Source: Subtercola boreus
Lineage (GTDB): Bacteria > Actinomycetota > Actinomycetes > Actinomycetales > Microbacteriaceae
Direction of reading: 5' to 3'
Assembly (NCBI RefSeq): GCF_003399625.1
Contig: NZ_NBXA01000002.1
Coordinates: 84,457-148,456 of the forward strand
DNA: 64,000 nucleotides
Shown: positions 1 to 64,000 of the stretch, one piece after another
Layout: each line of letters opens with the position of its first letter
How positions within the stretch are numbered: the first letter of the stretch is position 1
Position numbers and translations under genes: made by a program
Notes under the pieces: model-generated
Told to the model about the DNA's origin: nothing
What the model saw: only the letters and a program-made list of their open reading frames with translations
The model's database searches: none

Positions 1-36
1 CCCCCGGAGTGGACACGGCCGCGCTCAGCTCACCGG

Positions 37-834
37 TCAGACCGCGGCGATGCCGTGGCCGTCGAGAGAATCGGCGACGATCGTGAGCCCCTTGAGCCCG
101 GGCATCTTGGCGATGTGGGCGTCGATTGCGTTGATGGCCTTACGACCGTCGATGCCACCGAAGATGTGGCCCATCACGTGCTTGACCTCGGTCTGGTCCA
201 TGATGGTCGAACCCACCGGGCCCCAGAACTTGCCGAGCGCGAACCGCGCGAACTTCTGGGCGAGCAGGCTCTTGCCAAGTCGCTCACGGGCCTGGGTCGC
301 GTAGAAGGCCACGTGGCGGGCCTCCTGCATCGCGATGCGCTTCAGTAGCTCGGCGAGCACGGGGTGGCCCTCGATCTCGGCGAGTCGCTTGTAGGCGGCC
401 ACGGCCGACCACTCGTTCGCGGCGCCCCAGATCATGTGCACGGCGATGAAGTCCTTGCCGACCAGGTTCGAGAGCACCGACTGCTTCACGGGATCGATGC
501 GATCCTTCCAGCCGAGCTTCAGGCGCTTCGACTTCAGCTCGTCGAACTCGAGCTCGATGTCGTGCATCCGGAGCACATCGGCGAGAGCTTCGCCGTGCCA
601 GAACTCCTCACGGTTCCACATCGTCATGAAGCCGGTCACGTCTTTGTCGCGGTGCGAGGGGGTGACGAGCATGTCGCGCATGTAGCAGACCGTGTGGTAT
701 TCGACGTCGGCCATGTACCGGATGACGCGGAGGGTGTCGTCCGGCAGCGGATTCGTGCGGAACGTCTCGAAGTCGAGGTCTTCCCAGGCGACGTTCTTCG
801 ACGTCTTCGTGTAGTTGTCGATGTCGAAGGCCAT
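37..834 (-). CDS. Ferritin-like diiron protein, candidate lipid desaturase/oxygenase
   Basis: 265-residue soluble protein of the ferritin-like/acyl-ACP desaturase fold. A full set of diiron ligands can be read from the sequence: Glu45, Glu77-x-x-His80 (in REEFWHGEA), Glu141 and Glu171-x-x-His174 (in QEARHVAF), spaced like the four-helix carboxylate-bridged diiron enzymes. The family activates O2 to desaturate or hydroxylate acyl chains. There is no signal peptide or membrane segment. It is the last gene of the minus-strand lipid operon, 149 bases after the PlsC gene. Because the operon also carries fatty acyl reductase and acyltransferases, and alkyl-DHAP synthase lies opposite, I infer that it oxidises an acyl or ether-linked alkyl chain. 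The substrate is not shown by sequence. A degenerate paralogue lies at 5549-6364. Confidence 0.85.
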   Translation of the reverse strand: MAFDIDNYTKTSKNVAWEDLDFETFRTNPLPDDTLRVIRYMADVEYHTVCYMRDMLVTPSHRDKDVTGFMTMWNREEFWHGEALADVLRMHDIELEFDELKSKRLKLGWKDRIDPVKQSVLSNLVGKDFIAVHMIWGAANEWSAVAAYKRLAEIEGHPVLAELLKRIAMQEARHVAFYATQARERLGKSLLAQKFARFALGKFWGPVGSTIMDQTEVKHVMGHIFGGIDGRKAINAIDAHIAKMPGLKGLTIVADSLDGHGIAAV

Positions 835-983
835 GGGCGCTTGAGGCGGTGCACGTTGCCGGGCGGTGCCTCATCCTCCTGTTTCTGAAAGTGCCAAGTT
901 CTGGCGGTCGGGTTCTACCTATTGTGCGGGGTGAATCTGAAAATTGTAGCCATGCCGGCTGAGCAGCATCGGTTGTGAGACTT

Positions 984-1676
984 CTACTGCCACACTCGGC
1001 GTCTGGTCGGGCCGGTCGGTGTCGCTGTGGCCTTCCACATCCGCCGCCAGCCGGCCTCTGGCTGCCCCTCGGTCTCCCGGGGAACGACGACGTCGGCCGG
1101 CGACCTCCGTGCGCCGTACCAGCCTCGAGACTCCTCGGCCAGCCCGACCTCGATCGCCTGGGCGATACTCTCGGTCACTGCGGATGATTCGTCGCCGGAG
1201 CCCGCTCGGATTGGTCGGGAGAACAGCACCGAGACGCGGGGACGCCCGGGCTCCACCGTGAGGCGCCACGGCGGGAGGGCCCGGAAGGTGCCGAGGAGCG
1301 CCACCGGCACGAGCGGCACACCGGTGCGGATGCCGAGAGCGGCTGCCCCGAGGTCGAGCGGAGCGAGCGATCCATCGCCGGTGCGGGTCGTCTCGGCGAA
1401 CAGCAGCACGCTGGTGCCGCTCTTCAGCAGGGCGGAGAGGCGGCTGGCCGACCGGAGGCTGAGGGCCTGGTCCACGAGGCCCCGGATGCCGCCCCGCGGT
1501 TCCACGGCAACCGAGACCAGCCGTGGCACGACGCTTCGGAGGGCATTCCGCACCAGCGCCTCGTCGAGCTCCGACGGGTGGTTCGCCACGAAGATGAACG
1601 GCCCGCCCTGCTCCTTCACGTGTTCGAGACCGTGGACGGACGGCGTGACGGCGAGCCGGATCGCGAGCCCGGCCAT
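984..1676 (-). CDS. PlsC-type 1-acylglycerol-phosphate acyltransferase family protein
   Basis: 230-residue member of the PlsC/LPLAT family, which transfers acyl groups to glycerol-phosphate-type acceptors at the membrane. The H-x4-D catalytic motif is present (NHPSELDEA), followed by a variant of the FPEGTR block (FAETTRT) and the VPLVPVAL block. The start was set at the ATG overlapping the last base of the upstream LarA-like gene's stop (TGATG), so the two genes are translationally coupled. The reading frame stays open far upstream, but that part is antisense-style shadow. Within the ether-lipid locus it could acylate sn-1 of DHAP or sn-2 of the alkyl-glycerol phosphate; its altered EGT block (ETT) may mean a distinct substrate. 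Confidence 0.82.
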   Translation of the reverse strand: MAGLAIRLAVTPSVHGLEHVKEQGGPFIFVANHPSELDEALVRNALRSVVPRLVSVAVEPRGGIRGLVDQALSLRSASRLSALLKSGTSVLLFAETTRTGDGSLAPLDLGAAALGIRTGVPLVPVALLGTFRALPPWRLTVEPGRPRVSVLFSRPIRAGSGDESSAVTESIAQAIEVGLAEESRGWYGARRSPADVVVPRETEGQPEAGWRRMWKATATPTGPTRRRVWQ

Positions 1677-3229
1677 CAGCTGACCTCGGAGATACTCACC
1701 GGTGCACCGTGCACGTAGGTGATCGCCGGGGCGAGCCCGACCGAGCCGGAGGCCATCTCGAGGGCGTCGGCGAGGGTCGAGGCCGACTTGAAGCCGAGGC
1801 GCCTGGTCGAGCCGTGGTCGCCGCCCACGAAGATGATCTCGCCGAGGTGGGCGATGGCCGGAGCAGCGGAGTACCAGGCGTGGAACGGGTGCAGCGCATG
1901 GTTCGACGAGCTGGTCTGGTAGACGTGCCGGTACCACGGGTCGGCTGCGAACTTCTCCTCGAACTGCTCCGAGATGACGGCCGGATCGGTGCTCTGGGTC
2001 AGTACCTCGGCGAAGAAGTCGATGTAGGCGGGGTCGTGGAGCGGGTGGAACCACGGGGTCAGCGGGTGGTAGAAGATCGCGGTTCCGCCGGCCCGCACGA
2101 CGGGCTCCGCGGTAGCCCCGTTGAAGATCTGGCCGAGTCCGAGGGCTGCCGCCGTGACGGGGTTCAGGCTCGACCCGATGGTTCCCGGGTTCGGGATGCC
2201 GAACAGCGCGACATCCGCCGGCCTGTCGAACTGGGCGACCTGCTGCTGGGCCAGGAACGCCTCGGTCAGCGGATGCACGGAGCTGGGTTTTCCCGCGACC
2301 ACCGAGGTGACCCCGTAGCCGACCCCCGAGACCTGAGCCAGGCCGATCCGGGCGCGGGCGGGAAGGATGCGCGTGGCAGCCTGGAGCCCGGCGGAGAGGG
2401 CGCGGTCGGTGAGGCTCCACTCCCGCTCGCGCTTGCTGAGGAAGGCGGAGGCGGGGCCGGTGGGCTCCGGGGTGAGGGTGACGTCGACGGTGAAGACCTG
2501 GGCCTTGTCGCCGATGGTGTCGACGAGGTCGTCGAACGCGTCTGTGCTGATTTCAGCTGCCGCTGCCGCCGTGCGTACCGCGAACGAGCCGCGGGCCCGC
2601 GCCGTCTTCGCACCGATCAGCTTGGTCGCAACGGCCGCAGCGCCCTCGTTGCCGACCGCCGTGGCGAGGCGCACCGAGATGACGAGGTCGCTCGACGCGA
2701 CCCGACCGTTGACCTCGATCGGGGTTCCGTCTGCCAGCTCGCCGACCACCTGGAGGTTCTCGTCTTCGGCGTCGTGGCTTCGCACGTGGTCGGGTGCGAA
2801 CGAGGCGTACACGCGCTCGCCCAGCACGCGCTGCAGGTCGTGCGCGGTGAGGCGGCGCCGGAGCCCTGTCGCCGCGATGAGCTCGACGTCGTCGACGCCG
2901 GCTGCCGCCGCCCGTTCGAGCACGAGTTCGATGACGCGCTGCCGCACATCCGGAGCCGTACGGCTCGTGACCGGCTGCGAGAGGTCTTCGAACACGATCG
3001 TGACGCGGGAACCACGCTTCAGGAGCGCACGGAGCGGTTCGCTGTCGACGGGGGCGTCGAGTGCACGGCTGATCGCCTCGTCGAGCGAGCGGATGCCCTG
3101 CAGCGCCTCGGGCGGGTACAGCACGCTCGCATCGACCGGGAGCCGCTCGAGAAGAACCTTCTCGCCCTGGAACACGACGAGCGGAGGAGTCTGGGCATCG
3201 ACGCTCAGAACGAAGCCTGGTCTACTCAT
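1676..3229 (-). CDS. LarA-like (DUF2088) protein lacking the usual nickel-pincer residues
   Basis: 517 residues, LarA/DUF2088 family. True LarA is a lactate racemase using a nickel-pincer nucleotide. The fold markers remain (EDLSQPVTSRTAP, AATGLRRRLT, RSHDAEDE, ADGTPIEVNG). However, the block that normally reads PHxxxGxSGGxK, with the histidine and the pincer-binding lysine, is replaced by RLATAVGNEGAAAVATKL, and the TGxHR histidine is changed. No larB, larC or larE maturation gene is visible in the window. The gene overlaps the upstream reductase gene by 8 bases and couples to plsC downstream by 1 base, so it is an integral member of the lipid operon. The start is the ATG beginning MSRPGFVLS; the longer open frame upstream lies inside the reductase gene. 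Function unknown; a racemase or epimerase role is possible but not supported by the active site. Confidence 0.8.
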   Translation of the reverse strand: MSRPGFVLSVDAQTPPLVVFQGEKVLLERLPVDASVLYPPEALQGIRSLDEAISRALDAPVDSEPLRALLKRGSRVTIVFEDLSQPVTSRTAPDVRQRVIELVLERAAAAGVDDVELIAATGLRRRLTAHDLQRVLGERVYASFAPDHVRSHDAEDENLQVVGELADGTPIEVNGRVASSDLVISVRLATAVGNEGAAAVATKLIGAKTARARGSFAVRTAAAAAEISTDAFDDLVDTIGDKAQVFTVDVTLTPEPTGPASAFLSKREREWSLTDRALSAGLQAATRILPARARIGLAQVSGVGYGVTSVVAGKPSSVHPLTEAFLAQQQVAQFDRPADVALFGIPNPGTIGSSLNPVTAAALGLGQIFNGATAEPVVRAGGTAIFYHPLTPWFHPLHDPAYIDFFAEVLTQSTDPAVISEQFEEKFAADPWYRHVYQTSSSNHALHPFHAWYSAAPAIAHLGEIIFVGGDHGSTRRLGFKSASTLADALEMASGSVGLAPAITYVHGAPVSISEVS

Positions 3230-5552
3230 GGGTGATTTCTTTCGGGCTCGGGCCGAGGGCCGGGGTGGAGGATGCGCTCTGCACGATGTCGCCGCGCAGC
3301 AGCTCGCCGACGGTGTCGAATCGGCTGTGGTTGTGGTCGCTCCACTGGTGGATGCGCCAGTGCTTCTGGGTCGCGTGCTGGAACAGTGCGGCGTCGGGGT
3401 TGACAGCCTGCGGGTTGCCGACGAGTTCGAGCCAGGCACGGTCGGCGATGCTGTCACCGTACGCGTACGACTTCTTCAGGTCGATGCCCTCACGCTCCCC
3501 GTAGAGGCGGAGCCACGCGGCCCGGGCCTCGTCGACGAGCGGGGGCTTCGAGAGGTGGCCCGTCCAGATGCCGTCCTTCGAGTGCATGTGGCTCGACACG
3601 ACCTCGTCGAACAGGGTGACGAACGGTTCGACGAGCACATCGATGGCCCCGGTGACGAGGATCGTGCGGTGCCCGGCCTCGCGGTGCTTCCGGATCTGGC
3701 GCACGGCCTCCGGGCGGATCCGCTGCAGCAGCACGTCGCCGACGGTGTCGTGGATCAGCTGGCGGAGCGCCTGCTCGTCGACACCCTCGTACCGCCGGTA
3801 GAACGTGCGGATGAACTCGCCCCGGTCGCGTCGGTCGGCGGCGAGGTACTTCGGGAGCGAGCCGAACAGGTTCGCGAGCTCCTGCGGCCACTTCGCACGA
3901 TCGAGGCTGGCGAGCCGCACCCAGAGGTACTGCTCGACGATGTTCGAGGCGAGAACGGTGCCCTCGAGGTCGAAGAACGCGGCCGCCTCGGGGTTCTGGG
4001 GCAGGGGCTTCTCGACCTGGGCCTTCGCGCGGGGCCGCGAGCTGAAGGTGCGCATCAGCGTCGTGACGGCCGGGAAGTGAACCTCCTGCAGGTAGTTGTC
4101 CCAGTCGATCTCGGTGGCGTCGAAGCCGAACGTCTGCCGGGCATCCGGCGGCAGCGTGTCGTTCAGCGCCGCCGTGCGGGAGTCGTCGTAGATGATCTCG
4201 GCCTGCGTGTAGTTCTGGTAGAGGTCGCTGTAGGCACGGAGGAGCTCGAGATCGGTCTGCCGGGCGGAGGCCTGCCGCATGAAACTGCGGGTGGTCTGGG
4301 TGGAGGGCAGGCGGAGCAGCGTGCGCTGCAGCAGCTTGTTCGCACGCTCACCCGTGCGGAGGCTCCGCGCGATCGCCCGGGCGCCGGGGAAGTCCCAGTA
4401 GGGGGTGCGGATGTGGCCGCGCTGCTCGTCGGGGATCGGATTCGCGCGGAAGTACTTCAGCACGTTCTCGTAGATCTCGCGGAAGGTCAGCGGGTTGCGC
4501 CCACCGGAGGAGAGGTGGAAGTACTTCGGGTCGGCGGGGGCCGGCGGGTTGGCCGCCACGGCGAGCGTCGCGTTCACGACGATGTCGACCGGGATGATGT
4601 CGAGGATGCTGTCGGGCAGTCCCGGGAATTCGGGGACGAGCCCGCGGCCGTAGGCGATGATGAGCGGATCCGCCACCTTGAAGCCGTCGATCCAGCCCGG
4701 GAACGGGTGCTTCAGGGCGCTCTCGATGATCGCGGGGCGCACGACGGAGAGCCGGTGGCCGTTGCCGGCCCAGAGCTCCTCGGCGACCCGCTCGCTCATC
4801 GATTTCGTGAAGGCGTACACATCCGCCCAGCCGACGCTCTGCGCGCGGGTGCGCCCGTAGTCGACGAGGCGCTTCGTGACCCATTCGGTGCGACCGATCT
4901 CGGCCGCGATGGCGACGGCGTGCGGGCCGACCTTGCCGTTGTCGAGCTTCGCGTCGGCGATCATCTTGCGGAGCACCTCGGGGCGCCTCGAGGAGGCCTC
5001 GACCGTGGTGCGGGCGGCCAGCGCGGCCGCCATCTCGTCACGCCACTGGATGGTGTGCTTCAGGCTGGCCTCGAGAACCGTGCCCTTGTTGATGCCGCCG
5101 ACGTACGCGGTCGACACGTGCACGACGTGCGGGTCGCTGCCCGTCGCGAGCAGAGCTTCGTAGAGGCCGACGGCACCGCCGACGTTCGTCTTGAACGCCT
5201 CGTCGATGGGCGGGTCGAAGGAGACGGTCGAGGCGCTGTGGATGAGCACGTCGAGGTCCGCAGGAAGGCCCGCCACCGATCCCATGCTCGACTCGATGAC
5301 GGAGATTCGCTCCGTCATCGCACGGTCGACCTCCTCCTGGCCGACGCGTTCACGCCACTTCGAGAAGACGGGCTTTCGCAGCAGGCTCTTCAGCCGCGCC
5401 TGGCCGGTGAGCGAACCCTTCGGCCTGATGAGGAGGGTCATCCGTGTCGTGGGGTAGTCGGCGAGGAGCTTCTCGAGAATGGCCTGGCCCACGAAACCGG
5501 TCGCGCCGGTGAGCATGATGTGCTGGCCCTCGAGGGGGGAGAAGGCGCTCAC
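3222..5552 (-). CDS. Fatty acyl-CoA/ACP reductase fused to C-terminal HAD-IB phosphatase-like domain
   Basis: 776 residues, two domains. Residues 1 to about 500 form a male-sterility/fatty-acyl-reductase extended SDR: NADPH-binding GATGFVG at 16-22, a HVSTAYVGG strand around 145-153, and catalytic Tyr246-x3-Lys250 (YAFTK). This family reduces activated fatty acids to fatty alcohols. Residues from about 523 form a HAD-IB domain with motif I FDLEGTV (Asp528, Glu530) and a YGDSIAD metal site near the end. The second Asp of the normal DxDGT nucleophile motif is Glu here. It overlaps the upstream paralogue by 4 bases (ATGA) and the LarA-like gene by 8. Inference: it supplies the fatty alcohol that alkyl-DHAP synthase exchanges for the acyl chain, like animal FAR1. 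The HAD domain may dephosphorylate a lipid phosphate or be structural. Confidence 0.88.
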   Translation of the reverse strand: MSAFSPLEGQHIMLTGATGFVGQAILEKLLADYPTTRMTLLIRPKGSLTGQARLKSLLRKPVFSKWRERVGQEEVDRAMTERISVIESSMGSVAGLPADLDVLIHSASTVSFDPPIDEAFKTNVGGAVGLYEALLATGSDPHVVHVSTAYVGGINKGTVLEASLKHTIQWRDEMAAALAARTTVEASSRRPEVLRKMIADAKLDNGKVGPHAVAIAAEIGRTEWVTKRLVDYGRTRAQSVGWADVYAFTKSMSERVAEELWAGNGHRLSVVRPAIIESALKHPFPGWIDGFKVADPLIIAYGRGLVPEFPGLPDSILDIIPVDIVVNATLAVAANPPAPADPKYFHLSSGGRNPLTFREIYENVLKYFRANPIPDEQRGHIRTPYWDFPGARAIARSLRTGERANKLLQRTLLRLPSTQTTRSFMRQASARQTDLELLRAYSDLYQNYTQAEIIYDDSRTAALNDTLPPDARQTFGFDATEIDWDNYLQEVHFPAVTTLMRTFSSRPRAKAQVEKPLPQNPEAAAFFDLEGTVLASNIVEQYLWVRLASLDRAKWPQELANLFGSLPKYLAADRRDRGEFIRTFYRRYEGVDEQALRQLIHDTVGDVLLQRIRPEAVRQIRKHREAGHRTILVTGAIDVLVEPFVTLFDEVVSSHMHSKDGIWTGHLSKPPLVDEARAAWLRLYGEREGIDLKKSYAYGDSIADRAWLELVGNPQAVNPDAALFQHATQKHWRIHQWSDHNHSRFDTVGELLRGDIVQSASSTPALGPSPKEITHE

Positions 5553-6364
5553 GCGGCTGCCTTCACGCCGTAGCGCCTGGTCGCCCTCGTCATGACCTTC
5601 AGCCCGCCCAGGCCCGGAAGTGCATCGACACCCCGGTCGACGCCGAAGACTCCAGCACGCCCCTCGGCGTCACTGAACAGGTACTTCATCATCAATCGGG
5701 TCTCCTGGATCGGTTGCTCGTGCGTGCCCGTCGGCACCCACGAGCGCCTGAGCGACGACCGGGTGAGCTTCCGAGCCGATACCGATTCTTCCAGTCTTCG
5801 CACGGTTTCGCCTTCGAAGAACTGCAGATGCCGGTCGCGGAGCTTCTGGAAGGCGGCCAGAACCTCGACCAGCGCGGGATTCGGGTCGTTCTTCGACAGC
5901 TGGGAGTAGGACACCCGGCTCACCAGCTCGTCGATGTAGCCGCGAGTGACGTGGCCCGCGATGATGTCCTCACCGATCAGGTTCGAGCGGATGGCCGTGA
6001 CGATCGGCGACACCCTGTCGATGGCCTCCCGGGTGAATCGCACGACACCGGAGCGTGCGCGGTGCGTCACGGGAGCGAAATCCGGGTGCACGGCGATGAT
6101 GCGGTCGAACGCATCCGCGATCCAGAACTTCTCAAACGCCCACGTCGCGAGGAACGCCGTGAGCCGCGCATCCTTGTGGCTCGGGGTCACCAGCACGTCG
6201 CGCATGTGGTGCATCGTGAAGTCCTCGAGGTCGCGCAGGTACGCCAGCGTCTGAAGCGTCTGGTCGGTGAGCGGATGCTCGGCGAACGCCGCCAGCGGCA
6301 GGGTCGCCTCGTGGCTGCCCGCCGCGGTGCGGGTGTATTCGCGGATGTCGAAGTCAGAGGTCAT
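5549..6364 (-). CDS. Ferritin-like paralogue with a degenerate diiron site
   Basis: 271 residues, clearly related to the diiron protein at 37-834 (shared MRDxLVTPSHKDA stretch and C-terminal PGLxGL). Aligning the helices, Glu47, Glu146 and His179 are kept. The positions of Glu77, His80 and Glu171 of the intact copy are Lys79, Ile82 and Arg176. Three of six iron ligands are therefore lost, so it probably cannot bind a dinuclear iron centre. First gene of the minus-strand operon; the start ATG has a GGAG box six bases upstream. It overlaps the reductase gene by 4 bases. Inference: a regulatory or scaffold partner of the intact enzyme, as in heterodimeric diiron systems with one inactive subunit, or a substrate-binding protein. 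Confidence 0.82.
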   Translation of the reverse strand: MTSDFDIREYTRTAAGSHEATLPLAAFAEHPLTDQTLQTLAYLRDLEDFTMHHMRDVLVTPSHKDARLTAFLATWAFEKFWIADAFDRIIAVHPDFAPVTHRARSGVVRFTREAIDRVSPIVTAIRSNLIGEDIIAGHVTRGYIDELVSRVSYSQLSKNDPNPALVEVLAAFQKLRDRHLQFFEGETVRRLEESVSARKLTRSSLRRSWVPTGTHEQPIQETRLMMKYLFSDAEGRAGVFGVDRGVDALPGLGGLKVMTRATRRYGVKAAA

Positions 6365-6393
6365 GGTGGTCTCCGGTCGGGCAGAGGAAGTGA

Positions 6394-6447
6394 GTATTCA
6401 TACAGCGGTGCATCAGTCGTTCGTCGCCATCACGTATCGTGATTGCC
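6394..6447. promoter_or_regulatory. Divergent promoter region of the lipid locus with operator-like palindrome
   Basis: The gap between the two operons (6365-6447) carries a 15-bp inverted repeat, ATCACGTATCGTGAT, at 6429-6443 with perfect 6-bp arms. It overlaps TATCGT (6435-6440), which stands seven bases before the SDR ATG and looks like a -10 box. A second short palindrome GTATTCATAC lies at 6394-6403 towards the minus-strand operon. The layout suits a repressor that blocks the plus-strand promoter. No regulator gene lies in the locus itself. Confidence 0.5.
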
Positions 6448-7218
6448 ATGGTTACGGCAATGGTCACGGGTGGCACCTCGGGTATCGGTGCGGCGTTCGC
6501 GCGCGCACTGGCAGACCGGGGTGACAACCTGGTCATCGTCGCACGCGACGAAACACGACTCGCCGAGACCGCCGAGTCGCTGCGCACAGAATACGGCATC
6601 GATGTCGAGACGATCTCGGCCGACCTCGGTGAGCGCGCCGATGTGCTGCGCGTGGCCGCCCGTCTCGAAGACACCTCCTCGCCCATCGACATGCTGGTGA
6701 ACAACGCAGGTTTCGGCGTGCACGCCTCTCTTCTGGCCGTCGACACGACGCCGCACGAGCGCGCGATCGAGGTGATGATCCGCGGCGTGCTCATGCTGGG
6801 GGCCGCTGCCGGGCGCACGATGCGTGAGCGCGGGTCGGGAACGATCGTCAACGTGTCGAGCGTGGCCGGCTTCATCACGATGGGGAGCTACTCGGCCGTC
6901 AAGGCCTGGGTCGCGTCCTACAGCCAGGGCCTCTCGGTCGAGCTCCGAGGTTCGGGAGTGCAGGTCACGACGCTCTGCCCCGGCTGGGTGAAGACCGAGT
7001 TCCACGCCCGGGCGGGCATCCGGGAGTCGTCGATCCCGAACTTCCTCTGGGTCGATGTCGACGAGCTGGTGGCGGCATGCCTGGCCGATGTGCAGAAGGG
7101 CAAGGTCATCTCGGTGCCCTCCCGCCGGTTCCAGTTCCTGATGTTCGTGATCAAGCACGCTCCGCGGAGCGGAATCCGCTGGGCGTCGGGAAAGATCTCG
7201 TCCAGCCGCAACGACTGA
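6448..7218 (+). CDS. Short-chain dehydrogenase, candidate acyl/alkyl-DHAP reductase
   Basis: About 256 residues, classical SDR. It shows the NADP(H)-binding TGGTSGIG near the N-terminus, the NNAG motif, the catalytic serine segment VSSVAG and Tyr-x3-Lys in YSAVK. In eukaryotic ether-lipid synthesis an SDR (PexRAP, fungal Ayr1) reduces 1-alkyl- or 1-acyl-DHAP, and the position here beside alkyl-DHAP synthase suggests the same step; this is inference. First gene of the plus-strand operon. Starts are possible at GTG 6439, ATG 6448 and ATG 6460. I chose 6448 because a TATCGT -10-like box lies seven bases upstream and no Shine-Dalgarno sequence is seen. Confidence 0.85.
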   Translation: MVTAMVTGGTSGIGAAFARALADRGDNLVIVARDETRLAETAESLRTEYGIDVETISADLGERADVLRVAARLEDTSSPIDMLVNNAGFGVHASLLAVDTTPHERAIEVMIRGVLMLGAAAGRTMRERGSGTIVNVSSVAGFITMGSYSAVKAWVASYSQGLSVELRGSGVQVTTLCPGWVKTEFHARAGIRESSIPNFLWVDVDELVAACLADVQKGKVISVPSRRFQFLMFVIKHAPRSGIRWASGKISSSRND

Positions 7219-7270
7219 CAGGGTGCCGCACGCGTTTCGGTTCCACAGGCGGAGTGGGTACTCTGGGTTG

Positions 7271-8035
7271 GTGCAGTTCGGCAACAGATACACCTCTAAG
7301 GCCCAAGCGGGTGCCCGCTTCGTCGCCCAGCGCCTGCTGCTGAAGCCGGTCATCTGGTCGATGGTGCATGTGACCATCACCGATCGCGCCCTTCTCAAAG
7401 ACGTCAGGGGCCCGTACATCGTGGTGGCGAACCATTCCAGCCACCTGGATGCGCCCCTCATCCTCGGGTCGATGCCCTCGCGCCTCTCCCGCTACCTCGC
7501 GGCCGCTGCTGCGGCGGACTACTTCTTCGACGTGTGGTGGCGGAAAGGCCTCACCGCGCTGTTCTTCAACGCCTTCCCGGTCGACCGCAGCGCGAACGCC
7601 CGGTCGACCGGCTTCACGGGCAAGCTCCTGAAGGCTGGAGTGCCGCTGCTCGTCTTCCCCGAGGGCACGCGCTCGAAAGACGGCACGATCGCCCCGTTCA
7701 AGGGCGGCGCCGCCGCGCTCTGCCTCAAGGCGGGCATCCCGTGCATCCCGATGGCCCTCGTCGGCGCCACGCAGGCCATGCCGCGCGGCCGCAACTGGCC
7801 CGTGCCCGGAAGGCCGCCCGTCCGGGTGCGCTTCGGCCAGCCGCTCATCGCCGCCGAAGGCGAGAACGTCACCGACTTCAACGACCGCATCGAGAAGGTC
7901 GTGCGCGAGATGCACGCGGCCGAGTTCGCGCTGTTCCTCGCCGAGACGGGCGCCAACGTCCACAATCACCCCACTGTCGAATCTGCCGATGCAACCGGCG
8001 ACTCCGACGAGCACCCCCGTGAAGGAGCCGCATGA
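7271..8035 (+). CDS. PlsC-type lysophospholipid/DHAP acyltransferase
   Basis: About 254 residues. It has all canonical LPLAT blocks: NHSSHLDAP (H-x4-D), the FNAFPVDR block, FPEGTRSKDG and the IPCIPMAL block. The family acylates glycerol-3-phosphate, lysophosphatidate or DHAP. I place the start at GTG 7271, because TACTCT lies exactly six bases before it; the frame also permits GTG 7223. It follows the SDR gene by 52 bases and overlaps the alkyl-DHAP synthase gene by 4 bases, which suggests that it makes acyl-DHAP, the substrate of that enzyme, or acylates the sn-2 position afterwards. The EGTR block is intact, unlike that of the PlsC protein at 984-1676, so the two probably act at different steps. 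Confidence 0.85.
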   Translation: MQFGNRYTSKAQAGARFVAQRLLLKPVIWSMVHVTITDRALLKDVRGPYIVVANHSSHLDAPLILGSMPSRLSRYLAAAAAADYFFDVWWRKGLTALFFNAFPVDRSANARSTGFTGKLLKAGVPLLVFPEGTRSKDGTIAPFKGGAAALCLKAGIPCIPMALVGATQAMPRGRNWPVPGRPPVRVRFGQPLIAAEGENVTDFNDRIEKVVREMHAAEFALFLAETGANVHNHPTVESADATGDSDEHPREGAA

Positions 8036-9702
8036 CCGACGTCAAGCACATGAAATGGTGGGGCTGGGGCGTCGAAGGGGTGGGGTTCCACCACGAGGAC
8101 AAGCCGGGCTTCGCGCCGTTCGTCGTCAACGCCGTCGGCATCGATGTGTGGCGGGAGCCGGTTCCCCCGGTCGCCTTCTCCGAACTCGACGTTCCCGCAT
8201 CCCAGGCACCCGCAGAGCTCCTCGAAGCCCTCACGACGATCGTCGGGCCCGAGTTCTCGACCGTCGACGATGAAGAGCGCGTCGTGCACACGTACGGCAA
8301 GAGCATCCGTGACCTGATCCGTGTGCGTGCCAGCACGTTCGCGCGGGTGCCCGACGTCGTGGTCTACCCGGCAGACGAGAGTGCGGTGCAGCGCATCGTC
8401 GACCTCGCGGTGTCGCTCGACGCCGTGGTCATCCCGTTCGGCGGCGGCAGCAACATCGTCGGTTCGCTCGAGCCGATGCCCACCGAGACCCGTACCGTGA
8501 TCTCGCTGGACATGGGCCGGCTCTCGCGCGTGCTCGACATCGACGAGTACTCCGGGCTCGCGGTCATCCAGGCGGGCGTCCTCGGCCCCGACATGGAGGA
8601 GCAGCTGCAGGCCCGTGGCTGGACCATGGGCCACCAGCCCGACAGCTTCACCTACTCCACCCTCGGTGGCTGGATCGCAACCCGCTCATCGGGCATGCAG
8701 AGCGACAAATACGGCGACATCGCCGACATCACGAAGGGCCTCCGGGTCGTGCAGCCGGGCAAGCTGCTGGTCGTCCGCCCCATCCCCTCGTCTGCCACAG
8801 GCCCGAGCGTGCGGGAGGCCATCCTCGGCAGCGAGGGTCGTCTCGGCATCATCACCGAGGCCACCGTGCAGGTGCACCGCCTGCCCGAGAAGCGCGAGGT
8901 CATCGGCTACCTCTTCCGCGACTGGGAGTCCGGCCTCGCCGCCATGCACGACATCAACACCAGCGATGCCGCGCCCTCCATCACCCGGGTCTCGGATGCC
9001 CGTGAGACTGCGTTCTCGTTCTCGACCTCGAAGGCCTCGCACGGCATCAGTGGCCAGGTGCAGAAGGCGCTGTTCGCGTTCCTGCAGAAGCGCAGCTGGA
9101 ACCTCGACGAGGTCTGCCTCTCCTTCATCGGCTACGAGGGTTCGGCCGCCAACGTCGCACACCAGAAGAGCCTGGTCGGCAGCATCGTGAAGAAGCACGG
9201 GGCGATCACCCTCGGCAAGGGCCCGGGTACCCTCTACGACCAGAAGAAGTTCGACACGCCCTACCTCCGCGACTTCCTCCTCGACCGCGGTGCGGCGGCG
9301 GATGTCTCGGAGACCTCCGCCCCGTGGTCCCGCCTGAAGCCCCTCTACGACAACGTCTTCGCGGCGGCCAACAAGGCCTATGACTCGCTCGGCGAGAGCG
9401 GCTGGATCATGTGCCACCTCTCGCACTCGATGCACTCCGGCGCCTGCCTCTACTTCACCTTCGCCTTCACGCACGACGGCGTGGATCCCCTCGCACAGTA
9501 CGACGTGGTGAAGTCCGCCATCCAGCAGGCCTTCATCGATTCGGGCGGAACGCTCTCGCACCACCACAGCGTCGGTGTCGAACATTCCCAGTGGACGGAG
9601 CAGGACATCTCGGTGGCCGGCGCAGACCTCATCCAGGGCATGTTCACGGCCGTGGACCCGGGCAAGAACCTGAACCCGGGGAAGATCCTCCGCCGGGACT
9701 GA
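8032..9702 (+). CDS. Alkyldihydroxyacetonephosphate synthase (AGPS-type FAD enzyme)
   Basis: 556 residues. FAD-linked oxidase fold with the AGPS-specific signatures: N-terminal KWWGWG, FAD-binding PFGGGSNIVGS around 135-145, GHQPDSFTYSTLGGW near 200-214 followed by the SSGMQSDKYGDI segment, SHSMHSGACLYFTF, and the catalytic triple histidine HHHSVG at 510-512. The enzyme replaces the acyl chain of acyl-DHAP with a fatty alcohol, forming the glycerol ether bond. This is the committing step of ether-lipid and plasmalogen synthesis and needs no net redox change. Last gene of the plus-strand operon, overlapping plsC by 4 bases (ATGA) and followed at once by a strong terminator. It is the anchor for reading the whole locus as an ether-lipid cluster; an alternative as a generic FAD-linked oxidase (GlcD type) is unlikely given these motifs. 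Confidence 0.93.
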   Translation: MTDVKHMKWWGWGVEGVGFHHEDKPGFAPFVVNAVGIDVWREPVPPVAFSELDVPASQAPAELLEALTTIVGPEFSTVDDEERVVHTYGKSIRDLIRVRASTFARVPDVVVYPADESAVQRIVDLAVSLDAVVIPFGGGSNIVGSLEPMPTETRTVISLDMGRLSRVLDIDEYSGLAVIQAGVLGPDMEEQLQARGWTMGHQPDSFTYSTLGGWIATRSSGMQSDKYGDIADITKGLRVVQPGKLLVVRPIPSSATGPSVREAILGSEGRLGIITEATVQVHRLPEKREVIGYLFRDWESGLAAMHDINTSDAAPSITRVSDARETAFSFSTSKASHGISGQVQKALFAFLQKRSWNLDEVCLSFIGYEGSAANVAHQKSLVGSIVKKHGAITLGKGPGTLYDQKKFDTPYLRDFLLDRGAAADVSETSAPWSRLKPLYDNVFAAANKAYDSLGESGWIMCHLSHSMHSGACLYFTFAFTHDGVDPLAQYDVVKSAIQQAFIDSGGTLSHHHSVGVEHSQWTEQDISVAGADLIQGMFTAVDPGKNLNPGKILRRD

Positions 9703-9707
9703 GCGTC

Positions 9708-9739
9708 AAAAAAGGGGCCCCAGCTGGGGCCCCTTTTTT
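9708..9739. terminator. Rho-independent terminator, bidirectional
   Basis: A perfect 32-base palindrome six bases after the alkyl-DHAP synthase stop: A6, GGGGCCCC, AGCT, GGGGCCCC, T6. The GC stem followed by six T on either strand makes a textbook intrinsic terminator closing the plus-strand operon. Confidence 0.95.
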
Positions 9740-9760
9740 GTGTCTGTTCAAGGCCTGAAG

Positions 9761-9775
9761 GGCCCCTCCGGGGCC
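9761..9775 (-). terminator. Short hairpin downstream of the EEP-family gene
   Basis: GGCCCC-TCC-GGGGCC stem-loop 27 bases beyond the stop of the minus-strand gene at 9802. It is compact and GC-rich but lacks a long T run, so it is a weak terminator candidate. Confidence 0.4.
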
Positions 9776-9801
9776 ATTTCGTGCCTGGCTTCGCTCCGCG
9801 G

Positions 9802-10593
9802 TTACTCGACGCCGCCCAGGACGGGATCCTGCGGGTCGTGGCCCGCGTCCTGGAGATCCTGCGCCTGCTGCTCGTGCAGGTTCTGGCGCTTCAGGATCTC
9901 TGCCGTGATGAGGATGGGGCGGTGGTCGGAGAGGCCCTTCGGGAGGGTCTCGACGAGCTGCACATCCATGCCCTTGGAGGTTGCGAAGTCGAAGTGGTAG
10001 GCGATCGACTTCGAGTAGTAGTAGGTCGGCCCGTCGCTCAGCGAGAGCGAGAACCCCGCCTTCTCGACCTGCTTGATGAGCCGGCTGCGAAGGAGCGGAT
10101 AGTTGAAGTCACCGGTCATGACCGTGGGGACGTCGCCCGTCAGTTCGGTCAGATGAACGTGTGCCTGGGCGATCTGCTGTCGGCGGAGGAGATTCGTCGC
10201 CGAGAGCGGTGAGGCGTGGAACGAGGCCAGTTGCACATCCTGTCCGGACTGCAGGTCGACGAGTCGCGTGGTGAGCAGGCGTTCGATGCCGGGCAGCAGC
10301 ACGCGGTCGTGCAGTGCCTTCCGCAGCGTGAAGGCGTGGGAGTCGAGCGCCGTGAAGCGGTCGGGGCGGTAGTAGATCGCGAGCCCGAGTTCGCTCTTGT
10401 AGGTGGCCGCGCTCAACTGCAGCTCACCGATCTGCTCGGGCATACGCGTGCCCTCGCCCTCCTGCAGGCACAGGGCATCGACGGGGTGGCGCAGGACCAA
10501 CTCTTCCAACTCGGCGACGGCTGCATGCCGCCGCAGGTTGTAGCTCATGATCTTCAGGACGAACCACCCAACTCTTGCACCCCTGTCTGTCAC
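9802..10593 (-). CDS. Endonuclease/exonuclease/phosphatase family protein
   Basis: About 263 residues. EEP-superfamily metal hydrolase, with the N-terminal LKIMSYNLR strand, the metal-binding Glu in CLQEGEG, TGDFNY, and the C-terminal catalytic SDHRPIL. Members cleave phosphodiester bonds in nucleic acids, or act as sphingomyelinase- or inositol-phosphatase-like enzymes; the substrate cannot be told from sequence. No signal peptide, so probably cytosolic. I set the start at GTG 10593 because a TAGACT box lies just upstream (10603-10598); an ATG at 10548 would begin inside the first conserved strand. The frame stays open to 10737 without a better start. Monocistronic, divergent from the TolB-like surface protein. 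Confidence 0.75.
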   Translation of the reverse strand: MTDRGARVGWFVLKIMSYNLRRHAAVAELEELVLRHPVDALCLQEGEGTRMPEQIGELQLSAATYKSELGLAIYYRPDRFTALDSHAFTLRKALHDRVLLPGIERLLTTRLVDLQSGQDVQLASFHASPLSATNLLRRQQIAQAHVHLTELTGDVPTVMTGDFNYPLLRSRLIKQVEKAGFSLSLSDGPTYYYSKSIAYHFDFATSKGMDVQLVETLPKGLSDHRPILITAEILKRQNLHEQQAQDLQDAGHDPQDPVLGGVE

Positions 10594-10763
10594 CAGTAGT
10601 CTAACCAGCTTCGCTGAGGGGCTCGTGCGAACTCTCGCTCGCATACAGCGTGGTATTCGTAGGCGTCTGCGCTGCGGTTTGGTCGCGGGGTTGCGGCTTC
10701 CTCGCGGCGTCCTGTAGCTTAGCTGACCAATGCTCACTGTTTGACCTACGACCCGAGGACGCC

Positions 10764-12473
10764 ATGCCCCAGCCCACCCTTTCCGCCTCGCGGCTTCGTC
10801 GCCTGATCGCTCTCGGCGGTGCTGCGGTCACCGTCGGCGCGGTCTGCCTGTGCGCTTCAGGGGCCGCTCTCGCGGTGCTTCCGACCCTCGACCAGACGGT
10901 GATGACGAGCGTCACGCCCGCGTCGCCGCCCAACGCAGGGGACCACGCTTCTGGTGAGAGCAGCGTGTCGTCCGATGGTCGATTCGTCGCGTTCTCATCT
11001 CTGTCAGACGATCTTGTCTCCGTCGGCAACCACGAGAAGTCACAGGTCTACAAGCGAGACCAGCTCACCGGAGTCACCACGCTCGTGAGCGCGGCACTGG
11101 CCGGAACGGACTCAGCCAATGCCGATGCGACCGACCCATCGATTTCCGCTGATGGCCGCTTCGTGTCGTTCACCTCCTCAGCCCACAACCTCGCCCTACC
11201 ACTTGACCTTGCCGACGACCACAAGCAGGTCTTCATCCGCGACACGCTCACCGGCGTGACGCGAAAGGTCAGCCTGACGCCCCGTCAGCTCTCCGGCGGC
11301 AACGGTGACTCGGAATGGTCGTCGATCTCGGCAGATGGATCGAGAGTGGCCTTCCAGTCGGCGGCGACGAATATCCTGCCCGGCCTGGCGACGACCGACA
11401 CCCAGGTCTACGTCGCCCAGAACGCGACCGACCCGGCCATTCAGCTGGGAAGTGCCCGGGACGGTCTGCCCATCACTCTTCCCAACGACGACTCGACCCA
11501 CCCTTCCCTGTCCGGTGACGGGCAGTCGGTGGCATTCGCCAGTGCAGCGAGTGACATCACCGCGGAGACCGGCAATGGCCAGACTCAGATCTACGTGCAC
11601 AGTGTGCTGGCCTCGACCACGACGTTGATCACCTACGCCGCAGGTGATCGCACTGAATTCGGTGACGGGTCGTCCGACCATCCGTCGGCCTCCTTCGACG
11701 GTTCTCGTGTGGCCTACGACTCGAAAGCGACCAACCTCGTCGGAGTCATTGTCGGTCGGTCGCGACAGGTGTTCCGGTACGACAGTGTTCGGGAGCAGAA
11801 CATCCTTGTGTCCTTCGATTCGAGCAACAGTGCGGGTGCCACGGGCGACTCGTCTGCACCCTCGATCTCCGCCAGGGGCGATGTCGTTGCGTTCACCTCG
11901 ATTTCCCAGGGCCTCACGACGATACCGACCTCGGCGAAGACACAGGTCTACACACGGAACATCGATGTCTCGAGGACCCGGGTGGTGAGTGTGCAGCGCG
12001 CGAATCCCGCTGCCGGTGGAACGGCTGACTCGAACCAGGCAGCACTTTCGGGCGACGGCAACTATGTCGGGTTCACCTCGCTGGCTCCCGGTCTGTCCGA
12101 GACGGCTGGGTCGTTGGATGCGCAGACCTACCTGCGAGCCATAACTGCCGTCACTCCGCCTACGACGACTCCGCCTACGACGACTGCACCGCCGACGCCG
12201 ACGCCGACCGGTACCGGAACCACGGGTTCGACCGGATCACCGTCGACGACGGGTGCGCCGACCACGGGAACAGGCGGGGGCGCTGGAGGCAGCGACCGGG
12301 GTGGCTCAGGCACAGACGGAGGGCAACTCGCGTCGACCGGCCTGAGCCAGGCGCCGATCATCGCTGCGGGGGTGGCCGCTGCGGCGCTCGCGCTTGTCGG
12401 TGGGTCGATCCTCCTAGGATCGCGGGCGGCTCGCCGCAAGAAGCAGGCGGCACGCTCGGTGGATCCCGAGTAA
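10764..12473 (+). CDS. Secreted TolB-like beta-propeller protein with LAxTG sorting signal
   Basis: 569 residues. Order of parts: positively charged start and hydrophobic signal segment ending near ALA; a body with seven copies of a PD40/TolB-type repeat (for example SSDGRFVAFSS, SADGRFVSFTS, SADGSRVAFQS, SGDGQSVAFAS, SFDGSRVAYDS, SARGDVVAFTS, SGDGNYVGFTS), consistent with a seven-bladed propeller; a Pro/Thr-rich linker of TTTPPT type, then Gly/Thr-rich; the motif LASTGLS; one hydrophobic helix; and a basic tail (RAARRKK). The end is a cell-wall sorting signal of the LAxTG type used by class E sortases in Actinobacteria. Start ATG 10764 has GAGGA upstream. Role unknown, probably a surface binding or scaffold protein. 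The same LASTGLS end occurs in the subtilase at 32367. Confidence 0.85.
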   Translation: MPQPTLSASRLRRLIALGGAAVTVGAVCLCASGAALAVLPTLDQTVMTSVTPASPPNAGDHASGESSVSSDGRFVAFSSLSDDLVSVGNHEKSQVYKRDQLTGVTTLVSAALAGTDSANADATDPSISADGRFVSFTSSAHNLALPLDLADDHKQVFIRDTLTGVTRKVSLTPRQLSGGNGDSEWSSISADGSRVAFQSAATNILPGLATTDTQVYVAQNATDPAIQLGSARDGLPITLPNDDSTHPSLSGDGQSVAFASAASDITAETGNGQTQIYVHSVLASTTTLITYAAGDRTEFGDGSSDHPSASFDGSRVAYDSKATNLVGVIVGRSRQVFRYDSVREQNILVSFDSSNSAGATGDSSAPSISARGDVVAFTSISQGLTTIPTSAKTQVYTRNIDVSRTRVVSVQRANPAAGGTADSNQAALSGDGNYVGFTSLAPGLSETAGSLDAQTYLRAITAVTPPTTTPPTTTAPPTPTPTGTGTTGSTGSPSTTGAPTTGTGGGAGGSDRGGSGTDGGQLASTGLSQAPIIAAGVAAAALALVGGSILLGSRAARRKKQAARSVDPE

Positions 12474-12699
12474 TACCGCAGGGCGGTGGCAACCGGCCAT
12501 TGCCGCCCCCATACCCTCAGCTCTCGCGGCCTTCGCTCACTCCCCCCGGGCGTCGGCCGCGAGTCATGGCCGGAGCCGCGGCCACCACCCCCACCCCCCC
12601 CAGAGGACGGTCGCGGCTCCACTCCCAACTCCGCTCGCCGACTGCAATCCGCCCGCCCGCCCCGCCGGAGAGTCACCGGCCCCGGCGTACGCTGGGAGG

Positions 12700-13287
12700 G
12701 TGCAGCAGGCAGACAATGGTGGCAGCGGTGAGCTGGACTACCGTTACGAGGTCGAGATCGCGCACCTGCTGGCGTCGCCGCTGCACCGGTACGAGGGGCG
12801 GCCGGGCGACGGGCCGCGGCCCGTGCCGACCGGAGCTCCCGATGAGGTGCGGCAGAGCATCCAGCTGCGGGCGCACCTCGGCATTGTCGGCGACCGGCAC
12901 TTCGGGCATGCGGCGCACCGCAGCGCCTCCGTGACGGTGATGGCCGTCGAATCGGTCGAACACGTCGAACGGGTGCTCGGGCTTGCGGCACCGCTCGATC
13001 CGTATGCCACACGACGCAACATCCTGCTCCGAGGAGTCGACGTCGATCTGCTCAAGAAGGCCCGGTTCAGTCTGGACTCCGGCCAGGGTGCAGTCGAGTT
13101 CCGCGGGCATCGGCCGGCGAATCCGTGTGCGTGGATGGACGTGATGCTCGCCCTGGGAGCACACCAGGCCCTCCGGGGGCGAGGCGGTGTGCGGTGCGAG
13201 CCGGTCAGCAGTGGAACCCTGGCGGTGGGCCGGGCGGTGCTCCGATCATCCATCGCCCTCGAGACCAACGGGTCAGTGCTCTTCTGA
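12700..13287 (+). CDS. MOSC domain-containing protein
   Basis: 195 residues. Shows MOSC (molybdenum cofactor sulfurase C-terminal) features: GDRHFG, the NILLRGVDVDLL strand-loop and the conserved cysteine segment NPCAWMD. MOSC proteins handle the molybdenum cofactor or sulfur or act as reductases of N-hydroxylated compounds. Start at GTG 12700 with a TACGCT box exactly six bases upstream. A sulfite-oxidase-like molybdoenzyme is encoded 3.5 kb away (16174-16767), a loose functional link only. The gap before it (12474-12699) is very GC- and C-rich and shows no gene. Confidence 0.82.
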   Translation: MQQADNGGSGELDYRYEVEIAHLLASPLHRYEGRPGDGPRPVPTGAPDEVRQSIQLRAHLGIVGDRHFGHAAHRSASVTVMAVESVEHVERVLGLAAPLDPYATRRNILLRGVDVDLLKKARFSLDSGQGAVEFRGHRPANPCAWMDVMLALGAHQALRGRGGVRCEPVSSGTLAVGRAVLRSSIALETNGSVLF

Positions 13288-13394
13288 GGCCGACAGCAAT
13301 GGGTTGACAGGTTTGGACGGGAGGCGAAACGTGGGAGAAAGCGCGCGCACGCCCACGCGAGCACACCGTGAAGACACTGCCTACAGGAGGAATC

Positions 13395-14369
13395 ATGACC
13401 CGCTGGGGATACACGCTGATGACCGAGCAGAGTGGACCGAAGGAACTGGTGAAGTACGCCGTCGACGCCGAGAACGCCGGCTTCGACTTCGAGGTCTCGA
13501 GCGATCACTACTCGCCGTGGCTGGTGTCGCAGGGGCATGCTTCCTACGCCTGGACCGTGCTCGGCGCCGTCGCGCAGGCGACGAACCGGGTCGAACTGGC
13601 CACCTACGTCACGTGCCCGACCGTGCGGTACCACCCCGCGATCGTCGCGCAGAAGGCGGCAACCCTGCAGTTGCTCGCCGACGGCCGCTTCATCCTCGGG
13701 TTGGGCGCCGGCGAGAACCTCAACGAGCACGTGGTCGGTGAGGGCTGGCCGATGGTGGATGCCCGGCAGGACATGCTCGAAGAGGCTGTGCAGATCATCC
13801 GCGAACTCCACAAGGGCGAACTCGTGACCTGGGAGGGGGAGTACTTCCGTGTCGACTCGGCACGCATCTGGGACCTGCCCGACGGCGGGGTTCCGATCGG
13901 TCTTGCGGTCTCGGGAGAGAAGTCGATCGCCCGCTTTGCTCCGCTCGGCGACCACCTGATCTCGACGGAGCCCGAGGCCGACCTGATCTCGGGCTGGAGT
14001 GCGGCGCGCAGCAGCGACCAGCCGGCCTCACGTTCCATCGGCCAGGTCCCGATCTGCTGGGGCCCCGACAAAGCCGAGGCGATCTCGCTCGCGCACGACC
14101 AGTTCCGCTGGTTCGCTGGCGGCTGGTCGGTGAACGCCGATCTGCCGACGACGGCGGGTTTCGCGGGTGCGAGCCAGTTCGTACGCGAGGAGGATGTGGC
14201 CGACAGCATCGCCTGCGGCCCCGACCTCGATGAGCTCGCCGAGAGCGTCAGGCCGTTCCTCGAGGCGGGCTACATCGACATCGCACTCGTGCAGGTGGGC
14301 GACCAGCGCCAGCAGGAGTTCCTCGACACCGTTGCCGAGCCGCTGCTCGAAAAGCTGCGCGCGCTGTGA
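13395..14369 (+). CDS. F420-dependent LLM-class oxidoreductase (TIGR03557-like)
   Basis: 324 residues, luciferase-like monooxygenase fold: N-terminal WGYTLMTEQ, the SSDHYSPW loop, VTCPTVRYHPAI, and the LGLGAGENLNEH segment typical of the F420-dependent, glucose-6-phosphate dehydrogenase-like subgroup. The cofactor is predicted to be F420, which Microbacteriaceae can make; the substrate is unknown. ATG 13395 is preceded by AGGAGG (13386-13391), one of the clearest ribosome binding sites in the window, so the upstream in-frame starts are rejected. No operon partners. Confidence 0.85.
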   Translation: MTRWGYTLMTEQSGPKELVKYAVDAENAGFDFEVSSDHYSPWLVSQGHASYAWTVLGAVAQATNRVELATYVTCPTVRYHPAIVAQKAATLQLLADGRFILGLGAGENLNEHVVGEGWPMVDARQDMLEEAVQIIRELHKGELVTWEGEYFRVDSARIWDLPDGGVPIGLAVSGEKSIARFAPLGDHLISTEPEADLISGWSAARSSDQPASRSIGQVPICWGPDKAEAISLAHDQFRWFAGGWSVNADLPTTAGFAGASQFVREEDVADSIACGPDLDELAESVRPFLEAGYIDIALVQVGDQRQQEFLDTVAEPLLEKLRAL

Positions 14370-14502
14370 CGCCGCACCTCCCCGCCGCATCCAGCCGTCG
14401 TGAAAGAGGTCCCGGCGGCCGTTGCGTCGAGTCGAGGTCCACCTCCGGCGTGGTCCTCTTCTCCGACGCCACGCAACGCGCGGCGGTCGGTAGGCTCAGC
14501 GC

Positions 14503-15255
14503 ATGAGCGAACTGGGCGCACCCACCGTCAGCGACGTCGACCTCACCGGGCAGGCTCTGGTCGGCATGAGCCCGGGCCTTCACGGAGTGCTCGCCGTGCC
14601 GGCGGGTGAGGGCCCCTGGCCCGCCGTCGTCATGGTGCATGAAGCGTTCGGGCTCACTGAGGTGATGAAGCGGCAGGTCGAACGGATGGCCGCGGCCGGC
14701 TTCCTCGTCCTGATGCCCGACCTCTTCGTCGACGGCGGCCCGCGCAAGTGCCTCCGCGCAACGTTCCGAGCGATCACGAGTGGGCACGGCCGGGTGTGGA
14801 TCGACGTCGAGGCGGCCCGCTCGTACCTCGTCGGGCGCGAGGACTGCACGGGGCGAGTCGGCGTGCTCGGCTTCTGTATGGGCGGCGGATTCGCTCTCGT
14901 GGCGGCAGCCGACCGCGGGTTCGATGTGGCCTCGGTGAACTACGGCCGGCTTCCGCGCGATCTCGACGACGCCCTCATCGGTGCGTGTCCGATCGTCGGC
15001 AGTTACGGCGGACGGGACAACACCCTCCGCGGAGCCGCCGCGAAACTCGACGCGGCTCTGGAGGCCCGTGGCATCCCGCACGATGTCACGGAGTACCCGG
15101 CTGCGGGCCACTCGTTCCTGAACGATGCCCCCACAGGCCCTGCGGCGCTCCGTCCGCTGATGAAGGCGATCATGGGTGCCGGCCCCGAACCCGAGGCCGC
15201 GGCAGATGCCTGGGCCCGCATCGACGCCTTCTTCGGGCTGCACCTCGCGGGTTGA
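14503..15255 (+). CDS. Dienelactone hydrolase family protein
   Basis: 250 residues, alpha/beta hydrolase of the DLH family. The nucleophile is cysteine in GFCMGGG, with the acid in YGGRD and histidine in AAGHSF, the Cys-Asp-His triad of carboxymethylenebutenolidase. VMVHEAFGL marks the oxyanion loop. Cytosolic, with no signal peptide. It probably hydrolyses a lactone or ester; no aromatic degradation genes are nearby, so the substrate is open. Start ATG with TAGGCT exactly six bases upstream, suggesting a leaderless mRNA. A 16-bp tandem repeat begins 28 bases after the stop. Confidence 0.85.
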   Translation: MSELGAPTVSDVDLTGQALVGMSPGLHGVLAVPAGEGPWPAVVMVHEAFGLTEVMKRQVERMAAAGFLVLMPDLFVDGGPRKCLRATFRAITSGHGRVWIDVEAARSYLVGREDCTGRVGVLGFCMGGGFALVAAADRGFDVASVNYGRLPRDLDDALIGACPIVGSYGGRDNTLRGAAAKLDAALEARGIPHDVTEYPAAGHSFLNDAPTGPAALRPLMKAIMGAGPEPEAAADAWARIDAFFGLHLAG

Positions 15256-15283
15256 AGCCGCCCGGCCCTTCCGCCGCCGTGTG

Positions 15284-15419
15284 CCGCGCCCACACGCTGC
15301 CGCGCCCACACGCTGCCGCGCCCACACGCTGCCGCGCCCACACGCTGCCGCGCCCACACGCTGCCGCGCCCACACGCTGCCGCGCCCACACGCTGCCGCG
15401 CCCACACGCTGCCGCGCCC
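15284..15419. repeat. 16-bp tandem repeat, 8.5 copies
   Basis: Unit ccgcgcccacacgctg, eight identical copies from 15284 to 15411 plus half a copy (15412-15419). It fills the space between two convergent genes (stops at 15255 and 15426). There are no spacers, so it is not CRISPR. Perfect identity between copies suggests recent slippage expansion and a likely length-variable locus. Confidence 0.97.
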
Positions 15420-15425
15420 GGGCCG

Positions 15426-16205
15426 CTACGCCCCGCCGAACCGCTCGGTCAGGATGCGCGCAGCCGGATGCCCGAACTCGACCAGCCACCCGGAGATACC
15501 CTCGACGAAGCTGTTCGGCCCGCAGAGATACGTCGTGGGCGACGAAGCGACCGGCAGGGTGAGCATCGCCAGTTCGTCGCGCATCACGCGGCCGATCGAA
15601 CGGTCCGCACCCGTCGGCGCCTCCCGGGTGAACGCGTAGTCGACCGTCAGCGATCCGCTCGACGAATCGACGAGCCGCCGGAGCTCCTCGGTGTAGAACG
15701 CGAACTGCGGCCCGCGCACCGAGTACAGCAGCCGCATCGGCGCGGGATGCCCGGCCGCTGCATGCGTGCGGAGCATCGACATCAGCGGCACGATCCCCGA
15801 CCCGCCGGCGATCAGTTGCACGGGTTCGGTCTGCGAGACCTTCCAGACGAAATACCCGCCGACCGGCCCCCGGATCTCGAGGTGGTCTCCGATCTCGAGC
15901 CCGCGCACCAGGTAGGGCGAGACCTCACCGTCGTCGAGCTCCTCCACCGAGAACTCCACATTCACCCCCGACTCAGCGAGACCGGAGGGCGCAGCATCCA
16001 CCTCGCCCGAAGCGATCGAGTACTCCCGCGACGCGCTGTACCCATCGGGCGCCGTCACCCGGATGTCGACGTGCTGCCCGGCGAGGTGCCCCGGCCAGCC
16101 GGGAACGTCGAACACCAGGGTGCGCGCCGTCGCCGTCTCATCGTGCGCCGCCACCAGCCGGGCGGCCTGCCACTCAGGAATAGCGTTCCTCTTTCCACGG
16201 GTCAC
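15426..16205 (-). CDS. FNR-family flavin oxidoreductase, partner of the molybdoenzyme
   Basis: 259 residues, ferredoxin-NADP reductase superfamily. FAD-binding motif REYSIAS, the LEIRGPVGGYF strand, and the NAD(P)-binding LIAGGSGIVPLMSML followed by TTYLCGPNSFV. There is no 2Fe-2S domain. It overlaps the 3' end of the sulfite-oxidase-like gene by 32 bases, using GTG 16205; a later GTG exists, but family members begin with an EWQxAR-like strand, which supports the longer form. I infer that it passes electrons between NAD(P)H and the molybdoenzyme, a pairing seen repeatedly in Actinobacteria. Confidence 0.83.
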   Translation of the reverse strand: MTRGKRNAIPEWQAARLVAAHDETATARTLVFDVPGWPGHLAGQHVDIRVTAPDGYSASREYSIASGEVDAAPSGLAESGVNVEFSVEELDDGEVSPYLVRGLEIGDHLEIRGPVGGYFVWKVSQTEPVQLIAGGSGIVPLMSMLRTHAAAGHPAPMRLLYSVRGPQFAFYTEELRRLVDSSSGSLTVDYAFTREAPTGADRSIGRVMRDELAMLTLPVASSPTTYLCGPNSFVEGISGWLVEFGHPAARILTERFGGA

Positions 16206-16767
16206 CGATGTCGTGGTAGCCGTACTGCTCCCAGAACCCCAGCTCGTGGTGGCTCATCAGGGTGATGCTGTTGACCCACTTCGCGCTCTTCCAGAGGTAG
16301 AGGTGCGGGATCAGCAGTCGCGCCGGCCCGCCGTGCTCGGGTGCGAGGTCGGAACCGTCGAACTGGAACGCGATCCACGCCTTGCCGCCGAGCAGGTCTG
16401 ACGTGCGCACGTTCGTCGTGTACCCGCCGTAGCAGGAGGCCATCGCGAACTCGGGGGTGGTGTCGACGCCCTCCAGCAGGTGATCGAGCGAGACACCCCG
16501 CCAGCCCATGCCGAACTGCGACCAGCGCGTCACGCAGTGCAGATCCACCGTGAAGTCGTCGACGGGGTTGCCCATCAGCGTCTCCCAGTTCCACGCCTTG
16601 AGCGTTCCGCCCGCGTCGCGCACCGAGAACGCCCAGTCGTCCTTCGCGATCGTCGGCGTGGGGCCCGCGGAGAGAACCGGGAAGTTCGTCACCTCGTACT
16701 GCCCCGGGGGCAGGAGCGGGTTCGCATCACGCCGCCTGCCGACAAAGCCTGGAGAGAAAATGCCCAT
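16174..16767 (-). CDS. Sulfite-oxidase-like molybdopterin-dependent oxidoreductase
   Basis: 197 residues, SUOX/MsrP-type molybdopterin domain. The molybdenum-ligating cysteine is in DLHCVTRWS, followed by WRGVSL, the ASCYGGYTTN segment and the C-terminal HHELGFWEQYGYHD, WKEERYS end. No twin-arginine signal or haem domain, so the enzyme is probably cytosolic, and the paired FNR-type flavoprotein would be its redox partner. Substrate unknown: sulfite, methionine sulfoxide or another oxyanion. Start ATG 16767; a GGAAAGAG sequence lies upstream. Divergent from the membrane metallopeptidase-like gene. Confidence 0.87.
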   Translation of the reverse strand: MGIFSPGFVGRRRDANPLLPPGQYEVTNFPVLSAGPTPTIAKDDWAFSVRDAGGTLKAWNWETLMGNPVDDFTVDLHCVTRWSQFGMGWRGVSLDHLLEGVDTTPEFAMASCYGGYTTNVRTSDLLGGKAWIAFQFDGSDLAPEHGGPARLLIPHLYLWKSAKWVNSITLMSHHELGFWEQYGYHDIGDPWKEERYS

Positions 16768-16851
16768 GATCTCTTCCTTTCGCCCGATGATCTTAAACTC
16801 AATCTAGCGAACGGGAAGCCCGCGCTGTTCTATCCGGGGGAGGAAGCTCGC

Positions 16852-17949
16852 ATGACGCTCTTCGACTTCGACGCACCGGGCGACGGATTCGAGCCGCCTG
16901 AGCCGCCGGTGCCGCGCAGCCGGGCGGCGGTGCTGATCCGCCGCATCGCCCTGATCGTCGTGATAGCGGTGATCATCGGGGTGCCGGTGGGGGCCGTGGC
17001 ATGGAGTTTCGTGTACCAGCGCGTCGAAGACCAGGTCGAGGTCTGGCAGTACCGCCCGAGCCCGGCGATCAGTGAGATGGCTGCCGAATCCGGCATGAGC
17101 GACGAGGGCCGGTTCTATTTCTACGCCAGCGCGCCGACGGTCGAGAACGCTGCCGACTTCCAGAGTGTCTGCGGTTCGTCGAGCGACGATTTCGTGCTGC
17201 TCGGGTGCTACACCGGTTCGAGCATCCATGTCTTCGATGTGGCGGATGCCCGGCTGAGCGGCATCCGGGGCGTGACCGCCGCGCACGAGATGCTGCACGC
17301 GGTCTACGCGCGGCTGAGCGACTCCGACCGCAGTGATCTCGACGTGCTGCTCGAGCAGCAGTACGAGGCGCACAAAGACGACCCGGACCTCGCCGCCCGC
17401 ATGCTGAGCTACGCCACAACGGAGCCGGGCCAGCGCGACAACGAGCTGCACTCCATCTTCGGTACGGAGGTTGCCGGTCTCAGCCCTGCTCTCGAAGCCC
17501 ACTACGCGAAATACTTCACCGATCGCAGCAAGGTCGTCGCGCTGAACGCTTCGTTCGAGGCGGTATTCAACCAGATCCACGACCAGGAGAGCGCGCTCGC
17601 CGCCCAGGTCAGCGCTGCCGGTGACGCCATCGACCGCGAGAGTGCGCAGTACTCCGCCGACAGCGACACTCTCAGCCAGGATGTTGCCGACTTCAACAGC
17701 AGGGCCTCGGCCGGCGACATCGTGAGCCGTGCCGAATTCGACCGGCAGCGCGCGGCGCTGGAGGGACGCCAAGCCGACCTTGCGACTCGTTACACGGGGA
17801 TCCAGAACGACATCACGGCGTACAACGCTCTGCGAGACCAGCTCGAGGCACTCAATTCACAGGCCCAGGAGCTCGGGCGAAGCCTCGACAGCACGCTCCA
17901 GGTGCCACCGACTCCGCCGCCCGCCCCGGCCCCGGTCGCGGGCGGGTAG
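16852..17949 (+). CDS. Membrane-anchored HExxH metallopeptidase-like protein with coiled coil
   Basis: 365 residues. A short cytoplasmic N-terminus and one transmembrane helix (about residues 28-50) put the rest outside. An extracellular domain with two nearby cysteines (FQSVCGSSS and LGCYTG) leads to TAAHEMLHAVYARL, the HExxH zinc-peptidase signature. It is followed by a helical region rich in Ala/Gln/Asp with coiled-coil character and a Pro-rich end (PPTPPPAPAP). Start ATG 16852 has GGGGGAGGAAG upstream. I do not recognise a named family. Zinc protease activity is a prediction from the motif alone; the third metal ligand is not obvious. Confidence 0.75.
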   Translation: MTLFDFDAPGDGFEPPEPPVPRSRAAVLIRRIALIVVIAVIIGVPVGAVAWSFVYQRVEDQVEVWQYRPSPAISEMAAESGMSDEGRFYFYASAPTVENAADFQSVCGSSSDDFVLLGCYTGSSIHVFDVADARLSGIRGVTAAHEMLHAVYARLSDSDRSDLDVLLEQQYEAHKDDPDLAARMLSYATTEPGQRDNELHSIFGTEVAGLSPALEAHYAKYFTDRSKVVALNASFEAVFNQIHDQESALAAQVSAAGDAIDRESAQYSADSDTLSQDVADFNSRASAGDIVSRAEFDRQRAALEGRQADLATRYTGIQNDITAYNALRDQLEALNSQAQELGRSLDSTLQVPPTPPPAPAPVAGG

Positions 17950-17978
17950 GCGCCGACTCACAACCGGATGCCCGGGTC

Positions 17979-19391
17979 TCAGCTGCCCCGGATCGTCTCG
18001 TACGCCGCCAGCGCGCGCTTCCGCGACTCGCCGAGGTCGACGATCGGCTCCGGATACCCGGGCGTTCCCGCCTCGGGCACGTACTGGTTGATGTACTCTC
18101 CGCCGCCGTCGAACTTCTTCGCCTGCAGCTCCGGATTGAACACGCGGAAGTAGGGTGCGGCATCCGCTCCCGAACCCGCGACCCACTGCCAGTTCATCGT
18201 GTTGCTGGCCGGGTCGGCATCGACCAGGGTGTCCCAGAACCAGGCCTCGCCGAGCCGCCAGTCGAGCAGCAGATTCTTGACGAGGAACGAGGCGGTGACC
18301 ATCCGGATGCGGTTGTGCATCACCCCGGTCTGCCAGAGCTCCCGCATGCCGGCATCGACGATCGGAATGCCCGTCTGGCCCTGCTGCCAGCGTCCGAGCA
18401 CCTCGGGATCGGGGTCGTTCCACGGGAACGCGTTGAACGCCGGGCGCATGTTCTCTGTGCCGAGCTTCGGCCAGTGGTAGAGCAGGTGGTAGGCGAACTC
18501 GCGCCAGCCGATCTCCCGGAGGAAGGATGCCGCACCGTCGGCCGACGACGCATCCCGCATCCCGTGCCAGACCTGGAACGGGCTCATCTCCCCGTGCCGG
18601 AGCCGTGGCGACATTCTGGAGGTCGAATCCTTCGAGGGGAAGTCGCGCTCGCGCTGGTAGTCGCCGAGCCCCTCCTTCTCGAAGGCGCGGAGTTCGGCAT
18701 GGGCTGCCTTCTCGCCGGGCGTCCACGTGTCGCGGAGTCCGGCGGCCCAGTCGGGCCTGGTCGGCAGGAAGCCCCAGTCGCCGAGCTCCTCACTCGACAC
18801 AGCCTTCGCTCCGTTCGCGCCGGTCGCACCGGTGACGTGGCCGGCCGAGGGTGCAGGCAGTGGATGCCGCGGGGTGGGCGCGCCGAGGCATGCCCGCCAG
18901 AACGGGGTGAACACCTTGTACGGCTGGCCCTGCCCCGTGCGGAGCGTCCACGGTTCGAAGAGCAGGTTGGCCTGGAAGCTCCGTGCCTCGACGCCCGCCT
19001 CCTTCAGACTGGTCTTGATCGACGCGTCGAGTTCCCGCTCCGCGAGACCGTAACGGCGGTTCCAGTACACCGCGCCGGCCTTCGTCTCCCGCTGCAGTCC
19101 GGCGATGACATCGGCAGCGGGGCCGGAGCGGAGGGTGAGGCTGAGGCCCCGGGCATCCAGTTGATCGGCGAGAGCGGTGAGCGAATGGTGCAGCCACCAC
19201 TTCGCGGCCCCGCCGTTCGGCCTGATGCCGGGGGAGTCGTCGCTGAAGACATCCGCGTTCGAGTAGTCGGTCTCTTCGTCGAAGACGTAGACGCAGACAA
19301 TCGGTTCGCCGCGTTCGGCGGCGGCGTGCAGGGCCGGATGATCGCCCACCCGCAGGTCGTCGCGGAACCAGACGATGCTGGGGGAGGCCAT
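17979..19391 (-). CDS. phrB: Deoxyribodipyrimidine photolyase
   Basis: 470 residues, class I CPD photolyase/cryptochrome family, which repairs UV pyrimidine dimers using light and FADH-. N-terminal antenna domain begins IVWFRDDLRVGDHPAL. The FAD domain shows GWREFAYHLLYH, the MHNRIRM loop, DWRLGEAWFWDTLVDAD, NWQWVAGSGADAAPYFR and a RVFNP end. The length is usual. The start ATG overlaps the last base of the upstream marR stop (TGATG), so the pair is a coupled operon and the regulator probably controls photolyase expression. Confidence 0.95.
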   Translation of the reverse strand: MASPSIVWFRDDLRVGDHPALHAAAERGEPIVCVYVFDEETDYSNADVFSDDSPGIRPNGGAAKWWLHHSLTALADQLDARGLSLTLRSGPAADVIAGLQRETKAGAVYWNRRYGLAERELDASIKTSLKEAGVEARSFQANLLFEPWTLRTGQGQPYKVFTPFWRACLGAPTPRHPLPAPSAGHVTGATGANGAKAVSSEELGDWGFLPTRPDWAAGLRDTWTPGEKAAHAELRAFEKEGLGDYQRERDFPSKDSTSRMSPRLRHGEMSPFQVWHGMRDASSADGAASFLREIGWREFAYHLLYHWPKLGTENMRPAFNAFPWNDPDPEVLGRWQQGQTGIPIVDAGMRELWQTGVMHNRIRMVTASFLVKNLLLDWRLGEAWFWDTLVDADPASNTMNWQWVAGSGADAAPYFRVFNPELQAKKFDGGGEYINQYVPEAGTPGYPEPIVDLGESRKRALAAYETIRGS

Positions 19392-19882
19392 CAGGCGCCC
19401 GGGGTTTCGACGATGCAGTCGTCGTCGACACCGCTCGCGCCGATGCGGAGCTTGTCGCAGAGCGCCGCCAGCTGGGCGAGTTCGTCGTCGGTGAGCGCCT
19501 TGGTCATCTGGCCGGTGATGGAGCGGCCGTGGGTGCGTGCGGCATCACGGTAGACGTCGAAGCCCTTCTCGGTCAGCGCGACGATCGTGCCGCGCCCGTC
19601 GGTGGGGTCGACGGATTTGGCGACAAGACCCCGCAGGGCGAGCCGGTCGACCAGCCGCGAGACGCTCGGCTGGGTGAGGAGCGTGCGGGAGTTCAGGTCG
19701 CGGATGCGCATCCGCCGTTTCGGCTGGAACGACAGCGTGTACAGCACGTCGTACTCGGTGAAGGAGACCCCTTTGAAGGGAAAATCTTCTGCGAGAGTGC
19801 GCATCACCTGCACCTGGGCGCGGAAGAGGGACTCCCACGAGGCGATCGGCGACACCTTTGTCACAAGGGTTCTGTCAGTCAT
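19391..19882 (-). CDS. MarR-family transcriptional regulator
   Basis: 163 residues, winged helix of the MarR family: N-terminal dimerisation helices, SFTEYDVLYTLSFQP, recognition helix region TQPSVSRLVDRLALRGLV and the wing DPTDGRGTIVALTEKG. Usually a dimeric repressor released by small aromatic ligands. It is translationally coupled to the photolyase gene. The start ATG has TACCCT exactly six bases upstream (19894-19889), a leaderless layout. The C-terminal tail carries two acidic residues and a cysteine (DDDC), so redox or metal sensing is conceivable but speculative. Confidence 0.9.
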   Translation of the reverse strand: MTDRTLVTKVSPIASWESLFRAQVQVMRTLAEDFPFKGVSFTEYDVLYTLSFQPKRRMRIRDLNSRTLLTQPSVSRLVDRLALRGLVAKSVDPTDGRGTIVALTEKGFDVYRDAARTHGRSITGQMTKALTDDELAQLAALCDKLRIGASGVDDDCIVETPGA

Positions 19883-19949
19883 GACTACAGGGTAGTTCGT
19901 CGGTGGTGTCGGGCCGGGTGGGTTGCGCGCGTGGGCCGTTAAACGGACA

Positions 19950-19981
19950 AGAGCCGGTCGTAGAGGCTAACGACCGGCTCT
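19950..19981. terminator. Strong GC hairpin between divergent genes
   Basis: Perfect 12-bp stem (19950-19961 with 19970-19981) and 8-base loop, ending in CTCTTT on the plus strand. It sits between marR (minus) and a secreted-protein gene (plus), where neither gene needs a terminator. It could end a short unannotated RNA or be the relic of a lost gene. Confidence 0.5.
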
Positions 19982-20153
19982 TTCCCTTGCACCAAGAGTG
20001 TCCTGCAATCACATTCCGCGCTTCGCTGCCACAGCAAACAACTAACGCTCTTGAACTATATAACGGTTGCGTAACGGAGCGCTAGTTACCCAATCGTTAT
20101 TTTTCCAAGAGTTTGCCCAGAGGACGTTTCGGCCCCTTCCGATAACATGACGT

Positions 20154-21116
20154 ATGCTCATTTTGATCAAGAGGTTCCTCAGGTCCCTCGCTCTCAGCGC
20201 CTGCACGGTCGTCGCGGCAGCAATATTCATCGTCATTCCAGCCTCGAGTTCATCCGCACTCGGCTGCGTGCTCGGACCCAGCCTGGGAGCGGCCGCTGCC
20301 AAGGTCGGAATCTCATGCCCCACCGTTGAGGGCGATGGGGGAATTGAAGGAGAGGGTGGCGGCGCGTGGGGGTCGGCGCCCGGAGCGTGCAGGTATGGAT
20401 GGAGCAACGCCAACCTGCCCGCAGGTCTCTTCGATTACCTGCAGACTCTGCCAAGTAAGACAAATGACTTCATGGTGGGTAGGCAGCACATTAATCAGAC
20501 TGTGTTCCAGAAGAACGGAAAGTTCGCTGGTCGAATCTCCATCACTTTTCGCGACGACAGCAGCTTCGTCATGACGGTAGATCTCCTCAATCGATCCTGG
20601 GGTAGCCACGAGTTTGTCTACTTCGATTGTGCCCAATCTTCGGGCGGCCCGACGTATGAGAATCTCGGCGGGAGTCTCTTCCTCGCTATGCCTGGCTCAA
20701 CCGATCCTGTCCCTGCGGGTGTTCGAGGCTCGATAGTGGCGCATGGCGCAACATCTTCCCTGCCCGCTAAGAAGTTCCTCCTTCGAGTCGACGTCACGAA
20801 CGCGGGTACCTCAAACAACTATGCGGAGATTGATCTCGGACTGGCGGGATATTCGATCGACACGATTCCAACTCTTCCCGCGGGTATGAATTGTGTGCCC
20901 TTGGAGGGGCTCATTTGCTCCTACAACGGGCTGAACGCCGGACAGACGGTGACGGTCGTGCTGGTGCTGAGTCAAGAAAATGACCTACCTGGCGGCACTC
21001 CCGTTGATATTGCAGTGTCCGCTTCGGGATTTCAAAAGGTACATGTCGTTGACGGCGTTGTTGCTCTAAATCGGCCGGTGACAGTCAGCAATCTCTACAG
21101 GATCACACCACTTTGA
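20154..21116 (+). CDS. Secreted protein of unknown function, lower GC
   Basis: 320 residues. Basic start, hydrophobic signal segment and a cleavage-like SSALG near residue 37; no C-terminal anchor, so probably released. The mature part has Gly-rich GGIEGEGGGAWG, several cysteines and two beta-rich halves; the second (LRVDVTNAGTSNNYAEIDL onward) resembles a CARDB/DUF11-type adhesion-like beta sandwich. Codon third positions contain visibly more A and T than neighbours, and the upstream region (20041-20153) is AT-rich with two TAACGG copies 11 bases apart (20061, 20072). TAACAT lies five bases before the ATG. This suggests an acquired or fast-evolving gene. Function not recognised. Confidence 0.7.
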   Translation: MLILIKRFLRSLALSACTVVAAAIFIVIPASSSSALGCVLGPSLGAAAAKVGISCPTVEGDGGIEGEGGGAWGSAPGACRYGWSNANLPAGLFDYLQTLPSKTNDFMVGRQHINQTVFQKNGKFAGRISITFRDDSSFVMTVDLLNRSWGSHEFVYFDCAQSSGGPTYENLGGSLFLAMPGSTDPVPAGVRGSIVAHGATSSLPAKKFLLRVDVTNAGTSNNYAEIDLGLAGYSIDTIPTLPAGMNCVPLEGLICSYNGLNAGQTVTVVLVLSQENDLPGGTPVDIAVSASGFQKVHVVDGVVALNRPVTVSNLYRITPL

Positions 21117-21256
21117 AGTTCGGGTTTCGTGGGGGTGGCGGGTGATCCCGGGCAGCGAGAGTGCACAACCCGAGGACAATCTTCGAGTTGTGCACTCAGT
21201 TGCTGCCTGCGAATTGTGCCCTTCATCTAATCCACAGAATCACGCTCATTCAGCAG

Positions 21257-22480
21257 CTACGCCGCGTCGAGGTACCCGTTCGGGTTCAGAACGTACTTCG
21301 TGGCGGCACCGGCGTCGAATTCGGCGTAGCCCCGGGGAGCATCCTCAAGGGTGATCGCCTGCGCGTTCACGTTCTTCGCGATGTGCACCCGGTCGTGCAG
21401 GATCGCCTGCATCAGGCCGTGGTTGTACTTCATCACCGGGCACTGGCCCGTCGTGAACGAGAGCGACTTGGCCCAGCCGGTGCCGAGGCTCAGGCTGAGG
21501 GAGCCCTTCTTGGCGGCCTCGTCGATTCCGCCCGGGTCTCCGGTCACATACAGTCCGGGGATGCCCAGGGCGCCGCCCGCTGCCGTGATGTCCATGAGCG
21601 AGTTGAGCACCGTTGCGGGTGCCTCCGCCGCATCGGCACCGTGGCCCTGGCCTCGCGCCTCGAAGCCGACGGCGTCGATGCCGCAGTCGACCTCCGGGAT
21701 GCCGAGGATCTGCTCGATCTGGTCGACGATGTCGCCCTGGCTGAGGTCGATCGTCTCGCATCCGAAGCTCCTGGCCTGCTCCAGGCGTCCGGCGTTCATG
21801 TCGCCGACGATCACCGCGGCCGCACCGAGAAGCAGAGCGGATGTCGCGGCCGCCAGTCCGACGGGCCCCGCGCCTGCGACGTACACCGTCGAGCCGACGC
21901 CCACGCCCGCGGTCACCGCGCCGTGGAAGCCCGTCGGGAAGATGTCGGAGAGCATCGTCAGGTCGAGGATCTTCTCGAGGGCCTGGTCGCGATCCGGGAA
22001 CTTCAGCAGGTTCCAGTCGGCGTACGGCACCAGCACGAATTCGGCCTGGCCGCCGACCCAGCCGCCCATGTCGACATACCCGTAGGCGCTGCCCGGGCGG
22101 TCGGGGTTGACGTTCAGGCAGATGCCGGTCTTCCGCTCCTTGCAGTTGCGACAGCGCCCGCAGGCGATGTTGAACGGCACCGAGACGATGTCGCCGACCT
22201 TGATGAACTCGACGCCGGGGCCGACCTCCACCACCTCGCCCGTGATCTCGTGGCCGAGCACGAGGTTGACGGGTGCGGTCGTCCTGCCGCGCACCATGTG
22301 CTGGTCGGATCCGCAGATGTTGGTCGCGACGGTGCGGATGATCGCACCGTGCGGAACCTTCCGGCCGATGTTCGCCGGGTTCACGCCCGGCCCGTCCTTC
22401 AGCTCGAACGTGGGGTAGTCGATGTCGATGACTTCGACGACTCCGGGTGCCTTGTAGGCGACTGCTCTGTTCTCTGCCAC
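21257..22480 (-). CDS. fdhA: Glutathione-independent formaldehyde dehydrogenase
   Basis: 407 residues, zinc-dependent medium-chain dehydrogenase of the FdhA type. Catalytic zinc site NICGSDQHMVRGR, LGHEITGEV; structural zinc cysteines in ACGRCRNCKERKTGIC; NAD-binding GAGPVGL and GDMN; and the FdhA-specific long insert GFEARGQGHG. It oxidises formaldehyde to formate with NAD+ without glutathione or mycothiol, though some members act as aldehyde dismutases. The start is GTG 22480, six bases after a perfect AAGGAGG. Monocistronic; likely a detoxification enzyme. Confidence 0.93.
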   Translation of the reverse strand: MAENRAVAYKAPGVVEVIDIDYPTFELKDGPGVNPANIGRKVPHGAIIRTVATNICGSDQHMVRGRTTAPVNLVLGHEITGEVVEVGPGVEFIKVGDIVSVPFNIACGRCRNCKERKTGICLNVNPDRPGSAYGYVDMGGWVGGQAEFVLVPYADWNLLKFPDRDQALEKILDLTMLSDIFPTGFHGAVTAGVGVGSTVYVAGAGPVGLAAATSALLLGAAAVIVGDMNAGRLEQARSFGCETIDLSQGDIVDQIEQILGIPEVDCGIDAVGFEARGQGHGADAAEAPATVLNSLMDITAAGGALGIPGLYVTGDPGGIDEAAKKGSLSLSLGTGWAKSLSFTTGQCPVMKYNHGLMQAILHDRVHIAKNVNAQAITLEDAPRGYAEFDAGAATKYVLNPNGYLDAA

Positions 22481-22615
22481 GTGATCCTCCTTGATCAACG
22501 GCCCGGTTGGGGCCGGTCTGCCCAGCCTATGGCGGGCACGCCGCGTGCGGTCAGATCACGAATCCGATTGACAGTTTCGCCCCATCCCACTATCGAACGA
22601 ACAGAGGGAGAAGGG

Positions 22616-23359
22616 CTAGATCAGGTCGGGGGACGGGGTCGAACTCTGGCGCACCGAGACGTCAGCGTGACGGTCGAAACGGTAGCCGACGCCGCGCACG
22701 GTGCGCACGATGTCCTCGTAGTCGCCGAGCTTCGCGCGGAGGCGGCGCACGTGCACGTCGATGGTGCGCTCATTGGGGATGTCGTCGAGATCTTCGTGGC
22801 CTGCGCCCCAGAGAGACGAGATGAGTTCGGCGCGCTCGATGGTGCGACCCTCGCGGAGCACCAGGTACTGCAGCAGCTCGAACTCCTTGTAGGTCAGGTT
22901 CGCGGCTTCATTGTCGAGTAGCACGCGCTTGCGGGAGAGGTCGACGACCACTCCGTCACGGGCACGATCGGACGGATCGGCTCCGGGCTCGGTGTTCTGG
23001 CGGTGCTTGGCGAGTGCGGACGGATCCTGCAGCGCGAGGCGCACGACCTCGACGTCACGACCTCCGGATCCGCGCGGCGCCAGGGCGACGGCGGCGTAGG
23101 TCTCGGAGCTCGGGGCGAGCTGGGCGACGAGCGCCCTGATCTGCGAGACGATCGAGCCGAGCGAGGTTCCGTCGGCTTCGGCCTTCTCCTCGTCGAGCCC
23201 TACATACACGACGAAGCCGCGGGCCTCGGTGCCGGCGGGCACCGCACGGATGTGGGGGGCCGGGGCAGCGGTCGACAGTGGCGCCGAGTGGATGGCCGGG
23301 GTCTCGGCCGGGGCGACGTAGGAGGTGGTGCGGGGGCTGGTCAGGTGTGCAATGGACAC
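22616..23359 (-). CDS. Orphan winged-helix (OmpR/PhoB-type) transcriptional regulator without receiver domain
   Basis: 247 residues. C-terminal trans_reg_C DNA-binding domain is complete: LTYKEFELLQYLV, EGRTIERAELISSLWG, ERTIDVHVRRLRAKLG, VRTVRGVGYRFD. The N-terminal 130 residues are Ala/Pro-rich, then alpha/beta (GFVVYVGLDEEKAEAD, IVSQIRALVAQL), with no phospho-acceptor receiver signature, so it is not a normal two-component regulator and no kinase is adjacent. Start GTG 23359, with GAAGGA upstream. Its long upstream gap carries two palindromes. From memory, similar orphan regulators are common in Microbacteriaceae. Confidence 0.85.
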   Translation of the reverse strand: MSIAHLTSPRTTSYVAPAETPAIHSAPLSTAAPAPHIRAVPAGTEARGFVVYVGLDEEKAEADGTSLGSIVSQIRALVAQLAPSSETYAAVALAPRGSGGRDVEVVRLALQDPSALAKHRQNTEPGADPSDRARDGVVVDLSRKRVLLDNEAANLTYKEFELLQYLVLREGRTIERAELISSLWGAGHEDLDDIPNERTIDVHVRRLRAKLGDYEDIVRTVRGVGYRFDRHADVSVRQSSTPSPDLI

Positions 23360-23762
23360 GGGGATGTTCCTTCGGGTGATGATGCTGTGCACCGGCGGCC
23401 ACGAGGGGCCTGGCGAGCGGTGCTGTGAGTCGAGTCGGCAGGAGCCGGAGAACGGATGACGGCGGCGCGGCATCCGGGAGCCGTACGACGGCCACGCCCA
23501 CAGAGTGCGGGTGCGGTGAGCGTCAGGGCTCGGCGAGGGGTGTTCTCGTCAGCGACACATTCGACAACGCATGGCCGCGCCGCCGGGCATCATCATGCCG
23601 GCGTTCCTCAGAGCCTCGAAGGAGGTTGGGGCGGTCGCATTGTCATACATACTCATGAGTAAAGCCGATTATCGGCGCCCATGTCAATTCTTTTGCGCGT
23701 ATCCGGGCCGAATCGCTGGATGCTGCGGCAGTTCGCCTCAGGGCAGTGGCGAACACTGCGTG
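23360..23762. promoter_or_regulatory. 403-base gap with two adjacent operator-like palindromes
   Basis: No credible gene. Near its AT-richer centre are TACTCATGAGTA, a perfect 12-bp palindrome (23650-23661), and two bases later GCCGAT-T-ATCGGC with perfect 6-bp arms (23664-23676). They lie upstream of the orphan winged-helix gene and downstream of upp (both minus strand), so they probably control the regulator gene, perhaps by autoregulation. Confidence 0.5.
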
Positions 23763-24395
23763 CTACACCAGGCCGTAGAGCCGGTCTCCCGCGTCGCCCA
23801 GCCCGGGCACGATGTAGCCGTTCTCGTTCAGTCGCTCATCCAGTGCGCCGAGCACCAGCGTGACATCGCGGCCCTCTGTGCGCTTCTCGAGCATCTCCAC
23901 GCCCTCGGGAGCGGCGAGCAGGCAGATCGCCGTGACGTCGACGGCGCCCCGGTCGAAGAGGAAGTCGATGGCCGCGCTCAGCGACCCGCCCGTGGCGAGC
24001 ATCGGGTCGAGCACGAAGCACTGCCGGTCGCTGAGGTCGTCGGGCAGCCGCTCGGCATATGTCGTGGGCTGCAGGGTCTCTTCGTTCCGAACCATGCCGA
24101 GAAAACCGACCTCGGCCGTGGGCACGAGTTTCACCATGCCTTCGAGCATGCCGAGCCCGGCGCGGAGGATCGGCACGACCAGGGGCCGCGGCTCGCTGAG
24201 GGCCACACCGGTGGTGGTCGTCACGGGTGTCTCGATGGTGACCTCGTTGATGCGCACGTTCCGCGTCGCCTCATAGGCCAGCAGCGTGACGAGCTCCTCG
24301 GTGAGTGCCCGGAACGTCGCCGACGGCGTGGTCTTGTCGCGCAGCACTGTCAGTTTGTGCGTGATGAGCGGGTGGTCGGCAACGTGTACTCGCAT
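23763..24395 (-). CDS. upp: Uracil phosphoribosyltransferase
   Basis: 210 residues, the usual length. Salvages uracil to UMP with PRPP. The PRPP-binding loop DPMLATGGS and the C-terminal uracil-binding [16 protein letters not shown] are intact, as is the N-terminal [12 protein letters not shown]. The start ATG has TAGATT exactly six bases upstream (24407-24402), a leaderless arrangement. Divergent from tadA, as in many Actinobacteria. Confidence 0.97.
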
Positions 24396-24457
24396 AGGCT
24401 CAATCTACAGGTGTGCCGCTGCCGCGGCACCGTCCCGGAACGGCTGGAGGAGCGCAC

Positions 24458-24940
24458 GTGCCCATGCCGCTTCCGCCTGCCTCGCCCGAACACGACGGGT
24501 GGATGCTCGAAGCCCTCGCGGAGGCCCGGCAGGCGTTGCGCACGGCTGATGTGCCGGTCGGCGCGGTCGTCGTCGGCGCGAACGGTGAGCTGCTGGCCCG
24601 CGGGCACAACGAGCGGGAGCTGCTGAACGATCCGACAGCCCATGCCGAGATCGTCGCGCTGAGGCGGGCGGCCGCACTTCTCGGGGACTGGCAGCTGGCA
24701 GGCAGCACGCTCGTCGTGACACTCGAGCCCTGCGTGATGTGCGCCGGAGCCATCCTGGCCGCCCGCGTCGCGCGCGTGGTCTTCGGCGCCTGGGACGACA
24801 AGGCCGGGGCTGCCGGATCTGTCTACGACGTGCTGCGCGATCGTCGGCTGAATCATCGTGTCGAAGTGTTCGCCGGGGTTCGCGCCGAGGAGAGCGGCGA
24901 ACTGCTCAGCGGCTTCTTCCGCGAACATCTTCAGGCATAG
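24458..24940 (+). CDS. tadA: tRNA-specific adenosine(34) deaminase
   Basis: 160 residues, cytidine-deaminase fold. Zinc and catalytic motif HAEIVAL and the second zinc motif PCVMCAGA are intact; the FGAWDDKAGAAGS loop is typical of TadA. It converts wobble adenosine 34 of tRNA-Arg to inosine. GGAGGAG (24446-24452) five bases before GTG 24458 decides the start over ATG 24464 and over GTG 24413. Confidence 0.94.
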   Translation: MPMPLPPASPEHDGWMLEALAEARQALRTADVPVGAVVVGANGELLARGHNERELLNDPTAHAEIVALRRAAALLGDWQLAGSTLVVTLEPCVMCAGAILAARVARVVFGAWDDKAGAAGSVYDVLRDRRLNHRVEVFAGVRAEESGELLSGFFREHLQA

Positions 24941-25052
24941 GACCACCCGGCACAACTCCCCCGAAGGGGTGCAGGCGTTTGCGAGCTTTTTTCGCCGTCA
25001 TGTCGCAGAATGAGACCTCCTAGCATTCCTCTCGCGTTTCCTGCGCGGGTTC

Positions 25053-26567
25053 GTGGCCGATCCGAAACCGGCCGCAGACGGTGAGTTTCTCGTGGACTCG
25101 TCCCTCGATGTTCAACGCGTGACCGAGAGGTCGACTGCCAGCGGAGCTGAGCGCGACCTCGCCTCCGCCGAGCCTGCAGTATCCGGTACCCGCCGTGCGC
25201 GACTCTGGTTCGGCGGGCATGCGGTGTCGCTCGGCTGGTTCGTTCCGCCGATCGCCCTCGGAACCGCTGTGCATGCCGCGGTGCTGAAAGCCCGAGCCGC
25301 TCCGGATGACCTTCCCGCGGCGGTCGCGGCGGCCGGCTTGGCAACAGTGGCCGCCCTGCTTCTCTGGATGCTCGCGCGCCGCCTGAATCTCACTCAGCCG
25401 GCTGCCGCCCTTGCGGTCTTCGTCTTCCTCCTGTCACCGCTGGCACTCACCGCGCACACGACGCCGTCGCTCGAGAACGCTGCTGCGCCCGTACTCCTGG
25501 CGGGCGTCATCGTCGTCGTCGATCCGCGCAGAACCACGAGGCTCCGGATGATCGTGGGTGCCGTCGTCGCCGCCCTGCTGGCTGTCGTGCTGCTCCTCGA
25601 GCTGGCCGCGTCGGGTGCGCCCGCAACGTCGTCGGTGATCGGGAGGTGGTGGGACCTCGATCCCGCGATTCTGATTCTCGGCGCAGGCTGTTCGGTTGTG
25701 GCTCTCGCGGTGGCCCGCCTGAGACCGTTCGGTGTGGTCTCGCTCGGGCTGGTCCTTCTTGCCCTCCGCCCCGGAGCGGACACGCCTGTGCCGGCTGCCG
25801 CCCTGTGGCTGCCGCTCGCGGCGCTCCTCGTCGCCGCCACCGTGCAGGCCGCGACGCAGGCCGCGTGGGAGGCCGGTTTCACGGCCGTCTGGCTGGAGAT
25901 CGTGGCCGGAATCTTCCTGGTCGCCGTGGTGGGTGTGTTCATTTTCGCCGCTCCCGCGCTCGCGCCGGGGTATCGCACGCTGCTGGAGGGTTCGCCGGGC
26001 GGGCAGCCCGGGCAACCCGGGGCTGTTCCGGCGCCCGCGCAGTCCGAGGTCGCCGGGGATGCCGCGGCCGCTCCGACGCCGCCGGCATCGGCCGGTGCCC
26101 CCGCTCCGGGGACGGGCGATCCGACGGCCCCCGCGGCAGAAGCGGGAGGCGGCCAGGCCCTCGCCGGGGCGGAGGCCCTGGCCCGGGCATCCCTCGGCCT
26201 GCAGTTGAGCACGAACCCGCAGTTGCAGCTCTCCGCCGAGGCCACTGCTGAGCTGGTCGCCGGCGATGTCGATGTGCGTTCCGTGCTCGCGCTCGCACAG
26301 CTTCTTGCTTCCACACCTGTCGCGGTCGCCGATTTCCCGGCGGTCGCCGGCGAGGTCGGCGCCCCGCGTCGGCAGATCACCATTTCCTCGCTCGGCGGCC
26401 GGTCGTCGACGGGCAGCACCGCAGTACGGAACGACGTCTCGGCATATTTCGAGAACCTCGCGCCGCCTCTCGGCGGGGCGGAGGTGGCGAGCGCGGGCGA
26501 CGGAGTGCTCGTGACCTTCCCATTCGGCGAACCGGTCGACCTGTTGCCCGCCGGCCAGGGACCCTGA
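25053..26567 (+). CDS. Polytopic membrane protein, possibly GT-C/ArnT-like relic
   Basis: 504 residues. At least eight hydrophobic helices between residues about 55 and 310, then a Pro/Ala/Gly-rich external linker and a C-terminal globular part (LGLQLSTNPQLQLS onward). The stretch FLLSPLALTAHTTPSLENAAAP resembles the periplasmic loop region of ArnT/PMT glycosyltransferases that often neighbour class F sortases, but the acidic catalytic residues are not evident. Start uncertain: GTG 25053 or GTG 25092. It is the first of three genes with DUF4397 and sortase, separated from them by about 110 bases. Confidence 0.65.
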   Translation: MADPKPAADGEFLVDSSLDVQRVTERSTASGAERDLASAEPAVSGTRRARLWFGGHAVSLGWFVPPIALGTAVHAAVLKARAAPDDLPAAVAAAGLATVAALLLWMLARRLNLTQPAAALAVFVFLLSPLALTAHTTPSLENAAAPVLLAGVIVVVDPRRTTRLRMIVGAVVAALLAVVLLLELAASGAPATSSVIGRWWDLDPAILILGAGCSVVALAVARLRPFGVVSLGLVLLALRPGADTPVPAAALWLPLAALLVAATVQAATQAAWEAGFTAVWLEIVAGIFLVAVVGVFIFAAPALAPGYRTLLEGSPGGQPGQPGAVPAPAQSEVAGDAAAAPTPPASAGAPAPGTGDPTAPAAEAGGGQALAGAEALARASLGLQLSTNPQLQLSAEATAELVAGDVDVRSVLALAQLLASTPVAVADFPAVAGEVGAPRRQITISSLGGRSSTGSTAVRNDVSAYFENLAPPLGGAEVASAGDGVLVTFPFGEPVDLLPAGQGP

Positions 26568-26678
26568 TCGAAGGCCTCCGCTCCCGGAAGGCCGCTCTCC
26601 ACGCTCTTCGCGCACCCCCCCCCGCCCGCCTCCACCGCGTGGCGGCCCACAGCACTCCCACCTCGGAAGGACCATCCC

Positions 26679-27650
26679 ATGGCATCGCACTCCCGCACCG
26701 GCTCCTCGATCGCAGGGAGGCTCCCCGCGGCTGTGGCGGCGGCCACCATCGCTCTGGCCGCCTCCCTTCTCGGGTTCGGCAGCGTCGGAGCTTCGGCCGC
26801 GACGACCTCCTCCGCCGCTCTGGCTCCGGCCGCCGGGGCTTCCCCCGCCGCGGTGACGACCGGTTGGCTGCGGCTCGCGCATCTCTCACCCGACACGTCT
26901 GCGGTCGACATCCGGCTCTCCGCCCTCGCCGGTGGAACGCTCACGCAGTCGCTCTCCGACATCGGCTACGGAGGGGTGTCGGCCTACATGGCGCTTACTC
27001 CCGGCACCTACGTCGTCGCGATGGTTCCGAGCGGAGGCGACTTCACCCAGCCGATCATCCAGACCTCCGTGACCGTGGTCGCCGGCCAGCCGCTGACTGT
27101 CGCGGCCTTCGGGAAGAATGCAGATCTCAGGGCCGCCGTCTACCGTGACGATCTGACCACCCCGCCGGCGGGGCAGGCGCGGGTCCGGGTGGTTCAGGCC
27201 TCGACGATCGTGCCGACTGTGAGTGTCGCCACGTCGACCGGACGCTCGATCGCGACCGACGTCGCCCAGGGTGTCGCCACCGACTACGCGAGTGTTCCGG
27301 GCGGGCCTTGGAAGCTCGATCTCACCGCTGGCGCGGTTCAGTCGACGGCCGATGTCGATCTGGCGCAGGGATCCATCTCCACGCTCTTCGTGCTCGACAC
27401 TGCCTCGGGGGGGCTGGCGCTGAAGCCGGTGCTGGACTCCTCCAGCGCCGGAGACCTCCCGGTGGGCGGCGTGCAGACGGGTGCAGGCGGCACTGCCCTC
27501 GTGCACACGAGTCCCGCCGGTGACAGCAATCGGCGCATCATCGACGTCGGAACGGGTGTTGTCTGCGTGCTGGTTGCCACGGTCGTGATCCTCGTCCGCC
27601 GTCGTCGCACTCGGTTGTCCGAGAGCAGCAGCGAGTCGGAAAGGCGCTGA
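26679..27650 (+). CDS. Secreted DUF4397 surface protein
   Basis: 323 residues. Signal peptide ending near ASA, then DUF4397 (WLRLAHLSPDTSAVDI, followed by a second related module RVRVVQASTIVPTVSV), a C-terminal segment with LPVGGVQTGAGGT, one transmembrane helix and a basic tail (VRRRRTR). The LPxGG-xxTGxGG segment before the helix is at the place of a sortase signal, and a class F sortase gene follows five bases downstream. I infer that the protein is its substrate. ATG 26679 is preceded by GGAAGGA. Confidence 0.85.
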   Translation: MASHSRTGSSIAGRLPAAVAAATIALAASLLGFGSVGASAATTSSAALAPAAGASPAAVTTGWLRLAHLSPDTSAVDIRLSALAGGTLTQSLSDIGYGGVSAYMALTPGTYVVAMVPSGGDFTQPIIQTSVTVVAGQPLTVAAFGKNADLRAAVYRDDLTTPPAGQARVRVVQASTIVPTVSVATSTGRSIATDVAQGVATDYASVPGGPWKLDLTAGAVQSTADVDLAQGSISTLFVLDTASGGLALKPVLDSSSAGDLPVGGVQTGAGGTALVHTSPAGDSNRRIIDVGTGVVCVLVATVVILVRRRRTRLSESSSESERR

Positions 27651-27655
27651 TTCGA

Positions 27656-28369
27656 ATGCGCTTCACGATCGGTTCGGCGGCGGTTCGCGGCGTCGCGTCG
27701 CTGATGCTCGTCGGCGGTCTGTGGGGCGTCACCGGATGCTCGACCGCTGTATCGCCCGGGGCGCTGCCGGTCGGGGCATCCGGCACCGCCGAACCGGGGA
27801 CCGCCGCACCGGGGATCGCGTCGCCGGGCGGAACGGCAGACCGCGGCGGCACCGGCAGCGTGCAGAACCCCGACCTCGGCGCTGCACCCGGGCCCGCTGT
27901 GGTCGACGGATCTGCGCGGCCCGTCCGTGTGCAGATCGCCTCGATCGGCGTCGATTCGGCCCTGGAATCGCTCGAGAAGGATGGCGGCGGCTCCCTTCTG
28001 CCGCCCGTGGACTTCGCCTCAGCGGGCTGGTACAGCGGGGGAGTGGTGCCCGGCGCTGTCGGCCCCGCCGTGATCGCCGGTCACATCGATTCGTCGGTCG
28101 GCCCCGCCGTCTTCTCCCGGTTGTCGTCGCTGGCCGCGGGGGATCCCGTGGGAGTCACTCTGTCCGATGGGCGCGTGGCGACCTTCACCGTCGACCGGGT
28201 GATCCAGGTCGCCAAGGCCGACTTCCCCACGGCAGAGGTCTACGGGGCCGTCCCGACCGCGCAGCTGCGACTGATCACGTGCGGCGGCGTGTTCGACGAC
28301 GACTGGGGGCACTACCTCGACAACGTCGTGGTGTTCGCCTCGGAGACGGCGATCAGCACTCAGCCCTGA
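27656..28369 (+). CDS. Class F-type sortase with lipoprotein signal
   Basis: 237 residues. N-terminal hydrophobic segment ends in a lipobox-like GVTGCS, so it may be lipid-anchored rather than held by a helix. After a Gly/Ala/Pro-rich linker comes the sortase fold: VQIASIGVDSALE, catalytic histidine in VIAGHIDSS, and catalytic cysteine in LRLITCGG near the end, followed by YLDNVVVFA. The transpeptidase probably attaches the neighbouring DUF4397 protein. The stop codon lies in the first unit of a 17-bp tandem repeat. Confidence 0.87.
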   Translation: MRFTIGSAAVRGVASLMLVGGLWGVTGCSTAVSPGALPVGASGTAEPGTAAPGIASPGGTADRGGTGSVQNPDLGAAPGPAVVDGSARPVRVQIASIGVDSALESLEKDGGGSLLPPVDFASAGWYSGGVVPGAVGPAVIAGHIDSSVGPAVFSRLSSLAAGDPVGVTLSDGRVATFTVDRVIQVAKADFPTAEVYGAVPTAQLRLITCGGVFDDDWGHYLDNVVVFASETAISTQP

Positions 28370-28421
28370 TCGGCATCCAGCCCTGACCGGCACTCAGCCC
28401 TGGTCAGCACTCAGCCCTGAC
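28354..28421. repeat. Four 17-bp imperfect tandem repeats across the sortase stop codon
   Basis: Unit cagcactcagccctgac with one to three changes per copy, at 28354, 28371, 28388 and 28405. The first unit contains the TGA of the sortase gene, so expansion has copied the 3' end and stop. Confidence 0.9.
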
Positions 28422-28457
28422 CAGCCGGCGACCCCGGGACTCAGTCGACCCGAGGAC

Positions 28458-29420
28458 TCAGTCCGAGGCCCGGATGACGATCGCCTCCGTGGGCGTCGCC
28501 GGGTCGACGGGTGCGATGTACACGTCGGGTTCGATGTAGATCACCCGCGCGATCGGCACAGCGGCCCGGATGCGCGCTTCCACCGAGTTGATCGCGCTCG
28601 CGACATCCTCGAGCCGCGCGCTGGCCGGCATGGCGACCTTGGTCGCCACCAGGAGTTCCTCCGGCCCGAGGTAGAGGGTCTTCATGTGGATGACGCGCTC
28701 CACGTCGTCGCCCGACTCGATGGCTTCGAGGATGGCGCGGGTGTCGACCTCGCCGGCGCCTTCGCCCACCAGCAGGCTCTTGGTCTCCATGCCGAGCACG
28801 AGTGCCACGAGGATCAGCAGCACCCCGATGCCGACCGTGCCGATGCCGTCGAAGACCCCGTTGCCGGTGATGATGGCGAGCAGAACACCGACGAAGGCGA
28901 GCGCGAGGCCCACCAGCGCAGCGAAGTCCTCGAGCAGCACGACCGGCAGTTCGGGAGCCTTTGCGCGGCGGACGAACTGCACCCAGCTCTGCTTTCCGCG
29001 GGTGTGGTTGCTCTCCTTCATCGCGGTGCGGAGCGAGAAGCCCTCGAGCACCATCGCGGCCAGCAGCACGGCGATCGGCAGCCACGGTGTCTCGATCGGG
29101 TGCGGATGCCCGATCTTCTCGATCCCCTCGTAGAGCGAGAAGACCCCGCCGACGGAGAACAGGATGATCGACACGACGAAGGCGTAGACATAGCGTTCCC
29201 GGCCGTAGCCGAACGGGTGTTCGCTGTCAGCCGCCTTCTTGGCCTTCCGGCCGCCGAGTAGCAGGAGCAGCTGGTTTCCCGAGTCGGCGAGGGAGTGCAC
29301 GCTCTCGGCGAGCATCGACGACGACCCCGAGAAGACGAAGGCGATGAACTTGATGACCGCGATGCCGATGTTCGCCCCGAGGGCTGCGAAGATCGCCCTG
29401 TTGCCGCCGCCTGTGCTCAC
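28458..29420 (-). CDS. Cation diffusion facilitator family transporter
   Basis: 320 residues. CDF-type efflux protein with about six membrane helices: AALGANIGIAVIKF, ESVHSLADSGNQ (metal site HxxxD in helix 2), the DSEHPFGYGRERYVYAF loop, and LEDFAALVGL in helix 5, with a C-terminal cytosolic domain (DDVERVIHMKTLYLGPEELLVATKV). Predicted proton-coupled efflux of Zn, Fe, Mn or Cd; helix 5 has Glu-Asp instead of His, so specificity is open. Start GTG 29420 with AGGGAA upstream. Confidence 0.9.
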   Translation of the reverse strand: MSTGGGNRAIFAALGANIGIAVIKFIAFVFSGSSSMLAESVHSLADSGNQLLLLLGGRKAKKAADSEHPFGYGRERYVYAFVVSIILFSVGGVFSLYEGIEKIGHPHPIETPWLPIAVLLAAMVLEGFSLRTAMKESNHTRGKQSWVQFVRRAKAPELPVVLLEDFAALVGLALAFVGVLLAIITGNGVFDGIGTVGIGVLLILVALVLGMETKSLLVGEGAGEVDTRAILEAIESGDDVERVIHMKTLYLGPEELLVATKVAMPASARLEDVASAINSVEARIRAAVPIARVIYIEPDVYIAPVDPATPTEAIVIRASD

Positions 29421-29482
29421 GTGATGTTCCCTCGTTCGATCGAGCCCTGAGGGCCAAGTTTAGAGCCGACAGGCTCCGCAGG

Positions 29483-30154
29483 TCAGCGCGGCAGCCGAGC
29501 GAACGCGTCGATGTCGGACGCGGTGCCGGAGACGACGATGAAGTCCTCGGCCCCCACCTGGGTGCTCGCACCCGCGTAGACGAACGGTGCGCCGTGAGAC
29601 TTGACGCCCACCACCGTGATGCCGAACCGGCGACGGAGCCCGAGCTCCTGCAGCGGCCCGCCGCGAGCCACCTCCGGTGGGCGGAGCTTCGCAAGCGAGA
29701 GTTCGTCGTCGAACTCGATGAAGTCGAGCACCTGGCCCGACACGAGATGGGCGATCCGGTCGCCCGACTCCGCCTCGGGGTAGATCACGTGATTCGCACC
29801 GATCCGCTCCAGGATCGTGCCGTGCGACTTCGACATCGCCTTCGCCCAGATCTGCGAGATGCCGAGGTCAACCAGGTTCGCGGTGATGAGCACGCTGCCC
29901 TCGACGGATGATCCGACCGCCATGACCGCCACGTCGAAGTCCTGCCCGCCGATCTGCCGCAGGGCATCCAGATCCGTCGCATCGGCCTGCACGACATGGG
30001 TCACGCGCGTCGCCCACTTCTGCACGAGCATCGCGTCGGTGTCGATCACGAGCACCTCGCGCCCGAGCTGTTCGAGCTTGTCGGCGGCGGCAGCACCGAA
30101 CCTGCCGAGCCCGATGACCAGCACCGGAGCGCCACTGGATCTGTCTCTAGCCAA
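29483..30154 (-). CDS. ktrA: TrkA/KtrA-type potassium channel regulatory subunit
   Basis: 223 residues. RCK_N domain with NAD/ATP-binding GLGRFGAAAADKL and VIDTD, then RCK_C (LGLRRRFGITVVGV to the end). It gates the KtrB pore in response to nucleotides. The start overlaps the end of the ktrB-like gene by 8 bases, so both subunits come from one mRNA. Confidence 0.92.
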   Translation of the reverse strand: MARDRSSGAPVLVIGLGRFGAAAADKLEQLGREVLVIDTDAMLVQKWATRVTHVVQADATDLDALRQIGGQDFDVAVMAVGSSVEGSVLITANLVDLGISQIWAKAMSKSHGTILERIGANHVIYPEAESGDRIAHLVSGQVLDFIEFDDELSLAKLRPPEVARGGPLQELGLRRRFGITVVGVKSHGAPFVYAGASTQVGAEDFIVVSGTASDIDAFARLPR

Positions 30155-31595
30155 CGATCGGCCTCTCCTCGGGGTTCTGGTAGAGCTGTCGCCGCTGCCT
30201 GAGCGCCAGTGCGGCGGCGAACGTCACTGTACCAATGCGTCCCATGAACATCGTGGCCGCCAAGACGTAGACCCCGGCATCCGGAAGCTGTGCGGTGAGC
30301 CCTGTCGAGAGGCCGGACGTTCCGAAGGCCGAGATCACGTCGAAGAGCACGTTGTCGAGGGGGGCCTTCGAGATCTGCAGGATGATGATGGCCGAGACGG
30401 CGATGGTGCTCGCGCCCCAGAGCACCACGCTCACCGCGAGGCGGAGGATGTCGACGGGGATGCGGCGGCGGAACGCCTGCACCTGGTTGTTGCCGCGCGC
30501 CTCGGCGACGGCGGCGAGGAAGAGGATCGCGAGCGTGGTCACCTTGATGCCGCCGGCTGTGGATGCCGAACCTCCGCCGATGAACATCAGCATGTCGGTC
30601 ACGAGCATGCTCGATCCGTTGAGCTGGTCGATGGGGATCGTCGAGAAACCGCCCGACCGGGTCATCGTCGACAGGAACAGCGACTGGAAGCCCTTGTCGA
30701 ACCCGTTCATCGGCCCGAAGGTCGCCGGATTCGCGAACTCGAGAGCGAAGTACAGAACGGCGCCGGCGCCCAGCAGGATGACCGAGGTGACGAGCGTCAG
30801 CTTGACGTGCAGCGACCACTGGTTGCGGCCAGGCGTGCGGAGCGCCCGCGAGAAGGCGTAGATCACGGGAAAGCCGATGCTGCCGAGGAAGACGCCGATC
30901 ATGAGGACCGTGAGGAAGTAGTAGTCCGACGCGAACGGTGTGAGCCCCTCGGAGTTCGGGGTGAAGCCCGTGTTGGTGAAGGCCATCGCCGAGTAGTAGA
31001 GGCTCTCGAGTGCGGCGGTGCCGACGGGTACGCCGGCGATGAGCAGCCGGGGGAAGAGGAGGAGCGCCAGGCCGCCCTCGATCACCAGCGCGCTCACGGC
31101 CACGGTGGCGAGCAGCCCGCCCACCTCGCCGAGCCGCACGGCCTGGCTGGCACCGGCCACGCCCGAGTGGGTACGTGAGGGATCGGCCTCGCCTGCCGCG
31201 AGGATGCGCGAACGGAGGCCGAGGCGCCGCGAGACGACGAGGCCGAGGATCGACGCCAGAGTCAGCACTCCGACGGCGCCGATCTGCACACCGATGTAGA
31301 TGACCACCTCGCCGAAGAACGACCAGTGGGTGGCCATGTCGACGGTGGAGAGACCGGTGACGCAGATCACGGTGACGGCGGTGAAGAGTGAGTCCGCCAG
31401 ATTCGTCGACGTGCCGGTCGCGCTCGAGATCGGCAACGAGAAGAGGAACGTGAACAGCACGATCAGGAGCAGGAAGACGAGCACCGCGAAGCGTGAGGGT
31501 GACCTGCCCGAGAAGTCCTCGATGGCGTCCCTGACCCGCCTCGAACCCGACCGCACACCGTAGCGGGGCGCTCTGACGGGTGCGCCCTGGTCCAT
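30147..31595 (-). CDS. ktrB: TrkH/KtrB-type potassium uptake pore subunit
   Basis: 482 residues, with four membrane-pore-membrane repeats. The selectivity loops can be read as VICVTGLSTVD, AFTNTGFTPNS, TMTRSGGFSTI and AFGTSGLSTG. Short basic N-terminus, no N-terminal extension, as in KtrB. The start is ATG 31595, with a G-rich box upstream; the longer open frame beyond it runs antisense to the arsR-type gene. Upstream gene of the ktrA pair; imports K+ for turgor and pH control. Confidence 0.92.
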   Translation of the reverse strand: MDQGAPVRAPRYGVRSGSRRVRDAIEDFSGRSPSRFAVLVFLLLIVLFTFLFSLPISSATGTSTNLADSLFTAVTVICVTGLSTVDMATHWSFFGEVVIYIGVQIGAVGVLTLASILGLVVSRRLGLRSRILAAGEADPSRTHSGVAGASQAVRLGEVGGLLATVAVSALVIEGGLALLLFPRLLIAGVPVGTAALESLYYSAMAFTNTGFTPNSEGLTPFASDYYFLTVLMIGVFLGSIGFPVIYAFSRALRTPGRNQWSLHVKLTLVTSVILLGAGAVLYFALEFANPATFGPMNGFDKGFQSLFLSTMTRSGGFSTIPIDQLNGSSMLVTDMLMFIGGGSASTAGGIKVTTLAILFLAAVAEARGNNQVQAFRRRIPVDILRLAVSVVLWGASTIAVSAIIILQISKAPLDNVLFDVISAFGTSGLSTGLTAQLPDAGVYVLAATMFMGRIGTVTFAAALALRQRRQLYQNPEERPIVG

Positions 31596-31658
31596 GCCCC
31601 CCAGCTTGGCACCCGCGTACGGCGGACACAACGCGGCGCGGCGCACTACCCTGTAGCC

Positions 31659-32168
31659 ATGGCCGACATCTTCTCTGTGATAGCTGACCCCACGCGCCGC
31701 CACGTGCTCTCGCTGCTGTTGAAGAGATACGTCGCAGCCGACCGCGATGACGAGGGCGACGGCGAGGGCGCCGAACCGTTCGGCGCGATCGGCGTCTCCG
31801 AGCTGGTCGCCCAGTTGGAACTGAGCCAGCCGACGGTCTCCAAGCACCTGAAGGTGCTGCGGGATGCCGGGCTCGTGAGCGTTCGCGAGGTCGGGCAGCA
31901 TCGATACTACGCGCTCGAAGCGTCGCCACTCGAAGAGGTCGAGGACTGGCTGATCCCGTTCCTGAGTGCCGACTTCGACGAGGTCGAGCAGGAGGACGGG
32001 TCGGGCGTCGAGGGGAACCTCGCCGATTTGGCCGAGCAGGGCAAGTCGCAGGCGTCGATCGTGGGGGAGCGGGTCGGCCAGTCTGTCGCCACGGCGACCG
32101 GTCGTGCCCGCTCGATCTTCGAAGAAGTCACTCGGAGATTTCCGAACATTACAAGAAGTAGCGATTAG
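31659..32168 (+). CDS. ArsR-family winged-helix regulator
   Basis: 169 residues. N-terminal HTH: IADPTRRHVLSLLL, ISVSEL-like helix (GVSELVAQLELSQPTVSKHLKVLRDAGLV) and the wing VREVGQHRYYAL. An acidic insert (DRDDEGDGEG) lies in the first loop. No CxC metal site, so probably not a metalloregulator. The C-terminal helical tail (about residues 100-169) is acidic and longer than in simple ArsR proteins. TACCCT lies exactly six bases before the ATG. Divergent from ktrB, which it may regulate. Confidence 0.88.
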   Translation: MADIFSVIADPTRRHVLSLLLKRYVAADRDDEGDGEGAEPFGAIGVSELVAQLELSQPTVSKHLKVLRDAGLVSVREVGQHRYYALEASPLEEVEDWLIPFLSADFDEVEQEDGSGVEGNLADLAEQGKSQASIVGERVGQSVATATGRARSIFEEVTRRFPNITRSSD

Positions 32169-32366
32169 TCGCGGGAATCTTTCGTCCGCGCGACATACGC
32201 GCTGAGAAAGCACTGTGAGCGCAAAGATTCTGTGCCAGCTCACATCCTTAACACAACGGAAACATAGCTTTCCCTTGTATATGCCGGGAATTTGCTTAGG
32301 GTGGACGAACGAGTGCGGGCCTGTCCCGCGCCCAGACACTGTTCGTCTACAGATAGAGGTTCCTAC

Positions 32367-35300
32367 GTGAGTAGTTCCCGGCGACGTATTCCTGCGCCCC
32401 ATCCCCGTTCATTCTCCAGGCGGGGCGGTGTCGTCGCCGCAGCGGCTGCGCTCGTGCTCGCCGTCGCCGGTGCAGCAGGAAGTGCTGCGGCCTTCACGCC
32501 CGCAGCGACATCTGCAGCCGTCTCAGCGCAGACCGACAGGGCTGTCGGCCTCGTTCCCCTCCCGGGTGGTGCGACGAAGCCCTCGACCGACTTCACGGCA
32601 GGGCGCTACATCGTCACTCTGACGAACCCCTCGGCGGCCACCTACAGCGGAGGCATCGACGGCTTCGCAGCCACCAAGCCGTCGGCCGGTGACCAGATGA
32701 ACGCCCGCTCGGCGCCGGTCTCCAGCTACACCGACTTCCTCGCCGGCCGCCAGAAGGATGTCGCAGCGTCTGCGGGAGTCAGCATCGACTATTCGTACAC
32801 GCTCTCCCTCAACGCGTTCTCGGCGAACCTCACGCCCGAGCAGGCCTCGGCCCTGACCTCGAGCAAGGATGTCGCCCAGGTCACCCATGACGAGATCCAG
32901 CACATCACCGCCGCTGAACCCTCCACCACCTACCTCGGCCTCGACGGCGACACGGGCGTCTGGGCGCAGCACGGCGGCGTGGCGGATGCGGGCAAGGGGA
33001 TCGTCATCGGCGACCTCGATACCGGCATCGCCCCCGAGAACCCCTCCTTCTCAGGCGACCAGCTCGGCACCACGCCGGGCGACGCGCCGTACCTGACCGA
33101 CGAGGTCGACCCGGCGCACAACGACACGGACATCCGTTTCAACAAGGCAGACGGCAGCACCTTCTACGGCGCCTGTGTCACCGGTGAGCAGTTCGACGCG
33201 AGCGACTGCACGACCAAGATCGTCGGGGCGCGCTACTACCTCGACGGTTTCGGAAAGGCCAACATCGGCACCGCAGCCACCGGCGAGTACGTCTCCCCGC
33301 GTGACGGCGACGGCCATGGTTCGCACACCGCCAGCACCGCGGGTGGCAACAACGCCACCGATGCGACCATCGCCGGCAACAGCTTCGGTAACATCAGCGG
33401 TGTCGCCCCGGCGGCGAAGATCGCGGTCTACAAGGTCTGCTGGTCGGGCCCCGACCCCGTCGGAACGGCAGACGACGGATGCTCGACGGCCGACATGCTC
33501 GCCGCGATCGACCAGGCAGTGCTCGACGGCGTCGACGTGCTGAACTTCTCTATCGGCGGCAGCTCCGCACAGACGACCGTGTCGCTGACCGACCAGGCGT
33601 TCCTCGGAGCGGCCTCGGCCGGTATCTTCGTCGCAGCCTCCGCGGGCAACTCCGGCCCCGGGGCCTCCACCCTGGACAACGCCTCGCCGTGGTACACCAC
33701 GGTGGCGGCATCCACGATCCCGAGCTACGAAGCCACCGCCACCCTCGGCGACGGCAGCAAGTACGCCGGCGGATCGATCACCGTGCAGCCGGGTGACGAG
33801 GCTCCCGTCGAGGGCGACCTCGTTCGTGCCGACCTCGTGAAGGCCGACACCGCCAGTGTCGCCGACGCACTGCTCTGCGCGCCGAAATCGCTCGACCCCA
33901 CAAAGGTCGACGGCAAGATCGTCTTCTGCCAGCGGGGGGTCTACGACCGCACGGCCAAGTCGGCCGAGGTGAAGCGCGCCGGTGGTATCGGCATGCTGCT
34001 GGTGAACAAGACCGGCTCCTCGATCGACCTCGACGAGCACTCCGTGCCCACCGTGCACCTCGACGCTCCGGCGTGGGATGCGACCTACGCCTACGCAGCG
34101 AAGGCCGGCGCGACCGTCACGTTCACCAAGGGCAACACGGCAGGCGCCTCGCCCGCCGTTCCCGTTCTGGCCGGATTCTCCAGCCACGGACCCGTTGTCG
34201 CGGACGGCAGCGACATCCTGAAGCCGGACATCACGGCCCCGGGTGTGGCGATCCTCGCCGCCGCTGCGAACGCCGAAGGTGCGTCGCCGACGTGGGAGTT
34301 CCTCTCCGGAACCTCCATGGCCGCCCCGCACATCGCCGGTCTGGCCGCGCTCTACCTCGGTGTGCATCCGAAGGCCTCGGTGTCGGAGATCAAGAGTGCG
34401 ATGATGACCACCGCGACCGACACTGTCTCGTCTGACGGAAAGCCCGTCGAAGACGTCTTCGGCCAGGGTGCCGGTGAGGTGACCCCGACGAAGTACTTCA
34501 ACCCGGGTCTGCTCTACCTGAACGGCGTCGACGACTGGTACTCCTACCTCGAGGGCATCGGCTACGACGTCGGACGCACCCCGAAGCCGATCGATGCGAG
34601 CGACCTGAACCTGGCGTCGATCGCGATCGGTTCGCTGACCGGAACCCAGACGGTGACCCGCACGGTCACGTCGACAGAGGCGGGTACCTTCACCGCTCTG
34701 CCCGTCACGGTTCCCGGCATCGACACTGTCGTGACCCCGTCGACGCTCTCCTTCTCGGCTGCTGGCGAGTCGAAGACTTACACGGTGTCGTTCACCCGCA
34801 CGGATGCCCCACTGAACGAGTTCACGACCGGGTACCTCACCTGGGCGAACGGTGACCAGACGGTTCGCAGCCCCATCGCGCTGCAGCCCGTTCCGATCGC
34901 CGCGCCCTACGAGGTCGACGGAACCGGCACCACCGGTTCGGTGGATGTCTCGGTGACGCCCGGCTCCGACGGCGCCATCCCGCTCGTGGTCGAAGGACTG
35001 GCGAAGGCCGACCTGCTGGTCGCCGACAACCAGGACCCGGCCATCCCGCTCGACGGTCACTCGGCGGTCACGCCGCTGAAGGGCACGGCGACGTTCGCGG
35101 TCACCATTCCGGCAGGTCTCACCGAGGCACGCTTCGACCTGAAGTCGATCACGACGGCAGAAGAAGGTGCTGACCTCGACCTGACCGTCGACCAGCTCGA
35201 CGCCGACGGTACGGTCATCGCGACCTACAGCTCGGCGACAGGGGCGGCCGACGAACGTGTCGACATTCCGGCCCCTGAGGCGGGAAAGTATGCCGTGCGC

Positions 35301-35801
35301 GCCGATGTGTTCGCCCTGCCGACAGGCCAGGCCGATGCAGCGATGGACCTCAACGCGTTCTACGTCACACCGGACAGCGGAGACGGGGCCTTCACCGCGC
35401 CGGCGACCGTCGAAGGAGTGCAGGGCACGCCGGTCACCTACACCGCATCGTGGACGGGTCTCGACTACTCCTCGAAGTACCTCGGGCTTGTCGCCTACGG
35501 TGACTCGGGAGTCTCGACCTTCGTCGGAGTGAGCACGGAGGCAGCGCCCACACCGACGCCGACTCCCACGGCGACGCCCACCTCGACGGCTGTTCCGCTG
35601 CCGACCGGTGGCCCGGGAACGCCCACCGCGACCCCGGTTCCGGGTGACGGCGGCGGAGACCCCAGTGGTGGCCTCGCCAGCACCGGTCTCAGCACCATCG
35701 TGCCGATCGGACTGGCGGGCATCCTGTTGCTCGCCGGCATCGCAGCCCTCGTTGTGCGCCACCAGCGCCGCGTCGGCCGGGCGGACAGCAGCGACGAGTA
35801 G
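32367..35801 (+). CDS. Large secreted subtilase (S8) with LAxTG sorting signal
   Basis: 1144 residues. Order: signal peptide, inhibitor I9 propeptide (RYIVTLTNPSAATYSGG onward), S8 catalytic domain with Asp in IGDLDTGIAPENPSF, His in DGHGSHTAS and Ser in SGTSMAAPHIAGLA, a PA domain inserted before the serine (VDGKIVFCQRGVYDRTAKS region), a C-terminal FN3-like subtilase domain, further beta domains, a Pro/Thr repeat linker (TPTPTPTATPTST), then LASTGLS, a membrane helix and a basic tail. A cell-wall protease resembling plant subtilases in domain order. Start GTG 32367 has AGAGG upstream; the 198-base AT-richer leader region before it carries no gene. Confidence 0.95.
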   Translation: MSSSRRRIPAPHPRSFSRRGGVVAAAAALVLAVAGAAGSAAAFTPAATSAAVSAQTDRAVGLVPLPGGATKPSTDFTAGRYIVTLTNPSAATYSGGIDGFAATKPSAGDQMNARSAPVSSYTDFLAGRQKDVAASAGVSIDYSYTLSLNAFSANLTPEQASALTSSKDVAQVTHDEIQHITAAEPSTTYLGLDGDTGVWAQHGGVADAGKGIVIGDLDTGIAPENPSFSGDQLGTTPGDAPYLTDEVDPAHNDTDIRFNKADGSTFYGACVTGEQFDASDCTTKIVGARYYLDGFGKANIGTAATGEYVSPRDGDGHGSHTASTAGGNNATDATIAGNSFGNISGVAPAAKIAVYKVCWSGPDPVGTADDGCSTADMLAAIDQAVLDGVDVLNFSIGGSSAQTTVSLTDQAFLGAASAGIFVAASAGNSGPGASTLDNASPWYTTVAASTIPSYEATATLGDGSKYAGGSITVQPGDEAPVEGDLVRADLVKADTASVADALLCAPKSLDPTKVDGKIVFCQRGVYDRTAKSAEVKRAGGIGMLLVNKTGSSIDLDEHSVPTVHLDAPAWDATYAYAAKAGATVTFTKGNTAGASPAVPVLAGFSSHGPVVADGSDILKPDITAPGVAILAAAANAEGASPTWEFLSGTSMAAPHIAGLAALYLGVHPKASVSEIKSAMMTTATDTVSSDGKPVEDVFGQGAGEVTPTKYFNPGLLYLNGVDDWYSYLEGIGYDVGRTPKPIDASDLNLASIAIGSLTGTQTVTRTVTSTEAGTFTALPVTVPGIDTVVTPSTLSFSAAGESKTYTVSFTRTDAPLNEFTTGYLTWANGDQTVRSPIALQPVPIAAPYEVDGTGTTGSVDVSVTPGSDGAIPLVVEGLAKADLLVADNQDPAIPLDGHSAVTPLKGTATFAVTIPAGLTEARFDLKSITTAEEGADLDLTVDQLDADGTVIATYSSATGAADERVDIPAPEAGKYAVRADVFALPTGQADAAMDLNAFYVTPDSGDGAFTAPATVEGVQGTPVTYTASWTGLDYSSKYLGLVAYGDSGVSTFVGVSTEAAPTPTPTPTATPTSTAVPLPTGGPGTPTATPVPGDGGGDPSGGLASTGLSTIVPIGLAGILLLAGIAALVVRHQRRVGRADSSDE

Positions 35802-35817
35802 CAGTCGCAGATGATCG

Positions 35818-35855
35818 GGGCCGGGTTCTGCATCGCAAGGTGCGGGGCCCGGCCC
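35818..35855 (+). terminator. GC hairpin after the subtilase gene
   Basis: GGGCCGGG (35818-35825) pairs with CCCGGCCC (35848-35855) around a 22-base loop, 16 bases after the stop. No T run follows, so termination strength is uncertain. Confidence 0.5.
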
Positions 35856-35962
35856 TCCTCCCGTGTACCAGCGCTTTACAGCGGTTCACACCAGCCCCTA
35901 GAGTTCACTCAGGCAACATCCACCTTCTTCTCTCCCGCACGGCTCTGTGAAAGGCGTACGCA

Positions 35963-36184
35963 ATGCCGAACGATCTGGCTGACGTGCGTTTTCTCACCGT
36001 CGCCGAAGTGGCCGACATGATGCGTGTCTCGAAGATGACCGTCTACCGGCTGGTGCACTCGGGTGAGCTGCCGGCCATCCGGTTCGGGCGCTCCTTCCGG
36101 GTGCCGGAGACGGCCGTCGCCGAGGTGCTCGCGCGGCCCGCTTCCTCCCTGCCCCCGGCCGCGGAGAATCAGCAGGCGCGGTAG
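35963..36184 (+). CDS. Small excisionase-family (MerR-like) helix-turn-helix protein
   Basis: 73 residues. A single winged HTH: FLTVAEVADMMRVSKMTVYRL with the wing GELPAIRFGRSFRVPETAV. The excisionase label reflects the fold only. Its place immediately upstream of ribosomal protein bS22 and a HAD-IB phosphatase matches a conserved actinobacterial neighbourhood (Rv0500A/Rv0500B/serB1 in Mycobacterium tuberculosis, from memory), so it is a housekeeping DNA-binding protein and not phage-derived. Confidence 0.9.
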   Translation: MPNDLADVRFLTVAEVADMMRVSKMTVYRLVHSGELPAIRFGRSFRVPETAVAEVLARPASSLPPAAENQQAR

Positions 36185-36279
36185 TGCGCTAGACTGCTGC
36201 GAGGCAATTTTTCCTTCTCGGTTGCGCGCGGCAGCATGTTCTCGCCGGTGTGGCCACTCCCCAATCTTGTGAGGTACAT

Positions 36280-36378
36280 GTGGGCTCCGTAATTAAGAAG
36301 CGTCGTAAGCGCATGGCGAAGAAGAAGCACCGCAAGCTGCTTCGTAAGACGCGCCACCAGCGACGCAACAAGAAGTAG
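36280..36378 (+). CDS. Ribosomal protein bS22 (AURKAIP1/COX24 domain), 32 residues
   Basis: A very short, extremely basic protein: begins GSVIKKRRKRMAKKKHRK and ends HQRRNKK. This is the actinobacterial small-subunit protein bS22, also annotated as AURKAIP1/COX24-domain protein. GTG 36280 is five bases after GAGG (36271-36274); the ATG one base earlier leads to an early stop and is rejected. TAGACT at 36190-36195 may be its promoter, giving an 80-base leader. The gene is easily missed because of its length. Confidence 0.92.
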   Translation: MGSVIKKRRKRMAKKKHRKLLRKTRHQRRNKK

Positions 36379-36396
36379 CTCCTACTTCAGCCAATC

Positions 36397-36443
36397 AGCG
36401 TCAGAACCGTCTCCTCTCAGGATGATCCGGTCTGGCGCTTTTT
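36397..36443 (+). terminator. Intrinsic terminator of bS22
   Basis: Stem of AGCGTCAGAACCG with CGGTCTGGCGCT (one G-T pair, one bulge), then TTTTT. It begins 18 bases after the bS22 stop and overlaps the 3' end of the convergent HAD-IB gene. Confidence 0.85.
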
Positions 36444-37187
36444 GTGTCGGTGCGTGCCCGGTGCGGGGTTGCGGCGTTGCGGGCTCCGCGTACGCTGCCT
36501 GCGCTTCCTGGTCAGGTCAATCACCGGCCAGCCCCGGGTGGATGCCTCGACGCGGAGGCGGTCGTCAGGGTTGACGGCCACCGGATGCCCGACCATCCCG
36601 AGCAGAGGCAGGTCGTTCGCGGAGTCGGAGTAGGCCCAGCAGTCCTCGAGATCGACCCCGTTCTCTGCGGCGAGGCTCCGTGCGGCCTCCGCCTTGGCGC
36701 CGCCGTGCAGCATCTCGCCGTCGAGCCGGCCCGTGAAGACCCCGTCGGCCGCCTCGAAGCGCGTGCCGAGCGCTCCGGTGAGGCCGAGCCTGCGGGCGAT
36801 GACCTGCGCGACGATCTCGCCGGTGGCCGAGACCAGCCAGACTTGGTCCCCCTGCTCGAGGTGCTCGTGCGCCTTCGCGACGACGTCGGGCCAGAGCCGG
36901 GCGGCGATCTGGCGGTCGTAGACGTCTTCGCCGAGCCGCAGCAGCTCGTCTTCGGTGTGCCCCGACAGCATCTGCAGGGTGCGGGTCTTCATGCTCTCGG
37001 TGTGGCGCATGTTCTCGCCGACCGAGATGAAGCGTGCCTGTTGCCAGGCGAAGGTCGCGACATCCCGCACGTTGAGCAGGCGCAGGCGCCAGGCGCCGAA
37101 CCCGACGAAGTACACGGTGGCACCGCGCACGAGGGTGTTGTCGATGTCGAAGAACGCGATGGCGGGGCGTCTGTCGGCGGGAAGCAT
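36417..37187 (-). CDS. HAD-IB family phosphatase
   Basis: 256 residues. Nucleophile motif FFDIDNTLV, motif II serine in VWLVSATGE, and metal site SDSANDLPLL; related to SerB-type phosphatases and their membrane-lipid relatives. A helical cap of about 80 residues follows motif I. The very basic C-terminal tail (TRKRRQRTRSPQRR) may bind nucleic acid or membrane. The start ATG has TAGCAT exactly six bases upstream (37199-37194). Substrate not known; phosphoserine and lysophosphatidate are possibilities. Confidence 0.87.
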   Translation of the reverse strand: MLPADRRPAIAFFDIDNTLVRGATVYFVGFGAWRLRLLNVRDVATFAWQQARFISVGENMRHTESMKTRTLQMLSGHTEDELLRLGEDVYDRQIAARLWPDVVAKAHEHLEQGDQVWLVSATGEIVAQVIARRLGLTGALGTRFEAADGVFTGRLDGEMLHGGAKAEAARSLAAENGVDLEDCWAYSDSANDLPLLGMVGHPVAVNPDDRLRVEASTRGWPVIDLTRKRRQRTRSPQRRNPAPGTHRHKKRQTGSS

Positions 37188-37262
37188 GGCGCCATGCTAG
37201 CGAGTCCGGGTTACAGGCGGTCGCCCGGGGTGCGCCGCGATCTGCCGCGCTAGAGTGAAATC

Positions 37263-37532
37263 GTGGCCCGAACCGAACTCACCCTCGTCTCGAAGCCGGG
37301 GTGCCACCTCTGCGACGATGCGCGGTCCGTGATCGAAACTGTGGTCGAAGGTCTTGCGCGGCGCGAACCGTCCGTGGTGGTCGACGTGCACGAAGTGTCG
37401 ATCTTCGACGACCAGGCGCTCTACGACGAGCACGTCGAAGACATTCCGGTCGTGCTGATCGACGGCCGGGTCCACACCTTCTGGCGCGTCGACCCGGCGC
37501 GTCTCACCTCGGCACTCCTGGGAGCCTCATGA
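37263..37532 (+). CDS. Glutaredoxin-like (DUF836) protein
   Basis: 89 residues, thioredoxin fold with redox motif CHLC (SKPGCHLCDDA) and the cis-proline segment EDIPVVLIDG. A small thiol reductant or electron carrier. Start GTG 37263 with TAGAGT exactly six bases upstream. The stop overlaps the next gene's ATG (ATGA). Confidence 0.88.
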   Translation: MARTELTLVSKPGCHLCDDARSVIETVVEGLARREPSVVVDVHEVSIFDDQALYDEHVEDIPVVLIDGRVHTFWRVDPARLTSALLGAS

Positions 37533-37828
37533 TCCGTCACATCGTCACGTTCACCCTCGCCGATCCCTCGCCCGAGAAGCGCGCGGAACAGGCGTCGTTC
37601 GTCGCCAGCCAGTTGCGCTCGCTGGTGGGGGTCGTTTCCGAGATCATCGCGCTCGACGTGGTGACCGACGTGCACGCGACGCCGGGCAATGCCCACGTCG
37701 CCCTGATCTCGGACTACGAAGACCAGGCGGCGTTGGAGCGGTACCAGGTGCATCCTGACCACGTGCGGGTGTCGTCGTCGATCAAGCCGCTCTTCTCGGG
37801 GCGGGCTGCCATCGACTTCGAGGTCTGA
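37529..37828 (+). CDS. Dabb (stress-responsive A/B barrel) protein
   Basis: 99 residues. Dabb fold markers: MIRHIVTFTL at the start, the DVHATPGNAHVALISDYEDQAALERYQVHPDH segment and HVRVSSSIKPLF. Small dimeric barrel of unknown chemistry. The ATG overlaps the glutaredoxin-like stop by 4 bases, so they are coupled. Confidence 0.88.
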   Translation: MIRHIVTFTLADPSPEKRAEQASFVASQLRSLVGVVSEIIALDVVTDVHATPGNAHVALISDYEDQAALERYQVHPDHVRVSSSIKPLFSGRAAIDFEV

Positions 37829-37971
37829 GCGAGGCTGGTTCCTTTCGTGGGCTGAGCCGCCCGCTGCCCTGCGGAGGCTGTCTTCTCGTCCACAGGCGCT
37901 TCCGACGAGAGTTTCTCCACAGTTCAGGGCCCGGCCCGGTATCGGAGGCCGGGCAGCTCTACCGTTGCCGC

Positions 37972-38694
37972 ATGACAACGCCTCGTGAATCGCTCTGGAC
38001 AGTCGCTCCAGAAGACCGGCCGCGCGAAAGACTCGCCCGGTTGGGCCCGGGTGGTCTGAGTGACGCCGAGCTCGTTGCGCTCGTTCTCGGTTCCGGGATG
38101 CCCGGGGTGAACGTTCTCGACAGTGCCGGGTCGCTCCTTCGTCAGACGGGCGGTGTCACCGAACTGATGAGCATGACCGTGAGCGAACTGCGGTCGCTGG
38201 CGGGCGTCGGCGTGGCCACCGCGGGGCGGATCGTCGCCGTGGCCGAGCTCTGGCGCCGCGCGAACGACCCGCCGCCGGGTGACGTGCTCGAGACGCCCCA
38301 GCATGTGGTGCGCGCGGTGCGGGCGTTCCTCGCGGCGGAACGCGCGGGGCCGGTCAACGGCGGCGCCGCGCCTGCGCTCGTGGTTGTGGTGGCCGACAGC
38401 GAACTCCGGCTGCGACAGGTGGTGCCGCTCGTCGGCGCGCTGGTGCCGGTCTCCGCTCCGGCATCCGCATCCGCACCCATGACCATGCACGCGCTCGTCG
38501 CGGCGACCCTGCACGAGGTGCTGTACCGCGGGGGTTCGGCATTCGCGCTGGCTCTCGTTCCCGGCGAGCATCCAGAGCCGACCGACGAGCTCCGCGCCAT
38601 CCGCGACGTGCTGAAGCTTGCGTCGACGACCGTGGGACTGCGCTGTCTGTCGACCGTCGTCGTGGCCGAAGACGACTGGGCGCCCCTCGCGTGA
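37972..38694 (+). CDS. RadC-like protein with degenerate JAB/MPN site
   Basis: 240 residues. N-terminal helix-hairpin-helix region as in RadC (RERLARLGPGGLSDAELVALVLGSGMPGVNVLDSA; LRSLAGVGVATAGRIVAV), then the JAB1/MPN-like domain. In true RadC the metal motif reads HxHPSGDPTPSxxD; here the equivalent is PGEHPEPTDELR, with one histidine and no second ligand, so zinc peptidase chemistry is unlikely. An Ala/Ser/Pro-rich insert (VSAPASASAPM) is unusual. TACCGT lies exactly six bases before the ATG. Confidence 0.8.
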   Translation: MTTPRESLWTVAPEDRPRERLARLGPGGLSDAELVALVLGSGMPGVNVLDSAGSLLRQTGGVTELMSMTVSELRSLAGVGVATAGRIVAVAELWRRANDPPPGDVLETPQHVVRAVRAFLAAERAGPVNGGAAPALVVVVADSELRLRQVVPLVGALVPVSAPASASAPMTMHALVAATLHEVLYRGGSAFALALVPGEHPEPTDELRAIRDVLKLASTTVGLRCLSTVVVAEDDWAPLA

Positions 38695-38726
38695 CCAGCC
38701 CCGAGCGCCCCGAGCGCGTGAGGCGG

Positions 38727-40061
38727 CTAGGGAGTGAGGCGCGTCGGGCCGCGGAAGAGGTACGTGACCTCGCGGAGGTTCCCCTGGTCGAGCATCAGCA
38801 TCAGCACACGGGCGAGGCCCATGCCGAAACCGCCGTGCGGCGGCACGCCGTGGCGGAAGAAGTCGAGGTAGTAGTCGAGTTCCCGCGGGTCGAGCCCCTT
38901 CTGGGCAGCCTGGGCCTCGAGGATGTCGACGCGGTGCTCGCGCTGCGCTCCGGTGGTGATCTCCGTGCCGCGGAAGATGAGGTCGTAGCTCTTCGTGAGA
39001 GCCGGATCCTCGTCGCTGTGCATGTGGTAGAACGGCCTGATGCTCGTCGGGTACTCGGTGAGGAAGACGAACTGGTGCCCGAAGGTCTCCTCGACGTGGG
39101 CCGCGATCTGGCGCTCGCCCTCGGGGTCGAGGTCGTCGTCTGCGCGGTCGATGACGTGACCGCGGGCGGCGACGATCTGCTTCGCCTCGAGCAGCGGGAT
39201 GCGCGGGAACGGGATGCTCGGCACGACGATGTCGATGCCGAAGAGTTCCGAGATCTCAGCCCCGTGCTTCGCTTTGACGGCACTGAATCCTGCGACGAGC
39301 AGTTCCTCCTGCATCGCCATGACGTCTTCGTGACTGTCGATCCAGCTGATCTCCGCGTCGACACCGGTGTACTCGGTGGCGTGACGCGAGGTGAACGACG
39401 GATCTGCGCGGAAGACCGGGCCGATGTCGAAGATCTTGCCGAACCCGGCCGACTGGGCCATCTGCTTGAAGAATTGCGGACTCTGCGCGAGGTAGGCAGT
39501 GGTGTCGAAGTAGTCGAGCTTGAAGAGCTCGGCATTCGACTCCGACGGGCTCGCCATCAGCTTGGGGGTGTGGATCTCGACGTAGTCGCGGTCGATCCAG
39601 TAGGTACGGAACGCGTGTTCCAGCGTCGTCTGGATGCGGAAGATGAGAGCGTTCCGCGGAACCCGCAGGTCGAGGAAGCGCCAGTCCATCCGCTTGTCGA
39701 TCCCGCTGTCGGCGGCGATGGGCGTGGCCGGGTCGGCCAGAGCGGAGACCGTGAGCGAAGCCAGCTTCACCTCGAGGCCACCGAGCTTGACCCGTTCGTC
39801 GTGCTTCAGCTCACCGGTCGCCGTGACGAACGAGCCCTGGGTCAAAGACGAGATCGTCGTGGCCGGCTCGTCGGCGACCACGACGCCGTCAGCATCCGAC
39901 GTGCGAGGGTTCACCAGTTGCACGGCGCCGGACTCGTCGCGGAGAACGACGAACTGCACCTTCTTCTGGTCGCGGACGGTCTCGACCCAGCCGGAGACCG
40001 TGACGGTTCCGTCGGCGAGAGCGGGCAGGTCTTTGATGAGAACGCGTTCAGTCACGGGCAC
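38727..40061 (-). CDS. aspS: Aspartyl-tRNA synthetase, archaeal-type
   Basis: 444 residues, class IIb synthetase without the bacterial GAD insertion, hence archaeal/eukaryal type and shorter than the usual bacterial AspRS (about 590). N-terminal OB-fold anticodon domain (TVSGWVETVRDQKKVQFVVL), motif 2 GPVFRADPSFTSRH, EYTGVDAEISW, and motif 3 GFGMGLARVLMLML. Such enzymes are often non-discriminating, charging tRNA-Asn too for GatCAB; that would need checking against the presence of asnS elsewhere. Monocistronic, convergent with the RadC-like gene. Confidence 0.93.
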   Translation of the reverse strand: MPVTERVLIKDLPALADGTVTVSGWVETVRDQKKVQFVVLRDESGAVQLVNPRTSDADGVVVADEPATTISSLTQGSFVTATGELKHDERVKLGGLEVKLASLTVSALADPATPIAADSGIDKRMDWRFLDLRVPRNALIFRIQTTLEHAFRTYWIDRDYVEIHTPKLMASPSESNAELFKLDYFDTTAYLAQSPQFFKQMAQSAGFGKIFDIGPVFRADPSFTSRHATEYTGVDAEISWIDSHEDVMAMQEELLVAGFSAVKAKHGAEISELFGIDIVVPSIPFPRIPLLEAKQIVAARGHVIDRADDDLDPEGERQIAAHVEETFGHQFVFLTEYPTSIRPFYHMHSDEDPALTKSYDLIFRGTEITTGAQREHRVDILEAQAAQKGLDPRELDYYLDFFRHGVPPHGGFGMGLARVLMLMLDQGNLREVTYLFRGPTRLTP

Positions 40062-40089
40062 TCATCCTATGCGGTCCGCCCGGGCAGCC

Positions 40090-40221
40090 TCAGGGGAGAC
40101 GGCGGAAGTACGAGCGGGTTGCGACGTGGCCGTAGCCGTCGGTCGCGGTCTGGATGATGGCCGCGACGATGCCGACGAGGGCGAGCAGTGCGAAGACGGA
40201 GAGAACGATGATGAGTGCCAT
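40090..40221 (-). CDS. 43-residue single-helix membrane peptide
   Basis: ATG 40221, stop 40092-40090. Sequence features: hydrophobic helix LIIVLSVFALLALVGIVAAI at residues 3-22, then TATDGYGHVATRSYFRRLP, a basic tail. Third codon positions are almost all G or C and AGGTTCACTC lies upstream. Sits just upstream of aspS in the same direction with a 28-base gap. No family recognised; the codon bias supports a real small gene. Confidence 0.6.
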   Translation of the reverse strand: MALIIVLSVFALLALVGIVAAIIQTATDGYGHVATRSYFRRLP

Positions 40222-40372
40222 GAGTGAACCTTTCCGGACTCAATACTTCCCTCGACAACTGTTCAGCACAATCTCTTTCATCTTGAGTTTTCATGAAGCA
40301 GAGCTACACATTTGGAGGCGCATTCAGGTGGCGGGCAGCTTGATGACTTCTACGCTCCGTAGACTTGTCGCT

Positions 40373-41017
40373 GTGGTAGCCAGCCAACTTCATCTCGTGC
40401 GTCACGGCGAGGTCTTCAACCCCGAGCACGTGCTCTATGGGCGCCTGCCCGGATTCGGTCTCTCCGAGCTCGGAGTACGCATCGCCCAGTCGGCCGCCGA
40501 CGAGCTCGTCGAGCGGGGTCGACCCGTCTCTGCGCTCTTCGCGTCGCCGCTCCAGCGCGCCCAGGAATCGGCCGCGCCCCTCGAACGCGCCTTCGGGATC
40601 ACCATCCAGACCGAGCCGCGCATCATCGAACCGACGAACCGGTTCGAGGGAATGAGCCCCGCCGTGCGGAACCGCGCCCTCCGCAACCCGAAGAACTGGC
40701 ACTGGGTGCGCAATCCCTTCCAGCCCAGCTGGGGGGAGCCCTACGTGAGCATCACCACCCGGATGATCGCCGCCATGAACGACGCCTACGATTCGGTGGA
40801 GGGGGGCGATGTCGTCATGGTGAGCCACCAGCTCCCGATCTGGTCGACACACCTCCAGATCACGGGGCAGCGCCTCTGGCACGACCCTCGCAAGCGCCGG
40901 TGCAACCTCTCGAGCATCACCTCCTTCGAACGTCGGGGTGCCCGGTTCGTCGAGGTCGGCTACGAAGACCCGGCCGGGTTGCTCCTGGCAGCTGCTGTCG
41001 ACGACGGGGCGGTCTGA
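40373..41017 (+). CDS. Histidine phosphatase (phosphoglycerate mutase-like) family protein
   Basis: About 214 residues. Catalytic LHLVRHGEVFNPE, FASPLQRAQESA, and the second histidine in VVMVSHQLPIW. It transfers phosphate through the first histidine. TAGACT (40360-40365) stands seven bases before GTG 40373, which I take as start; ATG 40343 is the alternative. Three bases separate its stop from resA, so it heads the cytochrome c maturation operon, a conserved actinobacterial arrangement whose functional reason is not known. Confidence 0.85.
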   Translation: MVASQLHLVRHGEVFNPEHVLYGRLPGFGLSELGVRIAQSAADELVERGRPVSALFASPLQRAQESAAPLERAFGITIQTEPRIIEPTNRFEGMSPAVRNRALRNPKNWHWVRNPFQPSWGEPYVSITTRMIAAMNDAYDSVEGGDVVMVSHQLPIWSTHLQITGQRLWHDPRKRRCNLSSITSFERRGARFVEVGYEDPAGLLLAAAVDDGAV

Positions 41018-41020
41018 GCC

Positions 41021-41641
41021 ATGGCACTCTTCGGCACCGACATTCGAGCCACCAGGCGCGCCGCCCTCGCGGTGGCCGCGGCGGCGATCGCCCTCGGCGT
41101 GCTCGCCGGATGCTCGAGCGACCCTCTCGCGGCCCAGTACAGAAGCGGTGACAGCAAGCAGTACATCGCCGGCGACGGCACCGTCACCGAGATCCCCCTC
41201 GCCGACCGCGCTGCCCCCGTCTCGTTCACGGGCACCACGGAGACCGGCGCATCGGTCGATTCGTCGCAGTACCTCGGGCAGGTGCTGGTGCTGAACTTCT
41301 GGTACGCCGGCTGCGCGCCGTGCCGCGCCGAGGCGCCCGCGCTCGAGACCCTCAACACGAAGTACACCGACAACGGGGCTTCGTTCCTCGGCGTGAACGT
41401 GCGCGACCAGGCTGCGACGGCGGTCGCCTTCGGCACCTCCTTCGGCGTGACCTACCCATCGGTGATCGACACCGACGGTGCCGTGCAGCTCGCGATGAGC
41501 GGGGTCGTGGCGCCGAATGCCGTGCCCACCACCCTCGTCATCGACAAGCAGGGCCGGGTGGCCGCACGGATCCTCGGGCAGGCGACGGCCCCGAGCATCC
41601 TCGACACGCTGATCTCGAGCACCATCGCCGAAACGAGCTGA
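41021..41641 (+). CDS. resA: TlpA/ResA-like thiol-disulfide lipoprotein
   Basis: 206 residues. Lipobox GVLAGCSSD puts it on the outer face of the membrane. Thioredoxin domain with active site WYAGCAPCRAEAP (CAPC) and cis-proline NAVPTTLVIDKQGR. It reduces the haem-binding CxxCH cysteines of apocytochrome c, taking electrons from CcdA. Three bases after the phosphatase gene, four before ccdA. Confidence 0.92.
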   Translation: MALFGTDIRATRRAALAVAAAAIALGVLAGCSSDPLAAQYRSGDSKQYIAGDGTVTEIPLADRAAPVSFTGTTETGASVDSSQYLGQVLVLNFWYAGCAPCRAEAPALETLNTKYTDNGASFLGVNVRDQAATAVAFGTSFGVTYPSVIDTDGAVQLAMSGVVAPNAVPTTLVIDKQGRVAARILGQATAPSILDTLISSTIAETS

Positions 41642-41644
41642 GGC

Positions 41645-42388
41645 GTGGTCAACCCCTTCGCCGACGCCGTGCTGAACGGCCAACTGATCGTCGCCATCCC
41701 GATTGCGATGCTCGCCGGTCTCGTCTCGTTCGCGTCGCCGTGTGTGCTGCCGCTCGTGCCGGGCTACCTCGCCTATGTGGGCGGGCTGAGCGAGCCGGGC
41801 GCCGCGAGCAACCGCCGTCGGGTGCTGCTCGGCATCAGCCTGTTCGTGCTCGGGTTCTCACTCGTGTTCGTGGCGGCATCCACCCTGTTCGGGGCTCTCG
41901 GGGTCTGGCTCCTGGTGTGGGGCGAGGTCATCACCCGGGTGCTCGGCGTGGTGGTGATCCTGCTGGGGCTGGTCTTCATCGGGCAGTTCAGCTTCTTCCA
42001 GCGCACCTTCAAGACCACCTGGCGCCCGGCGACGGGCCTGGCCGGCGCTCCCATCCTCGGTATCGTCTTCGGCCTCGGCTGGACGCCCTGCATCGGCCCG
42101 ACCCTCGGCGCGATCCAGGCGCTGAGCCTCACCGGCGGATCCGCTTGGAACGGTGCCCTCCTCGGTCTCTTCTACTGCTTCGGCCTCGGTGTGCCCTTCC
42201 TGCTCGTAGCCCTCGGACTCAACTGGGTCACCCACACGATCAGCTTTCTCAAGCGGCACATCCGCGTCATCAACATCCTTGGGGGAGTCGGCCTCGTGGT
42301 CATCGGAATCCTCATGGTCAGCGGTCTCTGGACTGCCTGGACCTACCAACTGCAGGCGGTGATCACCGGTTTTGTCCCGGCCATCTGA
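41645..42388 (+). CDS. ccdA: CcdA/DsbD-type membrane thiol transporter
   Basis: 247 residues, six helices. Characteristic SFASPCVLPLVPGYL in the first helix and GWTPCIGPTLGA in the fourth, the two redox cysteines. It carries reducing equivalents from cytosolic thioredoxin to ResA. GTG start. Confidence 0.94.
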   Translation: MVNPFADAVLNGQLIVAIPIAMLAGLVSFASPCVLPLVPGYLAYVGGLSEPGAASNRRRVLLGISLFVLGFSLVFVAASTLFGALGVWLLVWGEVITRVLGVVVILLGLVFIGQFSFFQRTFKTTWRPATGLAGAPILGIVFGLGWTPCIGPTLGAIQALSLTGGSAWNGALLGLFYCFGLGVPFLLVALGLNWVTHTISFLKRHIRVINILGGVGLVVIGILMVSGLWTAWTYQLQAVITGFVPAI

Positions 42389-44081
42389 CCACTACGACTC
42401 ACCCGATCCGGCCCTGGCCGAGCGCTCCGCCGGCGGCAGAGCGACCGACGGCACGGGTTCCGGCGCCACCGACGGAACCGCCGGTGGCGACATCCTGCAG
42501 CCGAAGCTCGGCGTCGTGGGCTGGCTCCGCTGGTTCTGGCGGCAGCTCACGAGCATGCGCACCGCGCTGTTCCTCCTGCTCCTGCTCGCGCTTGCGGCGG
42601 TGCCCGGTTCGCTCGTTCCGCAGCGGGCCGCCGACCCGAACGGGGTCACGCAGTACTTCGTCGACAACCCCGACCTTGCGCCCGTGCTCGACAAGGTGCA
42701 GGCCTTCGACGTGTACACCTCGGTGTGGTTCTCGAGCATCTACCTGCTGTTGTTCATCTCGCTTGTGGGCTGTGTCATTCCGCGGGCGAAGCACCACTTC
42801 GATGCCCTGCGGGCGAAGCCGCCGCGCACACCCGCCAGGCTCTCCCGTCTGGCCGGTTTCCAGCAGCGCGAGGCGGGGCCGGGCACGAACGGTGCCGAGG
42901 CGATTGAGGCTGCGCGGGCGATGCTCCGTCGGTCGGGGTACCGCACCGTGGTCTTCAGCGCACCGGGCCGGAACGGCGGCGAGGTCACGTCGGTGTCGGC
43001 CGAGCGCGGCTACGCGCGGGAGACGGGCAATCTCGTCTTCCACGCCGCGCTGGTGGGCATCCTGATCACCGTCGGCGTCGGCGGCGGGTTCGGTTTCAGC
43101 GGCCAGCGGGTGCTGGTCGAGAACGGCCAGACGTTCGTGAACACGCTCAGTGCCTTCGACTCCTTCAACCCCGGCAGATTCTTCACTGAGAGTTCTCTCA
43201 CCCCCTACACGATGAAGCTCGACCAGTTCTCGGCCACCTACGAGACCAAGGCCGACGGCGCGTTCGGCCAACCGCTCGACTACAACGCACAGGTGACGAC
43301 CCAGGAGCAGGGCGGCGCCGAGCAGCAGGCAGACATCAAAGTGAACTCGCCGTTGCGTATCGGGGGAACAGACGTCTACCTCCTCGGCAACGGCTACGCC
43401 CCGACGATCACGGTGAAGGACCCAACCGGGAAGGTCGTGTTCACCGACTCGATCCCCTTCCTGCCGCAGGATGCGAGCCTCACGAGTGTCGGTGTGGTCA
43501 AGGTTCCGGATGGCCTCACCGAACAGCTCGGCATGATCGGGTTCTTCTACCCGACCCAGGCCGTCTCGACAACCGGCGCCTTCTACTCGACGTATCCCGA
43601 CGACGACTATCCCGTGCTGACGCTGAACGTCTACCAGGGCGACCTCGGCCTGAACGGCGGAACGCCCACGTCGGTCTACTCCCTCGACACCGACACCCTC
43701 ACGCAGTTGACCGGTGGATCGACGGGCACGAAGTCGATCGAGCTCAAGCCCGGCGACAGCACGGAACTGCCGAACGGCCTCGGAACCGTCAGCTTCGACA
43801 AGGTCTCCCGCTTCGCCTCCCTCGACATCCACCACGACCCCACCCAGGGGTATGTGCTGCTGTTCGCCACGCTCGCCCTGCTCGGTCTGCTCGTCTCGCT
43901 CTTCATTCCGAGGCGTCGCGTGTGGGTCAAGGCGACGGAGCGGGACGACGGCACCGTCACTCTCGAATACGCGGGCCTCGCCCGGGGCGAAGACCCCCGG
44001 CTCGTGCCTGCCGTCGCCGAGATCGCAGACCGCCACACCAAATTGATCGGCAGCCAACCGCCGCCGGAATCTAACGCTTAG
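42372..44081 (+). CDS. resB: Cytochrome c biogenesis protein ResB (Ccs1)
   Basis: 569 residues. Starts with TTG at 42372, overlapping ccdA by 17 bases; a Gly/Thr/Asp-rich cytosolic leader precedes the first helix. ResB features: LTSMRTALFLLLLLALAAVPGSLVPQ, the SSIYLLLFISLVGCVIPR helix, a large extracytoplasmic domain, and a final helix with HDPTQGYVLLFATLALLGLL. With CcsB it forms the system II haem export and ligation complex. Confidence 0.93.
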   Translation: MSRPSDHYDSPDPALAERSAGGRATDGTGSGATDGTAGGDILQPKLGVVGWLRWFWRQLTSMRTALFLLLLLALAAVPGSLVPQRAADPNGVTQYFVDNPDLAPVLDKVQAFDVYTSVWFSSIYLLLFISLVGCVIPRAKHHFDALRAKPPRTPARLSRLAGFQQREAGPGTNGAEAIEAARAMLRRSGYRTVVFSAPGRNGGEVTSVSAERGYARETGNLVFHAALVGILITVGVGGGFGFSGQRVLVENGQTFVNTLSAFDSFNPGRFFTESSLTPYTMKLDQFSATYETKADGAFGQPLDYNAQVTTQEQGGAEQQADIKVNSPLRIGGTDVYLLGNGYAPTITVKDPTGKVVFTDSIPFLPQDASLTSVGVVKVPDGLTEQLGMIGFFYPTQAVSTTGAFYSTYPDDDYPVLTLNVYQGDLGLNGGTPTSVYSLDTDTLTQLTGGSTGTKSIELKPGDSTELPNGLGTVSFDKVSRFASLDIHHDPTQGYVLLFATLALLGLLVSLFIPRRRVWVKATERDDGTVTLEYAGLARGEDPRLVPAVAEIADRHTKLIGSQPPPESNA

Positions 44082-44090
44082 GCTATCCAC

Positions 44091-45179
44091 GTGACCCAAA
44101 CCATCGATGAGTACTCGGTCTTCTTCCTGTATGCCGCCATGGCGGTGTACGCGATGGCCTTCATCGCCTTCGCGCTCGATCTGGCCCGTCGTTCCGCCCA
44201 GGTGGGCGCCGGCAACAGGGTCGGTGTCGACGGCTCGGTGACGACCGCCGACGAACGTGTGCTCGAGAAGGTCGGCGCGGGTGCGCCTCTTTCGGTGAAC
44301 GGATCGGCGGTCGGAGGCGGATCCGCTGTCGGGGTGTCGACTCCCCCGCGCCGGAGCCTGTTCTCGCGCGGCGGCGATCCGGCATCCATCGACGGTGGTT
44401 CCGGTACCGGCACGACGAAGCGCTCCCTCAGCCTGCGGCTCGGTGTGGCGTTCACGCTGATCGGGTTCCTGCTCGAGGCGACCGCCGACATCCTTCGCGG
44501 CATCGCGGCCGCCCGGGTTCCGTGGGCGAACATGTACGAGTTCTCGATGACCGGGACCGTGTTGATCGTCGGCGTCTTCCTGGTGGTCATCACCCGGGTC
44601 GACCTCCGGTTCCTCGGTACCTTCATCACCGGTCTCGTTCTCATCCTGCTGGGCATCTCGACGGTGAACTACTACGTCGGCGTCTCCCCTCTGCCGCCGG
44701 CGCTCCAGTCGGCGTGGCTCGTCATCCACGTCTTCGTCGCCAGCCTCGGCACAGCGTTCTTCGCCCTCGGGTTCGCCCTGTCGGCCATCCAGCTTGTGCA
44801 GTACCGCCGAGAGTCGATCGTTGAGGGCGCGAAGTTCTGGCGCCTCAAGTTCATGGCGTCCCTGCCCGACTCGAACCGTCTCGAGAACCTCGCCTACCGG
44901 GTGAACATCGTCGGCTTCGTGTTCTGGACCTTCACCCTGATCGCGGGCGCCGTCTGGGCCGAACGTGCCTGGGGTCGCTACTGGGGCTGGGACACCAAGG
45001 AGGTCTGGACCTTCATCATCTGGGTCATCTACGCCGGCTACATCCACGCACGGGCAACCCGCGGCTGGCGCGGATCCCGCTCGGCAGTGCTGGCGATCAT
45101 CGGCTTCGCCGCGGTGCTGTTCAACTTCGGCATCGTCAACGTCTTCTTCCACGGCCTGCACTCGTACTCCGGCCTGTAG
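44091..45179 (+). CDS. ccsB: Cytochrome c biogenesis protein CcsB (CcsA family)
   Basis: 362 residues. About eight helices and the tryptophan-rich haem-binding signature WGRYWGWDTKEVWTFI, with external histidines for haem (HVFVASLG and HGLHSYSGL). A Gly/Ser-rich cytosolic loop of about 70 residues after the first helix is longer than usual. GTG 44091 has TAGGCT exactly six bases upstream, so it may have its own leaderless transcript besides the operon mRNA. Confidence 0.94.
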   Translation: MTQTIDEYSVFFLYAAMAVYAMAFIAFALDLARRSAQVGAGNRVGVDGSVTTADERVLEKVGAGAPLSVNGSAVGGGSAVGVSTPPRRSLFSRGGDPASIDGGSGTGTTKRSLSLRLGVAFTLIGFLLEATADILRGIAAARVPWANMYEFSMTGTVLIVGVFLVVITRVDLRFLGTFITGLVLILLGISTVNYYVGVSPLPPALQSAWLVIHVFVASLGTAFFALGFALSAIQLVQYRRESIVEGAKFWRLKFMASLPDSNRLENLAYRVNIVGFVFWTFTLIAGAVWAERAWGRYWGWDTKEVWTFIIWVIYAGYIHARATRGWRGSRSAVLAIIGFAAVLFNFGIVNVFFHGLHSYSGL

Positions 45180-45240
45180 GCCGCCCTCTCGCGCTGCGCT
45201 CGCTCCCAGCCCCCTGCGGCTGCACGCCGCAGCGGACTGC

Positions 45241-45978
45241 TCAGCGCTGGCCGCGGGCCAGCTTGAGGTAGCGGTAGACAGTGGGCTCCGAGACGTGCAG
45301 CTCGACGGCGGCGTGCGAGACGGCACCCTTCATGAGGAAGATCCCGGCGGAGTCGAGCTCTCGCACGGCCTGGACTTTCTCGTCGGGCGTCATTCGTGAT
45401 CCGTCGACGCCCAGCCGGGAGACCGTCCGGGCCACGTTGTCGCGGGTGAGCTCGTCGACGCTCAGGCTGAGGCGCTCGGCGACCTCGGTGCTGGACGATG
45501 AGGCGGCCGCCGAGACGGCGGGCGGCGCATCCGGAGCCTGGCCCGACGACTTCAGGAGTCCTGTGGTGCGCGTGATCGACTCGAGCAGCTGTCGCGCCTC
45601 GTGGAGGGGCCCGTCGTCGACGTTGAGGCAGAGCATCCCGATCACCTGGCCCGCGTCATCGCGGACGAAGAATGTCGAGGACCGGAAGTAGCCTCCGGTC
45701 TGCGACTGCGCCAGGTAGTTGGTGAGGTAGTCGCGTTCGAGGTAGTCGCGGTTCTGCAGGATCTTCAGAACGAGGTCGGTGGCCGGCCCGCCAACACTCC
45801 GGCCGCTCATCTCACCGTTCTCGACGGCGATGATCGAGCGCGAGAGGTCGCTGGTGTCGTGCAGCACGATCTCGGTGCGCGAACCCATCAACGAGGCGAG
45901 AAAAGGCAGGAGCGCGAGGTAGGGCTCGAACTCGGTCCTGATCTGCCGCTCTGGCTCAGCATGTGCGGAAACGGTCAT
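45241..45978 (-). CDS. YheO/DauR-type transcriptional regulator
   Basis: 245 residues. N-terminal YheO-like PAS domain (EFEPYLALLPFLASLMGSRTEIVLHD; YFRSSTFFVRDDAGQVIGMLCLNVD), a Pro/Ala/Ser linker and a C-terminal HTH (GAVSHAAVELHVSEPTVYRYLK). The relative DauR controls D-amino-acid catabolism in Pseudomonas. The PAS domain probably senses a small ligand. Divergent from an amino-acid ABC transporter/aminotransferase operon, its likely target. Start ATG 45978; GTG 45984 is an alternative. Confidence 0.85.
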   Translation of the reverse strand: MTVSAHAEPERQIRTEFEPYLALLPFLASLMGSRTEIVLHDTSDLSRSIIAVENGEMSGRSVGGPATDLVLKILQNRDYLERDYLTNYLAQSQTGGYFRSSTFFVRDDAGQVIGMLCLNVDDGPLHEARQLLESITRTTGLLKSSGQAPDAPPAVSAAASSSSTEVAERLSLSVDELTRDNVARTVSRLGVDGSRMTPDEKVQAVRELDSAGIFLMKGAVSHAAVELHVSEPTVYRYLKLARGQR

Positions 45979-46041
45979 GGGCACATCTTGCCCGACGTCT
46001 GAGGGTGGATTGTTTCGTTCCGGTAAAAAGTCATCATCGGC

Positions 46042-46059
46042 ATAATAAATAACTATTAT
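46042..46059. promoter_or_regulatory. AT-rich inverted repeat in the regulator/ABC operon gap
   Basis: ATAATA (46042-46047) and TATTAT (46054-46059) flank six A/T-rich bases in an otherwise GC-rich genome, within the divergent region 45979-46149. Candidate operator of the YheO-family regulator and promoter core for the ABC operon. Confidence 0.45.
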
Positions 46060-46149
46060 CGTGCAAAAAATGGACTAATGTAAGGCCCGGAGCGCCAGAG
46101 CGTGCTCCTCAGCCTCTTTGCCGAAGACGACCAAAAGGACGAATCCCCC

Positions 46150-47121
46150 ATGCGAACCACTCGCAGAACAGCGCTGGCGACCACGCTCGCCGCAGCTTCC
46201 CTGGCCATCCTGCTCTCCGCCTGCGGCGGACCTTCCGCACCCCAGCCCGGTGCCGCGGGCGCCTCGGATGCTTCCGCCGGTGGTGGCTCGAGCACCATCC
46301 CCGACACCTCCGCGCTGCTCTCGGCCGTCAGCAAGGACACGACACTCGCCGCCATGGTGCCGGAGGCAATCGCGTCGACGAAGGAGCTCAAGGTGGGTTC
46401 GAACGTGCAGTCGGCGCCGAACAACTTCTTCGCGGCCGACGGATCGACGGTCATCGGCTCCGACCACGACATCATCACTGCGATCGGCACCAAACTCGGC
46501 CTCACGGCAACGTACTCGAACCTCGACTTCGGCGCCCTCATCACGAGCCTCCAGTCCGGCCGCGTCGACACCACCATCGCTGCTATGAACGACACCGCCA
46601 CGCGCCAGCAGTCGATCGACTTCGTCGACTACCTCACCAGCGGCATCACGCTCATGGTGCAGAAGGGCAACCCGGCCGGTATCACCGGGCCCGACACGCT
46701 CTGCGGCAAGAACATCGCCGTTGTCACCGGAACGAGTCAGCAGACCTTCGCCGAGGACACCAGCACAAAGTGCGTCGCAGATGGCAAGGCCGCCCTGAAC
46801 ATCTCGGTGACGGACAGCGACAGCCAGAACCAGACTCAGCTGCGCACCGGCCGCATCGATGCGATCGTGAACGACCTGCCGAGCGCCGTCTATATCTCGA
46901 AGACCACCCAGGACGGAAACGCATTCGAGGTCGTGCCCGGTGACGTCATCGACGGCGCCCCGTACGGCATCGGTGTGAACAAGGACAACCCCGGCCTCCG
47001 CGACGCGATCGCCAAGGCTCTCGACCAGCTGATCGAAGACGGTACGTACGGCAAGATCCTCGATGCCTGGGGCATCTCCTCGGGCAAGGTGACCAGCGCG
47101 GTCGTCAACGGCGGCAAGTGA
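46150..47121 (+). CDS. Amino-acid ABC transporter substrate-binding lipoprotein
   Basis: 323 residues. Lipobox LLSACGG after a twin-Arg-like basic start, Gly/Ser linker, then a SBP_bac_3 domain (LKVGSNVQSAPNNFFAADG, ITAIGTKLGLTATYSNLDF, SGRVDTTIAAMNDTATRQ, GKNIAVVTGTSQQTF). ATG 46150 fits the lipoprotein start. First gene of a four-gene operon. Ligand unknown; the polar amino acid family and the adjacent PLP enzyme suggest an amine-bearing compound. Confidence 0.93.
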   Translation: MRTTRRTALATTLAAASLAILLSACGGPSAPQPGAAGASDASAGGGSSTIPDTSALLSAVSKDTTLAAMVPEAIASTKELKVGSNVQSAPNNFFAADGSTVIGSDHDIITAIGTKLGLTATYSNLDFGALITSLQSGRVDTTIAAMNDTATRQQSIDFVDYLTSGITLMVQKGNPAGITGPDTLCGKNIAVVTGTSQQTFAEDTSTKCVADGKAALNISVTDSDSQNQTQLRTGRIDAIVNDLPSAVYISKTTQDGNAFEVVPGDVIDGAPYGIGVNKDNPGLRDAIAKALDQLIEDGTYGKILDAWGISSGKVTSAVVNGGK

Positions 47122-48056
47122 TGTCGACCCCCTCTGCGCGGGAATCCGTGCGGGAACTCCTGCCCCAGGTGCGCCTTCGCCACTGGGGCAGGTGGGTGAT
47201 CGCGGCGGTCATCCTCGTCATCCTCGGCGCGCTCGCCTACGGAGCGTCGCAGGGCGACATCTCCTGGCGTGACATCCCGTACTACGTCATCTCGCCGATC
47301 ATCCTGCAGGGACTGGTCAACACGATCATCCTGGCCGTTGCGGCCCAGGTGTCGGCGGTGATCCTCGGGGTGATCATCGCCCTGATGCGCATCTCAGAGA
47401 ACCCGGTGGCGAAGTGGTTCGCGGCGGCCTACACGTGGCTCTTCCGCGGGCTGCCCGTGCTTCTGCAGATCCTGCTCTGGTACAACCTCGCGCTCATCTT
47501 CCCCCGGCTGCAGCTGGGCATCCCGTTCACCGACGTGGTATTCGTCGACCTCTCCACGAACGCGGTCATGACCACCTTTGTGGCGGCGTTCCTCGGCCTC
47601 ATGCTGAACGAGAGCGCCTATATGGCCGAAATCGTGCGGGCCGGGCTGAACAGTGTCGACCGCGGCCAGATCGAGGCCGCCCAGTCCATCGGTGAGACGC
47701 CCCTGCAGCGGATGTGGCGGATCGTCCTCCCGCAGGCGATGAGGGTGATCATCCCGCCGACAGGCAACGACTTCATCAACATGCTGAAGGGTACGGCGAT
47801 GGCTTCGGTCATCGGCTATGTCGAGCTGATCAGGGCGGCGAACAACATCGCCTCCTTCAACCTGCAGGTCATGGAGACGCTGATCGCGGCGGCTTTCTGG
47901 TACATGGTGATCGTCAGTGTGGCGAGTGTGGGGCAGTCCTACCTCGAGCGCTCGTTCGATCGCAGCGACCGCGCACGGGGTGGGCCCACGCGTCGCGCCC
48001 GGCGCAGGCTCGCCCGTGATCTCGTGACACCACCGCTCGTGAGGAGCCACCCATGA
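47121..48056 (+). CDS. Amino-acid ABC transporter permease
   Basis: 311 residues. HisM/ArtQ-type permease with the EAA loop ([37 protein letters not shown]) and an N-terminal extra helix. The start overlaps the last base of the upstream stop (TGATG). A single permease gene implies a homodimer. A basic C-terminal tail ([10 protein letters not shown]) follows the last helix. Confidence 0.93.
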
Positions 48057-48868
48057 CGAACATCCACCCGGGCACGGTTGGCCAGGCCGAGCCGCAACGT
48101 CCGCTTCGACCCCTCCTCGACGCGGTACGTGTCAGCAAGCACTACGGCTCGAACGAGGTGCTGAAGGATGTCTCGCTGCAGGTCGCCGCGGGGGAGGTCG
48201 TCTGCATCATCGGGCCGTCGGGCGCCGGCAAGTCGACCTTCCTGCGCTGCATCAACCGTCTCGAGGTGCCCGATGCGGGGGAGGTATGGGTTGACGGGCA
48301 GGCGATGGGCTTCGAGGAGCGCGACGGCAAGCTGTACGAGTTGACCGAGCGGAAACTCTCGAAGCAGAGGGCCTCCACCGGAATGGTCTTCCAGCACTTC
48401 AACCTCTTCCCGCACCTCACCGTGCTCGGCAACGTCATGGAGGGGCCGGTGCGCGTGCAGAAACGTGCGTCCAGGACCGTGGACGCCGAGGCGCGCGCGG
48501 TGCTCGAGCGGGTCGGGCTCGGCGACAAGATCGACAGCTACCCCAGCCAGCTCTCCGGCGGGCAGCGCCAGCGCGTCGCCATCGCTCGGGCCGTGGCGAT
48601 GAAGCCGCTGTTTCTGCTGTTCGACGAGCCGACGAGTGCGCTCGACCCGGAACTGGTGGGCGAAGTGCTCACCGTGATGGCGGGGCTTGCCGCCGATGGC
48701 ATGACGATGTTGGTGGTGACCCATGAGATGGGTTTCGCCCGCGAGGTCGCCGACAGGGTCGTCTTCATGGCCGACGGCGGGATCGTCGAACAGGGAACGG
48801 TCGACGAGGTTCTGGTGAACCCGCGGGAGGCTCGCACGAAGCGGTTCCTCGAGCGGGTGCTGGCGTGA
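48053..48868 (+). CDS. Amino-acid ABC transporter ATP-binding protein
   Basis: 271 residues. Walker [11 protein letters not shown]-loop [15 protein letters not shown], signature [14 protein letters not shown], Walker [12 protein letters not shown] and the H-loop [10 protein letters not shown] short 25-residue insert follows the first beta sheet ([18 protein letters not shown]). Overlaps the permease gene by 4 bases and the aminotransferase gene by 4. Confidence 0.95.
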
Positions 48869-50016
48869 GCGACGTGGCCGCCGGCGCCCGCGCCGCCTCT
48901 GCGTTCGACGCCTACCTCGGCAGCTTCGGCGAGGAGCAGGGCTACCTCAACTTCGCAAGCTACGGCCCCCCGTCTCATGCCGTCGCCGAGACGACGGCCG
49001 GGTTGCTCGCAACCGCCATCGCCGGAGCTCCGGGTGCGAGCGAGCGGATGCACGGCGAAGATCTTCGCGCCCGGGGCGCCTTTGCGCGGCTCAGCGGATT
49101 CGGCGTCGATGCTGTCTCGCTGGTTCCGCACACCTCGCTGGGACTCTTTCAGGTCGCCTTCGGAATCACCGGGGGTACCGTGCTGGTCGGCCGCTCCGAG
49201 TTCCCGTCGAATCTGTACCCGTGGCTCCGTGCGAACCAGGTCGGGCTCTCGGATGCCCGGCTGATCGGTGCCGTCGGCGAACCTGTCACCCCGGAAGTCA
49301 TCGCCCGCGCGCTCGCCCCTGAGGTGACGGCGGTCACGGTGAGCGCCGTCGACTTCCGCACCGGATTCCGCGCCGACCTCGCCGGCATCCGCGACGTGAT
49401 CGGGCCGGACCGGCTGTTGGTCGTCGACGGGATCCAGGGTTTCGGGGTGATCGAGCAGCCGTGGGCGCTCGCTGACGCGCTCGTGGTCGGCGGCCAGAAG
49501 TGGCTGCGGGCGGGCTGGGGCGCCGGTGCGCTCGCGTTCTCCGAGGCGGGGCTCGAACGTATCCGCCCGGTCCTCGGCGGCTGGACAGGGGTCGAGCAGC
49601 CGTCGCACTACGACGGCACCGAGCATCCGCTGCGAGGTGACGCGCTCGCTTTCGGCATCTCCAATCTGTCGCCGTTCGCGACCGGCTCGTTCGCCACCGC
49701 ACTGGAGTTGGTCGAGTCGGCAACAGTCGCTTCGATCGAGGCGCGCATCGCTGACATCGTCGACCTGCTCATTGCAGCGCTCGCCGAGGTGGGTATCGTT
49801 CCCGCGTCGCCGCGTGAGCGCGAACTCCGCGCGGGTATCGTCGCGGTTCCGCTCGGAGGTGCTGGTGGCCGTGCCGCCGCCGCGCATGCTGCCCTCGCCG
49901 CCCATGGCGTCACCACCACACTGCACGGCGCCGATCGGATCCGGATCGCCGTGCACGCCACGACCGACCCAGCTGTGTTCACGACGGTCGCCGAGACTCT
50001 GGGGGAGTTCGTATGA
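48865..50016 (+). CDS. Class V aminotransferase (PLP enzyme)
   Basis: 383 residues. Fold type I PLP enzyme of the cysteine desulfurase/serine-glyoxylate group: the PLP lysine in [11 protein letters not shown], preceding Asp in [11 protein letters not shown], and the N-terminal [14 protein letters not shown]. No desulfurase cysteine loop is seen. GTG start overlapping the ABC gene's TGA, so uptake and metabolism of the substrate are co-expressed. Might be an aminotransferase, epimerase or lyase for the imported compound. Confidence 0.88.
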
Positions 50017-50141
50017 CCGCGACGACGGCGCCGATGCTGCCCATCCCGCAGCTCACCGCCCCACACCACGCAGGCACTGCAAAACGCCGAAGCGGCCCAC
50101 GCCGCCCCGCCCAGCCAGCTGAGCGGTCGGCTCCGCAGTAG
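50013..50141 (+). pseudogene. 42-codon frame coupled to the aminotransferase gene, possibly a gene remnant
   Basis: ATG 50013 overlaps the upstream TGA (ATGA), exactly as the real operon junctions do. The frame begins [14 protein letters not shown] and ends at TAG 50141 in Arg/Pro-rich sequence. The coupling suggests a fifth operon gene whose body was deleted, leaving only the start; a true peptide is less likely. Confidence 0.35.
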
Positions 50142-50151
50142 GTCGACCGGG

Positions 50152-51189
50152 CTACTCCGTGGGCGCGGCGTGCCGACCCGTCGACTCCGACCACCCCTGC
50201 AGCACCCCGTAGACGCGCTCCAGACGTTGCCGCCACCACAGGTCACGGTCGGTGGATGCGAGGCTCTGCTGCACCAGAGTCTCGTCTAGTTCCGGCCGCA
50301 CCACGGGGATCGAGCCGTCGACGGGAACCAGAGGCTCGGCGGTCACGTCGGCGACCAACAGTGCTGCTGTGGCCAGCCCGCAGTCGTATTCCAGTTCGGG
50401 AATACAGGCCGCGAGGTGCGCTCCCATGGCGATGCCGATGGAGGTGTCGAGAGCCGACGAGACGACCACCGGCAGGCCCGCACGCTCGACGATGTCGAGG
50501 GCCGAGCGGATGCCGCCCAGGGGTTGTGCCTTGATCACCAGCAGATCGGCGGCACCCCGGCGTGCGACGTCGAGCGGGTCATCGGCCTTGCGCACGCTCT
50601 CGTCGGCGGCGACGGGGATGCCCATGTACTTCACGCGCTGTCGGATCTCCCACAGATCGTCCACGCTCGCACAGGGCTGTTCGACGTATTCGAGATCGAA
50701 CTCGGCCAGAGCATGGATGGCGTGCTCGGCCTCGTCGACGTTCCAGCCGCCGTTGGCGTCGAGGCGGATGCGGCCGTCTGCTCCCAGGCGGTTCCGGGCT
50801 TCGCGCACCCGGGCGATGTCATCGCCCAGCGTCTGCCCGTGCTCTGCCACCTTGATCTTGATCGTGCGGCAGCCGGGGTAACGGTCGAGGACACTGCCGA
50901 TGTCCTCCACTCCGACAGCGGGCAGCGTCGCATTGACCGGAATGCGGTCGCGGAGCGTCGGCGGCGTTGCCACCCACCCGAAGTCGATCGCCGCTGCGAG
51001 CCAGGCGGCGGCCTCCTCGTCGCTGTACTCGACGAAGGGCGAGAACTCGGATGCGCCCTCGGGCCCCCGCAGGATCAGGGCCTCGCGGGTGTCCACGCCC
51101 CGGAAGGTCGTGTGCAGCGGCAGCGAGACGACGCTCGCCAGTTCGAGGAGTTCTGCCAGCGTCGGCAGGGGGCGGGGCGTTGCGGTCAT
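50152..51189 (-). CDS. menC: o-Succinylbenzoate synthase
   Basis: 345 residues, enolase superfamily. The MenC lysine motif IKIKVAEHG, metal ligands in RLDANGGWN, LEYVEQPC and VAADESVRK, and the second lysine in LLVIKAQPLGG. It dehydrates SHCHC to o-succinylbenzoate in menaquinone synthesis. The ATG 51189 start fits the MenC N-terminus; 57 bases of upstream open frame are not needed. Divergent from menE. Confidence 0.92.
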   Translation of the reverse strand: MTATPRPLPTLAELLELASVVSLPLHTTFRGVDTREALILRGPEGASEFSPFVEYSDEEAAAWLAAAIDFGWVATPPTLRDRIPVNATLPAVGVEDIGSVLDRYPGCRTIKIKVAEHGQTLGDDIARVREARNRLGADGRIRLDANGGWNVDEAEHAIHALAEFDLEYVEQPCASVDDLWEIRQRVKYMGIPVAADESVRKADDPLDVARRGAADLLVIKAQPLGGIRSALDIVERAGLPVVVSSALDTSIGIAMGAHLAACIPELEYDCGLATAALLVADVTAEPLVPVDGSIPVVRPELDETLVQQSLASTDRDLWWRQRLERVYGVLQGWSESTGRHAAPTE

Positions 51190-51306
51190 GCCCCATTGTC
51201 GCGCCCCGGGGGTCGTGGGGGCGAGCCCACGCCGTTCTGGCCTCATTCACGCGTGTCGCCCCGCCGGGGCTCGCGCCGTCTCGGGGGTGCAGCCTAGGGT
51301 TGGTGG

Positions 51307-52629
51307 ATGACGAGACGACTCGAGGTGTTGGGCGGAGCCGACCCGGTCGAGGTCGGAGCAGCGCTCCGCGCGGCGTTGGACGGCAGTGGTCCGGCCATCC
51401 TGCCGCGGGAAGCGGGCACTGCGGCGCCTGCGGCGACCGGTCAGGTGCGTGAGGTGCGTGCGGGGGAGGTGCGTGCGGCGGATGTGCGTGCCGGGGAGAT
51501 GCCTGTGGGGGAGCTGCCGCCAGCGAACACGACCCAGGCCGCCCGCCACGCGAGCCTCGTCGCCGTCGGCGACGCGCATCCCGTGCCCGCGGAGGTCGCG
51601 AAGAACGTCGCGCTCGTCATCGAGACCTCGGGGAGTTCGGGAGTGCCGAAACGCGTGGCACTGAGCGCCGACGCCCTGCTGGCGAGCGCCGCAGCGACCG
51701 AGGCTCACCTCGGGGGAGGCGGGCAGTGGCTGCTCGCTCTGCCGTCGCACTACATCGCCGGAGTCCAGGTGCTCGTGCGCTCGATCGTCGCCGGAACCGA
51801 CCCCGTCGTGATGCCGCCCGGCCACTTCAGCGCCCGCTCGTTCGCCGGCCTGGTCGACACGCTCACCGCGCCGTTGAAGTTCTCGTCGATCGTGCCGGCC
51901 CAGCTCGCCCGGCTCGTCGATGCAGCCGAGAACGACAACGGGGTGCGCGAATCGCTCGGTCGGCTGGATGCCCTGCTGATCGGCGGCCAGGCCGTGCCCG
52001 CCGCGCTGTTCTCCCGGGCGAACGACCTCGGGCTGAGTGTGATGCGCACGTACGGTTCGAGCGAGACCGCCGGCGGCTGCGTCTACGACGGGCATCCGAT
52101 CGGCCGTACCGTGGTGCGGATCACCGGAGGGGAGCTCGAGCTCTCGGGCCCGATGCTCGCCGAGGGCTATCTCGGCGACGACGAGCTCACGGCACGCAAG
52201 TTCTACACCGACGCCGGGGTGCGCTGGTACCGCACGGCCGACAGCGGCGACGTGACGGGCAGCGCTGAAGCGGGCAGCCCCGGGGTGACGGTCACGGTCA
52301 CGGGCCGGATCGACAACGTCATCATCTCCGGCGGCATCAAGGTCGCCCTCGACCGGGTCGAGCGCGCCGTCCAGGCCCAGGAGGGTTTCCATACCGCGAT
52401 CGTCGTTCCGCAGCCGAGCGCGGAGTGGGGGCAGACGCCGGTGGTCGTCACGGCAGAGCCCTACGGGCCCGGCGCCCTCGACCAGCTCCGCGCCCGGGTC
52501 ACCGAGCTCGTCGGACGGGCTGCTGCGCCCACGCGGATCGTGCTGCTGCCGAGCATCCCGACCCTGAGCTCGGGCAAGCCCGACCGGCTCTCGGTTGCGA
52601 GGTCGCTGGCCGCGCATCCACTCGACTGA
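51307..52629 (+). CDS. menE: o-Succinylbenzoate-CoA ligase
   Basis: 440 residues, ANL adenylate-forming family. AMP-binding P-loop variant ETSGSSGVPKRVALS, YGSSETAGGCVYDG, the ISGGIKVAL hinge and a C-terminal catalytic lysine in LSSGKPDRLS. A repetitive Val-Arg-Ala-Gly stretch (residues about 45-75) is a low-complexity insert. TAGGGT is exactly six bases before the ATG. Confidence 0.93.
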   Translation: MTRRLEVLGGADPVEVGAALRAALDGSGPAILPREAGTAAPAATGQVREVRAGEVRAADVRAGEMPVGELPPANTTQAARHASLVAVGDAHPVPAEVAKNVALVIETSGSSGVPKRVALSADALLASAAATEAHLGGGGQWLLALPSHYIAGVQVLVRSIVAGTDPVVMPPGHFSARSFAGLVDTLTAPLKFSSIVPAQLARLVDAAENDNGVRESLGRLDALLIGGQAVPAALFSRANDLGLSVMRTYGSSETAGGCVYDGHPIGRTVVRITGGELELSGPMLAEGYLGDDELTARKFYTDAGVRWYRTADSGDVTGSAEAGSPGVTVTVTGRIDNVIISGGIKVALDRVERAVQAQEGFHTAIVVPQPSAEWGQTPVVVTAEPYGPGALDQLRARVTELVGRAAAPTRIVLLPSIPTLSSGKPDRLSVARSLAAHPLD

Positions 52630-52705
52630 ACGGCTGCCGCAGCCAGAAGATGACCGCAGTCGCCGACCCAGCCGATGACCCTGCTCGCGTCACTAGAATC
52701 TTCTG

Positions 52706-53662
52706 GTGGCGCAAACCAAGAAGAAGACGTCGGGTCACCCGGCCGGCAAGAAACATCACTCGGCCCCGAATGCACTCGTGAAGCCGACCCCGGCGATGTG
52801 GATCGCGGGAGCCCGCATCCGCACGCTCCCCCTGGCGGTGGCTCCGGTCGCCCTCGGTACGGGGGCCGCGGCGCTGCTGGTCGGCGGAGTCGGCTCGCTC
52901 GACTGGGGCCTCGTGCTGCTCAGCCTTGCGGTGGCGCTGTTCCTGCAGATCGGGGTGAACTACTCCAACGACTACTCGGATGGCGTTCGGGGCACCGACG
53001 AGTTCCGGGTGGGGCCGCCGCGCCTCACCGGGTCGGGTGTCGCCAACCCGAAGCGGGTGCTCGCCGTCGCGCTCGTGTTCTTCGGCCTGGGAGCCCTCGC
53101 AGGCATCGCGATCGTGATCCTCACCGGGTACTACTGGCTGCTCATCCCGGGAGCCCTCGCCATTGCGGCTGCCTACTTCTACACCGGCGGCAAGCGGCCC
53201 TACGGCTACTACGGGTTCGGCGAGGTGTTCGTCTTCCTGTTCTTCGGCGTGGTGGCGACGGTCGGCACGACCTACATCGTGGCGGGAACCTTCGACACGA
53301 TCGCGGTGTACGCGAGCATTGCGGCGGGAGCGATCGCCTGCGCTGTGCTGATGGTCAACAACATCCGGGACATCGCCCAGGACAGGGTCGCGAAGAAGCG
53401 CACACTCGCGGTGCTGATCGGAAACCGGGCAGCCAGGATCGTGTTCGTCGTGTTCCTGGCGATCGCCTACGCGGTGCTGTTCTACTTCTCGCTGCTGTTC
53501 CCGCTCGCGCCGCTGGTGTTCTTCACGCTGCTGCTGACCCTGCCGGCGGCCATCATCACGCTGACGGCCACGACCTCGAAGGAACTCATCCTCGCGTTGA
53601 AGCTCACGAGTTTCGCCGGGCTGCTGTTCGGCCTCGGCCTGGGGGCCGCGATCGCGTTCTAG
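52706..53662 (+). CDS. menA: 1,4-Dihydroxy-2-naphthoate polyprenyltransferase
   Basis: 318 residues, UbiA family with eight to nine helices. First Asp-rich motif NYSNDYSDGVRGTD, second NNIRDIAQDRVAKKRTLAV. A Lys/His-rich cytosolic leader of 25 residues precedes the first helix. Attaches the prenyl tail to DHNA. GTG start with TAGAAT exactly six bases upstream. Its end overlaps the convergent DUF4229 gene by 4 bases. Confidence 0.95.
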   Translation: MAQTKKKTSGHPAGKKHHSAPNALVKPTPAMWIAGARIRTLPLAVAPVALGTGAAALLVGGVGSLDWGLVLLSLAVALFLQIGVNYSNDYSDGVRGTDEFRVGPPRLTGSGVANPKRVLAVALVFFGLGALAGIAIVILTGYYWLLIPGALAIAAAYFYTGGKRPYGYYGFGEVFVFLFFGVVATVGTTYIVAGTFDTIAVYASIAAGAIACAVLMVNNIRDIAQDRVAKKRTLAVLIGNRAARIVFVVFLAIAYAVLFYFSLLFPLAPLVFFTLLLTLPAAIITLTATTSKELILALKLTSFAGLLFGLGLGAAIAF

Positions 53663-54051
53663 CGGGGTGAGCTGCCGGGCTGGTCGTCGGCGGGTGCGCG
53701 ATCCACCACTGCGCCGTCCACTGCCGTGCCGTCCACTGCCGCGCCGTCCACTGCCGCGCCGTCCACTGCCGCGCCGTCCACCACCGCGTCCTCGTTCTCC
53801 TCGTCGGAGCCCGCCTTCTCGGGCGCACGCTTCGCGGCCCTGCCCTCGCCGTGCCGTGCCTCGTAGAGCCCGGCGGCGAGTTCCTCCCGCGGCTTCCGCA
53901 GGAAGATGTACGACGCACAGAGGGAGATGACGGCTGCGAGAGCGGCCGCGATCCACGGGGTCATCTGCGTCAGCAGCAGCACAACGAGCACCACCACGAA
54001 GATGCCGAGGCGGATCAGCGTGTACACCAGCCACGTACGTCCTGTTTTCAC
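53659..54051 (-). CDS. DUF4229 membrane protein with variable repeat tail
   Basis: 130 residues. Two short helices (LVYTLIRLGIFVVVLVVLLL; WIAAALAAVISLCASYIFL) followed by KPREEL, the DUF4229 pattern, found beside men genes in Actinobacteria. The C-terminal tail is built from VDGAA-type repeats encoded by a 15-bp tandem repeat. GTG start with TAAGCT exactly six bases upstream (54063-54058). Function unknown. Confidence 0.87.
   Translation of the reverse strand: MKTGRTWLVYTLIRLGIFVVVLVVLLLTQMTPWIAAALAAVISLCASYIFLRKPREELAAGLYEARHGEGRAAKRAPEKAGSDEENEDAVVDGAAVDGAAVDGAAVDGTAVDGAVVDRAPADDQPGSSPR
53713..53787. repeat. 15-bp in-frame tandem repeat, five copies
   Basis: Unit gccgtccactgccgc with small changes at 53713, 53728, 53743, 53758 and 53773, coding on the minus strand for VDGAA-type repeats in the DUF4229 protein tail. 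Confidence 0.92.
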
Positions 54052-54153
54052 GTATGCAGCTTAGGCGACCCGGTCTGACCGCCCGCTGCAAGCCGTTCGA
54101 GCACATTCGAAGACCGGGAGGAAACCCTCAATTTCAAGGCGTATGGTTTCTCT

Positions 54154-54519
54154 ATGGCACGTCTCCTGGTTGGTGTAGCCGCACTCGCGGCAGCTTTCTA
54201 CGTGTATGCGCTCGTCGACTGCCTGCTCTTCCCGCGGTTCCGGGTGCGGGGCCTTCCGAAGATCGCCTGGGTGTTCATCGTGGTGCTGTTCCCGGTGATC
54301 GGCGGGGTGCTGTGGTTCCTGGTGGGCCGGGGCCGGAAGCGCTCGGCGCGCGGGCCTGTCTACCGCACGATCGGTCCGGATGACGATCCCGAGTTCCTCG
54401 GTGGGCTGAAGGCCGATCCGGTGACCGACGCGCAGCTCCGCGACCTCGAGCAGCAGCTGGCAGAGGTCGACGACGACCCCGACAGCAAGAAGACCGACAA
54501 CGGCAGAACCGAACGGTGA
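54154..54519 (+). CDS. PLDc_N-domain small membrane protein
   Basis: 121 residues. Two helices (LLVGVAALAAAFYVYALVDC; IAWVFIVVLFPVIGGVLWFL) with the PKIAWV/GRxRK pattern of the cardiolipin-synthase N-terminal (PLDc_N) domain, then an acidic cytosolic tail. No phospholipase catalytic domain. TATGGT is six bases before the ATG. The stop overlaps the menD GTG by 4 bases. Confidence 0.87.
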   Translation: MARLLVGVAALAAAFYVYALVDCLLFPRFRVRGLPKIAWVFIVVLFPVIGGVLWFLVGRGRKRSARGPVYRTIGPDDDPEFLGGLKADPVTDAQLRDLEQQLAEVDDDPDSKKTDNGRTER

Positions 54520-56465
54520 ACGCGGCGGCCGGCCCCGCAGGCAGCCCCTCATCCAGTCCCGCCGCAGACTTCTCCCTCGCCGTTCTCGCTGAACTTGTCG
54601 GCCTCGGTGTGACGGACGCCGTGCTCACCCCCGGATCCCGCTCGCAGGCACTCGCCCTCACGCTCGCCGAACTGCACCGGGCACGGATGCTCGACCTCCA
54701 GGTTCGCGTCGACGAACGTGTCGCGGGGTTCACCGCACTCGGTCTCGGAGTGGAGACAGCCCGGCCCGCCATCGTCGTCACCACGTCGGGCACAGCCGTC
54801 GCCAACCTCCTCCCGGCGGTGCTCGAAGCGCACCACAGCCGGGTTCCGATGCTGCTGCTGACCTCCGATCGCCCCGAGTCGATGCGCGGCACCGCCGGCA
54901 ACCAGACCACGTGGCAGCCCGGCATCTTCGGCCGATTCGTGCGGCTGGCGGTCGACGTGCCGGCGCCCTCCGGCGACCCGGCCGAGGGCGCGCTCGCGGC
55001 CCAGCTCGCCGTGTCGGCCGTCGAGGCGGCCCTCGGCACCCACACCGGCAACCCGGGGCCGGTGCACCTGAACCTGCAGCTGCGGGAGCCCCTCTCGGGA
55101 ACGGTGCCCGACCTGGTGGCGCTGCTCGCGTCGGGGGAGTGGATGCCCGGGGGTGCCGGTGCTCGTGTGGGTGCCGGTGACGGTGACGGTGACGGTGACG
55201 GTGGCGGTGCCGCTGACGGTGGCGGTGCCGCTGTCGGCGTCGAGACGGGCGTCGCTGCTGCGGAGGACAGCGCCCGCACGCCTCTCGTGCTCGCGCGCGG
55301 GCCCCGCACCGTCGTCATCGCGGGCCACGACGCGGGTCCGGCCGCTGAGGAGCTCGCGCACCGGGGCGGCTGGCCGCTGATTGCCGAGCCGTCGAGCGGA
55401 TCCCGTTTCGGACGGAACCTGATCGTCGCCTCCCGAGAGCTGCTGCGCGATGCCGACTTCGGCGGCCGGGTGGAGCGGGCGATCGTGTTCGGGCACCCGA
55501 CGCTGTCGCGGGAGGTTCCCGCGCTGTCGCTCCGCGAGGATGTCGAGACCGTCGTCGTGACGCCCGCCGCGGCATCCGCGGAGCCCGGTGAGGTGGTGCT
55601 CGATGCCTACAACCCGGGGCACCGTGTGAGTACGTTCGTGACGGGGGTGGAGGTGGCGGCCGCCAGCGCGGCTGGAACCGCTGGCGTTGGTCGTACAGCT
55701 GGTGTTGCTGGCGCTGGTGGTACAGCTGGTGGCACAGATGCGATCAGCGAGGAGCGTGACTGGCTGCGCTCCTGGGTGCTGGCGAGCAGGGCGCTGATCG
55801 ACGAGCAGGGTGCCGACGATCCGATCCCGGCTCCGAACATCGAGTTCGCGAACTCCCCGGACATCGCCGAGCGCCGCGCCTACCGCCTCGCCGAGACGGC
55901 AGCGCTCAAGGCGCCCGTGACCAGGCGCACCCTGGCGCTCGCCGTGTGGCAGGCGACCTGGCCGCACGATCGGCTGATTCTGGGTGCATCGCGCCTCATC
56001 CGGGATCTGGATCGGGTCGCTCCCGGCAAGAACATCCGCGTGCACGCCAACCGCGGGCTCGCCGGCATCGACGGAACCGTGTCGACGGCCATCGGCATCG
56101 CCCTGTCGAGCCAGCGCGATCCGGCGACCGAGCACGGGGTCACCCGCGTGCTGCTCGGTGACCTGACGCTGCTCCACGATGCGGGGGCGCTGCTGTTCGG
56201 CACGGGGGAGGCCCGCCCGCGCATCCAGCTCATCGTGGCGAACGACGGCGGCGGAACCATCTTCGACACCCTCGAGGTCGCGGCCACCGCCGACAGGGCC
56301 GCCTTCGACCGGGTCATGCTCACCCCGCAGACCGTCGACCTGGAGGCGCTCGCGAAGGCCTACGGCTGGTCGTACGCCCGCGCATCCACCCGCGTCGAGC
56401 TCGACCGTGCCCTCACCGCGCCCCTCGCGGGCCCCACCCTCCTCGAGGTCCCCCTCCCGCGCTGA
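54516..56465 (+). CDS. menD: SEPHCHC synthase
   Basis: 649 residues, ThDP-dependent. N-terminal VTDAVLTPGSRSQALALTLAEL, RVDERVAGFTALGLG, TTSGTAVANLLPAV, and the C-terminal Mg/ThDP site VLLGDLTLLHDAGAL, NDGGGTIFDTLE. It adds 2-oxoglutarate-derived succinate to isochorismate. Longer than usual (about 560) because of two low-complexity inserts, at about residues 213-245 (GDGDGD, GGGAADGGGA) and about 383-410 (GTAGVGRTAGVAG). GTG start coupled to the PLDc_N gene. Confidence 0.94.
   Translation: MNAAAGPAGSPSSSPAADFSLAVLAELVGLGVTDAVLTPGSRSQALALTLAELHRARMLDLQVRVDERVAGFTALGLGVETARPAIVVTTSGTAVANLLPAVLEAHHSRVPMLLLTSDRPESMRGTAGNQTTWQPGIFGRFVRLAVDVPAPSGDPAEGALAAQLAVSAVEAALGTHTGNPGPVHLNLQLREPLSGTVPDLVALLASGEWMPGGAGARVGAGDGDGDGDGGGAADGGGAAVGVETGVAAAEDSARTPLVLARGPRTVVIAGHDAGPAAEELAHRGGWPLIAEPSSGSRFGRNLIVASRELLRDADFGGRVERAIVFGHPTLSREVPALSLREDVETVVVTPAAASAEPGEVVLDAYNPGHRVSTFVTGVEVAAASAAGTAGVGRTAGVAGAGGTAGGTDAISEERDWLRSWVLASRALIDEQGADDPIPAPNIEFANSPDIAERRAYRLAETAALKAPVTRRTLALAVWQATWPHDRLILGASRLIRDLDRVAPGKNIRVHANRGLAGIDGTVSTAIGIALSSQRDPATEHGVTRVLLGDLTLLHDAGALLFGTGEARPRIQLIVANDGGGTIFDTLEVAATADRAAFDRVMLTPQTVDLEALAKAYGWSYARASTRVELDRALTAPLAGPTLLEVPLPR
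55176..55235. repeat. Hexanucleotide microsatellite inside menD
   Basis: Four exact ggtgac units (55176-55199), then six variant hexamers to 55235, encoding Gly-Asp and Gly-Ala runs. In frame, so length changes would not disrupt the gene. Confidence 0.9.
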
Positions 56466-56547
56466 CGCCCGCGCCCCGACGCCGCCCCGTCCCGTCCCGC
56501 CCGCCCGCCCGGCCCCCCGCCGCGCCGCCCCCACCCGCGCTCCACCG

Positions 56548-56611
56548 CGATCGAGTGGGCAGTTCCGGCCCAAAACCGGCGACGAAGGGGCCCGAACTGC
56601 CCACTCGATCG
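56548..56611. repeat. 24-bp near-perfect inverted repeat with 16-base loop
   Basis: Arms 56548-56571 and 56588-56611; outer 18 base pairs perfect (CGATCGAGTGGGCAGTTC and its complement), one mismatch, then five more pairs. Lies between menD and the PPK2 gene with no T run. It may be a REP-like palindrome or a processing/termination hairpin. Confidence 0.85.
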
Positions 56612-56660
56612 GGGGATGCGCGGCATAGGCTGAGGGAACGCGAAACGGAAGGCGGGCGAC

Positions 56661-57761
56661 GTGGCCACGAAGAAGTCGAAGGGCTCGAAGTCAGGGGGCT
56701 CGAAGTCAGGGGGCTCGAAGTCGGAGGGCTCGAAGTCGAAGGGCTCGAAGTCGAAGGGCGCTGGGGGCTCGAAGGCGAAGGGGTCGAAGCCCACGTCTGC
56801 GGAGCAGGCCGCGAAGGTGAAGGACGCGAAGGCCGAAGCCGCCGAGGCAGAGGCCAAGCACGCGAAGAACCCGGCCGATCCCACCGCCGGCACGCCCGCC
56901 CTCCCCGCCACCGCGTGGGTCGCCGATCCGACACCGTTGCTCGGGGTCGGGGCCGGTTTTCGTCTGAGCGAGACCGACACGCGGGCGACCCCCGGCTACG
57001 AGGGCCACAAGTCCGACGGGCAGCGCGACCTCGCGACTGCGGCCGCGGAGGTCGACAGCCTGCAGGAGAAGCTCTTCGCCAACAGCCTGTTCGAGGGACC
57101 CGACCAGCACCGCTCGATCCTGCTCGTGCTGCAGGGAATGGACTCCTCCGGCAAGGGCGGCATCGTGCGGCACGTGGTCGGATCCGTCGACCCCGGCGGC
57201 GTCACCCACGCCTCGTTCAAGAAGCCCACCGACGAGGAACTCAGCCATGACTTCCTGTGGCGCATCCGCAAGCACCTGCCAGCCGACGGCCAGATCGGCG
57301 TGTTCGACCGGTCCCACTACGAGGACGTTCTCGCCGGCCGCGTGCTGAACCTTGCGAGCCCCGAGGAGATCGACGGCCGCTACGGCGTGATCAACGATTT
57401 CGAGCGCGAACTCACCGACCACGGCACCACGGTGGTCAAGGTGTTCCTGAACATCAGCCCCGACGAGCAGAAGGCCCGCCTCGGAGCGCGGCTCGAACGC
57501 CCCGACAAGCACTGGAAGTACAACCCCAACGACATCGACTCGCGCCTGCTCTGGAACCAGTACCAGGACGCCTACCAGGTCGTCTTCGACCGCACCTCCA
57601 CCGAGGCGGCTCCCTGGCATGTCGTGCCCGCCGATCACAAGTGGTACGCCCGGCTCGCGGTGCAGCGCCTGGTTCTGGATGCCCTGCAGAACCTCCACCA
57701 GAGCTGGCCAGCCGCGGACTACGACATCGAGGCCGAGAAGGCACGGCTGGCCGCGAGTTAG
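56661..57761 (+). CDS. ppk2: Polyphosphate kinase 2 family protein
   Basis: 366 residues. N-terminal 75 residues are Lys/Ser/Gly repeats and a charged helix; the PPK2 domain follows: Walker A LQGMDSSGKGG, Walker B GVFDRSHYEDVL, and the lid ARLERPDKHWKYNPNDID. It transfers phosphate between polyphosphate and nucleotides. The SHYEDVL and KHWK features fit single-domain PPK2. GTG start with GGAAGGCGGGCG upstream. The basic tail may bind polyphosphate or nucleic acid. A functional link to menaquinone genes is not evident. Confidence 0.92.
   Translation: MATKKSKGSKSGGSKSGGSKSEGSKSKGSKSKGAGGSKAKGSKPTSAEQAAKVKDAKAEAAEAEAKHAKNPADPTAGTPALPATAWVADPTPLLGVGAGFRLSETDTRATPGYEGHKSDGQRDLATAAAEVDSLQEKLFANSLFEGPDQHRSILLVLQGMDSSGKGGIVRHVVGSVDPGGVTHASFKKPTDEELSHDFLWRIRKHLPADGQIGVFDRSHYEDVLAGRVLNLASPEEIDGRYGVINDFERELTDHGTTVVKVFLNISPDEQKARLGARLERPDKHWKYNPNDIDSRLLWNQYQDAYQVVFDRTSTEAAPWHVVPADHKWYARLAVQRLVLDALQNLHQSWPAADYDIEAEKARLAAS
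56682..56756. repeat. 15-bp in-frame tandem repeat in the PPK2 gene
   Basis: Five copies of ggctcgaagtcxxxg at 56682, 56697, 56712, 56727 and 56742, encoding GSKS(G/E/K) repeats of the basic N-terminal extension. Confidence 0.92.
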
Positions 57762-57802
57762 CGGATGCCCGGGGTCGGCAAGATCCTACCGAACGCCCGG
57801 TG

Positions 57803-59131
57803 CTACCCGAACGCCTCCACCATCGGCCGGAACTTCATCTTGGTCTCGAGCAGTTCGTGCTGCGGTTCGGAGCCGGCGACGATCCCGGCCCCGGCGTAGG
57901 CCGTGATGCTCCCCGAATCGTCGACCTGGGCGCAGCGGAGCGCGACCGCCCACTCGCCGTCACCGTCGGCGCCGACCCAGCCCACAGGGCCCGCGTAGCG
58001 GCCACGGTCGAAGGGTTCGAGACGCTCGATGAGCGCCAGCGCATCCAGAGTCGGAGTGCCGGCCACGGCCGCCGTCGGGTGCAGCGACGCGATCAGGTCG
58101 AGCGAGGTGCTTCCGTCGCTGAGGGCGCCCTCGACGTCGCTCGCGAGGTGCCAGAGGTTCGGCAGCTTCAGGGTGAACGGGATCTCGCTCGCGATCAGGG
58201 TTGTCGAATGGGGTGCGAGCGCGGTCATCACACTGGCGACTGCAAAGCGGTGCTCGTCGAGATCTTTCGCGCTGGTCGCGAGAGCGACGGCCTGGTCGTG
58301 GTCGGCCTCGGCGTCGCGCCCACGCGAGATCGTGCCAGCGAGCACGCGTGCGGAGACCGTTCCTCGGTCGACCCGCACGAGCGTCTCGGGGCTGGAGCCG
58401 ATGAGGCCGTCGACCGCGAACGTCCAGCAGTCGGGGTAGCCGAGCGCGAGGTCGAAGATCACGCGGCGGAGGTCGGAGTCGCCCGGCAGGCGCCCCACCA
58501 GGTCGCGGGCGAGCACGACCTTCTCGAGGTCGCCGTGGGTGATGCGGGCCACAGCCTCCTCGACGGCGGCGCGATACGTGTCGGGGTTCGCCGCGCCGGG
58601 CAGCAGCGAGATGCGGTACTCGGCCCCGAAACCCGTGGCGGGGGGCAGGTCGGGGGCGGCAGGCGCCGACTCCGGATGCCCGGACGGCACCGTCTCGCCC
58701 TCGGCCAGCACGCGCACCCGGGTGAGCCAGAACACCCCGTCGCGCTTGCCGATCACGAGCTCGGGCACGATGAGAACGCTGGTGCGACCGGACTGCCCCG
58801 AGAACGCGAACGCCCCGAAGGCGATGAGGCCGGTGCCCGGAGTGCCGAGCGGGTCGACCACGGTCGCGGCGGCGGTGACCCCCCGCCACGCTTCACAGGC
58901 GTCGCGGAAGCGGGAGTCGCCCGTGAACTCCAGCCGGAGCGCTTCACCCCGGCCGGCCATGCCCTGGCCCTTGCGGATCCAGAGCAGCGGATGCCGCGCG
59001 TCGAGCAGCGGCACGAGCATCCGGATGTCGCCGACCGGGAACGTCTCGACGTACAGGCGGGGCGTTGCGGGTGATGCACCGGCGGGTGATGCTGCAGCGG
59101 GCGGTGCGGATGTCACGCGGGAATCAGTCAC
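57803..59131 (-). CDS. menF: Isochorismate synthase
   Basis: 442 residues, chorismate-binding family. ITHGDLEKVVLARDL (Lys general base), GSSPETLVRVDRGTVSARVLAGT, RHRFAV-like DEHRFAVASV, SLHPTAAVAGTP and the Mg site YAGPVGWVGADGDGE. Converts chorismate to isochorismate, the first menaquinone step. GTG 59131 with TACGCT exactly six bases upstream (59143-59138) fixes the start; the much longer open frame upstream is spurious. Confidence 0.93.
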   Translation of the reverse strand: MTDSRVTSAPPAAASPAGASPATPRLYVETFPVGDIRMLVPLLDARHPLLWIRKGQGMAGRGEALRLEFTGDSRFRDACEAWRGVTAAATVVDPLGTPGTGLIAFGAFAFSGQSGRTSVLIVPELVIGKRDGVFWLTRVRVLAEGETVPSGHPESAPAAPDLPPATGFGAEYRISLLPGAANPDTYRAAVEEAVARITHGDLEKVVLARDLVGRLPGDSDLRRVIFDLALGYPDCWTFAVDGLIGSSPETLVRVDRGTVSARVLAGTISRGRDAEADHDQAVALATSAKDLDEHRFAVASVMTALAPHSTTLIASEIPFTLKLPNLWHLASDVEGALSDGSTSLDLIASLHPTAAVAGTPTLDALALIERLEPFDRGRYAGPVGWVGADGDGEWAVALRCAQVDDSGSITAYAGAGIVAGSEPQHELLETKMKFRPMVEAFG

Positions 59132-59530
59132 GATCTCAGCGTACGCTCGCCCACTGCCTGCGCGCCCGCAGCGTGCGCGCCCGCCGCACGCGCCCACAGC
59201 ACCCGCTCGGCGATCCCGCCGCGTGGCCGCCGTCTTCCTCCGGGCTCGATTCGCCCCCGGCTGCGCTCCCCGGCTCTCGCAGGTGGATGCACCCTCCTCC
59301 CAGGTTGTACCCCGGGAGGAGCTCAGCCGCTCCAGCTCGTATACGGCCTCGGATCGGCCCAGCTCCTCCCGGACGGGAATTTCGCCGGAGCGGCATCCAC
59401 ATGATCGGGCGAACTGCCGCGCCCGCCCGCCCCGCGCCCGCAGACCGCACAGCAGAGCCGCCTCGCGCAAGCCCTGTGCGCATCCTGAGCCTTTGCCGAA
59501 TGCCGACGAGACGCACCGTAAACTGGAGGA
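59132..59530. other. 399-base divergent gap with alternative hairpins
   Basis: No credible gene in either direction. It holds leaderless-type promoters at each end (for menF and menG) and three complementary arms: CTCCTCCC (59294-59301), GGGAGGAGCT (59314-59323) and AGCTCCTCCC (59361-59370). The middle arm can pair with either neighbour, giving mutually exclusive hairpins. Confidence 0.6.
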
Positions 59531-60292
59531 GTGTCCAAGGCCGACCTCAGCAAGCAACCCGCGCAGGTTTCTGCGATGTTCGACGATGTGTCGACCCACT
59601 ACGACCGCACGAACAACGTGCTCTCGGTCGGCAACGCCCTGTTGTGGCGGATCGCCACGACGAAGGCGGTCGCCCCGAAGCGGGGCGAGCGCATCCTCGA
59701 CCTCGCCGCCGGCACCGGCACGTCGAGCGCGAGCCTCGCCGCCGGTGGAGCCCAGGTCGTCGCTGCCGACTTCTCGCCCGGCATGATCGAGGTGGGCAAA
59801 AAGCAGCAGGCCGGCAACCGCAACGTGGAGTTCGTGGTGGCAGACGGCATGGATCTCCCGTTCGCCGACGACGAGTTCGACGCCGTGACCATCTCGTTCG
59901 GCCTCCGCAACATCGTCGAGCCGCGCACTGCGCTCGCCGAGCTCTACCGAGTGACGAAGCCCGGCGGCCGCATCGTCATCTGCGAGTTCAGCACGCCCCC
60001 GGTGGGAGTCGTGAAGTTCGGCTACTCCGCCTACCTGCAGCGTTTCATGCCCGCGATCGCCAAGCTCGCGTCATCCAATCCCGACGCCTACACGTACCTC
60101 GCCGACTCCATCGAGGCGTGGCCGAACCAGAAGACGCTGGCCGGCTGGATGAGCGCCGCAGGGTTCACGGAGGTGGGCTACCGCAACCTCACGTTCGGCA
60201 TCGTCGCACTGCACCGGGGCACGAAGCCGCGCACCCCCGCGGGTGCCGCCGCTCACACCGACGCCGCACCCTCAGTAGGCTTGACCTCGTGA
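59531..60292 (+). CDS. menG: Demethylmenaquinone methyltransferase
   Basis: 253 residues, UbiE/MenG family. N-terminal VSAMFDDVSTHYDRTNNVLS, SAM-binding LDLAAGTGTSS, ADFSPGMIEVG, FGLRNI and CEFSTPPVG. Final methylation of demethylmenaquinone. GTG 59531 has TAAACT exactly six bases upstream; the GGAGGA touching the start codon is too close to act as a Shine-Dalgarno. Its stop overlaps the polyprenyl synthase GTG (GTGA). Confidence 0.95.
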   Translation: MSKADLSKQPAQVSAMFDDVSTHYDRTNNVLSVGNALLWRIATTKAVAPKRGERILDLAAGTGTSSASLAAGGAQVVAADFSPGMIEVGKKQQAGNRNVEFVVADGMDLPFADDEFDAVTISFGLRNIVEPRTALAELYRVTKPGGRIVICEFSTPPVGVVKFGYSAYLQRFMPAIAKLASSNPDAYTYLADSIEAWPNQKTLAGWMSAAGFTEVGYRNLTFGIVALHRGTKPRTPAGAAAHTDAAPSVGLTS

Positions 60293-61389
60293 ACAAGGCC
60301 AACCGGCCCGGGAACGCGTCCGGGGCTTCCATCGCGAGCAAGAGCGCCCGCCGCAGCCCGTCCTCCTCTTCTCCGTTCTCGCTCGCAGAACGGCTGTTCT
60401 CGACGGGTGACGACCGCCGCGCGGCGAAGGCTGTCGAAGACGGCATCGTGAGGCTCGAAGACCAGCTGCTCGCCGAGACCGTCTTCCACGACGGCATGGC
60501 GGAGGTCTCCGCGCGCTACCTGCTCGACGCGGGCGGCAAGCGGGTGCGTCCGCTGCTTGCGTTCCTCACAGCCCAGCTCGGCGAAGGAGTGACCGACGAT
60601 GTGGTCACGGCCGCGACATCCATCGAGCTGATCCACCTCGCCTCGCTCTACCACGACGACGTGATGGATGAAGCGGAGCAGCGCCGCGGCGTACCGACAG
60701 CGCATACCGTGTGGAGCAACTCGATCGCGATCCTCACCGGCGACCTCCTGTTCGCGCGCGCATCGAAACTCCTGTCGATCCTCGGAGAGCGGGCAATCCG
60801 CCTGCAGGCCGACACGTTCGAACGGCTCTGCCTCGGGCAGCTGCACGAGACGGTCGGTCCCCGCGCGGGCGAGAACGAGGTCACGCACTACCTCCAGGTG
60901 CTCGCCGACAAGACGGGGTCGCTGATCGCGGCCTCCGCCCAGCTCGGCATCCTCGTGTCGCGCGCGCCGAGCGAGTACGAGCAGCCCGTGTTCGACTTCG
61001 GCGAGAAGATCGGCATCGCGTTCCAGCTCGTCGACGACGTCATCGACCTCGCCCCGCCGAGCGATGCGACCGGCAAGACGGCGGGCACCGACATCCGGGC
61101 CGGCGTTGTCACGCTGCCCCTTCTCTACCTGCGACGGGATGCGGCGACCGACCCGGCAGCCGCCGACTTGCTCGCGCGGCTCGACCCCGAGGCGATCGCG
61201 TCCACTCCTCCCGCGCAGGTCGACGCCTTGATCGCCGAACTCCGCGCCCACCCGGTGACGCTCGAGACGCAGGTCGAGTCGCGCCGCTGGGCGGCCGATG
61301 CGGTCGCCGCACTCGACCCGCTGCCCGACGGTACCGTGAAGAAGACCCTGATCCGTTTCGCAGCCACGATGGTGGAGCGATCCGCCTGA
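60289..61389 (+). CDS. Long-chain polyprenyl diphosphate synthase
   Basis: 366 residues, all-trans type. GGKRVRP, first Asp-rich motif LYHDDVMDEAEQRRG, TGDLLFARA and second Asp-rich motif FQLVDDVIDL. Small residues just before the first Asp motif (Ala-Ser-Leu-Tyr) fit a long product, so it probably makes the menaquinone side chain. Ser-rich N-terminal 35 residues. GTG start coupled to menG. Confidence 0.93.
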   Translation: MNKANRPGNASGASIASKSARRSPSSSSPFSLAERLFSTGDDRRAAKAVEDGIVRLEDQLLAETVFHDGMAEVSARYLLDAGGKRVRPLLAFLTAQLGEGVTDDVVTAATSIELIHLASLYHDDVMDEAEQRRGVPTAHTVWSNSIAILTGDLLFARASKLLSILGERAIRLQADTFERLCLGQLHETVGPRAGENEVTHYLQVLADKTGSLIAASAQLGILVSRAPSEYEQPVFDFGEKIGIAFQLVDDVIDLAPPSDATGKTAGTDIRAGVVTLPLLYLRRDAATDPAAADLLARLDPEAIASTPPAQVDALIAELRAHPVTLETQVESRRWAADAVAALDPLPDGTVKKTLIRFAATMVERSA

Positions 61390-61551
61390 ATCTCCAGAAC
61401 GGCGCGACCGGGCCGAATGGCCTGACCCTCCAGAACCGAGCGACCGGCCCGAGCCGCTGGCCCGCCGGGCCGGGCCGCGGCTCCGAACAACCCGTCGGAA
61501 CCACGCCCACCGCGTAGCCGCAGCCCCCACAACGTAAGGAAACACACCCTC

Positions 61552-62913
<1,362 letters not shown>

Positions 62914-63106
62914 CGCGCCGCCGTCCGCGCGACATCCTCCTCGTCTTCCGACACATTGTGTGTGGCATGGAATGTGCGGAACTGCCGTAGTGGATGGAGG
63001 TTCTTCGACTCTCTTTTCCTAGAAGGTGCAGTATTTTGCCGCGGGGTTGACCTCGGCCCGGCTGAAATGGTCAGCAGGCGGCACACCTTTCGAGGAGACC
63101 AAAAGA

Positions 63107-63640
63107 ATGAGATCACGCACACGTTTCAGTTGCTTCGCCATCGCCGCCATGATCGCAGTCAGCGGATTGGTATCGGTCGGCGCTTCCGGCGCAAGCGCCG
63201 CCCCTGCGAACTGCTCGGGCCCCGATGCCCCGCCGGCTTGCACCCCTGCGCCGCCCAAGACACCAAAAGCCCCCCCGACGCTTGATACTCCGGCGTTCTT
63301 CCCCGTCGTTGGGGTTCAGAACGATTTCTTCATTGCCACGGGTGCTGACCCGGCTGCTTTGACGGGCTACGCGTCTGGCGACATCACGAAGTACCGTGTC
63401 TCCCTCAGTTGCACGAACGGATACTTTCGTTCGGTCCCGCTCAAGTTACGGATCGGTGTCGGGGGCAGCGTTTTGGAAGCGTACTTCTCGGCCGCCGCGG
63501 GTGAAGCGGCCGGTTCGTGCACCGCTTCAACGTGGGACCAGAGTGTTCTCGGTCTCAAGCTAGCCCGAACCTTCGTGAGTCCAGTCACCTCTTCCACCTT
63601 CTTTCACGCATATTGGCAGATCAATTTCCTCCAGCACTGA
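63107..63640 (+). CDS. Small secreted protein of unknown function, lower GC
   Basis: 177 residues. Signal peptide to GASAAPA, a Cys/Pro linker (CSGPDAPPACTPAPPKTP), then a beta-rich domain with two more cysteines (SLSCTNGYF, AAGSCTASTW). GAGGAG (63092-63097) precedes ATG 63107. Third codon positions are poorer in G/C than in neighbouring genes. No family recognised; a released or wall-associated protein. Confidence 0.75.
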   Translation: MRSRTRFSCFAIAAMIAVSGLVSVGASGASAAPANCSGPDAPPACTPAPPKTPKAPPTLDTPAFFPVVGVQNDFFIATGADPAALTGYASGDITKYRVSLSCTNGYFRSVPLKLRIGVGGSVLEAYFSAAAGEAAGSCTASTWDQSVLGLKLARTFVSPVTSSTFFHAYWQINFLQH

Positions 63641-63689
63641 GAACTGAATCAATCTGTCCCCAAAGGGGCTCGCCTTCGGGTGGGCCCCG

Positions 63690-63832
63690 TTGCCACAGCC
63701 CGGACGAGAATGCGCAAGTGCTGCCGCAGCTCTGCTTCATCGAGGAGGGCCAGAAGGCCCCCGAGGACTTCCGCCCGAACCACGTGTCCCAGAACGCGCC
63801 GCTGTGCTCCGCCACCTGGGACCAGGCGTCCG
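63690..63832 (+). pseudogene. Gene remnant with strong coding bias but no start
   Basis: The frame reading HSPDENAQVLPQLCFIEE, then QKAPEDFRPNHVSQNAPLCS and ATWDQAS has almost only G or C in third positions (about 44 of 46 codons), the mark of real coding sequence here. There is no start codon in reach, and the bias stops after about 63832. Probably the 3' part of a broken gene. Family not recognised. Confidence 0.4.
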
Positions 63833-63889
63833 ACCCCCCGCCTCCCGTCAACCGTCGGCGTGCCCCCCGGGTGGCGCGCCGACGCGCGG

Positions 63890-63957
63890 TGAGCGCGACC
63901 CCATCTGCTGAGTGCGTGCGCCACAGCGGTGGCACTCAGCATTCTCGGTCGCGCTCA
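63890..63957. repeat. Large interrupted palindrome near the contig end
   Basis: TGAGCGCGACC (63890-63900) pairs with GGTCGCGCTCA (63947-63957), and TGCTGAGTGC (63906-63915) with GCACTCAGCA (63932-63941), leaving small internal loops and a further CAC/GTG inner pairing. It could be an intergenic palindromic repeat or the end of a mobile element. Confidence 0.85.
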
Positions 63958-63971
63958 GCTGGTGCGGGTGC

Positions 63972-64000
63972 GGGGGGGGGGGGGGGGGGGGGGGGGGGGG
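63972..64000. other. 29-base poly-G end
   Basis: Uninterrupted G from 63972 to the last base. Most likely a sequencing or assembly artefact at a contig end (dark-cycle poly-G), or an unresolved homopolymer. Confidence 0.85.

What the first reader, a model, noticed from the sequence alone, without database searches (positions are those of the whole stretch)
37..9702. Compact eight-gene cluster that matches a complete ether-lipid (plasmalogen-type) pathway
The sequence shows, on two divergent operons, a fatty acyl reductase, two PlsC acyltransferases, an AGPS-type alkyl-DHAP synthase and an SDR: the same chemistry as animal FAR1, GNPAT, AGPS and PexRAP. All junctions within each half are overlapping or short. 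Two ferritin-like proteins and a LarA-like protein are built into the operon and have no known role in ether lipids. Aerobic bacteria are thought to make plasmalogens through a CarF/TMEM189-type membrane desaturase, which I do not see here. A previously undescribed aerobic actinobacterial route is possible.
Basis: partly seen in the sequence, partly recalled or inferred. Interest (0 to 1): 0.9.

Follow-up and report, generated by a model that had tools for sequence, protein, structure and literature searches.

The report
Aerobic ether-lipid genes with new desaturase
This bacterium (a Subtercola) carries one gene cluster that likely makes animal-style ether membrane lipids, and a ferritin-like protein in it is predicted to form the vinyl-ether bond of plasmalogens without the enzyme that animals and myxobacteria use, which would explain the plasmalogen-type signal reported in its aerobic relatives.

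Summary
Window 37-9702 has eight genes in two divergent operons; a ninth, a DAGK-type lipid kinase, follows 20 bp on, beyond the window edge. The organism is a Subtercola. AGPS and FAR homology is strong. Six genes ([AGPS-PlsC-SDR] and [FL1-FAR/HAD-FL2]) lie together in 59 of 80 named FL2 loci. In 199 Microbacteriaceae genomes FL2 (59) and close AGPS (55) co-occur in 53. CarF (PF10520) was found in 0 of 299 Microbacteriaceae; the same search rings in 12 of 296 Actinomycetota. FL2 keeps six diiron ligands in 81 of 81 copies and its model is closest to acyl-ACP desaturases; FL1 is a paralogue that lost the site. Four Subtercola species, one matched by strain, are reported to contain dimethylacetals, the plasmalogen signature. 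I propose FL2 (with FL1) as the vinyl-ether desaturase: inferred, not shown. The LarA-like protein looks dead: catalytic and nickel motifs and LarC are missing. Intact LarAH14 proteins sit in a conserved FAR/HAD-dehydrogenase-LarA operon, usually with PlsC; 0 of 71 such genomes has a strong AGPS. LarAH14 may be a nickel-dependent replacement for AGPS, a bolder and weaker claim.

The parts
8032..9702 (+). AGPS homologue (alkyl-DHAP synthase), predicted ether-bond maker
   Evidence: PF01565+PF02913; best PDB match Dictyostelium ADPS 2uuu 389.9 bits, guinea-pig ADPS 4bby 288 bits (species names recalled); His-His-His motif at 510-512 and Tyr474 align with HHH615-617 and Tyr578 of 4bby
7223..8035 (+). 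PlsC-b, predicted GNPAT/AGPAT-type acyltransferase
   Evidence: PF01553 1.8e-21
6439..7218 (+). SDR, predicted alkyl/acyl-DHAP reductase (PexRAP role)
   Evidence: PF00106 9.7e-42
5549..6364 (-). FL1: ferritin-like paralogue without a complete metal site; predicted partner of FL2
   Evidence: no Pfam hit; E77->K79, H80->I82, E171->R176; these three lost in 68 of 68 FL1 ORFs; AF2 pLDDT 85.9
3222..5552 (-). fatty acyl-CoA reductase fused to HAD-IB hydrolase
   Evidence: NAD_binding_4 6e-45, Sterile 1.6e-8 (35.0 bits, cut-off 35.4), HAD 2.4e-33; PDB 7eoz fatty acyl-CoA reductase 8e-45
1676..3229 (-). LarA-like protein, predicted catalytically dead LarAH14 remnant
   Evidence: NF052592 491 bits, cut-off 740; catalytic His and the GGxK and His-rich motifs lost; LarC not found in genome
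984..1676 (-). PlsC-a acyltransferase
   Evidence: PF01553 3e-12
37..834 (-). FL2: ferritin-like diiron protein, predicted vinyl-ether (delta-1') desaturase

Best explanation
The Subtercola cluster encodes a fatty-acyl reductase, two PlsC acyltransferases, an alkyl-DHAP-synthase homologue and an SDR that likely build 1-O-alkyl glycerolipids, and a ferritin-like diiron-type protein (FL2) that, with its paralogue FL1 that has lost the metal site, is predicted to desaturate the alkyl chain to the vinyl ether of plasmalogens in place of CarF. Steps: FAR reduces acyl-CoA/ACP to fatty alcohol; a PlsC acylates DHAP; AGPS swaps the acyl for the alcohol; the SDR reduces the ketone; the other PlsC acylates sn-2 (all inferred by homology with the animal route). 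FL2 then uses O2 at its diiron site to remove the C1'/C2' hydrogens (inferred). FL1 is a structural or docking partner (inferred). The LarA-like protein is a dead remnant of an older LarA operon (sequence loss shown; origin inferred). The DAGK-type kinase may phosphorylate alkyl- or alkylacyl-glycerol (inferred).
For: AGPS: 389.9 bits to a solved ADPS, catalytic motif kept. FAR domains. All six core genes in 59 of 80 named FL2 loci. Family sample of 199: FL2 59, close AGPS 55, both 53, all 53 on one contig and within 12.3 kb; FL1 in 59 of 59 FL2 genomes. When unlinked the link mostly holds: 8 genomes (7 Jiangella, Naasia) with FL2 apart have AGPS (788 bits or more) and FAR elsewhere. CarF 0 of 299 Microbacteriaceae, while the search rings in 12 of 296 Actinomycetota. 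FL2 ligands 81 of 81; fold nearest acyl-ACP desaturases, R2lox next at 15.4. Dimethylacetals in S. vilae, S. frigoramans, S. boreus, S. lobariae (PMC5945732 passages); S. vilae DB165 is the strain of L004, which carries the cluster; an FL1 protein is named from S. frigoramans. PMC7472656 passages say the S. boreus and S. frigoramans DMAs were confirmed by GC-MS.
Against: Six genomes (4 Agromyces, 2 Leifsonia) keep FL1-FL2 with no real AGPS (best 74-83 bits over part of the protein) and no FAR, so the pair can do something without this pathway; they form one clade with an untested Glaciibacter, nested among linked copies, which suggests secondary loss. Two genomes (L043, L061/L082) have FAR and FL2 but no AGPS; both carry a LarAH14 operon instead. 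FL1 is not near FL2 in 12 of 80 loci (nine of them Jiangellaceae or Actinopolymorpha; some at contig ends). FL2 looks soluble (ferritin-like bundle; no membrane prediction was run) and its Pfam desaturase score is below cut-off (16.9 vs 22.7); a shared fold does not show function. A later paper lists no DMA for five Subtercola strains (PMC9287328 passages), although DMA can be miscalled C14:0 2OH by the MIDI software (PMC7472656 passages). PlsA/PlsR were not searched for.
Confidence: 0.5

Rival explanations
1. The cluster makes only saturated alkyl (plasmanyl) lipids; FL2/FL1 is an acyl-chain desaturase or oxidase whose product is unrelated to the ether bond, and the acetals have another source.
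For: FL2 fold is nearest to desaturases of acyl-ACP, not of lipids; FL1-FL2 persists without AGPS/FAR in six genomes.
Against: FL2 lies with FAR and AGPS in 59 of 80 loci and goes with AGPS in 53 of 59 genomes, also when unlinked in eight genomes; no CarF found to make the acetals.
Confidence: 0.27
2. The acetals arise from fatty aldehydes released by the reductase, or from an anaerobic-type reductive PlsA/PlsR route, and the cluster serves a different lipid.
For: ElbD mutants of Myxococcus lose an i15:0 aldehyde (PMC9131029 passage); PlsA/PlsR occur in some Actinobacteria (PMC9702350 passage); not searched here.
Against: The FAR matches a solved fatty acyl-CoA reductase over domain and C-terminus (alcohol formation by that type is recalled); i-16:0 DMA alone is 6.9-17.0% in four Subtercola species.
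Confidence: 0.1
3. The LarA-like protein is an active nickel enzyme that supplies a 2-hydroxy fatty acid or another step of the pathway.
For: It is kept at full length, without stops, in seven Subtercola loci and Labedella.
Against: Catalytic His, GGxK and His-rich motifs lost in the window and 8 of 8 of these loci; LarC not found in the genome while the control rings in 6 of 14.
Confidence: 0.06

Closest known systems
Animal peroxisomal/ER plasmalogen pathway (FAR1, GNPAT, AGPS, PexRAP, TMEM189/PEDS1)
   Same: Homologues for FAR, acyltransferase, AGPS and SDR steps
   Different: No TMEM189/CarF found; two ferritin-like proteins instead; one bacterial cluster
Myxococcus elb operon and MXAN_1676-1674 with CarF
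   Same: FAR, acyltransferase, AGPS, HAD hydrolase and dehydrogenase genes in operons; aerobic (PMC9131029 passages)
   Different: There the desaturase is CarF; the word ferritin does not occur in that review
Clostridial PlsA/PlsR
   Same: Product class (plasmalogens)
   Different: Reductive, anaerobic, no DHAP route (PMC9702350 passages); not searched here
Acyl-ACP desaturases (PF03405), with M. tuberculosis DesA2
   Same: Fold and diiron ligand set of FL2
   Different: Pfam score below cut-off; 15-19% identity in the ten desaturase rows; operon context
LarAH14/15/16 nickel-pincer family (NF052592)
   Same: LarA-like protein matches over nearly its whole length (491 bits)
   Different: Below the 740-bit cut-off; catalytic and metal motifs lost

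Membership tests
AGPS / alkyl-DHAP synthase | VAO-type FAD domains and closest solved relative an ADPS | tested here: met
AGPS / alkyl-DHAP synthase | active-site HHH and Tyr578 (catalytic role recalled, guinea-pig numbering) | tested here: met
   HHH510-512, Tyr474 align
AGPS / alkyl-DHAP synthase | alkyl-DHAP synthase activity | not testable with these tools
   needs enzyme assay
Fatty acyl-CoA reductase (FAR1 type) | NAD_binding_4 domain and a solved FAR as closest relative | tested here: met
   153.8 bits; 7eoz
Fatty acyl-CoA reductase (FAR1 type) | Sterile C-terminal domain | tested here: inconclusive
   35.0 bits against a cut-off of 35.4
CarF/TMEM189 (PF10520) desaturase | Lipid_desat domain protein in the genome | tested here: not met
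   0 in own genome, 0 of 299 family genomes; the 14 controls were silent, but the search rings in 12 of 296 phylum genomes
Acyl-ACP desaturase (PF03405), for FL2 | match over the family cut-off | tested here: not met
   16.9 bits vs 22.7
Acyl-ACP desaturase (PF03405), for FL2 | diiron ligand set E, ExxH, E, ExxH on a ferritin-like bundle | tested here: met
LarA nickel-pincer enzymes | catalytic His, cofactor Lys, Ni-ligand His (assigned by motif, by analogy with PMC12393405) | tested here: not met
   lost in window, 7 Subtercola and Labedella; present in the other 37 of 46 rows
LarA nickel-pincer enzymes | LarC for cofactor synthesis in the genome | tested here: not met
   PF01969 0 of 1, control 6 of 14; LarB and LarE not searched
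PlsA/PlsR plasmalogen synthase | plsA/plsR genes | not tested
   no search made
Aerobic plasmalogen pathway | vinyl-ether glycerolipids in the organism | not testable with these tools
   literature DMAs in other Subtercola strains only

The most novel reading that the evidence does not exclude
Actinomycetota hold two interchangeable ether-bond makers and two interchangeable vinyl-ether desaturases. The ether maker is either flavin AGPS or a nickel-pincer enzyme, LarAH14, which would use hidden redox at C2 of acyl-glycerol-3-phosphate to swap the acyl chain for a fatty alcohol. The desaturase is either CarF or the ferritin-like FL2/FL1 pair. Subtercola runs AGPS+FL2 and still carries a dead LarAH14 as a fossil of the switch.
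Probability: 0.25. Interest if true: 0.95.

Novelty: new variant of a known kind. Interest (0 to 1): 0.8.

Why it matters
[quoted passage not shown] 2000 as cited in PMC5945732 and PMC7472656), and my searches found no gene assigned to them. The cluster names testable genes and a candidate second chemistry for the vinyl-ether bond, from a diiron protein of another fold class than CarF/TMEM189. It also gives a context for LarAH14, a nickel enzyme family whose Frankia member showed no activity on the substrates tested in 2020 (PMC7583248 table).

Tried and rejected
LarA as a working nickel racemase in this cluster: rejected on motif loss and missing LarC. FL2 as CarF homologue: no PF10520 match. 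FL1 fold search gave no PDB match at E<=0.001 (best R2lox 0.036), so FL1's kinship rests on its similarity to FL2. Literature: searches for Microbacteriaceae with dimethylacetals or DMA, for actinobacterial or bacterial plasmalogen genes, for Rubrobacter ether lipids, and for plasmalogen + ferritin-like + desaturase (0 papers) found no paper assigning genes to these acetals or proposing a ferritin-like vinyl-ether desaturase; I read listings and passages, and the library holds open-licence papers only. Frondihabitans, reported without DMA, could not be tested: it is not among the 80 loci kept of 255, which does not show absence. Agreia (low DMA) has the six core genes (L066). The AGPS/LarAH14, CarF/LarAH14 and FL2/AGPS tables are not corrected for phylogeny.
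Full report
OBSERVATION. The window is bases 84457-148456 of contig C2 of a 4.12 Mb genome. Its FL2 matches that of Subtercola boreus P27479 at 100% and its FL1 matches there at 96%, so the organism is a Subtercola (Microbacteriaceae). The minus-strand operon continues past the window edge: a DAGK_cat/YegS_C lipid kinase starts 20 bp after FL2. One junction, PlsC-a to FL2, is 149 bp; the others within each half overlap or are 4 bp.

THE ENZYMES. The AGPS homologue matches solved alkyl-DHAP synthases over most of its length (389.9 bits to 2uuu, 288 to 4bby) and keeps the HHH and Tyr578 positions (their catalytic role is recalled, not from a call). The FAR has NAD_binding_4, a Sterile domain just under its cut-off and a fused HAD-IB hydrolase, and matches the solved fatty acyl-CoA reductase 7eoz. 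Two PlsC proteins and an SDR complete the set.

CONSERVATION. FL2 loci were fetched from named genomes: 255 relatives, best 80 kept. AGPS, PlsC-b, SDR, FL1, FAR/HAD and FL2 all lie in 59 of the 80 fetched stretches (some genes cut or partial). LarA is in 9 of 80: seven Subtercola, Labedella and the MAG L043. In 199 family genomes: FL2 in 59 (tallies 60; I dropped G113, where only FL1 matched), close AGPS in 55 (tallies 59; I dropped G017, G063, G064 and G142 at 285-313 bits), both in 53 (Fisher 8e-39, not corrected for kinship). FL1 in 60 (tallies 63; I dropped three at about 100 bits). Of 21 handles sent for AGPS and FAR, 20 genomes were searched (L069 not held): 17 without AGPS in the fetched stretch and 3 controls. 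Of the 17, seven Jiangella and Naasia have both genes elsewhere; Actinopolymorpha has FAR and a distant AGPS (311 bits); L043 and Haloactinopolyspora have FAR but no AGPS; four Agromyces and two Leifsonia have neither. The three controls have both. The six form one clade with the untested Glaciibacter L069, nested among linked FL2.

CarF. PF10520 gives 0 in the genome and 0 of 299 Microbacteriaceae. The 14 control genomes were silent, so I used the phylum sample, where it rings in 12 of 296. PF10520 is wider than true CarF, so those 12 are candidates.

PHENOTYPE. Passages of PMC5945732 give dimethylacetals for S. vilae DB165, S. frigoramans, S. boreus and S. lobariae (i-16:0 DMA 6.9-17.0%); the DB165 genome carries the cluster (L004). 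Agreia is reported low and Frondihabitans without. PMC9287328 (passages) lists no DMA for five Subtercola strains but 3.9-15.6% '2OH-C14:0' in four of them. PMC7472656 (passages) reports that a peak so named by MIDI in Kineococcus was anteiso-C15:0 DMA by GC-MS and that DMAs are only named with the anaerobe database. So part of the negative record may be mislabelling (inference). PMC12823222 (passage) lists a-15:0 aldehyde/DMA in two Frigoribacterium. Papers on Lacisediminihabitans and Herbiconiux, genera with the cluster, name no DMA (passages).

LarA. The window protein matches NF052592 (LarAH14/15/16) at 491 bits, cut-off 740. Of 46 aligned LarA proteins, nine (window, seven Subtercola, Labedella) have Arg for the catalytic His and lack the GGxK and His-rich motifs; the other 37 keep them. 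I assign the motifs by analogy with the residues in PMC12393405 (passages). LarC was not found in the genome, with the control ringing in 6 of 14. I read the protein as dead.

WHERE LIVE LarAH14 SITS. In 296 Actinomycetota, 92 have a match and 71 pass the cut-off. Around the 20 best, the FAR C-terminus lies upstream in 18 and a PlsC downstream in 19 (stretches of 4.6 kb or less). Of 15 longer stretches, 13 show FAR/HAD-MDR dehydrogenase-LarA (nine of the 13 from the same genomes as those 20), 10 of them with PlsC next; the two with sub-cut-off LarAs (L119, L120) show neither. LarC and LarE are beside it in L043, L082 and three of the 13. In two of family f18 (L113, L114) a PlsY gene precedes FAR. 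AGPS at 300 bits or more is in 44 of 296 and in 0 of the 71 (2 of 71 at 240 bits or more; Fisher 3.6e-6, uncorrected). Sub-cut-off LarA goes with AGPS in 12 of 21, the own genome included; several of the other nine are fragments. L043 and Haloactinopolyspora, the two FL2 genomes with FAR and no AGPS, both carry a LarAH14 over the cut-off (898.7 and 901.2 bits) in this operon. PF10520 genomes carry LarAH14 in 10 of 12. Distant FL2 relatives (95-296 bits) are in 12 of the 71 and in none of the 12 PF10520 genomes (which took 80 of the 116 handles first listed). Family f18 is probably Rubrobacteraceae: relatives of an f18 LarA are named Rubrobacter radiotolerans (67%) and Rubrobacter sp. (72%). 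No f18 genome is among the 77 with an AGPS match at E<=1e-40. [quoted passage not shown]). Together this makes LarAH14 a candidate AGPS substitute; the hidden-redox mechanism is my inference.

VERDICT. The ether-lipid reading is strong. FL2/FL1 as the vinyl-ether desaturase is the best-supported missing step but unproven; the AGPS-free Agromyces and Leifsonia pairs are the main result against it. LarAH14 as a nickel ether synthase is a lead that the window uncovered through its fossil copy.

Noticed in passing
L043:825-9821; L082; L106-L118: Conserved actinobacterial operon FAR/HAD - MDR alcohol dehydrogenase - LarAH14, mostly with PlsC, at times with LarC/LarE or PlsY; LarAH14 over its cut-off and AGPS of 300 bits or more never in the same genome (0 of 71) in a sample of 296.
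   Followed up: partly
G344, G394, G448, G481, G502, G513, G544, G554, G585, G595 (family f18): PF10520 (CarF/Lipid_desat) genes in actinobacteria, ten of twelve with LarAH14; f18 is probably Rubrobacteraceae. A review passage (PMC9131029) says true CarF beyond myxobacteria was reported only in Leptospira; PF10520 alone does not prove true CarF.
   Followed up: partly
PMC7472656, PMC9287328, PMC7033078, PMC5945732: The MIDI peak 'C14:0 2OH' reported in several Microbacteriaceae may be anteiso-C15:0 dimethylacetal, so plasmalogens could be overlooked in aerobic actinobacteria.
   Followed up: no
L037, L039, L046, L065, L072, L078: Agromyces and Leifsonia keep an FL1-FL2 bicistron without AGPS or FAR; its function there is unexplained.
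   Followed up: partly
L119, L120: A sub-cut-off LarA group (family f22) with intact motifs that goes with a distant AGPS but lies away from FAR.
   Followed up: no
L075, L057 (same place as G135 by coordinates): Some related clusters show AGPS or FAR broken into partial matches (Homoserinibacter L075, Arenivirga L057/G135), perhaps decay or assembly error.
   Followed up: no
window 17979-19391: ORF that reads like a deoxyribodipyrimidine photolyase (by eye, no domain search).
   Followed up: no
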